34,739 bases of DNA, from positions 1 through 34,739 of the forward strand of contig DUBX01000043.1 in the NCBI GenBank assembly GCA_012960115.1, written 5' to 3'. This stretch comes from Porticoccaceae bacterium. Lineage in GTDB: Bacteria; Pseudomonadota; Gammaproteobacteria; Pseudomonadales; Porticoccaceae. Below are positions 1 to 34,739 of the stretch, in pieces. The first letter of the stretch is position 1, and every line of letters begins with the position of its first letter. Made by a program: the position numbers and the translations under genes. The notes below the pieces were generated by a model. The model searched no databases and had not been told where the DNA came from. It saw only the letters and a list, made by a program, of their open reading frames with translations.

Positions 1-1773
1 GCCGCGGCCGTACTCGTTCGGCCATGGATAGTCGTAACCAATTTCACGGGCAATGTGACGGGTCAGGTAAGGGTCATACATGTGGCCGCGCCCGACAACA
101 CAGAAGTCCGCCCGGCCATTCCCTATGATGTCATTCATTTGATCGCCAGTTTCAATATGCTTCTGAGCCGAAATAGCCAACTTGACCATCAACCAATAAG
201 AGACCGAATTCCCAAAGAGCATCATGAAATTATAAGCTAGGTGCTGTGACTTCTCCGGATGGGCTAATACATGTGCTAACCCATCTTGGCACTGGACAAC
301 GGCATTTCTTAAGGCCTCCACCAGGGACTTTATTTGAGTGGAATCGGATAATGAAGATTCAGCTGTGTCCGTCATCTCATTCAACAATTCCCGTAGTCCA
401 TCACCGCCGTCACGTAGGCATTTTCGTCCAACGAAATCCAGAGCCTGAATGCCATTAGTCCCCTCATAAATAGGCAATATCCTTGCGTCTCGCATATGCT
501 GAGCAGCACCGGTCTCTTCAATAAAGCCCATACCGCCATGTACTTGAACGCCAAGAGATGTAACCTCCTGAGCAACTTCAGTGCACCAGCCTTTAACCAA
601 AGGGGTTAATATCTCAACCGCACGTGAACTAGCCTCGCGCACTGATTGGTCAGCATGATGCGTGCTCCGATCTTCAGTAGCTATGGTATAAATCGATATT
701 GCTCGACCTGCCTCCACCTGCGCACGCATTTGCAAAAGCATCCGTTTGACATCGGCATGGTGGATAATTGAGGCTCGCCCTTCAACACCCTGAACGCGAC
801 CTTGAACACGATCTGTAGCATAGGCTACTGCCTGTTGATATGCTCGCTCGCCCACCGCTACGCCCTGATGTCCGACAGACAATCTGGCATTGTTCATCAT
901 GCTGAACATGCACATTAACCCTTGATTTTTAGGACCAACCAAATAACCAACGGCGCCGCCATTATCGCCAAACGCCATGGTGCACGTAGGACTGCAGTGT
1001 ATGCCGAGCTTATGCTCCACACCTACGGCCTTAACATCATTGCGCTGACCTAGACTACCGTCAGTGTTAACTAAAAATTTGGGCACTAAAAATAGTGAAA
1101 TACCTTGATTCCCGGCTGGAGCATCGGGAAGTCGCGCTAGAACCAAATGAATTACGTTCTCAACTTGCTGATGGTCGCCCCAAGTAATATAGATTTTTTG
1201 CCCTGTCACCAAGTAATGATCTTCATGCGGTACTGCCTTGGATTGCACTGCTGATAGGTCACTCCCGGCTTGGGACTCAGTAAGGTTCATGGTCCCCGAC
1301 CAAACACCAGTAACGAGATTTTCTAGATAGCACTCTTTTTGTTGATCTGAACCATAAAGGCTTAGAGCATGAATAACTCCCCGACTCAGCAGTGGCAACA
1401 AGCTAAGTCCCAGGTTAGCGGATTGCAGCATCTCTTGAACCACGACGTCCACCACGCCAGGAAAGCCAGCGCCACCGTAATCTGGCGCGCCGCTTAAACC
1501 GCACCAACCAGCCTCTATCATCTGCTCATAAACACCATCTAATGCTGGCGCAGTAACAACCTCACCACCCACTAGATGGGTCGTTTGACCGTCCGCGATG
1601 GAATTAGTAGGGGCAACGACCCGTTCAAAGAACTTTGCCGCTTCTGGCAAAATGGCATTTAACATGTCACCGCCTACGTCTTGATAACCCGGCAATTGAC
1701 TATGTTTTTCATAGCCGATTAGCTCTTCAAGTATGAAAGAAAACTCTTGGACTGGGGCTTTATAAGCAGACAT
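1..1773 (-). CDS. Acyl-CoA dehydrogenase, partial at window edge, with OYE-like C-terminal tail
   Basis: This frame is open from an ATG at 1773 to the window edge (591 codons visible, no stop). Residues 1 to about 535 are a long-form acyl-CoA dehydrogenase of the FadE/DmdC type, an FAD enzyme that makes the alpha-beta double bond in acyl-CoAs. Supporting motifs are the FAD/substrate segment with TESQAGSDL near residue 160 and IYEGTNGIQALD, whose Glu437 matches the catalytic base. The helix LFGNSVSYWLMVKLAISAQ is the usual C-terminal dehydrogenase helix. After about residue 540 the sequence changes to GRADFCVVGRGHMYDPYLT, then WPNEY. That matches the end of OYE-family FMN oxidoreductases (consensus GRADL..R.HL.DPY.T), not a dehydrogenase. 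The reading frame is unbroken across the switch. It may be a true fusion, a deletion chimera or a misassembly. The dehydrogenase identity is firm; the tail is by motif recognition only. Confidence 0.85.
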   Translation of the reverse strand, partial: MSAYKAPVQEFSFILEELIGYEKHSQLPGYQDVGGDMLNAILPEAAKFFERVVAPTNSIADGQTTHLVGGEVVTAPALDGVYEQMIEAGWCGLSGAPDYGGAGFPGVVDVVVQEMLQSANLGLSLLPLLSRGVIHALSLYGSDQQKECYLENLVTGVWSGTMNLTESQAGSDLSAVQSKAVPHEDHYLVTGQKIYITWGDHQQVENVIHLVLARLPDAPAGNQGISLFLVPKFLVNTDGSLGQRNDVKAVGVEHKLGIHCSPTCTMAFGDNGGAVGYLVGPKNQGLMCMFSMMNNARLSVGHQGVAVGERAYQQAVAYATDRVQGRVQGVEGRASIIHHADVKRMLLQMRAQVEAGRAISIYTIATEDRSTHHADQSVREASSRAVEILTPLVKGWCTEVAQEVTSLGVQVHGGMGFIEETGAAQHMRDARILPIYEGTNGIQALDFVGRKCLRDGGDGLRELLNEMTDTAESSLSDSTQIKSLVEALRNAVVQCQDGLAHVLAHPEKSQHLAYNFMMLFGNSVSYWLMVKLAISAQKHIETGDQMNDIIGNGRADFCVVGRGHMYDPYLTRHIAREIGYDYPWPNEYGRG

Positions 1774-1805
1774 TAATACTATCCTAAAAAAATAACGATA
1801 TTTTC

Positions 1806-1822
1806 TAAAACGTGTCGTTTTA
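1806..1822. promoter_or_regulatory. 17-bp palindrome upstream of the acyl-CoA dehydrogenase gene
   Basis: TAAAACG-TGT-CGTTTTA is a perfect 7-bp dyad around a 3-nt centre, 33 to 49 bp before the ATG at 1773. Size and location fit a TetR-family operator such as those controlling fatty-acid oxidation genes (PsrA-type sites have a GAAAC-N4-GTTTC form). No regulator gene is adjacent, so assignment to a family is inference. Confidence 0.4.
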
Positions 1823-1980
1823 AACGTGAACAATTATCTAGTTTACGGAGATCAGTGTAAACCTACAAAAATGACTACCTAGTCTATCCCACTGATGAAA
1901 ACGACTAATAACTAGCGCCATTCTACTGCTCTCGATTTTGAAAATACAGATGGACACGGCTGTGCCCACGTTCGGAATCA

Positions 1981-2015
1981 AAGATTTAAGCCCGGCAAAG
2001 CAAGGCTTAAATCTT
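1981..2015 (-). terminator. Hairpin downstream of acyl-CoA dehydrogenase 2
   Basis: A perfect 12-bp stem (AAGATTTAAGCC / GGCTTAAATCTT) with an 11-nt loop lies 12 bp past the stop codon of the gene at 2028-3827. The U-rich part is mostly inside the stem and the following minus-strand bases (TGATTCC) are a poor U tract, so termination may be weak. The rest of the 1774-2027 gap shows no gene. Confidence 0.55.
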
Positions 2016-2027
2016 GTAAAATAGACT

Positions 2028-3827
2028 TTAAACGCCTATAAATTGATCCGCAGTAAGGTCGTAGCAAGTACTATCCAAACCCCCTACCAGCGTGAGATTA
2101 GGTTTAATCTTAGGCAGCTCGTAACGAAAGAAAAACTGCATCGCAGCAACCTTGCCATCGTAAAACGCATCATCAGTTTTATTGCCCTTCTGTTTGCCTT
2201 CTACAGCTGCTACTGCCTGTTTCAACCACATCCATGCAATAACAAGATGGCCCATAGCGTCTAGGAATATCGTGGCATTGGCTAACGCTAGGGAGGGATC
2301 TTCTGCTTGACCAACAGCGAAGATCGTCTCTTCAGTTAACTTTAAATACTCTTCAAGCTGATCGCAAAAACTAGCTAGTTCAGAATGCCCTATACCCGAA
2401 TCAATAGTGGCTTCCATTTCCTCTCGAAGAATCGCCACTGCAGCACCACTTTGCATTCGCACCTTTCGACCAAGGATATCGAGACCCTGAATACCCCAGG
2501 TACCCTCGTGAATATGATTTAGGCGGTTGTCACGATAGAGGCGCTCGACAGGATACTCGCGGGTATAGCCATAGCCACCCAATACCTGTATTGCCAACTT
2601 GTTAGCTTCCAGACAGAACTCCGACGGCCAAGACTTGCAAATGGGAGTCAACAAATCGAGCAGTAAATCAAACCGCTGATTAGCCGCATGGTCATTAGAA
2701 AGTTTCTTCGTATCAATTAGCTCAGCACAATAGTACATCAAGGTCTGAGCCCCCTCGATAAATGCTTTTTGAGTCATCAGCATACGTTTAATATCTGCGT
2801 GCTCACTGAGCATAATCTGAGCGTCTTCTGGATTACGGTTTACCAACGGCCGGCCTTGAGGACGATTTCGTGCGTAATCCAAAGAGTATAAATAACCGCC
2901 AAGTGCCGTCATAACGGCAGACATACCCACTGAAATACGCGCTTCATTCATCATATGGAACATATTAGACAAACCCTGATTGGGCTCTCCAACCAAGTAG
3001 CCAATCGACTCGCCTGACTCGCCAAAATTAAGCAGGCAATTCGTTGTCCCACGACAGCCCATCTTATGATTCAGACCAGCCAGCGCTATATTATTAAAGT
3101 CGCCAAGGCTTCCATCATTATTAACGCGGTTTTTTGGCACCAAAAACAGCGAGATCCCTTTAACCCCCGGCGGTGAACCCGGGATTTTAGCCAACACCAT
3201 ATGGATAATATTCTCAGTAATGTCCTGCTCGCCGCCCGATATCCACATTTTAGTGCCGCTAAGCGCGTAGGAGCCATCTGGCTTTAGTTCTGCTTTGGTA
3301 CGTATATCAGCAAGGGATGATCCTGCTTGAGGTTCGGACAAACACATCGTGCCAAACCACTTACCCTCCACAAGATTAGGCAAGTACTTGATCTTTAGTT
3401 CCTCAGAACCGCAGACATTAAGCATATTAGCCACACCCTGTGTTAGGAATAGATAAATATGGGCAGGATTGTTGGCGCAGACAAACATACCATTGAGAGC
3501 TTGGTCCACCATCCAAGGAAGTTGCATGCCTCCAATATCCGCATCATAGGCTGACGTGCATAGACCCGCTTCCTGATAGGCATTAATAGCGTCTTTGAGT
3601 TCTGAAATTGTTTCAACTTTTCCATCGACAAACTGGGGTTCATTCGCATCCAGCTTAGAGGCACACGTCAAAAACTGATTTTCAGCAATTATCTGACAGA
3701 GGTCTAACATCGCGTCGAGAGATTCTCGATCATAGTCAGCATAACGCTCAGACTCGAGAATTTTATCTAAACCTAAGGCTTCATAGAGCACGAAGTCGAG
3801 ATCTCGACGATTGACAATCATTGACAT
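2028..3827 (-). CDS. Acyl-CoA dehydrogenase, long form (FadE/DmdC-like)
   Basis: This is a complete 599-residue FAD-dependent acyl-CoA dehydrogenase, the usual length for the roughly 600-residue class that includes 3-methylmercaptopropionyl-CoA dehydrogenase DmdC and bacterial long-chain FadE5-like enzymes. Motifs are MCLSEPQAGSSLADIRTKA, then KMWISGGEQD, and HIHEGTWGIQGLD with Glu441 as the expected catalytic base. The start at 3827 follows an AGAGGA ribosome site at 6 to 8 nt; an in-frame ATG two codons later is also possible. It is a paralogue of the edge gene, lies just upstream of it in the same orientation, and is divergent from the acyl-CoA ligase at 4126. A beta-oxidation role is likely. 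A DMSP (DmdBC-type) role cannot be excluded, but no DmdD hydratase or DmdA is visible. Confidence 0.93.
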   Translation of the reverse strand: MSMIVNRRDLDFVLYEALGLDKILESERYADYDRESLDAMLDLCQIIAENQFLTCASKLDANEPQFVDGKVETISELKDAINAYQEAGLCTSAYDADIGGMQLPWMVDQALNGMFVCANNPAHIYLFLTQGVANMLNVCGSEELKIKYLPNLVEGKWFGTMCLSEPQAGSSLADIRTKAELKPDGSYALSGTKMWISGGEQDITENIIHMVLAKIPGSPPGVKGISLFLVPKNRVNNDGSLGDFNNIALAGLNHKMGCRGTTNCLLNFGESGESIGYLVGEPNQGLSNMFHMMNEARISVGMSAVMTALGGYLYSLDYARNRPQGRPLVNRNPEDAQIMLSEHADIKRMLMTQKAFIEGAQTLMYYCAELIDTKKLSNDHAANQRFDLLLDLLTPICKSWPSEFCLEANKLAIQVLGGYGYTREYPVERLYRDNRLNHIHEGTWGIQGLDILGRKVRMQSGAAVAILREEMEATIDSGIGHSELASFCDQLEEYLKLTEETIFAVGQAEDPSLALANATIFLDAMGHLVIAWMWLKQAVAAVEGKQKGNKTDDAFYDGKVAAMQFFFRYELPKIKPNLTLVGGLDSTCYDLTADQFIGV

Positions 3828-4010
3828 GGTTATTCCTCTTTTGTTTTTAATGACGAGTGGTGTCCGCTAGCTAGTATTTCTTAGCGCTGCCTATGCTAAA
3901 AAATTAACACCTTAGCCTACATATCTTCAAGTACGGAAGGTTAACTGGCTTGGGATTAGTTTAACAACATTTGTTTTTTGATACTCATTATTGTCCTCAC
4001 CTTATGGCAA

Positions 4011-4050
4011 GCAACAACGTACTCACGCTTGAGTACGAGTTTTTTGTTGC
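4011..4050. promoter_or_regulatory. Nested dyad in divergent ligase/dehydrogenase promoter region
   Basis: The 298-bp divergent gap (3828-4125) holds GTACTCA-CGCT-TGAGTAC (4019-4036), a perfect 7-bp dyad. It is flanked by outer arms GCAACAA (4011-4017) and TTGTTGC (4044-4050), which also pair. It sits about 75 bp before the ligase start. A shared operator for both divergent genes is the likeliest role; a leader hairpin is the alternative. Nothing else is recognised in the gap. Confidence 0.4.
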
Positions 4051-4125
4051 GCCCTCTCCACTTGTCAGTAAACTGAGGGCAAGAAAGTTATAAACTATAA
4101 AAAATAGCAGGGAGGGGAAGAAACA

Positions 4126-5694
4126 ATGATCGCACTGGATCAACTCAACTGCGTTGCGGACATCAGCCGTCATCAAGCAAAGATAAACGGTCACCGTATT
4201 GCACAAATCTTTGAAGGTCGAGAAACCACCTATACCGAACTAGACCGCATGGCCAGCCAAGTCGCCAACGGCCTTATTAAAGCTGGATGTGCGCCAGGCG
4301 CTCGCATTGGGTACCTTGGTAAAAACAGTGACTACTTCTTTGAAGTCATGTCTGGTTCAGCGAAATCAAACGTGGTGATTGCGGGTGTTAATTGGCGACT
4401 AGCACCCCCTGAAATTGAATATATTCTCAACAATGCCAGCATCGACATTCTATTTGTCGGCGCAGAATTCTATGCGGTTATTGAACAGCTACTACCCAAA
4501 ATCGGTAGTATTCGTCAATTTATTGCTGTTGATGGTGGCCACGGCGAGTGGCCTGACTACTGCACTTGGAGAGATACTCAGGATACAACGGACCCAATGC
4601 TGCCAATTGCGTTAGAAGATGACGTTATCCAGCTCTATACCAGTGGCACTACAGGCCACCCAAAAGGCGTCCAACTGACCAATGGCAACTATCTTGATCT
4701 CTTAGATCAAGCAGCGAATGGTGGTTGGGGTGACTGGGATGAGGGTGAAGCCAGTCTTGTAGCCATGCCAATTTTCCATGTGGCTGGCGTCAACGTTGGT
4801 GTCGTCGGTTTATGCCAAGGTCTTACCAATGTCATTCTAAAAGATGTAGATCCTGTAGTTATATTAGATTTGCTCGAAAAATACCGCATCAAGTACGCCT
4901 TTTTCGTGCCCGCCGTTATCATGTTCTTAAACTCTATTCCTGGCGTTCGTGATAGAGACTTCTCTAATCTAGACTTTTTACTCTATGGTGCCAGCCCTAT
5001 TTCAGAAGATGTGTTGCTTACCGCCAAAGATATTTTTAAATGTAATTTTTGTCAGGTCTATGGCCTGACCGAAACCTGCGGTGCAGGCACAATACTAGCA
5101 CCAGAAGACCACGATCCTGCCCTTGGCAAATTGCGCTCCTGCGGTAAACCGGCACCAACAGCAGAAGTAAGGATTGTCGGTGAGGAGGGTGAAATTCTGC
5201 CTGCGAATGAGGTCGGTGAAATTGCCTACCGCTCTAAAAGCTTAATGAAAGGCTACTGGAAGAATGACGAGGCCACGGCTAAATCAATACAAAACGGATG
5301 GTTTTACACTGGTGATGCGGGTTACTTAGATGAAGATGGTTATCTTTATATTCATGACAGAATCAAAGATATGATTGTCTCAGGTGGAGAGAACGTCTAT
5401 CCCGCCGAGGTAGAAAATGCACTGTTTGGTCATGAGGCTGTGGGTGATGCTGCAGTCATTGGTGTTCCCGATGAAAAATGGGGAGAAGCGGTGAAAGCCA
5501 TCATTGTACTAAAGCCTGGCGCCACCGCTACTAAGGAAGACATTATTGCCCATTCAAGGAGTAAGATTGCCGGCTACAAGGTACCAAAAAGCATCGACTT
5601 TACCGATGTTCTACCGCGCAATCCTTCGGGCAAAATACTCAAACGAGAACTACGAAAGCCTTATTGGGAGGACAAAGAAAGGCAGATTAATTAG
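4126..5694 (+). CDS. Acyl-CoA ligase (AMP-dependent synthetase, class I adenylating)
   Basis: This 522-residue cytoplasmic adenylating enzyme converts a carboxylic acid to its CoA thioester through an acyl-AMP intermediate. The core motifs are all present in order: LYTSGTTGHPKG (P-loop, about 168-179), VYGLTETCGAG (A5, about 313), YTGDAGYLDEDGY (A7), HDRIKDMIVSGGENVYP (A8 hinge), and PSGKILKREL with the catalytic Lys near 503. A strong AGGGGAAG ribosome site precedes the ATG. It resembles medium/long-chain FadD-like and 3-methylmercaptopropionyl-CoA (DmdB-like) ligases; substrate cannot be read from sequence. It would feed the two divergent acyl-CoA dehydrogenases. Its stop codon overlaps the stop of the convergent TPR/TonB gene by 4 bp. 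Confidence 0.93.
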   Translation: MIALDQLNCVADISRHQAKINGHRIAQIFEGRETTYTELDRMASQVANGLIKAGCAPGARIGYLGKNSDYFFEVMSGSAKSNVVIAGVNWRLAPPEIEYILNNASIDILFVGAEFYAVIEQLLPKIGSIRQFIAVDGGHGEWPDYCTWRDTQDTTDPMLPIALEDDVIQLYTSGTTGHPKGVQLTNGNYLDLLDQAANGGWGDWDEGEASLVAMPIFHVAGVNVGVVGLCQGLTNVILKDVDPVVILDLLEKYRIKYAFFVPAVIMFLNSIPGVRDRDFSNLDFLLYGASPISEDVLLTAKDIFKCNFCQVYGLTETCGAGTILAPEDHDPALGKLRSCGKPAPTAEVRIVGEEGEILPANEVGEIAYRSKSLMKGYWKNDEATAKSIQNGWFYTGDAGYLDEDGYLYIHDRIKDMIVSGGENVYPAEVENALFGHEAVGDAAVIGVPDEKWGEAVKAIIVLKPGATATKEDIIAHSRSKIAGYKVPKSIDFTDVLPRNPSGKILKRELRKPYWEDKERQIN

Positions 5695-6695
5695 CGGGCC
5701 ATTTTGAAGGTGAATTTATACAAAACACCGGGCACTTCAACCGCTTCACCATCAACAAACCGCGGGACATACCTCAACTTTTTTGCAGCCTTTAACGCAG
5801 CTTTCCCAAACCCTTTCGAAGTAGGGTATTGCTCAACAATAGAGGTTTTGATTGCCGTCCCCTCTACAGATATTGTGAGTTCAATAATGGCATAACCCGA
5901 TACTCCTTTTCGTTGTGCTCTGCTAGGATAAACAGGTTGTGGTACATACACAGGTATATAGCCCTGATCTCCTTGGTCCGGCACTAATTTACCTAATTCT
6001 TGAGCATGGAAGCCAGCTAATTCTCGCTGACCCGTTTCTTCAAAGGCCCTAATAAGAAATCCATGCGCATATTGAGCCACTGATGGATTAGCTAGAGCGT
6101 TTTTAAGAAAAGGGATGGCCGACCTATATTTTTCTCTGAGCATCTTTTGCTTGCCCAGCTGGAAACTTGCCAATGTAGCTCCTACCGAGGTGGGACCTAA
6201 TTCCTGCAAAAATATCTCGAGCGCCTCTTTCGCATGTTTATTGGAAAATGACAGTTGTCCTGAGGTGCGCGCTCGGCCAAGAATCTCTATGCTAATAGCA
6301 AGCTGCGCATCTGCATACTCTAATGAGGTATTTCCATAATTCGATGCAAGGATTTTAAGTGCTCTTGAGTAAGATGAGCGCTTCACGCCACTAGCGCCTA
6401 TCGATAAGTTATTTGCATGACCAAGATCCAACAACAAATCAACCAACTCTACAGAACTCTCACCATAGAGCGATTCATAAAGACTAAGCGCCTCGCTAAG
6501 AACTTTCTGACTTAGTTTTTCATCATAACTTCTGCTTAGTAGCGCGACGCCATAATTATAGGTAAGTGCAGCAATGTTTTTGCTATCTGGTTCAAATAGG
6601 TCTTTACCTGCCTCGAGCGAGGACTGTGCGCACCGAATCGCCTTTTTCTTATACCCTTCCGGCAATAGCAGACTTGTGGCATCTCTGACTCTCAT
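5691..6695 (-). CDS. TPR/TonB C-terminal domain protein, probably missing its N-terminus through a frameshift
   Basis: The visible 334 residues hold a helical, TPR-like region (about 15-225, repeated A-L-x8-Y/G units). The last 80 or so residues form a TonB C-terminal domain (VYPSRAQRKGVSGYAIIELT, then YVPRFVDGEAVEVPGV). Such proteins face the periplasm and need a signal peptide or membrane anchor, but none is encoded in this frame: an in-frame TAG at 6741-6743 blocks upstream extension, and the ATG at 6695 has no ribosome site. A good signal peptide lies just upstream in another frame (see 6649-6792). The gene is therefore either frameshifted or contains a sequencing indel. It has no TonB transmembrane/Pro-rich segment, so it is not a classic energy transducer; cell-envelope role unknown. 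Confidence 0.75.
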   Translation of the reverse strand: MRVRDATSLLLPEGYKKKAIRCAQSSLEAGKDLFEPDSKNIAALTYNYGVALLSRSYDEKLSQKVLSEALSLYESLYGESSVELVDLLLDLGHANNLSIGASGVKRSSYSRALKILASNYGNTSLEYADAQLAISIEILGRARTSGQLSFSNKHAKEALEIFLQELGPTSVGATLASFQLGKQKMLREKYRSAIPFLKNALANPSVAQYAHGFLIRAFEETGQRELAGFHAQELGKLVPDQGDQGYIPVYVPQPVYPSRAQRKGVSGYAIIELTISVEGTAIKTSIVEQYPTSKGFGKAALKAAKKLRYVPRFVDGEAVEVPGVLYKFTFKMAR

Positions 6696-6792
6696 TGAAG
6701 CGCTTAATGTTATCGCTTCTGGAAGTATCAGCTTCCTCGCCTAGAGCACTAAGACTTAACAGGCTGGCAATAACAAGTATCAATAATTTCAA
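6649..6792 (-). pseudogene. Detached signal-peptide start of the TPR/TonB-C gene
   Basis: A TTG at 6792, 9 nt after AGGAG (6802-6806), opens a short frame beginning LKLLILVIASLLSLSALG, followed by EEADTS. This is a textbook Sec signal peptide with a probable cut after A-L-G. The frame stops at 6649. It is out of register with the downstream TPR/TonB-C frame by one extra base or two missing bases. The switch must lie between 6740 and 6652, where a GA-rich tract (GAGAGTCAGAGA on the minus strand, about 6681-6692) is a plausible slip site. Confidence 0.6.
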
Positions 6793-6845
6793 AACAAAAA
6801 GCTCCTATATATTATAAAATAAAGTATAGCTGAAATATTCTTTAA

Positions 6846-6864
6846 TGAATGAATCTCTCATTCA
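6846..6864. promoter_or_regulatory. Short dyad between CotH and TPR/TonB-C genes
   Basis: TGAATGA-ATCTC-TCATTCA is a perfect 7-bp dyad in the gap between two same-strand genes. It could be a weak terminator for the CotH gene or an operator for the next gene; no U tract follows. Confidence 0.25.
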
Positions 6865-6911
6865 GTAAAAATGAATACTTATAGGGCCATGTTTAGAGCC
6901 AATCATGGCGC

Positions 6912-8864
6912 CTAAAGGTCGTCAAAGGCGGCCTCTAACCAATCCATTCTATCAATGTACCAAGACTTCATATGATCAACCTCTTCTTGATAGGTATTAA
7001 AAACAACGGGGTTTGGCCAAACATACATTCCTAGAGTCTGCCACTTATCATTATTCTCCTGCTGCGCCCACTGTAATTGCTCTGCGTAGGCGTCTATTTT
7101 ATCGAGAATGAAATCTTGATTATCTTTAAAATAAGCAAACCGAACCTTCACCTTAGCAACAAAATCTGGATCCTGAAAAAGGCGTTCATACCAAGGGTGG
7201 TACTTCACCCACCAACCCTCTGCATAACGACTATCTGCGTAGTCTACGTTACCAAACGATAGATCAAAATCCCACAAGGGACCCATTTTAATCTTCTCAC
7301 CCGGCATTACATTTAAAAACATACTGGAGAAAAACATTGAATCAACGTTCTTAGTAATCTCGCTGATCAGATACCAATCAACAAAGCTATCAATATCGAT
7401 ATATTCTGCGTACCCTTCTGTGCCGTTAGCATAGGATGCGATATTAGCTGCTGTGGCCGCTCCTCCCTCCCAGCTTGCCTCACCACTTTGGAAATCGCCA
7501 TTAGCAACAAGCTCTATTCCATCTGCGGTAAGAACGCTGACATCATCAATCCAAACCTCTCCGCCTTGATCTCCACCCATATCAAATAAGACACGGCTTT
7601 GATCATCTCCAAAATCGGTAGTGGTCTGAGTCAATGTAAATGTTTGCCATGCTGTTGTCAGACTTACAGGCTCGCCCACGTTTGTCCAAGGATCATGGTA
7701 CAAACCAAGGCCAGCAATCATGGTGCGATCAATCGATGACTTTGCTTTAAATGATACCGTGTAATCAGAATTGGGGACTAGCGTCATCGTCTGGCTCAAG
7801 TTCACATCCCAAACATTATCAGAGGTTGTTTCCGCAACGGCAAAGTAGGATGTCATGGAAGTAGACCCCGACATCGCATTTTCAAAATCATTAATCAGCG
7901 TCTTAATATAAGCATACTCAGAGCTGTTGCGTTCGAGGCTAGGCTCTTTTATGTTAACCCAGAATTTATCAGTGATAACGCTCTCAAAGTACACATCATC
8001 CGAGTCTAGTCGCGATAACTGATCAAGCTCTAATAAATACCCAGTGTCACCCAATGCAACTCGATTATCGCTCTCTTCAACCTTTTGCGTAATATTGTAC
8101 GTACCGTTGTACTCATCATTAATATAGACCTCAGCAAAGCGCCCTTGCGGCGTCCAATCTAAGTTGCTGATATATCCCATTTCAAATGATATTTTGTTTC
8201 GAAGCATCGTTTTATCAGAATATTCCGCTAAAAATAGCCACTTTTTGTCGTTTGGCATTCCCAAAAATTCGGCCTTATCGTCTAACTTCATCTGGAATGG
8301 CTTTTTTGGATGGGTATACCACGTCGAATTTCCTCTACCACGGATTTTCATCGCTGACTCGGTCAAATTGAGGACATTACGACCTCCAGCTATGGAGACA
8401 TCTCCCAGGATATAGTCCTCTTTGGAGTCAATAGGGTCGTAGTAATCCGTCTTGAGGTAAATGATTGGGAGGTCAGTAAACTTGGTTAAATCCACCTCAT
8501 AATTTGTGGTCTGCCCATCTGTGCCCGTTATCGTGTAGGTCACAAGATTAGTAAAATCGTTGGCCGTAGTACCGCTGGCCTGAGTAACATCGCCAATACT
8601 GGCGGATGACCCATTATGCTGAAAGCTTGCAACAAGCTCAGTAATAGGAGCATTAGTCAGCGTACGACCGGAAAAGGTTCCGTCAAGCTCGGTCATTGTT
8701 ATATCACTTTCCAATCCAGCATTTTCAGAGACCAGAAATGAGAGCTGACTAATAGTGGGCGGCAACAGCACTATCGGAGGCTCAACAGCCTCAGAAGTAC
8801 CTCCACCCCCTCCGCAGTCTGCAAGCAAAAAAGTCAACGCGAGAGCGACCATTTTAGAATTCAT
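6912..8864 (-). CDS. CotH-kinase family lipoprotein with nested carbohydrate-binding-like domain
   Basis: 650 residues. The N-terminus has a short hydrophobic stretch ending LLADCGGGGG, a lipobox with Cys17, so the protein is probably an outer-membrane or surface lipoprotein. Residues about 35-130 form an Ig-like DUF5018-type repeat (SGTTANDFTNLVTYTITGTD). The CotH protein-kinase fold begins near 133, with IRGRGNSTW and PKKPFQMKLD, and its active-site motif WDFDLSFGN is at about 530-538. Between them, residues about 335-475 are an insertion that resembles a CBM4/9-type beta-sandwich (LVPNSDYTVSFKAKS, then VWIDDVSV, then LVANGDFQSG). The kinase fold resumes with YIDIDSFVDWYLISEITKNVD. CotH of Bacillus phosphorylates spore-coat proteins; the target here is unknown. 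The ATG follows GGAAC. Confidence 0.85.
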   Translation of the reverse strand: MNSKMVALALTFLLADCGGGGGTSEAVEPPIVLLPPTISQLSFLVSENAGLESDITMTELDGTFSGRTLTNAPITELVASFQHNGSSASIGDVTQASGTTANDFTNLVTYTITGTDGQTTNYEVDLTKFTDLPIIYLKTDYYDPIDSKEDYILGDVSIAGGRNVLNLTESAMKIRGRGNSTWYTHPKKPFQMKLDDKAEFLGMPNDKKWLFLAEYSDKTMLRNKISFEMGYISNLDWTPQGRFAEVYINDEYNGTYNITQKVEESDNRVALGDTGYLLELDQLSRLDSDDVYFESVITDKFWVNIKEPSLERNSSEYAYIKTLINDFENAMSGSTSMTSYFAVAETTSDNVWDVNLSQTMTLVPNSDYTVSFKAKSSIDRTMIAGLGLYHDPWTNVGEPVSLTTAWQTFTLTQTTTDFGDDQSRVLFDMGGDQGGEVWIDDVSVLTADGIELVANGDFQSGEASWEGGAATAANIASYANGTEGYAEYIDIDSFVDWYLISEITKNVDSMFFSSMFLNVMPGEKIKMGPLWDFDLSFGNVDYADSRYAEGWWVKYHPWYERLFQDPDFVAKVKVRFAYFKDNQDFILDKIDAYAEQLQWAQQENNDKWQTLGMYVWPNPVVFNTYQEEVDHMKSWYIDRMDWLEAAFDDL

Positions 8865-9063
8865 GAGTTTGTTCCTGTTTACTTAAAAAGCGAAATTATT
8901 ATCAATTAGACGTGTTGCCCCAATCGCGAGCTATCAGCTAGTTTAAGTCTGATAATTTCATGGCAAAAAGTCTAATGGAAGCTCCCATGCGGCAGTATGT
9001 TTCTATAGTGCGATAAAGAGGCTTATTGGTGTTTTAAAGATCGATTTATCTAGCGCCAAGGCA

Positions 9064-10041
9064 CTAGGCCACCAATGAAGCCAGCACTCTGCGTTGCCCC
9101 TCAAAAGGACGGCGACCGTGCATGGTGACAAAATTATCGACTAGAACGACATCTCCGGTCTGCCATGGAATATCAAACGTTAATAGGTCAGAAAGCCTTA
9201 TCACTAAAGCCATGTCATCATTACTGATGGATGAGTTATCGCCGAAGCAAATCGATTTTTCGCTATTATTTCTAGCATCTTGCCAACCTCTGAACGCCGC
9301 TATCAACTGATTGAAGAACACTTTTCGTCCGTCAGGCAATGTTTTTACCGCGGGTAACACTGGCGTTGTCACACTGAGGGACCCATCGGCCTGCCATTGC
9401 CATTCATACCCCAGTCGTTCAAGCTTAGCTTCTGCCTCTTCAGCGTTATCTGCGCTCAACGTACTAGCCCAGCTACGACCCTGCCCAGACTCCAAATCAT
9501 TCTCCGCGGGCATAGTTTGAGAGTAGCGTATGCCCTTCTCTTCACAGGTCTCAACAAAGCTTGGGCTCTCTCTCTGCAAATGCTCCAGCAGGATGTCCGA
9601 ACGGCAGATAGGTGTTGCACCCCCGACTTCAGAAGCCTGTTCACAGAAAAAAAACAATTTTGACGGATAAATCGGTGTTTGCGCCATTTCATGATGCAGG
9701 AAAATAGACACTGACGGTGGAGCTTCATTAGCCGTAAAAACTAACTCTGTTCGATTGTGCCGGACGGCGTTAGACAACGATTCTTCATAGGTAAAGCTGG
9801 GCCAATCAAATGCACGAACAAAACCATCAAAATCTTGATCATCAATAATATTGAAGCCTCGAAACAAAATGGCTCCATGCGTTGTTAACTCACCTTCTAA
9901 CCGGTGCTTATGTTGCGCAAGCCAATCTTTTATCCCTGCCGCATCAGAAAGATTACTGGCAGCATAGACAAGCGGGAAAACGTTATCTTTATATTGCTGC
10001 TGAGACTCTAAATTGATCTTTTCTACGCTAATATCATCCAT
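9064..10041 (-). CDS. TauD/TfdA-family Fe(II)/2-oxoglutarate dioxygenase
   Basis: 325 residues of the TauD double-stranded beta-helix family. The iron triad is visible: H116-x-E118 in LHHEMAQTP and H308 in TMHGRRPFEGQRR. R318 is placed to bind 2-oxoglutarate. The first acidic ligand is Glu rather than Asp, as in some clavaminate-synthase-like and syringomycin SyrP-like members, so taurine is not implied as substrate. It is the last gene of a three-gene operon, 15 bp after the aldo/keto reductase, with an AAGGA site about 13 nt before the ATG. The partners are sugar-type redox enzymes, which suggests hydroxylation or oxidative cleavage in a small-molecule catabolic route. Substrate unknown. 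Confidence 0.88.
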   Translation of the reverse strand: MDDISVEKINLESQQQYKDNVFPLVYAASNLSDAAGIKDWLAQHKHRLEGELTTHGAILFRGFNIIDDQDFDGFVRAFDWPSFTYEESLSNAVRHNRTELVFTANEAPPSVSIFLHHEMAQTPIYPSKLFFFCEQASEVGGATPICRSDILLEHLQRESPSFVETCEEKGIRYSQTMPAENDLESGQGRSWASTLSADNAEEAEAKLERLGYEWQWQADGSLSVTTPVLPAVKTLPDGRKVFFNQLIAAFRGWQDARNNSEKSICFGDNSSISNDDMALVIRLSDLLTFDIPWQTGDVVLVDNFVTMHGRRPFEGQRRVLASLVA

Positions 10042-10056
10042 TAAGGCGTAACATCC

Positions 10057-11034
10057 TTAGTCATAAATTGAGTGGAACTTGCCAAATGCGCCTTCACAGA
10101 AGACCCCAGGGTCATTGAATCGACGGTTCTGATTAAGTGCCGAAATAGAAGTCATTTCGTCATCGGTTAAACTGAAATCCGACAGTGAGAGATTCTCCAT
10201 CAAACGTTCAGCCTTACTGGTCTTAGGTATCACTGCCGTGCCGCGCTGCACGCCCCAACGCAAAACGACCTGAGCCGTCGTTACACCTGCCCGTTCAGCC
10301 GCCTTAATGACCACCGGTTCTGCCAACACTGAATCGCCTGCCGTTGCCATATCCAGCGACACATATGATAGCGCCCCCAAGGGTGAAAACGCTGTAATAG
10401 CGATGTTATAGGACTGAGCTGTGCGCACCAAAGCTTCTTGAGTCAAATAGGGGTGAGATTCTATCTGCAGCATCGCTGGCTTTATTCTCGCATAGCTCAT
10501 TAGGTCATGAAGAAGTACTGCGCTGTAGTTACAGACACCAATTTTACGCGCCAGTTGCCCCTCAACCAACCGTTCCATGGCTCCCCATGTCTCACTTAGA
10601 GGTACCGCATCGAGTTCCATCACGGGATGTTCATCCCCAGGGTGAAAAATCCACTCTGGCGGATAACGATCGTTGAAATCCACATACTTAAGTGCAATGG
10701 GAAAATGCACGAGATATAAGTCGAAATAATCAATACCTAAGTCATCAAGTGACTTTTCACAGGCCGCTTGGACATGTTCTTGGCGGTGGAAGGTATTCCA
10801 TAATTTAGAGGTAATCCACAAATCTTCGCGGCAGCATAGGCCGTCAGCAATCGCTCTAGTTATGCCCTCACCTACCTGTTTTTCATTGCCGTAATCCGCT
10901 GCGCTATCTAGATGCCGATAGCCAGCCTTAATGGCGTTGTAGACCGTATCTGCAACCTCATCAAGACCGAGCTTCCACAAACCCAAACCCACTGCGGGCA
11001 TGAGTTGACCTGTTACATTTATCGCTTGATTCAT
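10057..11034 (-). CDS. Aldo/keto reductase, xylose-reductase-like (AKR2-type)
   Basis: This 325-residue (beta/alpha)8 NAD(P)H enzyme reduces aldoses or other carbonyls to alcohols. The catalytic tetrad falls exactly on the family numbering: D43, Y48, K77 and H110 (HLDSAADYG, ITSKLWN, DLYLVHFPIA). The segment HFPIALKYVDFNDRYPPEW, the IKPAMLQIESHPYLTQ stretch and the C-terminal RRFNDPGVF closely follow yeast and bacterial xylose reductases. IPKTSKAERLMENL is the cofactor-binding loop. It starts 2 bp after the stop of the MocA-type gene, so translation is probably coupled. Together they suggest interconversion of a sugar, polyol or lactone; actual substrate unknown. Confidence 0.88.
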   Translation of the reverse strand: MNQAINVTGQLMPAVGLGLWKLGLDEVADTVYNAIKAGYRHLDSAADYGNEKQVGEGITRAIADGLCCREDLWITSKLWNTFHRQEHVQAACEKSLDDLGIDYFDLYLVHFPIALKYVDFNDRYPPEWIFHPGDEHPVMELDAVPLSETWGAMERLVEGQLARKIGVCNYSAVLLHDLMSYARIKPAMLQIESHPYLTQEALVRTAQSYNIAITAFSPLGALSYVSLDMATAGDSVLAEPVVIKAAERAGVTTAQVVLRWGVQRGTAVIPKTSKAERLMENLSLSDFSLTDDEMTSISALNQNRRFNDPGVFCEGAFGKFHSIYD

Positions 11035-11036
11035 AC

Positions 11037-12257
11037 TTAATCCATTTTCCCAAGATATTCTGCTAAATTGTTATCGAGCATAAATGCTCTTATGTCCACT
11101 GCTTGCTCAGTTTTGATAGAATATTGCGCTGCGCTAGCGACAATCATCGACCACAGACCCTGCACGGGTGTGGCTGACTCACCTGCTTTGCCATCTAGTT
11201 GCTCAACAAACGCAATATGCTCATAGTAGGTGGCGCCGTGATGGCCACTCTGCTCAATCTCTCGGGCGTAAGTCACATCAGCCTGCTTAGAGGCACCCCA
11301 TTCGCCTTTCTCCAACGCTATGGTCGCCTGAGAGGGCTGTTGCTGATGAATATTAAACAGCTCTTTAGCCACCAGTCGACCTTTATCGCCTGTCACTATC
11401 ATCTCTTCGGTAAAGTCATGACAAAACATATTGAGCGTAAAGTTCGCCCGAACCCCATTTTCAAAATCAATAATCACAAAAGCATGGTCATCTATATCTG
11501 CTGGCACGCCATCCTTATCAAACTCCAAAAAGTTTACTGCTTGACCCCCGGAGGCATAAACTCTAACGGGCATGGAATCAGCCATCAGATTAATTAAATC
11601 AAAGTAATGGCAGCATTTTTCAACCAGGGTGCCACCACTGTTTTCGTTAAACTTATTCCACTGACCCACCTTGTCTAAAAACGGCGGTCGATACTCGCTC
11701 ATACTGATGGTTTTAATGACGCCAATAGAAGCGCGTGCCTGAACTTCATGAAACGCTTCGATGTATTGCGCCTTGTAGCGATATTGCAGTCCAATTTGGA
11801 TAAAAGATCCATAAGTCTCATTAGCTTTAACAATAGCGGCTGCATCCGCAATTGTAGTCGCCATAGGCTTTTCTAAGAAAATGGGCTTGCCGGAAAGCAT
11901 CGCCACCTTGAGAAGATCAAAATGAGTATGGTTCGGCGTGCAGATCATTAACGCATCAGCCTCAGGGTCGCTACAAGCAGACTCTAAGTCAGCATACCGA
12001 ACCAGAGATTGGTCACTGTAACCTTTGAAGTTTTGCTCAGCCACATCCATGCTTTGGGTTTGGCTATCATAGATACCATGCACCCGAGCTCTACCCAACA
12101 GAGTAGCCACATACATGTGCTCCTGACCGATAGTGCCAGTCCCAATGATGACTAATTTGTAACTGGACTCTGGAGCCTTGTACAGATACTTATCAGTACC
12201 TGTAATGTGTCGCTGACCCAGCGACTTCTCGAAAAAACGTAACCTTTGCTTACTCAC
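11037..12257 (-). CDS. Gfo/Idh/MocA-family NAD(P)-dependent oxidoreductase
   Basis: 406 residues, first gene of the operon. The Rossmann motif IIGTGTIGQEH is at about 37-47, the family EKP signature (FLEKPMATT) at 129-131, and CCHYFDLINLM is the substrate-side His segment. Family members oxidise or epimerise sugars, inositols and related cyclic substrates at a C-OH. The start is GTG at 12257; a GGATAG sequence about 10 nt upstream is the only ribosome-site candidate. The first 33 residues precede the Rossmann strand, longer than usual, so a later start is possible but no better codon is obvious. A 428-bp divergent gap separates it from the secreted hydrolase gene. Confidence 0.88.
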   Translation of the reverse strand: MSKQRLRFFEKSLGQRHITGTDKYLYKAPESSYKLVIIGTGTIGQEHMYVATLLGRARVHGIYDSQTQSMDVAEQNFKGYSDQSLVRYADLESACSDPEADALMICTPNHTHFDLLKVAMLSGKPIFLEKPMATTIADAAAIVKANETYGSFIQIGLQYRYKAQYIEAFHEVQARASIGVIKTISMSEYRPPFLDKVGQWNKFNENSGGTLVEKCCHYFDLINLMADSMPVRVYASGGQAVNFLEFDKDGVPADIDDHAFVIIDFENGVRANFTLNMFCHDFTEEMIVTGDKGRLVAKELFNIHQQQPSQATIALEKGEWGASKQADVTYAREIEQSGHHGATYYEHIAFVEQLDGKAGESATPVQGLWSMIVASAAQYSIKTEQAVDIRAFMLDNNLAEYLGKMD

Positions 12258-12685
12258 TTATTGCTATCCAAATCATCTAATTTTTAGGTTGTGGCTATCA
12301 AGCGCCATAGTGAGACTAATTTGCATTTGAGTCTACGGCCCATTACTAATTTTTACATAAAAATTTAAATCACTGCTAGTCGCTTGGTGCAAAAACCCAT
12401 CTGGATAGAAACAATGAATCTGCAATGCCCCTTGCACCAACGGTAATAACAACCACCCGCCCTATCAGACTTAGATATTTTGCGTATTCCCACATTGGAC
12501 AACCCTCTGTGGTTTCAAGGTGAATATTATGTAAATTGACAGGCTAAGATATCAACCTATTTAATAGTCTGCTTTTGATTTAATATGCCCATAACAATAA
12601 CGTCACCCTTATATAACAACAACACTAGCACTGATCGTAAAAAATTACGTAGCAGTAAAAATCAAGTTCACAGGAGGAGTTCAGT
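12258..12685. other. Intergenic divergent region, no gene seen
   Basis: This 428-bp AT-rich gap separates two divergent transcription units. It holds one sigma70-like promoter (entry at 12536), an AT-rich dyad AATTTTT-ACAT-AAAAATT (12348-12365), and a distant pair TTGGTGCAA (12384) / TTGCACCAA (12432). No ORF of note and no recognisable RNA was found. Confidence 0.6.
12536..12563 (+). promoter_or_regulatory. Sigma70-like promoter for the secreted hydrolase gene
   Basis: TTGACA (12536-12541), 16-bp spacer, TATTTA (12558-12563). It implies a 5' leader of about 115 nt before the GTG start at 12686. Confidence 0.45.
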
Positions 12686-13978
12686 GTGAGTATCAATTGG
12701 CCGCGAATTATCGCATTTATCAGTGCGATTATAATAAGCAGCAGCGCCGTTAGTGCTGAAGATCTTTACACTAACCAGCCACCCGTTACACCTCAATTGG
12801 CTTTTGCAGGGACCTATGATGTGGGAGTTAGCACCATTAGCGCCATCGATCATGGTCGTCTAAATACAACCAATTTTATAACCACAACTGACCGACCCTT
12901 AGTACTCGAAGTCTGGTATCCGGCAGACCTGTCTGCTCAGTCTGCTAGCAAAGCTACCTATAAAAACGTTACTCGACTGCAACAACCCTTTGAGTTGCAG
13001 GGCGACGCCTATCGCGATGCTGCTCTGGTTGGTAATGGTCAGTTCCCAATTGTTCTGCTATCCCACGGCTTTACCGGCTATAGAACCCAAATGTTTTATT
13101 TAGGAGAGCACCTGGCGAGTCACGGCTATGTGGTGGTCGGTATTGATCATAAAGACTCCACCAATGCCGAAGTCTTTGATGATGACACCCGGGCATCAGG
13201 TGGTATTAGCACTTTTTATAATCGTGCTCGCGATCAACAATTTGTACTGGATTATTTCGCTACCCCTGATAAGCCTTTGCCCATACCCGGCTTAAAAGAG
13301 CGCGTAGACACCAACAATGCCGCCATTATCGGTCATTCCATGGGTGGCTTTGGTGCAATTAATACCGTCGGTGGGTGCTATGCCTTTAACTCAGGTAATT
13401 TGAAACAAATTGGCGTCCCCGCCATATTAGCTAACCTGCTACCCTTTCGCTTAAACTCCTGCTTCGCAGGGCAAGAACAACTTGATCCGCGCTGGAAGGC
13501 CCTCCAGGTTTTTGCACCCTGGGGTGGCGAGTTCGATGTTCATGATGCACAAGCTATGGAGAAAATAACGGTGCCAACCTTCTTTGTTGCCGGCGATCAA
13601 GACAATACCTCAGGGTTTGAAAATGGCGTTAAAAAACTCTATCAACAAACCGGCTCAAAACACAATTACATGATGGTTTATGTCAATGCTCGGCACAATA
13701 TTGCCGGTCATCCCGCCCCTGCCATCGCCTTTAATACAGACTTTGAACTCGGACATTACGTCGAACCCAGCTGGGATATCGAGACGATCAATAGAGTCAA
13801 CAAACATATGAGTCTGGCATTTTTAGATTGTCATGTTAAGAACGATGGTGCTCGCTGTGGGTATCTGCCCGCTCGAGAAAATATTCAACAGTATCAGGGT
13901 GCCGATAACCAATATAGTGACCCATGGCCGGGCTTCAAGCATCTTTGGGGTAGTGGTATTCGGTTCTATCGACAATAA
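12686..13978 (+). CDS. Secreted alpha/beta hydrolase (PAF-acetylhydrolase/dienelactone-hydrolase-like)
   Basis: 430 residues with a Sec signal peptide (IIAFISAIIISSSAVSA, cut near residue 24) and an alpha/beta-hydrolase core. The oxyanion segment is LLSHGFTGYRTQ and the nucleophile elbow is GHSMGG with Ser218. The acid is probably the Asp in FVAGDQDN, and the His is in NARHNIAGH. The start is GTG, set by a strong AGGAGGAG at 12672-12679. Relatives hydrolyse short acyl esters such as platelet-activating factor. Export to the periplasm and position just before a beta-galactosidase and sugar symporter suggest de-acylation of a glycolipid or acylated sugar before uptake, which is inference. Confidence 0.82.
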   Translation: MSINWPRIIAFISAIIISSSAVSAEDLYTNQPPVTPQLAFAGTYDVGVSTISAIDHGRLNTTNFITTTDRPLVLEVWYPADLSAQSASKATYKNVTRLQQPFELQGDAYRDAALVGNGQFPIVLLSHGFTGYRTQMFYLGEHLASHGYVVVGIDHKDSTNAEVFDDDTRASGGISTFYNRARDQQFVLDYFATPDKPLPIPGLKERVDTNNAAIIGHSMGGFGAINTVGGCYAFNSGNLKQIGVPAILANLLPFRLNSCFAGQEQLDPRWKALQVFAPWGGEFDVHDAQAMEKITVPTFFVAGDQDNTSGFENGVKKLYQQTGSKHNYMMVYVNARHNIAGHPAPAIAFNTDFELGHYVEPSWDIETINRVNKHMSLAFLDCHVKNDGARCGYLPARENIQQYQGADNQYSDPWPGFKHLWGSGIRFYRQ

Positions 13979-14051
13979 TACGGCTATCTTCTATTCAACT
14001 GAAACTAAGGGCACAGTAAAACCGCTTTAGTTTTAAACAAAGGTTAAGCGC

Positions 14052-16034
14052 ATGTTCGGAGTCTGCTACTACCCAGAACACTGGCCACAGTCTCAATGGG
14101 AGCAAGATGCACAGATGATGTCTGAGCTCGGCTTAACCTATGTACGCATAGGCGAGTTCGCTTGGTCCAAACTCGAACCCAACCCCGGTGAGTTAGATTT
14201 TGAGTGGTTAGACCAAGCTGTCCTCACCTTGAACAATGCTGGCCTTAAAGTAGTCATGTGTACCCCTACCGCAACGCCACCTAAATGGTTGATTGACCAG
14301 CACCCAGACATACTGCCGGTCGATCCAAATACTGGGGCCACGCGAGGTTTTGGCTCACGCCGTCACTATGACTTTTCCAGCGAAATCTATCTCCAAGAGT
14401 CACTTCGTATTACCAAAGTATTAGCCATCCGTTATGGCGACCACGAAGGCATTGACGGCTGGCAAACAGACAACGAACTCTGCTGTCATGATACCGCCCT
14501 CAGCGGCTCCAAAAATGCGCGTAGCGCCTTTCAAACATGGTGTCGCGATCAATACCCGAGTATTAGAAAGTTAAATTCTGAGTGGGGAAACGTATTCTGG
14601 TCTATGGAATATCGTGATTTTACTGAAATCGAACTTCCCATACTCGCGGTGACCGAAACCAGCCCAGCCCACCGCTTGGCCTTTCGACGTTTTTCCTCCG
14701 ATAAGGTGGTCAATTATCACAACCGTATAATTGAAGTGATTCGCCAGCATGCGCCAAACCAATTCATCACCCACAACTTTATACCGATGAATGAAACCGG
14801 GGTAGATAACATTGCCCTTGCCGCCCCATTGGACTTTACCAGCTATGATAATTATCCATTGGGCCGTACTGATCTTCTGCTTACTGGCGCCCCAGCCGAA
14901 CAGTTGCGTCGCTATATGCGCACTGGCCATCCCGATTTTGCTACCTACTACCATGACCAAACCCGAGGCCTGCTAAATCGCGGATTTTGGGTAATGGAAC
15001 AACAACCTGGGCCGGTTAACTGGGCCAACAATAATCCCCGTCCGGCACCGGGCATGATTAGATTTTGGACCATAGAGGCCTTTGCTCACGGAGCAGACTG
15101 TGTCTGCTATTTCCGCTGGCGCCAGGCGCCTTTCGCTCAGGAACAGATGCATGCGGGTCTACTGCGACCCGACAACTCAAAAACCGAAGCCTGGCCAGAG
15201 GCTGAGCAGGCAATGGCAGACGTTGCTCAACTAGACATAACCAGCCAGCCGTCACAACCAGCCTCTGTCGCTATAATCACAGGCGTCGAGGGGCTCTGGG
15301 TTAGTGACATAGAGAAACAAGGGCAGGCTTATGATTTTAATGACGTGCAATTCTCTTACTACAGTGCCTTGCGTGAGCTGGGCGTCAACATAGACTTTAT
15401 TTCTGTGGATGCAGACTTCTCGCCATACACCTTAATTATCGCTCCTAGCCTGCCGATCATCGATAGTGCTTTTGTTTCAAAATGCAAAGCTAGTAGCGCT
15501 CAATTTATTTTTGGTCCGCGATCCGGAGCCAAAACCACAGAGTTTGGTTACCCCACAAACTTACCGCCAGGGCTGCTGCAAACATTGATTCCGATACGTG
15601 TGCTGTCTGTAGAAACTCTTCGAGAAGACTGTGCTGAAGTCTTAAACTGGAATGGCAAGCACTATGAAAGCTGTCGCTGGCGCGAACAATTGGATGCTGG
15701 TGATACAGAAGTCATCGCCAAGTATCACAACAACGAACCTGCGATCGTGCGCAATGAGCGATTCATCTACCTCGGCACTCTGACCAACAGAGATTTTTTA
15801 CTCGATTTTTTACAGCAACAATTTCACCATAACAACATAAACACCTACCGATTTGGCGAAGATATTCGTGTATCGCAGCGGGGTAAGCTAATATTTGCTT
15901 TTAACTATTCAGATCAACAGCAGTTACTACCCCTCGACTCAGATACAACTCTGCTACTGGGAAATAGAATAATTCAACCGCATGGGATAACAGTCTGGCA
16001 GGCGTCAGATAAAGCACCCTTACTAAAAAAATAA
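14052..16034 (+). CDS. GH42 beta-galactosidase
   Basis: 660 residues, clan GH-A. The family opening FGVCYYPEHWPQSQWEQD is present. The acid/base is Glu142 in WQTDNELCCH and the nucleophile is Glu316 in WVMEQQPGPVNWA. A trimerisation domain and a C-terminal beta domain follow, at normal length for GH42. There is no signal peptide, so it works in the cytoplasm on imported beta-galactosides. AAAGG lies about 9 nt before the ATG. Its stop is 16 bp from the SSS symporter gene, a clear enzyme-transporter pair. GH42 enzymes rarely prefer lactose in environmental bacteria; galacto-oligosaccharides or galactosylglycerol are alternatives. Confidence 0.95.
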   Translation: MFGVCYYPEHWPQSQWEQDAQMMSELGLTYVRIGEFAWSKLEPNPGELDFEWLDQAVLTLNNAGLKVVMCTPTATPPKWLIDQHPDILPVDPNTGATRGFGSRRHYDFSSEIYLQESLRITKVLAIRYGDHEGIDGWQTDNELCCHDTALSGSKNARSAFQTWCRDQYPSIRKLNSEWGNVFWSMEYRDFTEIELPILAVTETSPAHRLAFRRFSSDKVVNYHNRIIEVIRQHAPNQFITHNFIPMNETGVDNIALAAPLDFTSYDNYPLGRTDLLLTGAPAEQLRRYMRTGHPDFATYYHDQTRGLLNRGFWVMEQQPGPVNWANNNPRPAPGMIRFWTIEAFAHGADCVCYFRWRQAPFAQEQMHAGLLRPDNSKTEAWPEAEQAMADVAQLDITSQPSQPASVAIITGVEGLWVSDIEKQGQAYDFNDVQFSYYSALRELGVNIDFISVDADFSPYTLIIAPSLPIIDSAFVSKCKASSAQFIFGPRSGAKTTEFGYPTNLPPGLLQTLIPIRVLSVETLREDCAEVLNWNGKHYESCRWREQLDAGDTEVIAKYHNNEPAIVRNERFIYLGTLTNRDFLLDFLQQQFHHNNINTYRFGEDIRVSQRGKLIFAFNYSDQQQLLPLDSDTTLLLGNRIIQPHGITVWQASDKAPLLKK

Positions 16035-16050
16035 TAAATAGGAGTTTCCC

Positions 16051-17499
16051 TTGAACGAACAATTCATCCAACTAGCTGTATTTTGTACAGTCCTCGGCGC
16101 TATCGCCGTGCTTACGTACATCAAATGCAAGGGCGAAAGTAGACGTTCAACGGACTCTAATAAAGAGTATTTCCTGGCTGGTGGTGGACTAACATGGGTC
16201 TTTGTTGCCGGCTCGATCACACTCACCAACCTGAGTACAGACCAGCTAGTGGGTATGAATGGCAACCAAATGCTACTGTTGGCGCTTTGGGAGCTGTCAG
16301 GCTTTGTCGGACTTATAATTTTAGCCAAAGTCTTCTTGCCGGTGTACTACAGAAACAATTGCACCACCACCACCGAACTTTTGGAGCGACGATACAACAG
16401 TAAACATGTCCGTGCGCTTGTATCGGCGATGTTTTTGTTCATCAATGTATTTGTTTTTCAACCCGCCGTTATCTATACCGGCGCGCTCTTCATGATCTCC
16501 ATGACAGGTATCCAAGCAGACCTCTTAACCATTGCCGCCGCCTTCGCCATTTTTGGCGCAGCCTATGCGGTACTTGGCGGACTGCGCGCAGTTGCAGTGT
16601 CAGACACCTATGGCGGGGTTTTGGTGTTAGCGATGGGCCTACTAGTGGTGGTGCTCTCTCTGATGGCCATCAACTTTGACTTTAGTGGTATTCCCGCTGA
16701 GCGCCTAACCTTAATTGGTGACAGCGCCTCGCCTGTACCATGGCATACCCTATTGACCGGTATGTTTCTCATTCAAATCTTTTACTGGAGCACTAACCAA
16801 ACCATTACGCAGCGCGCTATGGCGGCGCCAACGGTTAAGGAGGCGCAAAAAGGCGTTTATGCCGCGGCTTTTATTCGCGTGGTATTTATCCCCTCCATGG
16901 TCGTTATCCCAGGGATAGTCGCATTTAAATTGTATGGCGATATCGGTGATCAGGCCTATGGCCGTATCGTTGGTGATTTACTGCCTGGCTGGTTATCTGG
17001 AATATTCGCAGCAGCCATCGCAGCAGCCGTACTTAGCTCATTTAACAGTATGGTCAACTCCTCTGCCGCCATGTACGTTTGTGACCTACACGAGGCTTAC
17101 ATCAACGAAAAACCCAATCTGCGCGTACTCAGCGGCATCGTCACAGTCATCTTTGTGATCATTGCTGTCTGTATGGTGCCGATTTACGCGCAATCTGACA
17201 GTATTATTAATTTACTACAGGAACTCTGGGGCCTAATCAGCATGCCAATACTGGCCTGCTTTGCCGTTGGGTTATTATTCCGCAACGTAGATTATCGTGC
17301 CGCCATTGCAGCGGTGATTGCGGGAGTACTCATGTACGCTTGTTTTATCTGGGTATGGATGCCCCTGCACTATATTCACATGATGTTTTTCACCTTCTTT
17401 GCCTGCGTAGCCATGGCTCTGTTCGTCAACCGATTTATTTTGGGTAATAGGGCTGAATTTATCGGCTTGGAAACAGAAGAATTACAACAAACAACGTAA
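16051..17499 (+). CDS. Na+:solute symporter (SSS family), probable galactoside transporter
   Basis: 482 residues, strongly hydrophobic throughout, with the SSS (SglT/SGLT-like) pattern. Landmarks are EYFLAGGGLTWVFVAGSITLTNLS near the N-terminus, GGLRAVAVSDT near residue 175, and YWSTNQTITQRAMAAPTVKEA near 250. These are hallmarks of the sugar branch of the family. The start is TTG at 16051, fixed by AGGAG 6 to 10 nt upstream; no better ATG exists nearby. It is cotranscribed with the GH42 gene and should import its substrate across the inner membrane using the Na+ gradient. Confidence 0.92.
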   Translation: MNEQFIQLAVFCTVLGAIAVLTYIKCKGESRRSTDSNKEYFLAGGGLTWVFVAGSITLTNLSTDQLVGMNGNQMLLLALWELSGFVGLIILAKVFLPVYYRNNCTTTTELLERRYNSKHVRALVSAMFLFINVFVFQPAVIYTGALFMISMTGIQADLLTIAAAFAIFGAAYAVLGGLRAVAVSDTYGGVLVLAMGLLVVVLSLMAINFDFSGIPAERLTLIGDSASPVPWHTLLTGMFLIQIFYWSTNQTITQRAMAAPTVKEAQKGVYAAAFIRVVFIPSMVVIPGIVAFKLYGDIGDQAYGRIVGDLLPGWLSGIFAAAIAAAVLSSFNSMVNSSAAMYVCDLHEAYINEKPNLRVLSGIVTVIFVIIAVCMVPIYAQSDSIINLLQELWGLISMPILACFAVGLLFRNVDYRAAIAAVIAGVLMYACFIWVWMPLHYIHMMFFTFFACVAMALFVNRFILGNRAEFIGLETEELQQTT

Positions 17500-17571
17500 T
17501 AATTACACTGTGGCCCGTGTTAATTCACGCCTACACCTTAAGCAACTAAATAACAATGGATACTAAACACT

Positions 17572-18426
17572 ATGAGCGAAACCTACACCCCCCCCAAGGT
17601 CTGGCGATGGGACAAAGAAAGCGGCGGCCGCTTTGCCGCCATAAACCGCCCCATCGCCGGCGCTACTCATGAAAAAGAGCTTCCTATTGGTGAACACCCA
17701 CTGCAGCTTTATTCCCTGGGCACACCTAATGGGGTTAAGGTCACAGTACTACTTGAAGAACTGCTGGAATTGGGCATTGCCGAGGCCGAATACGATGCCT
17801 GGCTCATTAATATTTCAGAAGGTTCACAGTTTGGTGACGGGTTTGTGCATATCAACCCCAACTCGAAAATTCCCGCACTGGCAGACCACAGTGGCGACAC
17901 ACCCACTCGCGTGTTTGAGTCCGGCGCCATCATGCTCTACTTAGCAGAAAAATTTGGCCACTTTGTGCCCGCAGTGGGCTCACCCCTGCGTGCAGAATGC
18001 CTGTCTTGGCTATTTTGGAATATCGGCAGTGTTCCCTTTTTGGGGGGCGGTTTTGGTCATTTTTATGCCTACGCACCAGAAAAGTTTGAATACCCCATCA
18101 ATCGCTACGCCATGGAAGTTAAACGTCAACTGGATGTTCTAGACCAACGACTGGCCGACAATCAATATCTGTGTGGTGGCGAATACACCATCGCGGATAT
18201 GGTTAACGTCGCCTGGTATGGCGCACTGGTGTCAGGTGTGCTTTATGAAGCTGGAGAGTTTCTTGAGGTCACCACCTACACCAACGTCATTCGCTGGGCG
18301 CAAGAAATTCAGCAGCGTCCCGCTGTAAAACGTGGGCAAAGGGTTAATCGAGCATGGGGCGCAGAGGAAAAACAACTGCCAGAACGTCATAATGCCAGTG
18401 ACTTTGACACCACAACTACACCATAA
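17572..18426 (+). CDS. yghU: YghU-type glutathione S-transferase (disulfide-bond oxidoreductase)
   Basis: 284 residues matching the nu-class GST YghU along its length: PPKVWRWDKESGG, HPLQLYSLGTPNG, INPNSKIPAL, FESGAIMLYLAEKFG, GGGFGHFYAYAPEK and a C-terminal ERHNASDF. YghU binds two glutathiones and has disulfide-bond reductase and peroxidase activity rather than classic transferase activity. It is cytoplasmic. It follows the symporter by 72 bp and has a terminator right after it, so it may end that transcription unit. Likely a housekeeping redox function unrelated to galactoside use. Confidence 0.93.
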   Translation: MSETYTPPKVWRWDKESGGRFAAINRPIAGATHEKELPIGEHPLQLYSLGTPNGVKVTVLLEELLELGIAEAEYDAWLINISEGSQFGDGFVHINPNSKIPALADHSGDTPTRVFESGAIMLYLAEKFGHFVPAVGSPLRAECLSWLFWNIGSVPFLGGGFGHFYAYAPEKFEYPINRYAMEVKRQLDVLDQRLADNQYLCGGEYTIADMVNVAWYGALVSGVLYEAGEFLEVTTYTNVIRWAQEIQQRPAVKRGQRVNRAWGAEEKQLPERHNASDFDTTTTP

Positions 18427-18440
18427 ATAGATAACGTGTC

Positions 18441-18474
18441 ACCCAGGGCTGAACTGCCTGCAACCCTGGGTTTT
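18441..18474 (+). terminator. Rho-independent terminator after yghU
   Basis: The perfect 8-bp GC-rich stem ACCCAGGG / CCCTGGGT (18441-18448 and 18464-18471) has a 15-nt loop and is followed by TTT. It lies between convergent genes and probably serves yghU. Confidence 0.7.
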
Positions 18475-18488
18475 CCGGCCCAGCGAGC

Positions 18489-18911
18489 TTAGACTGATAC
18501 TAGGATTTCAAGCAAGTCATCTATTTCTTTTTTAAGGTCTTTGTCTGCGATTTTATTAGCGCTGATTTTTGCATCTTGGAGATTTTTGATAGCCGCGTCA
18601 GTCTGACCTAATTCAATTTGTAATGTAGCCATGGAAAATGCGATTGATGACATATGGTCTTTGGAATTAATGGCGGTGGCTTTTTCTAGGGCTTTTTCGT
18701 AGCCGGCCACGGCATCTGCTAACTCTTCTGTAAAGTCAGCCAGTGTTTCCCACTGCTCTGGATGATCTTTGTCGGTATTTTCGTTATCGGTACAGATAGC
18801 CTTTAGCTCTGCATAGAGCGAGTTGAATAGTTCTATGTTGTTCTTTTTTGCCGCCGCCATTAGCTTTTCAGAAAGACTGTAGACCGACTTGTATATTTTT
18901 GTATTAATCAT
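18489..18911 (-). CDS. Small helical (TPR-like) protein of unknown function
   Basis: 140 residues, acidic and Lys/Ala-rich, no signal peptide or membrane segment. The sequence is all-helical in character, with an ALEKATAINSKDHMSSIAFSM segment and AAIKNLQDAKISANKI resembling two tetratricopeptide-like hairpins. AAAAGG lies about 9 nt before the ATG, and codon use looks normal, so it is a real gene. It stands alone between convergent yghU and the GH36 gene, and nothing around it gives a function. Confidence 0.7.
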   Translation of the reverse strand: MINTKIYKSVYSLSEKLMAAAKKNNIELFNSLYAELKAICTDNENTDKDHPEQWETLADFTEELADAVAGYEKALEKATAINSKDHMSSIAFSMATLQIELGQTDAAIKNLQDAKISANKIADKDLKKEIDDLLEILVSV

Positions 18912-19000
18912 TACTAATTACCTTTTTTCTGCAACAACTAAAATAACAAATAGTGAATCATAAAAGTAATCTATTTACCCATTTGGCAATAACACTGTTA

Positions 19001-21130
19001 TCAGCAACGGCGCAAATGAAAGATTAGCAGGCTTGCAGGTAGCATAATGGGTAGTTGTAACCCAACGTTAGCCAACGCATCACCGCTGATTACCGATCCA
19101 TTAAGAACACCCAGTATGGGTTTGGAGTAACTGCTGGGTTCTAGAGGCCATACAATGTTCACCTCAAAAAGGCTTTGTTTATCTAAGCCTACAAAGCGAA
19201 GTCTCCCGCCTACACTATGTGAAAGGCTGTCTAGTTGCGCATAGGAAAATAGCGCCTCGCCTCCGTCAGTCGCCATTACCCCAAAGCCACTTTCGCCATG
19301 CTTAGTGTCCAGTCGCACAAGTTTGCCTCCGTGAAGTAATTGGCGATGTTTTTTATGCAGGACTACTGCCGCTTTTAATGTGTCCTTCTGGTCATCATCC
19401 ATGTCTAAAAGATTGGCCTCAATGCCCATGTGCCCAAACAGAGCGACTCCGGCGCGAGTCTCCATGCTCAGTACTCGACCCGTTGCATGACAGCAACTGG
19501 GACCAACATGAGCACCCATCAGCTCTGGCGGAAAAAATAGAGAAAAGCCCTTTTGAATGCGCAATCGATCAAGTGCATCGTTACTGTCAGACGTCCAAAT
19601 ACGGTCGGTAAAGGCGAGAATACCAAAGTCCGCGCGACCTCCACCTGATGAACAACTTTCAATTTCGACCGTGGGGTGAGCGGCGCGAATACGCCCTAGC
19701 AAATTATAGAGTGCACGCGTCTGATAATGGCTAACCGCCCGCCCATCTTGATTACCAGGCTGGTAAATAGCACGATTCATATCCCATTTTAAATAGCCAA
19801 TGGCGTAATCACTCAACAAGACATCAAGTCGCTCAAACAGGTATGTTTGAACATCGACCCGGGTTAAATCTAATACCAGCTGATGTCTAGACAGCAGTAA
19901 TGGGGCTGGCTCAGCATTCAGTACCCAATCGGGATGTCTGCGATAGAGGTCGCTATCTGGATTAACCATTTCTGGCTCGACCCATAGGCCAAACTCCATT
20001 TTTCTATCATGTACATAATCAATTAATGCGCCCAAACCATGGGGGAAGACGGTTTCATCCACAAACCAATCACCTAGGCCTGCACTGTCTGATTTCCGAT
20101 TTCTGAACCAACCATCATCCAGCACAAAACGCTCCACCCCCACATCCGCAGCGCTATCTGCCAACTCGCACAGCCGATCAAAAGAGAGATCAAAATAGAC
20201 CGCCTCCCAAGTATTAAAATGTACAGGCTTTACTTTATTCATCACCCTTCTATCGGTTAAAGAGGATCGGATATAACCATGAAAAGCGCCTGACAGTCCT
20301 GACAATCCGTTATCGGTACTTGCGCCATATAAGGTTGGTGAACAGTATGATGCCCCTGGCTCGAGACTCATTTCACCGGGTAAAAATAACTCACCTAACT
20401 GCGCGTATGCCCGGCCAGTAAACTGTTCTTCGATACGCATATGGTGATTGCCGCTCCAACCCAAATGCAGCCCATAAGCGGCGCCTAAACTTTCATTGGT
20501 ATGCTCACAATGAATAATCACTCCGGGGAATGAATCATGAGAGGTCCGCCCCGACCTGTTTTCACGGACATAGGCTCCAGCAACCCTATCTATAGACTGT
20601 AATTGAAATTCGTTAGCCCAGCGGCCGGTAAAACCCAGAATTTTATTGTAGTGCATTGGCAAAGGTATACAGGGGGCATCACAGCGATCAACCCAGAGTG
20701 TTGAGATTCCTCTGTTGGTTATTTCCGTGGTCGCTGTCAAAACGTCGGTGTCAGCATCCAATTGCAAACAGTGGGTTAATTGGATTTCGGTACCTTGGCA
20801 CAGCGAAATAATGATTAGCTGGTTGTTACAAGAGCGTGCCGATTCTATCTCGGTATAGATCGCCCACTGACGACCATTACGATGTATTTGAACCCCTGGG
20901 GAGCCAGTAAAACCGGCGACGGTCTCTGGTGATAAGGCAATGGGTGCCTCTTCTGGTTGACAAGCCTGTAGCTCTTGGCGAGTGGCGAGAAGAGCCAACA
21001 TTTCAGAGCTTGTCGCATCAGTAAGACGAGAACCCCAGTGAAGGATTGTGGGTGCATTACCCCGACAATCTACAACCAAACTGCAGTTGGCGCTGTTGAG
21101 AGTATAAAATGGATTGAAAGTACTGGGCAT
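19001..21130 (-). CDS. GH36 alpha-galactosidase
   Basis: 709 residues with the full GH36 plan: N-terminal beta-sandwich, then a (beta/alpha)8 barrel and a C-terminal beta domain. VLDDGWF and the WVEPEMVNPDSDLYRRHPDW stretch are family signatures. The nucleophile is Asp450 in LKWDMNR and the acid/base is Asp515 in WTSDSND; the SCSSGGGRAD loop lies between. No signal peptide, so it acts in the cytoplasm on imported alpha-galactosides. The ATG at 21130 lacks a clear ribosome site. It lies 156 bp downstream of an SSS symporter gene on the same strand, separated by a large dyad. Candidate substrates are melibiose/raffinose types, floridoside or digalactosylglycerol. Confidence 0.95.
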   Translation of the reverse strand: MPSTFNPFYTLNSANCSLVVDCRGNAPTILHWGSRLTDATSSEMLALLATRQELQACQPEEAPIALSPETVAGFTGSPGVQIHRNGRQWAIYTEIESARSCNNQLIIISLCQGTEIQLTHCLQLDADTDVLTATTEITNRGISTLWVDRCDAPCIPLPMHYNKILGFTGRWANEFQLQSIDRVAGAYVRENRSGRTSHDSFPGVIIHCEHTNESLGAAYGLHLGWSGNHHMRIEEQFTGRAYAQLGELFLPGEMSLEPGASYCSPTLYGASTDNGLSGLSGAFHGYIRSSLTDRRVMNKVKPVHFNTWEAVYFDLSFDRLCELADSAADVGVERFVLDDGWFRNRKSDSAGLGDWFVDETVFPHGLGALIDYVHDRKMEFGLWVEPEMVNPDSDLYRRHPDWVLNAEPAPLLLSRHQLVLDLTRVDVQTYLFERLDVLLSDYAIGYLKWDMNRAIYQPGNQDGRAVSHYQTRALYNLLGRIRAAHPTVEIESCSSGGGRADFGILAFTDRIWTSDSNDALDRLRIQKGFSLFFPPELMGAHVGPSCCHATGRVLSMETRAGVALFGHMGIEANLLDMDDDQKDTLKAAVVLHKKHRQLLHGGKLVRLDTKHGESGFGVMATDGGEALFSYAQLDSLSHSVGGRLRFVGLDKQSLFEVNIVWPLEPSSYSKPILGVLNGSVISGDALANVGLQLPIMLPASLLIFHLRRC

Positions 21131-21233
21131 GTATTAGTATTCGCACATTTAAAGTTAAACCACCAAGTCAGAATGATGCCGTAAATACCCACCGAAGAGC
21201 CAGTTAATTCTGCGTGGCCATAAGAATTGAGCA

Positions 21234-21286
21234 CCATGGGTAACCTTGGACTCACTAAAGACTAGTGAGCCACCTTGGAACCATGG
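21234..21286. promoter_or_regulatory. Composite dyad between the SSS symporter and alpha-galactosidase genes
   Basis: The core is CTCACTA-N5-TAGTGAG (21251-21269). Eleven bases out on each side is CCATGG (21234-21239 and 21281-21286), in exact symmetry. Each 11-base interval carries the same direct repeat ACCTTGGA. The right arm abuts the symporter stop codon. It may be a multi-site operator for a sugar repressor or an attenuating/processing hairpin that sets different levels of the two gene products. Confidence 0.45.
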
Positions 21287-23017
21287 CTATGCCCTAAGAC
21301 CACGTCTGTTGATGTAGTACCACCAAACTGTGACGTTTAGCGCGGCCAAACAACCTATTAGTGGCACAAATAACGCACTGAACCCACCCACTACACCGAC
21401 GGGTGAAAACAGCAAATATAGGCCAATAACGCACGACATTAAACTCGTTGCGCAAGGTACCCCATACCGCCAAGGTTGCATGTCAACTTCATGACTACGT
21501 TCATAGGTCCAATTATCTGCAGTGGGACGGTAATGCCCCACCAATAACATGATGCCGACCTCTATAAAAAACAGCACTGCGTACAGATGGATAAAGTGCA
21601 AGGTAACAATGTCATCCAAGACAAACTTTAATAACCCGTAGGCGACTACATGGAAACCGATCACTAATTTAGGTCCTAGCGCAGGAACCCGTTTTGAGAA
21701 GAGACCGACAATCACGATGGCAATGACCGGAATATTATAAAAGCCGGTGAAGATACGAATAATTTGCCATAGGCCATCCGGCGCAAATTGCAGGAGTGGC
21801 GCCACAATAAACGAAAATAGTGCAATCACGATAGATGCCGTTTTAGCCACCTTTAAAATCTGCTGGTCTGTGATCTCACCACCACTTCTGACCTTTTCCC
21901 ACGGTTCATAAACGTCCAGACAAAATAGTGTTGCTGCGCTATTTAACAGAGAGTTAAACGAGCTAAAAACGGCCCCCAATAATACAGCCAGAAAGAATCC
22001 AGAGGCATAGGTAGGAAGTACATCACGAATGAGTCTTGGGTACGCAAGATCAATTGAACTAAGGCCCTCGGGACTGCTCGGGCCACCATAGAGGTGGAAG
22101 GCAATGACGCCGGGAATCATCATCATGATCGGCACCAGAACCTTGAAAAACCCTGAAAACAGAACACCCTTCTGCCCTTCTGCAAGGCTCTTGGCGCCGA
22201 GAGTTCGCTGGATCACGTACTGGTTAGCACACCAATAAAACAAATTGGCAAAAATCATTCCGGTAAACAGAGTCGCAAAGGGTGTAGGGTCCTCAGAAGA
22301 ACCAATCGCGTTTAATTTTTCCGTATTGGTGGTCGAAATAATTTTTAATCCCGACACCACACTGCCCTCTCCTAGCAGTGACAGCCCCAGCACGGGTACA
22401 GCAATGCCTATCAGCAAAAGACCAATACCATTTAGGGTGTCGGAGACAGCAACCGCTCTGAGGCCACCAAAGATGGCATACACGCCACCCACACTGCCGA
22501 TAACAACGATAGTCAATACCAGTGCCCGACTGTACGAGATGTTAAACAAGCTAGGAACATCAAATAACTGCAGTACGGCGATAGACCCTGAGTACAGTAC
22601 CGATGGAATAGTCACTAAACCATAGCCAAGCATAAACAGAATAACCGTGAGACGCCTCACATCATCATCAAAACGATTATTTAAGAATTCAGGTAAAGTT
22701 GAGAAAGCTCCAGCCAAATAGCGTGGCAGAAAAATAAACGCCATGCATATGGTGGCGAACGCTGCGGTAACTTCCCAGCCCATGCTGCTCAAGTTAAACC
22801 CATAGGCTGAGCCATTGAGCCCGATCAGTTGCTCGGCGGAGAGGTTTGTTAATAACAAGGAGCCAGCAATAAAAACAGCACTTAGATTTCGCCCAGCTAA
22901 AAAGTAACCATCTCTGCTACTAGATTCATCTTTAGATTGGCGATACGAAATGAAAGCCACCAGCGCCATGAAAAAAGCGCAGCTAACTAAGGTTAAAGTA
23001 AGTTCTTGATCAATCAT
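21287..23017 (-). CDS. Na+:sugar symporter (SSS family, SGLT-like)
   Basis: A multi-pass inner-membrane transporter of about 576 residues. Landmarks are GYFLAGRNLSAVFIAGSLLL, LTNLSAEQLIGLNG, GGLRAVAVSDTLNG and YWCANQYVIQRTLGAKS. The last two are typical of glucose/galactose-type SSS members, and the length with extra C-terminal helices fits the SGLT branch better than the shorter symporter at 16051. The frame could begin at a TTG at 23029, but the ATG at 23017 is preferred because GGGG lies 7 to 10 nt upstream. It precedes the GH36 gene on the same strand and probably supplies its substrate. Confidence 0.92.
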   Translation of the reverse strand: MIDQELTLTLVSCAFFMALVAFISYRQSKDESSSRDGYFLAGRNLSAVFIAGSLLLTNLSAEQLIGLNGSAYGFNLSSMGWEVTAAFATICMAFIFLPRYLAGAFSTLPEFLNNRFDDDVRRLTVILFMLGYGLVTIPSVLYSGSIAVLQLFDVPSLFNISYSRALVLTIVVIGSVGGVYAIFGGLRAVAVSDTLNGIGLLLIGIAVPVLGLSLLGEGSVVSGLKIISTTNTEKLNAIGSSEDPTPFATLFTGMIFANLFYWCANQYVIQRTLGAKSLAEGQKGVLFSGFFKVLVPIMMMIPGVIAFHLYGGPSSPEGLSSIDLAYPRLIRDVLPTYASGFFLAVLLGAVFSSFNSLLNSAATLFCLDVYEPWEKVRSGGEITDQQILKVAKTASIVIALFSFIVAPLLQFAPDGLWQIIRIFTGFYNIPVIAIVIVGLFSKRVPALGPKLVIGFHVVAYGLLKFVLDDIVTLHFIHLYAVLFFIEVGIMLLVGHYRPTADNWTYERSHEVDMQPWRYGVPCATSLMSCVIGLYLLFSPVGVVGGFSALFVPLIGCLAALNVTVWWYYINRRGLRA

Positions 23018-23190
23018 GCAAGGCCCCAAAAGTTCGTGCCCGATTATATATCTTTATGTCGGCGCAGGGCCCTAAAATTCTATCTTATACAAACCACAAA
23101 TATCTTGATAGACGGACATTAAAAAGAGCTCTGAATTGGGGCAGGCTAGGCTGTCTAGATGTTAATGCTATCACCCTGTAGACTGGTAAA

Positions 23191-25227
23191 ATGATTAAAC
23201 CTCCGATTAAGTCCTGCCTCAGTGGTACCCACATTGTTCTCCAACGCGGGTTTCTATGCCTCTTGATACTGCTGTCTGGCGGACTGAGCGCGGCAGATAT
23301 TTCACAACCCTACCTGGTTGGTCGTGGAATGTCCGACATTACCGGGCCCAGTTATGGCATTCAGATGTGGGGGTTTGGGCGCGAAGATCAGCTGACAGAA
23401 GGTCTCCATATTCGCCAACGGTCGCGCGCTTTTGTCATAGCACAGGCTAATGAGCCTACCAAACGCCTAGTGTTCGTTAGCGCCGATTTGGGCAGTATAG
23501 AGCACCACATTACCTTGGAGGTTATTGATAAATTACAGCAGCAATACGGTGATACATACTCGATAAACAATGTCATTATCAGCGCTACCCACACCCATGC
23601 AGGCCCAGGAGGTTACTGGCATTCACGTTCTGATCTTGGTTTGGACGGAGGATTTTACCCCGAGCACTTTACCGCCATTGTTGAGGGTATTACCGCGTCG
23701 ATTATTAACGCCCATAAGGACCTACAGCCTGGCAATATTTATCTAGGAAAAGGTAACCTAAACAATGCAGGCGCTAACCGATCGGTGCCGGCCTATCTTG
23801 AAAACCCTCAGGTTGAGCGAGACCAGTATGTTGAAAATACGCCGACTGAAATGACCCTTCTGAAGTTTACTGATGACTCAGGGGACATAGGAATGCTTAA
23901 CTGGTATGCACTGCACCCCACCGCAATGAATTACTACAATCGCTTAATTTCTGGCGACCACAAGGGTTACGCTTCATTGCGAATAGAAAAAATGCGCGGC
24001 ACCCGCTATCAAGATGACAACGTTTTTGTTGCCGCCTTCGCTCAGGCAGACCCCGGCGACGTAACCCCTAATACAAACTTGGACAATACCGGGCCGGGGG
24101 AAACGGATGTAGAAACCACACAAATTATGGGCGACCGCCAGTTGCAGATCGCGCTTCAGCTATTTGACAGCGCTAAGGAAGCTCTGGCCGGACCCATTGA
24201 AACACGCCAGATATACGTCGACCTTACCGACTACCAGGTGGAGGATGAATTTACTCATGCCGGGCCGCAAACAACCTGCCCATCTGCCTATGGTTATTCC
24301 TTTGCCGGAGGGTCCACCGAGGACGGCGGCGGGCATTTCCTGTTTGAAGAAGGCATGACAGAGCAAAGTTTGTTTTTAGATCTTCTCATTGGTTGGTTAA
24401 CTGGCGCACCTAAGTGGACCCAGGCCGTCAAAACTTGTCAGGCGCCTAAGGCTATTTTGTTTGAAACCGGCAGTGGAAACCCGCCACTTCAATCTCAAAT
24501 ACGCTCAGTGACCATAGCTCGCTTAGGCCAACTAGTGATACTAGCAATGCCCACCGAGATAACGACTATGGCTGGGCGACGATTGCGAGCAGCGGTGATG
24601 AAAGAGCTTGGGGACTGGGCTAATCATTCAGTGCTGGCGGGATATTCCAACGGCTATGCTGGGTATGTCACTACGCCTGAAGAATATCTGCTGCAACAGT
24701 ACGAGGGCGGGCACACGCTACACGGGCGCTGGACACTGCCAGCCTATCAGCAAATTGCCAGCCATCTCGCTAGCACCTTGAATGCCGGCACCGCTATTGA
24801 ATCGAACACTATTTATGATGATTGGCGAGGTAAGTCGTTCCAAACCACCTTACACAGCGGAGCAATGAACACACCACCCAAGGGTGCACATTATGGCGAC
24901 CCCCTTCCATCAGGTAAAACGAAATACCGCAAAGGTGAGACTGTTGTGGCCGAGTTCTGGTCGAACAACCCTAGCGCCAACTATGTGACCGGAAGTAATT
25001 ACATGCAAGTTGACAGTAAAACGTCGGCAGGCTGGCAAACAATCGCAACAGACAGCGACTGGAATACTACAGTGAGGTGGCGCAATAAAGGTGAGTCTTT
25101 TATCGCCAAACTGAGTTGGCAAACACCGGCAAACACCAAGGTCGGAGAATACAGGATAACGCACTTAGGGCATGACCAGCAGGGTGCTGTCTTTAGCGGT
25201 GTTTCACGTAAAATTCAGATTCATTAG
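23191..25227 (+). CDS. Neutral/alkaline ceramidase family protein, secreted
   Basis: 678 residues with a signal peptide (GFLCLLILLSGGLSAAD, cut near residue 35). The family cleaves the N-acyl bond of ceramide to sphingosine and fatty acid using a zinc site. Seen are the opening YLVGRGMSDITGP, the zinc-ligand loop SATHTHAGPGGY, the catalytic-Ser segment NAGANRSVPAYLENP with Ser198, LHPTAMNYYN, and a C-terminal immunoglobulin-like domain from about 535. Length is normal. It is divergent from the sugar symporter across a 173-bp gap with no clear operator. Other N-acyl lipids, for example bacterial sulfonolipids or ornithine lipids, are possible substrates, which is speculation. Confidence 0.92.
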   Translation: MIKPPIKSCLSGTHIVLQRGFLCLLILLSGGLSAADISQPYLVGRGMSDITGPSYGIQMWGFGREDQLTEGLHIRQRSRAFVIAQANEPTKRLVFVSADLGSIEHHITLEVIDKLQQQYGDTYSINNVIISATHTHAGPGGYWHSRSDLGLDGGFYPEHFTAIVEGITASIINAHKDLQPGNIYLGKGNLNNAGANRSVPAYLENPQVERDQYVENTPTEMTLLKFTDDSGDIGMLNWYALHPTAMNYYNRLISGDHKGYASLRIEKMRGTRYQDDNVFVAAFAQADPGDVTPNTNLDNTGPGETDVETTQIMGDRQLQIALQLFDSAKEALAGPIETRQIYVDLTDYQVEDEFTHAGPQTTCPSAYGYSFAGGSTEDGGGHFLFEEGMTEQSLFLDLLIGWLTGAPKWTQAVKTCQAPKAILFETGSGNPPLQSQIRSVTIARLGQLVILAMPTEITTMAGRRLRAAVMKELGDWANHSVLAGYSNGYAGYVTTPEEYLLQQYEGGHTLHGRWTLPAYQQIASHLASTLNAGTAIESNTIYDDWRGKSFQTTLHSGAMNTPPKGAHYGDPLPSGKTKYRKGETVVAEFWSNNPSANYVTGSNYMQVDSKTSAGWQTIATDSDWNTTVRWRNKGESFIAKLSWQTPANTKVGEYRITHLGHDQQGAVFSGVSRKIQIH

Positions 25228-25404
25228 ACTAATGTGAACTAAAATCATAAAACAATAACTAGAGGTTTTGGCTGATACGATAAATCTTCAATATGAACTA
25301 TTAAGCCGATCCTTTTGACTTTATGTGTCCTACAACCCCATCCAACCTATAGCTAGTATTATTCTATTGTCATCAGTTCTGCTACTGCACCTTAGGTCAA
25401 CAGC

Positions 25405-25872
25405 ATGAAGAACGATCCTCAAGTAGATCACTACCGCGACATTGAACAACTGATTTTTAGTTACGCGGACTATATCGATAACGGAGACTTTGAAGCCGTT
25501 GCTGAATTATTTGAGCATGGTCAAATCTGTGGCTCACCAGGGCTTTGGTGTAATCGTGGCTATGACCAGGTCCTCAAGATGAATCAACGCTCAGTAAAAT
25601 TACATGAGGACACCGGCACCCCCTGCACCAAACATGTTGTCAGCAACCTGACCATTGAGATCAACAAACAGGCGGATACGGCCTCCTCTAAGGCGTATTT
25701 TACCGTCTTTCAGGCACTGCCAAACTTCCCTCTCCAAGCGATCATTTCAGGTTGTTATCATGACAACTTTTTAAATACCGAAGGTCAATGGCGATTTCGA
25801 GAACGAAACATCGTCAGTGAATTTTTTGGTGATCTCTCTCACCACCTAAACGTCGAAGTGCTTGAGCAATAG
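25405..25872 (+). CDS. SnoaL-like (NTF2-fold) protein
   Basis: 155 residues with the SnoaL_4-type start IEQLIFSYADYIDNGDFEAVAELF and a C-terminal GQWRFRERNIVSEFFGDLS, the usual cone-shaped NTF2-like fold. Relatives include small dehydratases, isomerases and ring-hydroxylating dioxygenase beta subunits. The family has many functions, so none is assigned. AGGT lies 8 to 11 nt before the ATG. Gaps of 177 bp upstream and 154 bp downstream mean it may be a separate unit or the first gene of the aminotransferase operon. Confidence 0.75.
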   Translation: MKNDPQVDHYRDIEQLIFSYADYIDNGDFEAVAELFEHGQICGSPGLWCNRGYDQVLKMNQRSVKLHEDTGTPCTKHVVSNLTIEINKQADTASSKAYFTVFQALPNFPLQAIISGCYHDNFLNTEGQWRFRERNIVSEFFGDLSHHLNVEVLEQ

Positions 25873-26026
25873 CCGCCTAATCACACATGTAGTTAGCCAC
25901 CCTGCAAGAGGCTCTATTCCACCTGAAGTTCACTGGTAGCATCAATTAGGTCCGGTTGGTTCTAGCCCACAGAGCTAACTTTTACTATGCTACAAAATTG
26001 CAGGGTAATGAAACACTGGAGCAGGC

Positions 26027-27424
26027 ATGAACCATACTGATATTTCAGCAGAATCCACCAATATTATCGGCACAGATCGAGCCAGCGTATGGCACCATCT
26101 GACACCCCATAGCAACCTAAAAACGACTGACCCACTTATTATAAAAAGCGGGCTAGGTATGCGTGTGATCGATATTAAAGGCAAAGGATATCTTGATGCT
26201 ACGTCTGGCGGAGTGTGGTCGGTAAACGTTGGCTACGGAAGCGAAAAGATCGCCAATGCTGTGCGTGACCAATTGATGGAAATGTGCTATTTCGCCAACA
26301 GCGCCGGCAGCGTCCCAGGAGCCCTGTTTGCCGAGAAGTTGTTGACCAAAATACCTGAAATAGGCGCCGGCCAAGGTAAGGTTTATTATTCCAACTCAGG
26401 TTCAGAGGCCAACGAAAAGGCCTATAAAATGGTGCGCCAACTGGCACATATTAATGGCGATGGGCGCAAACACAAGGTTATCTTCCGTGACCGTGACTAT
26501 CACGGCACCACGATCACTGCACTGAGTTCGTCAGGACAATCACAACGAAAAGAGCAATATGGCCCCTTTACCCCAGGCTTTTCTGAGTTCAGCCACTGCT
26601 GCTGCTATCGCTGCCCATTTGGCAAATTCTATGGCAGCTGCGATATTGAGTGCGCCAAAGATCTGGAAACCGCCATTTTACGCGAGGGTGCAGATACGGT
26701 CGGCTCTGTTGTCTTGGAGCCTATTACGGCGGGTGGCGGCGTTATCCCTCCAGTACCTGAGTACTTTCCTATTATTCAGGAGATCTGCAAAAAATATGAC
26801 GTGCTACTGCACATTGATGAAGTTGTTTGCGGTTTGGGGCGCACAGGAAAATGGTTTGGCTTCCAGCATTATGGGGTTAAACCCGACATGGTAACCATGG
26901 CTAAAGGTCTGGCCAGTGGGTATGCAGCTATATCTTGTACCATCACGACAGACGCTATCTTTAAACAGTTTGCTTTAGGGGATGCCGGATCTTTGGGCTA
27001 CTTTAGAGATATTAGTACCTTTGGAGGCTGTACTGCGGGGCCTGCGGCGGGGCTTGCTAACGTTGAGATTATCGAACAAGAAAACCTGCTGGATAATGTC
27101 GTGCAAATGGGTGACCTTCTAAATGGACGTCTTTTAGAGTTAAAGGACAAGTATCCCGTGGTTGGTGATGTCCGTGGCAAAGGCCTATTTGCCGGAGTAG
27201 AGCTCGTCCAAGACCGACAATCTAAACAACCTATGCATGAAAGTTATGCGATGAAACTAGCCGCCCACTGTATGGAACAAGGTGTTCTTATCGGCCGGAC
27301 TAATCGCAGCTTTCAAGAGTTCAATAACACGCTCTGCCTCAGTCCGGCGCTGATTGCTACACGAAGAGACATTGATGATATAGTCGATGCAATTGACAAC
27401 GCGTTAGCCGCAAACCCATTATAA
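26027..27424 (+). CDS. Class III aminotransferase, taurine/hypotaurine:pyruvate type
   Basis: 465-residue PLP enzyme. The PLP Lys is K293 in TMAKGLASGYAAIS, and the HIDEVVCGLGRTGKWFG segment carries the Asp that binds the pyridine nitrogen. WHHLTPHSNLKTTDPLII, LDATSGGVWSVNVGYG, YFANSAGSVPGALFAEKL and FRDISTFGGC closely resemble alphaproteobacterial taurine:pyruvate aminotransferases (Tpa), which make sulfoacetaldehyde and alanine and also act on hypotaurine. GGAG lies 5 nt before the ATG. The next genes are a YeiH/TauZ-type exporter and an amino-acid symporter, and a TauR-like regulator lay next to the operon before the transposon arrived. No xsc gene is present in the window. A beta-alanine or other omega-aminotransferase role remains possible. 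Confidence 0.85.
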   Translation: MNHTDISAESTNIIGTDRASVWHHLTPHSNLKTTDPLIIKSGLGMRVIDIKGKGYLDATSGGVWSVNVGYGSEKIANAVRDQLMEMCYFANSAGSVPGALFAEKLLTKIPEIGAGQGKVYYSNSGSEANEKAYKMVRQLAHINGDGRKHKVIFRDRDYHGTTITALSSSGQSQRKEQYGPFTPGFSEFSHCCCYRCPFGKFYGSCDIECAKDLETAILREGADTVGSVVLEPITAGGGVIPPVPEYFPIIQEICKKYDVLLHIDEVVCGLGRTGKWFGFQHYGVKPDMVTMAKGLASGYAAISCTITTDAIFKQFALGDAGSLGYFRDISTFGGCTAGPAAGLANVEIIEQENLLDNVVQMGDLLNGRLLELKDKYPVVGDVRGKGLFAGVELVQDRQSKQPMHESYAMKLAAHCMEQGVLIGRTNRSFQEFNNTLCLSPALIATRRDIDDIVDAIDNALAANPL

Positions 27425-27445
27425 CCCTCGCCAAAGGATACAAAC

Positions 27446-28435
27446 ATGGATAGTGCTTTATCCCGCCATAAAAATAAATTACGTGGGATTATTGCCTGTA
27501 TCTTAGTCGCCCTAGCGTCTAAGTTTCTGTCTCTAAACTATGGCGCACCGACGATGCTATTCGCACTCATATTGGGGATGTCAGTGAATTTCCTTAATGA
27601 ATCTGAATATTCTATTCCTGGTATAGATTTTTGTTCAACGACAGTATTGCGCTTTGGGGTTATTTTGCTAGGTTCAAAAATTCTCTTTGGTGATGTCCTT
27701 GCTCTGGGTTGGGTAACCGCGTTGGTTGTGGTTGGTTGCATGTTTGCTACCATCCTGTTTGGCGCACTTATCGCCCAGGCTCTCAAACTGGACTATCGAT
27801 TTGGAATGTTATCTGGCGGCGCCGTCGGAATATGCGGTATCGCTGCAGCGATGACCTTGTCCTCGGTAATGCCCAAGAGTAAAGAGATGGAGCAATACAC
27901 CCTTTTAACCGTGATCATGGTGGCAACCTTTGGTGCCGTCGCCATGGTTTCCTATCCTGTTTTAGCAAGCTTTCTCGGTTTAAGCAGCCAGCAGATGGGT
28001 ATATTCATTGGCGGATCCATCCATGATGTATCCCACGTCATTGGCGCTGGATACTCCACCTCTGAAGACGTTGGCTATATCGCGATGATTGTTAAAATGC
28101 TGCGCGTTGCCCTACTAATACCGATAGCTTGGATCTTTCTGATAATTTTTGCCAAACAGCGCACTGCATCGGAAGGCCGCACAAAACTATTACCACCCTA
28201 CTTTTTATTGGGCTTTGTCGCGCTCGCTGTTATCAACAATATGGGATGGATACCCCCGTCCACAGCCCAAATTATGAACCAAACATCTCAAGATTGCTTC
28301 GTGATCGCCATCGCAGCTTTAGGCATGAAAACCTCTTTTAAAGGCTTGCTGGATATCGGCTGGAGGCCGGCAGCAATGGTCTTGTCTGAGAGTCTATTCC
28401 TTGGCGGATTAGTTCTTGCTTGGGTTATGCTATAA
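27446..28435 (+). CDS. YeiH/TauZ-family putative sulfite/sulfate exporter (UPF0324)
   Basis: 329 residues, about ten hydrophobic helices. The family motifs are FGVILLGSKILFGDV, LSGGAVGICGIAAAMTLSSVMP and IGGSIHDVSHVIGAGYS. In Paracoccus and other taurine or sulfolactate degraders, members named TauZ/SuyZ sit beside the desulfonating genes and are thought to export the sulfite or sulfate released. It starts 21 bp after the aminotransferase stop with an AAGGAT site, so the two are one operon. This neighbour is the main reason to read the aminotransferase as sulfonate/sulfinate-specific. Confidence 0.88.
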   Translation: MDSALSRHKNKLRGIIACILVALASKFLSLNYGAPTMLFALILGMSVNFLNESEYSIPGIDFCSTTVLRFGVILLGSKILFGDVLALGWVTALVVVGCMFATILFGALIAQALKLDYRFGMLSGGAVGICGIAAAMTLSSVMPKSKEMEQYTLLTVIMVATFGAVAMVSYPVLASFLGLSSQQMGIFIGGSIHDVSHVIGAGYSTSEDVGYIAMIVKMLRVALLIPIAWIFLIIFAKQRTASEGRTKLLPPYFLLGFVALAVINNMGWIPPSTAQIMNQTSQDCFVIAIAALGMKTSFKGLLDIGWRPAAMVLSESLFLGGLVLAWVML

Positions 28436-28488
28436 AGGTAGATCTCTACATTAACGGAAATTTCGATCCTCACTGTAAGGTACAGGCT

Positions 28489-30054
28489 ATGAACAATGAA
28501 GACGTCACCAACAGGGTTATTGGCAACAAAAGTAGCCTGCTTAAACTTAAATATTTCCTATCAACTTCTTTAAGCGTTTTTATTATTTCATTTTTTTCAC
28601 CGATGGCTTTTGCTCAACAAGGCATTGACGAATTCATTAACAATTCAGTCCAACCGATCACAAGCTTTATATCCGCTATCGTTTTTTACAGTGTGCCGGT
28701 ATTTGGCACCGACATCCCTCTGGTCGTCGCCTGGCTCGTCTTTGCCGCAGTGTATTTTACGCTGTACTTTAAATTTATTAATTTACGCGGTTTTAGTCAC
28801 GCTATTAAATTAGTCCGAGGAAGCGATTCAAATACCAAAGATCCTGGCGAGGTAACTCACTTTCAAGCACTAACCACAGCTGTCTCAGGAACCGTTGGCA
28901 TTGGTAATATTGGTGGCGTCGCGGTCGCAATATCCATAGGTGGGCCAGGCGCAACCTTTTGGATCATTGTCGCTGGCATACTAGGTATGTCGACTAAATT
29001 CATCGAGTGCACCTTAGGTGTTTTACTGCGTCGTGAGAATCCTGATGGTTCAGTCTCAGGCGGCCCCATGTATTATTTAGAATATGCCTTTGCCGAAAAA
29101 GGCTGGAATAAAGCCGGCGCCTTCATTGGCCGCTTTTATGCCCTAGGTATAATGCTTGGCTGTTTAGGCATTGGCAATATGTTCCAATCCAACCAAGCCT
29201 ACATGCAATTCGTCAATGTCACTGGCGGTACAGAAGGAAGTTGGTTTGCAGACAAGGCGTGGCTGTTCGGGCTTTTGCTCGGAGCAGTGGTTGGCTTAGT
29301 CATACTGGGGGGTATTCAAAGCATTGCCCGAGTAACCAGCAAGATCGTTCCTTTTATGGCAATACTTTACTGTGTCAGCGCCATAACTATCATTGGAATG
29401 AACTACGAAGCTATTCCTTATGCGATCAACGCCATTATTAGCGGCGCGTTCAGTCCAGAAGGCATGAGTGGTGGAGCCATTGGCGTAATGATTATCGGCT
29501 TCCAACGGGCGGTGTTTTCAAACGAGGCGGGTATCGGGTCTGCATCTATCGCCCACTCGGCTGTCCGCACAAAAGAACCCATTACTGAAGGTTATGTGTC
29601 CCTGCTAGAGCCCTTTATCGATACCGTGGTTATCTGCACCTTAACAGCGTTAGTCATCGTGACTACTTTCTACTATGAACCCTCCTTTGCGCAAGGTCTT
29701 GGGGGTATTGAAATGACATCTGCAGCCTTCGCCAGAAACATATCTTGGTCTCCTTATTTAATCGCCATTGCCGGAATGCTCTTTGCATTTTCTACGATGA
29801 TCGCGTGGGCGTACTACGGATTAAAAGGTTGGACCTACCTAGTGGGTGAAAAGGTCTGGGCGAGCAATCTGTTTAAGTTGGTTTTTTGTTTATTTGTCGC
29901 CCTAGGCTGCAGTATTCAGCTTGATGCCGTTTTAGACTTTTCAGATGCCTTGGTATTCCTAATTTGTGTGCCCAATATTATTGGCCTGTACATGTTAGCG
30001 CCCTTAGTTAAAAGAGAGCTAACCAAGTACAACCGTAAACACTGTCAGATTTGA
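28489..30054 (+). CDS. Na+:alanine/glycine-type symporter (AGCS family), 3' end replaced by transposon
   Basis: 521 residues with multiple membrane helices. The AGCS signatures are AVSGTVGIGNIGGVAVAIS and the FSNEAGIGSASIAHSAV segment that carries the substrate- and Na+-site residues. An N-terminal hydrophobic stretch ending AFAQQ precedes the transporter core. The ATG at 28489 is chosen for its AAGG site 8 to 11 nt upstream; an open frame reaches back to 28420 but overlaps the exporter stop. The natural cargo may be taurine, hypotaurine or alanine. The final residues CQI and the stop codon come from the left end of the transposon at 30043. The original ending (HIEGK-stop) is stranded at 33937-33954. 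The four or five changed residues are unlikely to harm transport. Confidence 0.9.
   Translation: MNNEDVTNRVIGNKSSLLKLKYFLSTSLSVFIISFFSPMAFAQQGIDEFINNSVQPITSFISAIVFYSVPVFGTDIPLVVAWLVFAAVYFTLYFKFINLRGFSHAIKLVRGSDSNTKDPGEVTHFQALTTAVSGTVGIGNIGGVAVAISIGGPGATFWIIVAGILGMSTKFIECTLGVLLRRENPDGSVSGGPMYYLEYAFAEKGWNKAGAFIGRFYALGIMLGCLGIGNMFQSNQAYMQFVNVTGGTEGSWFADKAWLFGLLLGAVVGLVILGGIQSIARVTSKIVPFMAILYCVSAITIIGMNYEAIPYAINAIISGAFSPEGMSGGAIGVMIIGFQRAVFSNEAGIGSASIAHSAVRTKEPITEGYVSLLEPFIDTVVICTLTALVIVTTFYYEPSFAQGLGGIEMTSAAFARNISWSPYLIAIAGMLFAFSTMIAWAYYGLKGWTYLVGEKVWASNLFKLVFCLFVALGCSIQLDAVLDFSDALVFLICVPNIIGLYMLAPLVKRELTKYNRKHCQI
30038..30042. repeat. Target-site duplication AACAC, left copy
   Basis: AACAC directly before the TGT terminus of the element; identical to 33935-33939. 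Five bp is the duplication length of Tn7, Tn5053/Tn402 and Mu-type transposases. Confidence 0.88.
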
Positions 30055-30107
30055 ATAAAGATTGTGAAAAGGATTTCTAAGATTGTGAATTTAATAAAGT
30101 TTGTGAA
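30043..30107 (+). repeat. Transposon left end, three tightly packed transposase-type sites
   Basis: Sites end at 30068 (AATAAAGATTGTGAA), 30089 (CTAAGATTGTGAA, degenerate) and 30107 (AATAAAGTTTGTGAA), spaced 21 and 18 bp. The packed layout matches the right end of Tn7. The first site overlaps the symporter stop codon. Confidence 0.82.
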
Positions 30108-30382
30108 AATCAGTGAGCAGGGAGAAGCCCCGCTTACATATATTGAATAATGTCCGCTGTCATATCATAAACGGACAATTGAATCTGTTAGAGAAAATTG
30201 ATTGTCTATGAAGGTTAAGACTCACAACGGTCTTTCCCTCGCATTCTTAGTCCGATCTCTTTGGCGGGTTTTTCCCTCATAAACCATGTTGTTATTCAGG
30301 CTTTAACCTAGCCCTATAGACGGCCCTGCAAAGTATGGTGTTGCGTTCTAAGCTCCTCCAAACTGACATGATGAAATCCCAT
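30108..30382. other. Subterminal non-coding region of the transposon
   Basis: No gene is seen. The only structure is TGTCCG (30151-30156) facing CGGACA (30172-30177) with a 15-nt loop. No transposase remnant is recognisable in any frame here. Confidence 0.5.
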
Positions 30383-31045
30383 CTAGGGCAGGTGTTGCAG
30401 CGCATCGTAGTCGTAAATTTCAATGCCACCGTAGACGCGTTTTATCCAAACTTGTGATTCCCAGCGTTTTAATATTTTATTGGTGCTTTGACGAGAAATT
30501 CCCGCTAGAGCCCCTAGCTCCTTCTGGCTGATGGTAATTTTTCCACTCGTACCGAAAGTCGTGCGTTGCAGTAATCGTTTGGCCATCCTCTGCTCTGGAG
30601 AGCAAACCAAAAATTCGTCCACAGCGCCGAAGGCTAAACGGCAGTGTGTACATAGCAAGGAGACCAATGCTTGATAGACCTCAAGATGGCGCTCGCATAA
30701 TTCCAATATTACCTGTCTTGGTAGTATGACCAACTCTGAAGGCATCGTTGTGTGGGCATCGTGAGTTCTGAGGCCACCATCCAAAATAGCAATTTCGCCA
30801 AACCATTGACCTGGTAGGATGTGGGTAAACACGATCTCGTCACCCGCAAACGTGTTAGCAAAGACCCGTACCTCGCCTTTTAGTAGGCCATAAAGACCAT
30901 CGGCTGTCTCGCCTTTGCGCTGAACGCACACATCAGCTCCAAATCGACGGATTTTCGCGGCTTTAACCAATTCTAATCTCGCGGCTTCAGGTAGCGCAGC
31001 TAGCCACTCGTTATCGGCCAAGGCTATTTTATTTGACTTACCCAT
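30383..31045 (-). CDS. Crp/Fnr-family transcription regulator
   Basis: 220 residues: N-terminal cyclic-nucleotide-binding-like beta-barrel (GLLKGEVRVFANTFAGDE, then PGQWFGEIAILDGGLRTHDA) and a C-terminal winged helix (ISQKELGALAGISRQSTNKI, about 173-192). The phosphate-cassette position has GEIAIL and a downstream Arg, so cAMP or a similar ligand is possible. There is no Fnr-type Cys cluster at the N-terminus. It is divergent from the class II aldolase gene over a 102-bp gap and is probably the local regulator of the transposon cargo. Its ribosome site (GGAA) is weak. Confidence 0.88.
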   Translation of the reverse strand: MGKSNKIALADNEWLAALPEAARLELVKAAKIRRFGADVCVQRKGETADGLYGLLKGEVRVFANTFAGDEIVFTHILPGQWFGEIAILDGGLRTHDAHTTMPSELVILPRQVILELCERHLEVYQALVSLLCTHCRLAFGAVDEFLVCSPEQRMAKRLLQRTTFGTSGKITISQKELGALAGISRQSTNKILKRWESQVWIKRVYGGIEIYDYDALQHLP

Positions 31046-31070
31046 TATATTTGTTCCGTAAAGCGCTTAT

Positions 31071-31122
31071 TTAGATCGATTGTAAACTGGTTGACAGTTC
31101 CTCGCACGCGAAGCGCGATAGG
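31071..31122 (+). promoter_or_regulatory. Possible promoter/operator of the transposon cargo operon
   Basis: TTGACA at 31091-31096 is a good -35 box, but the nearest -10-like bases (GATAGG, about 31117) give a long 20-bp spacer, as expected of an activator-dependent promoter. Just upstream, TTTAGAT-CGA-TTGTAAA (31071-31087) is an imperfect dyad placed where a Crp/Fnr-type activator would bind. Confidence 0.3.
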
Positions 31123-31147
31123 GTGTCATTTAATTAGGAGGCTCACT

Positions 31148-31927
31148 ATGTTATCACCAACTCAGAACACCGAATTCACCGAACAGACTAAACAACAGGT
31201 GAACGACAAAGAATGGCAGCTGCGCGTAGATCTGGCTGCCGCTTACCGTTTGGTTGCTGCCTACGGCTGGGATGACCTGATCTTCACCCACATATCTGCT
31301 CGGGTTCCCGATAGCGACGGCCATTTTCTAATCAATCCTTACGGTTTTCTGTTTGAAGAAATCACGGCGAGCAGCCTGGTGAAAGTCGATGCAGATGGCA
31401 ATAAAATACTGGAATCCCCTTATGAGATTAATCCTGCTGGCTTCACCATCCACAGCGCTATCCACTCAGCGCGGGAAGACGCCCACTGTGTGATGCACAC
31501 CCACACCCCTAATGGAGTGGCCGTCTCTGCTCAGCAAGAGGGGCTACTACCGCTATCACAACAATCACTATTTGCGCTGTCTGGCTTGAGCTACCACGCC
31601 TACGAGGGCGTTGCCTTGCGGGAAGACGAAAAACCACGCCTTGTGGCAGACCTTGGGATAAATAATTTCATGATCTTACGTAATCATGGTCTGCTAACTT
31701 GCGCGCCAACGGTAGCGGATGCGTTTCTTGCTATGTATATACTTGAATCGGCTTGTGACATCCAAGTTAAAGCCTTGAGCGCTAAAGAACTGACCCGGGT
31801 GCCCAGTGATATCGTCAGCACCATGCGAGCCCAGGCGAGTGCTGTGACTCGCAATATGGGGGGGCTGCTGGCCTGGCCGGCGCTGTTGCGCAAACTCGAT
31901 CGCGTCGATTCTTCTTACCGAAACTAA
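31148..31927 (+). CDS. Class II aldolase/adducin-family protein
   Basis: 259 residues. The zinc site is visible as H117-x-H119 in MHTHTPNG plus the later His of LRNHGLL. GWDDLIFTHISARVPD and FLINPYGFLFEEITASS are the family substrate loop. Members include fuculose-phosphate aldolase and adducin-like proteins; lack of sugar-phosphate-specific signatures and similarity to the FucA-related adducin-like group leave the substrate open. The ATG at 31148 is chosen because AGGAGG (31136-31141) lies 6 nt upstream; an in-frame GTG at 31091 has no such site. First gene of the forward cargo operon. Confidence 0.88.
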   Translation: MLSPTQNTEFTEQTKQQVNDKEWQLRVDLAAAYRLVAAYGWDDLIFTHISARVPDSDGHFLINPYGFLFEEITASSLVKVDADGNKILESPYEINPAGFTIHSAIHSAREDAHCVMHTHTPNGVAVSAQQEGLLPLSQQSLFALSGLSYHAYEGVALREDEKPRLVADLGINNFMILRNHGLLTCAPTVADAFLAMYILESACDIQVKALSAKELTRVPSDIVSTMRAQASAVTRNMGGLLAWPALLRKLDRVDSSYRN

Positions 31928-31942
31928 CTGAGCTCACACGCA

Positions 31943-32245
31943 ATGAAAAGATTCAACAGTTTCAAGGAATTTTATCCCTTTTATTTGTCGGAGCATTCTA
32001 ACCGCACCTCAAGGCGCTTGCATTTTACTGGCTCGTGGCTAGTGCTTGCTTGTATCACTTTCAGTTTTTGGCGTGCGAGCCCCTTGTACCTTTTGATGAC
32101 GCCGGTTGTGGGTTACAGTCTTGCTTGAGTGGGACATTTTTATTACGAGCACAACAAACCCGCAACCTTCCAGTACCCTATTTACAGCTTGTTAGGTGAT
32201 TGGAAAATGTTTTTAGATATTCTAGTAGGCAAAGTGAAAATTTGA
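31943..32245 (+). pseudogene. Mpo1-like/DUF962 gene interrupted by one in-frame TGA
   Basis: The first 61 codons (FYPFYLSEHSNRTSRRLHF, matching the family Y-x(3)-H-x(4)-N...H pattern) stop at TGA 32126-32128. The same frame then continues for another 38 codons with the family's second half, VGHFYYEHNKPATF and YSLLGDWKMFLDIL, to a normal stop at 32243-32245. A Trp (TGG) is expected at the stop (SLA-W-VGHF), so a single G-to-A change explains it. Full length would be 100 residues, normal for the family. Yeast Mpo1 is an Fe(II) dioxygenase of 2-hydroxy fatty acids; the lost half holds conserved His residues. It starts 15 bp after the aldolase and ends 1 bp before the hydrolase gene. Confidence 0.82.
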
Positions 32246-32246
32246 T

Positions 32247-33176
32247 ATGAATCTGTCAACTAACGATAAAGCTCCGGGTATAAAAACCACAGCCTATGCT
32301 GAACACAAGTCAGTGACAGTTAATGATGCAGATTATGTCTATTTAGAAGCGGGTGGTGGTGACACGGTATTTCTGTTGCACGGTTATCCTGACAACGCGT
32401 ATTCATGGGAACATCAGATTCGCTATCTCAGCAAAGCAGGCTACAGGGTGATCGCACCCTTTTTACGCGGGTATGCGCCCACAACCACACACGGAAAAGC
32501 TTACTTTGATCGCGCAACACTTGCCCGCGACGTCGCAAGTTTGATTGATGTTATTAACAACGGGGAGCCTGTCTTTTTGGTGGGCCAAGATTGGGGGGCA
32601 GCAGTCAGTTATGGTGTGTTGGGGGCCTATCCTGAGAAAATTCGCCGTGCCCTGGTGCTTGCGGTTCCTCACCCCGTGGAAGTTGTGCGGACCCTGAAGC
32701 GCTCACCGCGACACATTATCCGCTCCTTTCATTGGTTTTTATTTCAGCTCCCTTGGCTGCCCGAGCGCATTATTCGTTTCAATAAGGGCAGGTTTCTACG
32801 CTTTCTGTGGAACCTTTGGTCCCCCAATTTTAACGATCATGAACACCTTGACCACATCGTAACAACCCAACTGACAGGAAGCGTTGTGGAAGACACAATC
32901 GCATACTACAGAGCGGCCACTCAACTGTCATATCGGGACCCTGCGCTCAAACCAATTTTCGACCGACTCAACGACATCATTACAAAGCCAACTCGAGTGC
33001 TTTGCGGAACCCGAGACATGCGTAAAGAGATGTTGCCAAGGGCCCGGGACTTATTCGCAGCCAGTGCTGACTACCAATTCGGCTTGATCGAAGGTGCTGG
33101 ACACTTTCTCCATAGGGAAAAACCCGCCTCGGTCAACCGCGAAATTGTTGAGTGGTTTAAGCCCCAGGACAACTGA
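32247..33176 (+). CDS. Epoxide-hydrolase-like alpha/beta hydrolase
   Basis: 309 residues, cytoplasmic. The oxyanion motif HGYPDNAYSWEHQ is near 45-57, and the nucleophile is Asp115 in VGQDWGAAVSYG, the Asp-elbow of epoxide hydrolases and haloalkane dehalogenases. The catalytic acid is probably the Asp in CGTRDMRKE, and the His is in GAGHFLHREKP. A helical cap (about 140-220) holds AYYRAATQL. The HGYP motif favours epoxide hydrolase over dehalogenase. It begins 1 bp after the DUF962 frame, so it was translationally coupled; its own ribosome site (AAAGTGA) is weak, and the nonsense codon upstream could lower its expression. Confidence 0.87.
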   Translation: MNLSTNDKAPGIKTTAYAEHKSVTVNDADYVYLEAGGGDTVFLLHGYPDNAYSWEHQIRYLSKAGYRVIAPFLRGYAPTTTHGKAYFDRATLARDVASLIDVINNGEPVFLVGQDWGAAVSYGVLGAYPEKIRRALVLAVPHPVEVVRTLKRSPRHIIRSFHWFLFQLPWLPERIIRFNKGRFLRFLWNLWSPNFNDHEHLDHIVTTQLTGSVVEDTIAYYRAATQLSYRDPALKPIFDRLNDIITKPTRVLCGTRDMRKEMLPRARDLFAASADYQFGLIEGAGHFLHREKPASVNREIVEWFKPQDN

Positions 33177-33317
33177 CTTTCTATACAATTGATATTACTG
33201 GTTAATTTGTTGTGGCGATCATAACTCTCAGCTTCATTACAGGAGCTGAAACAGAAATATTCAATAGCCAATGAGTGCTAAGACTTTCATATTAATACAT
33301 TGCTAGAGGCATAAATA

Positions 33318-33683
33318 GTGATAAAAATGGTAATGTGTATCACCAGACGTCCAGGCCTCTCGCGGGAAGAGTTCAGCGACTACTGGCTAAATAGTCATGG
33401 ACCACACTTTGTAAAAGTTGCAAAAGACTATCGCGCCAAAAAGTATATACAAAGTCATACGATAGATTCACAATTAAATTCCATGGTGCGTGATATCAGA
33501 GATATGACCAAAGAATATGACGGAATAGCCGAAATATGGTGGGAATCGGAAGACGATTATATTCGAGGGCTCAATTCGCCCATGATGAAAAAGCATGGTG
33601 CAGAATTTCTTGCCGATGAAACAGAATTTGTAGACCTAGAAAATTCCACAGTATTCTTTACCGTCGAACATGAGTTAATTTAG
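33318..33683 (+). CDS. EthD-domain protein
   Basis: 121 residues, ferredoxin-like dimeric alpha/beta-barrel fold. The family core is visible: CITRRPGLSREEFSDYWLNSHGP at the N-terminus and a late AEIWWESEDDY segment. EthD proteins accompany degradation of ethers, aromatics and polyketide-like rings as small enzymes or helpers, and their active role is often unknown. The GTG at 33318 is preferred over the ATG three codons later because AGAGG is 9 nt upstream. It is the last cargo gene, 141 bp after the hydrolase. Confidence 0.85.
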   Translation: MIKMVMCITRRPGLSREEFSDYWLNSHGPHFVKVAKDYRAKKYIQSHTIDSQLNSMVRDIRDMTKEYDGIAEIWWESEDDYIRGLNSPMMKKHGAEFLADETEFVDLENSTVFFTVEHELI

Positions 33684-33799
33684 TGATCATTTAGGCCCTT
33701 ACACGCCTCTTAATGACACTGAGCCGCCCACGCTCTCAAAGAACCTTGTGTTTTTTGTGGCTGTTTTTTGACAAGGGCCCGACAAACTGACGCTCTATA

Positions 33800-33934
33800 T
33801 TCACAAACTTTATTAAAAATATTTACATGCTCAGATCATTCAAACTTGTTAATTCACAATCTTTATTAGGATTTTTAAACCCCAGATTGCCGCCTCCATA
33901 GCCGGGAATTCACAATCTTTATTCAAATCTGACA
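33800..33934 (-). repeat. Transposon right end, three widely spaced transposase-type sites
   Basis: On the minus strand: AATAAAGATTGTGAA at 33909-33923 (inside the terminal repeat), AATAAAGATTGTGAA at 33853-33867, and AATAAAGTTTGTGAA at 33800-33814, spaced 56 and 53 bp. This spaced layout matches the left end of Tn7. The stretch 33684-33799 between EthD and this end shows no gene. Confidence 0.83.
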
Positions 33935-33939
33935 AACAC
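33935..33939. repeat. Target-site duplication AACAC, right copy
   Basis: AACAC immediately after the ACA terminus, identical to 30038-30042. It belongs to the same codon register (AAA CAC) as the symporter gene. Confidence 0.88.
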
Positions 33940-33954
33940 ATCGAAGGGAAATGA
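33937..33954 (+). pseudogene. Stranded original 3' end of the AGCS symporter gene
   Basis: CAC ATC GAA GGG AAA TGA reads His-Ile-Glu-Gly-Lys-stop and joins in frame to the symporter sequence ending at 30042 if the element and one AACAC are removed. It is the pre-insertion end of the gene. Confidence 0.78.
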
Positions 33955-33976
33955 CACCTAAGGCGTGACAATCATA

Positions 33977-34011
33977 TAAAAGCGGTTATATTACCTCATT
34001 AACCGCTTTTA
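33977..34011. terminator. Strong hairpin: ancestral operon terminator or TauR leader structure
   Basis: A perfect 12-bp stem, TAAAAGCGGTTA / TAACCGCTTTTA, with an 11-nt loop; A-rich before and TTT after, so it could terminate in both directions. It ends only 15 bp before the TauR-like ATG, so it must also lie in that gene's promoter or leader. It originally followed the symporter stop by about 20 bp. Confidence 0.65.
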
Positions 34012-34026
34012 TTTAGGCTATTAACC

Positions 34027-34739
34027 ATGCCTCTAGACGCGCTATTCCACCTCGACGCAAATAGCGAGCACAGCCTGCAAAAGCAGATTATTGAGCAAAT
34101 TACCCGTGCCATCGTTAATGGTAATCTCCCCACCGATCTACCCTTACCCTCTAGCCGCAATCTATCAAGTCAGCTTAAAGTCGGTCGCAACACGGTTATT
34201 CTGGCCTACGAGCGATTAGTTAGCGACGGCTACTTAATTTCCAAAGAGCGCAGCGGCTACTTTGTTAATCCAGAGATTTTAAAAGGCTATGCCCAAGCGC
34301 CGCCCGAGACTGAATCAGGAAAAGGCCCTTATCAATCCGACTGGGCAAAGCGGATCAAACTAGAACCCTCTAGGTTTGCCAATATAGAAAAACCCAGGGA
34401 TTGGCAACGCTACCCCTACCCCTTTATTTATGGACAAATAGACACCGACTTATTTCCTTTGAACAACTGGCGTGAATGCTGTCGCGACGCAGTCAGTGTG
34501 CAAGCCATTCAGAGTTGGTCGGTGGATCAGTCTGATACTGATGACCCTCTCTTAATCGAACAAATACAGAAAAGGCTACTGCCTAGACGAGGTGTATGGG
34601 CCAATGCACACGAAATTTTAATCACAGTGGGTGCTCAGCACGCGCTCTACTTGCTGGCCGAGGTGCTGTTCGACAAAAACAGCACCATTGAATTGGAAGG
34701 TGCCATCTGCCCATTGGGTTTTCCAGCCAAGTTCATAGT
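34027..34739 (+). CDS. MocR/TauR-type PLP-dependent regulator, partial at window edge
   Basis: The frame is open to the end of the window (237 codons). Residues 1-80 are a GntR-type winged helix (LPLPSSRNLSSQLKVGRNTV, then YERLVSDGYLISKERSGYFV). After a linker comes the start of an aminotransferase-I fold (PYPFIYGQIDTDLFPLNNW, LLPRRGVWA, ILITVGAQHALYLLAE), the MdcR/MocR architecture. The YPF-YGQ-D-LFP-WR and DDPLLIEQI stretches resemble TauR, which activates taurine aminotransferase genes with PLP and taurine. The ATG has only a weak AGG upstream. Before the transposon insertion it lay about 70 bp past the symporter gene, so it is the likely activator of the aminotransferase operon. The PLP Lys is beyond the window. 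Confidence 0.87.
   Translation, partial: MPLDALFHLDANSEHSLQKQIIEQITRAIVNGNLPTDLPLPSSRNLSSQLKVGRNTVILAYERLVSDGYLISKERSGYFVNPEILKGYAQAPPETESGKGPYQSDWAKRIKLEPSRFANIEKPRDWQRYPYPFIYGQIDTDLFPLNNWRECCRDAVSVQAIQSWSVDQSDTDDPLLIEQIQKRLLPRRGVWANAHEILITVGAQHALYLLAEVLFDKNSTIELEGAICPLGFPAKFI

Follow-up and report, generated by a model that had tools for sequence, protein, structure and literature searches.

Boundaries of an inserted element in a symporter gene

The window, by which we mean the whole analysed stretch of 34,739 nt from a Porticoccaceae bacterium (GCA_012960115.1, contig DUBX01000043.1), carries a sodium:alanine symporter gene (AgcS, 28420..30054, plus strand, identified from domain and profile matches) whose 3' end is interrupted by an element of 3,892 bp at positions 30043-33934. 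The element starts with a gene-proximal (RE-type) terminal inverted repeat on the plus strand (30043..30068) and ends with a distal repeat on the minus strand (33909..33934), perfect over 26 bp, and the insertion swaps the symporter's last four residues, IEGK, for CQI. The longest perfect inverted repeat in the window was this 26-bp pair; with the element removed the longest was 15 bp, and in 20 first-order Markov shuffles it was 14-20 bp. By the repeat search and the shuffles, the 3892 bp and the perfect 26-bp inverted termini given in the original prediction were correct to the base. As in Tn7-like elements, the ends are of the TG..CA type and a 5-bp sequence, AACAC, stands on both sides, the left copy at 30038..30042 at the 3' end of the symporter gene and the right copy at 33935..33939.

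To the same prediction belonged inward-pointing repeated sites at both ends, and these were found with the TnsB-like core AATAAAGWTTGTGAA at 30054(+), 30093(+), 33923(-), 33867(-) and 33814(-), plus a partial site at 30078-30089. The sites form a compact array on the plus strand at 30043..30109 (30054-30068, the partial 30078-30089, and 30093-30107) and a spaced array on the minus strand at the LE-type end, 33800..33934 (33909-33923, 33853-33867 and 33800-33814, with spacings of 56 and 53). In Tn7, the right array is compact and the left array is spaced. Judged from sequence, both arrays consist of predicted TnsB sites, the compact one marking the gene-proximal (RE) side and the spaced one the far (LE) side.

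The original prediction had named beforehand the comparison with a sister strain, and the sister genome G026 has the exact empty site CGTAAACACATCG, in which the flanks (99% and 97% identical) join at one AACAC. This empty site proves the boundaries and, with one AACAC there and two at the element, the 5-bp duplication. The outcome that the prediction had named as refuting it, an empty site joined elsewhere than at AACAC, was not seen. A further genome, G030 (flanks 92% and 88% identical), is also contiguous at the insertion point, with a slightly different 5-mer. No long match to the element interior was reported in the other 49 genomes of the genus. The element is a real, recent transposition.

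Cargo genes

The element encodes a Crp/Fnr-type regulator (30383..31045, minus strand; cNMP_binding and HTH_Crp_2 domains), followed on the plus strand by a class II aldolase/adducin family protein (31091..31927, above the cut-off of the PRK07044 subfamily), a Mpo1-like (DUF962) gene (31943..32245), an alpha/beta hydrolase (32247..33176) and an EthD-family protein (33318..33683), the last two from domain and profile matches. The Mpo1-like gene is broken by an in-frame stop, and each of its pieces matches PF06127. The element has no tnsA, tnsB, tnsC, tniQ or tnsD, the machinery that Tn7-like elements encode. The five types of cargo genes, and the absence of a cognate TnsB from the genome assembly (see below), bear out the prediction of a transposase-less element. 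The cargo presumably has a catabolic role. Relatives of the aldolase occur at 5 loci in viral contigs (41-49% identity) and in 328 plasmid records (56-62% among the matches listed), and they tell little about the source of the cargo.

Related ends and the gcvP attachment site

When up to 2 mismatches are allowed, AATAAAGATTGTGAA matches at 15 places in the own genome of 2.43 Mb, as against 11 for the reversed-pattern control. Six of the 15 have 0-1 mismatch: five are inside the element, and the sixth belongs to a second end at a distance of 82 kb, so that at this stringency the site core is confined to ends of the element's family in this genome. In scans of 112, 13 and 390 genomes, the reversed-pattern control gave zero in every row listed. 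Matching ends were found in 16 genomes, of which three or four possibly match by chance: the count keeps G119 (inside a long ORF), G122 (a Rhodospirillaceae MAG) and G389 (on a 3.2-kb contig), and the match in G121 comes from a single site. End matches with 3 mismatches in four other genomes of the bacterial family (G001, G002, G077 and G083) were isolated single sites in ordinary genes and were set aside as chance. No such end was found in the viral contigs scanned, and among plasmids the 88-bp left end matched 18 records, the best with an E value of 0.7 and none covering 80%.

The compact array (30043..30109) is 98.5% identical over 67 bp to a gcvP-proximal end in Cellvibrionales bin.36. In 11 of the 16 genomes, gcvP is closely followed by a family end, 1-12 nt past the stop codon in ten and 51 nt past it in one, and the 3' side of gcvP is apparently the family's main attachment site. 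The window's own copy sits in the last codons of the symporter gene, not at gcvP. The targets seen in the family are gcvP 3' ends, the end of the symporter gene and an integrase gene in the MAG Ch67.

The second end in the own genome is located at gcvP and flanks a Rieske/PaaX cassette; this copy has no recognisable far end. The DNA of the cassette is 94% identical between the own genome and Cellvibrionales bin.40, while the GcvP proteins of the two are 61% identical. Two-ended elements of 14 kb in Neptuniibacter and a 2.5-kb cassette in Cellvibrionales lack matching 5-bp duplications, so their boundaries have changed or insertions have been stacked.

Complete relatives encode Tn7-type transposition genes

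Two other gammaproteobacteria, Neptuniibacter sp. N1Y108-4-Z (G112) and Ch67, carry complete elements with tnsA, tnsB, tnsC, tniQ and tnsD between ends of the same type, and in both the compact RE and spaced LE layout is the same. The Neptuniibacter element (G112:C4:151114-197502) has its own 5-bp duplication, TGAAA. The Ch67 element, with the duplication ACATC, lies on contigs C51 and C81, which probably hold the two ends of one element, and sits in an integrase gene that is integron-type by eye. The best solved-structure matches of the Ch67 proteins are from canonical Tn7: 7pik for TnsB (1.7e-31), 7mbw for TnsC (1.6e-23) and 1f1z for TnsA (8.7e-5). TnsD matches PF15978 at 1.3e-20, TnsC matches TniB above its cut-off, and the small TniQ has 24 bits, just below the cut-off of 27. 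In the complete relatives, this TniQ of 330 aa adjoins a TnsD-type protein that is larger, at 493-501 aa. Inspection by eye showed a serine-recombinase-like fragment in the Neptuniibacter element.

These relatives bear on an alternative placing of the element in the Tn5053/Tn402 (TniABQ) family, as a relative of defective class 1 integrons, which we consider very improbable. The TG..CA ends are common to Tn5053/Tn402 and this family; so are, from the part of the source available, 5-bp duplications and inverted repeats of about 25 bp (PMC7765201), and one may add the integrase-gene location in Ch67 and the serine-recombinase-like fragment. However, instead of a tniABQR set, both complete relatives carry TnsA and TnsD beside TnsB, TnsC and TniQ, their TnsA, TnsB and TnsC are, among solved structures, nearest to canonical Tn7, the arrays differ between the two ends, and gcvP-adjacent ends are recurrent. 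The original prediction had called the element Tn7-like while leaving room for Tn5053/Tn402; the first part stands with the same-type ends on tnsA-tnsB-tnsC-tniQ-tnsD elements, but the second gives way to the Tn7 clade, as TnsA and TnsD indicate.

Search for a helper transposase

At 0.01, neither Pfam nor NCBIfam has a model that matches the cognate TnsB, and an rve-domain search of the own genome could therefore not have detected it. PF09299 missed it too, and a protein query was used instead. The sole rve-domain match there (C31) lies in an IS-type remnant, as judged by eye from the ORFs. PF09299 matches in G114, G116, G123 and G124, and protein matches of 29-30% in G114, G123 and G124, were treated as presumably other transposases. 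Of the 16 genomes that have matching ends, the protein query found a cognate TnsB in two and not in the other 14, most of these assemblies being drafts; it was found neither in the window's genome nor in the single-contig genome G191, although G191 has matching ends. In a search of the own genome and 111 other genomes of the family, no helper was found with a query that had no positive in that set and recovered a 58%-identical TnsB elsewhere. The complete elements make the predicted helper elsewhere plausible, although these 112 genomes yielded none.

A functional helper could lie in an unassembled part of the own genome, a gap or a lost plasmid, such that the element moves within the strain with no outside source. 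The assembly, 94% complete in 54 contigs, leaves room for this, yet G191 in one contig equally lacks a cognate TnsB, the 812 matching records among 72,556 plasmids were all below 60% identity (the 25 among the matches listed, below 30%), and no TnsB relative was confirmed in viral contigs by a scan whose reach is limited to close relatives. We therefore regard a helper hidden in this strain as unlikely.

A probable cargo-only transposon mobilised in trans

Taken together, the segment is very probably a cargo-only (non-autonomous) Tn7-clade transposon that is mobilised in trans. We infer the mobilisation in trans, the cut-and-paste chemistry, the recognition of gcvP by TnsD and the selector behind the symporter site. 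The element would carry a small metabolic operon instead of transposition genes; TnsA-TnsB-TnsC from an autonomous relative, like the elements in N1Y108-4-Z and Ch67, would have bound its ends; and the element would have been excised and pasted into the last codons of the symporter gene, leaving the 5-bp duplication. TnsD presumably chooses the attachment site just past the gcvP stop codon, and family members can land elsewhere too, as in the symporter gene here and the integrase gene in Ch67.

Alternatively, an autonomous Tn7-like element was inserted and then lost its tns genes by internal deletion, leaving a dead remnant rather than a mobile cassette. Transposase loss through deletion is common, one cargo gene is already broken, and the far end is lost in the own gcvP copy. 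Nevertheless, the ends, arrays and duplication are intact, and the 97-99% identity of the flanks to the empty site allows little time for decay; the lack of a cognate TnsB in 14 of 16 genomes, single-contig G191 included, and the 94%-identical cassette by such ends in two lineages (GcvP 61%), with no tns gene in the stretches examined, also speak against a dead remnant, which we think improbable. This copy, taken by itself, fits a loss of the tns genes before the insertion as well as one after it.

We see roughly even chances that cargo-only Tn7-clade transposons form a common pool among gammaproteobacteria, many of these belonging to marine genera. Such transposons would home to the gcvP 3' end and distribute metabolic cassettes (Rieske oxygenase/PaaX, Baeyer-Villiger-type/MMPL, aldolase/hydrolase/EthD), with rare autonomous elements as shared helpers. 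If so, a search that begins with tns genes would miss most such Tn7 traffic; among genomes with such ends, those without a cognate TnsB outnumber those with one by 14 to 2 (n=16, three or four maybe by chance, mostly drafts). The cargo seen across the family is largely metabolic, and the complete elements elsewhere, with the recurrent ends at gcvP, suggest that passenger-only elements help metabolic genes move between bacteria. The family is thus a candidate route, open to testing, by which metabolic genes may spread among these bacteria, and it provides a defined helper/cargo pair for laboratory work.

Comparison with known transposons

Elements of this kind had been predicted to be little described. 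For the wider superfamily this is overstated, as there are known cases of tni-defective Tn402/Tn5053 elements that move in trans (PMC7765201); the Tn7-clade gcvP version, on the other hand, was not found in the literature searched. With most subscription journals outside its scope, the search gave no paper linking gcvP with TnsD, or Tn7-like elements with gcvP or glycine dehydrogenase; no fitting title or opening of an abstract on non-autonomous, transposase-less or miniature Tn7; and, among the matches listed, none on Tn7-like elements with catabolic, marine or steroid topics.

Tn3-derived TIMEs and mosaic non-autonomous transposons likewise have paired ends without a transposase and, in the text available, possible passenger genes (PMC4133298), but their transposase family is unrelated. 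The class 1 integrons and Tn6606-type tni-defective Tn5053/Tn402 elements share with the element intact ends, 5-bp duplications and an incomplete transposition module. As far as the available text goes, tni functions supplied from elsewhere move tni-defective elements, as demonstrated for In0/In2, where tniA is all that is left, and Tn6606-type elements may carry catabolic ORFs (PMC7765201). Unlike the present family, they use transposases of Tn5053/Tn402, target res sites and are resolved by a resolvase, with no role for TnsA/TnsB or gcvP.

The TniQ and TnsD pair of the complete relatives resembles that of dual TniQ-TnsD Tn7-like elements, some of them CRISPR-associated by the part of the account available (PMC10293859), but no cas gene was recognised by eye among the ORF starts of the Neptuniibacter element. 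According to the portion of the text available, a survey of 6,549 Tn7-like elements gathered sequence around tnsB homologs (PMC8649781); because it started from tnsB homologs, cargo-only elements would escape it. The same source gives the Tn7 ends four and three sites (PMC8649781). The element resembles Tn7 and Tn7-like elements in its site arrays at both ends, its 5-bp duplication, and the TnsA, B, C, TniQ and TnsD of its same-end relatives; many family ends, though not those of the copy in the symporter gene, also lie just past a conserved gene. It differs in being without any tns gene, and its family differs in the apparent main attachment site, gcvP rather than the glmS of Tn7. Because the element has no tns genes, whereas two same-end relatives do, it would be filed, on its sequence, as a non-autonomous derivative with a Tn7-like mode of action rather than as a complete member.

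Boundaries and empty site of the element

The cargo-only element spans 3,892 bp (30043-33934). As the original prediction had stated, it is bounded by perfect 26-bp inverted termini (TGTCAGATTTGAATAAAGATTGTGAA) and by the target duplication AACAC (30038-30042 and 33935-33939). Once the element is taken out, the longest perfect inverted repeat left in the window is 15 bp; in 20 Markov shuffles the longest was 14-20 bp. Core AATAAAGWTTGTGAA sites lie at 30054 and 30093 on the plus strand and at 33923, 33867 and 33814 on the minus strand, with a partial core site at 30078-30089. When the element's own genome (2.43 Mb, 54 contigs) was scanned for the core, six places had zero or one mismatch, namely the five element sites and C43:115718-115732. 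With up to two mismatches there were 15 places versus 11 for the reversed pattern, so the two-mismatch places are chance-like.

The element plus flanking sequence was then used to query 50 genomes of the genus, with up to six candidates scored per genome. The sister genome G026 is 99% identical on the left side and 97% on the right, and both matches meet at the duplication; its site reads CGTAAACACATCG with AACAC present once, as expected for the predicted empty site. A second genome of the genus, G030, was also contiguous at the insertion site (flanks 92 and 88% identical). Among the scored candidates, none of the other 49 genomes had a long match inside the element; short matches of 80-116 bp at 70-77% were found. 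The insertion changes the C-terminus of a sodium:alanine symporter from IEGK to CQI. Since only these last four residues are replaced, the insertion, judged by its position, probably does little harm. The compact end of the element is oriented toward the symporter gene, like the compact end (RE) toward gcvP in the gcvP-adjacent elements described below.

The cargo comprises a Crp/Fnr regulator, a class II aldolase (scoring 389 bits for the PRK07044 subfamily, whose cut-off is 207), an Mpo1-like (DUF962) gene (31943-32245), an alpha/beta hydrolase and EthD; its role may be catabolic. The Mpo1-like gene has an in-frame stop between two halves, each of which separately matches PF06127. A plasmid-borne Pseudoalteromonas aldolase (one record among the matches listed) is annotated next to a DUF962 gene, indicating that the aldolase-DUF962 pairing occurs elsewhere too.

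Matching ends and complete relatives

Exact matches to TGTCNNNTTNNAATAAAGNTTGTGAA in the genome_contigs collection (84,980 species) comprised 17 stretches in 13 genomes: one Rhodospirillaceae MAG and 12 gammaproteobacteria by record title (four Neptuniibacter, two Cellvibrionales, Pseudoteredinibacter, Oleispira, Glaciecola, Motiliproteus, Pseudoalteromonas and the unclassified MAG Ch67). Most of these genera are marine. Within the order of the window's genome, end matches with at most one mismatch were found in 7 of 390 sampled genomes, with none for the reversed pattern among the matches listed. Four of the seven were already known from the exact matches and agreed with them position by position, one was the own genome, and G191 and G389 were new, giving 16 end-bearing genomes in all.

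The search for an autonomous element with matching ends and tnsABC, which followed from the original prediction, found one in Neptuniibacter sp. N1Y108-4-Z (G112) and one in Ch67 (G115). The G112 element (C4:151114-197502, 46.4 kb, duplication TGAAA) encodes tnsA, tnsB (734 aa), tnsC (476), tniQ (330) and tnsD (501), and its cargo includes, by eye, metal-efflux-type genes and a serine-recombinase-like fragment. In Ch67, tnsA, tnsB (737), tnsC (467), tniQ (330) and tnsD (493) adjoin one end on contig C51, and contig C81 carries another end. Both ends (L105:18800-19746 and L113:200-340) show ACATC and abut parts of an integrase gene, with the phage-integrase domain on C51 and, by eye, the N-terminal part on C81. 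C51 and C81 thus probably carry opposite ends of a single element, which seems to have entered an integrase gene of integron type by eye.

Ch67 TnsB, TnsC and TnsA match their Tn7 counterparts (7pik, 1.7e-31, for TnsB; 1.6e-23; 8.7e-5), TnsD matches PF15978 (1.3e-20) and TniQ, and the small TniQ falls slightly below the Pfam cut-off (24 of 27 bits). Pfam gave no match at 0.01 for TnsA or TnsB, and NCBIfam gave none for any of the five proteins. Between G112 and Ch67, identity was 58-60% for TnsA, TnsB and TnsC, 46% for TniQ and 39% for TnsD; the presumed target selector, TnsD, is thus the most divergent part.

Cognate TnsB is absent from the assemblies of most carriers

The own genome had a single rve hit, within an IS-type remnant by eye. 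This search is blind to the cognate TnsB, because TnsB of the complete relatives matches no Pfam model. A search with Ch67 TnsB gave no match in any of the 112 genomes of the own family, and cognate TnsB was found in only 2 of the 16 end-bearing genomes, G112 (58%) and G115 itself. Matches of 29-30% in G114, G123 and G124 were weaker and were taken as other transposases. G191, a single contig that is 100% complete, had no TnsB match; one of its two ends lies at gcvP, and the second adjoins a cluster of an aromatic-ring-hydroxylase-type FAD monooxygenase, FAA hydrolase, SDR, TonB receptor and sulfatase. No far end was securely found for either G191 copy. Separately, we noted by eye that LysR-type regulator gene pieces flank an IS-type transposase remnant in the own genome (L006:6500-9100, G000:C31).

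Ends recur downstream of gcvP

An end sits immediately downstream of gcvP in 11 of the 16 genomes. Pfam confirmed GcvP domains at the N. marinus locus L097, and tblastn with the L097 protein matched 10 of 20 other loci, the ten expected. The distance from the gcvP stop codon to the end was 1, 6, 6, 8, 9, 10, 11, 12, 12 and 12 nt in ten of these genomes. In N. marinus it was 51 nt, and a piece resembling another end (L097 about 17301-17351) occupies this gap, which suggests that elements have entered the site more than once. Only one of the 11 genomes, G112, has cognate TnsB, and tblastn found no tns genes in two gcvP elements of Neptuniibacter, about 14.7 and 14.4 kb long. By Pfam, the N. marinus element encodes an FMO/Baeyer-Villiger-like monooxygenase, alpha/beta hydrolase, sigma-54 regulator, DUF1302, DUF1329, MMPL and AraC, and the N. 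pectenicola element is similar in gene content by eye. The flanking 5-mers of these two elements do not match, indicating a more complex history.

A second end in the own genome, 12 nt past the stop codon of gcvP, borders a cassette of Rieske oxygenase and PaaX-like genes (L007:8164-10744, G000:C43 about 113163-115743); no far end of this copy was recognisable. Cellvibrionales bin.40 has the same cassette at 94% DNA identity (1,341 and 1,127 bp), there with an end on either side (C13:2729-5232). GcvP of the two organisms is 61% identical over 719 residues, which points to horizontal movement of the cassette. The cassette is absent from the gcvP neighbourhood of G026 (3.4-kb contig). No matching duplication surrounds the bin.40 cassette. 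At L104:5207-5263 in bin.40, the cassette end is followed by exactly 5 bp and another left end, back to back, which resembles a stack of elements sharing one target duplication. Upstream of the Rieske gene in the own genome is a run of short ATGTGTA/ATGTTTA-type tandem repeats (L004:60-190, G000:C43 about 114256-114386), and the alignment to the bin.40 cassette is interrupted at this place (L007:9291-9369).

Proposed mobilisation and known systems

The structure of the element, its duplication and empty site, the complete elements with matching ends, the recurrent gcvP position and the lack of cognate TnsB from the assemblies of most carriers are established. We propose that the element would be excised and inserted by TnsABC of another element, that TnsD would recognise the 3' end of gcvP, and that the symporter and integrase sites may be chosen by a second, less specific route, through the small TniQ or otherwise. 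Dual tniQ-tnsD loci have been described (PMC10293859). No paper in the literature searched mentioned Tn7-like elements together with gcvP or with glycine dehydrogenase, and none mentioned TnsD together with gcvP. A large survey of Tn7-like cargo gathered sequence around tnsB homologs, so cargo-only elements were beyond its reach (PMC8649781). For Tn402/Tn5053, the movement of defective relatives in trans is established: In0 and In2 keep only tniA and Tn502 helps both move, and Tn6606-type elements are mer-/tni-defective (PMC7765201).
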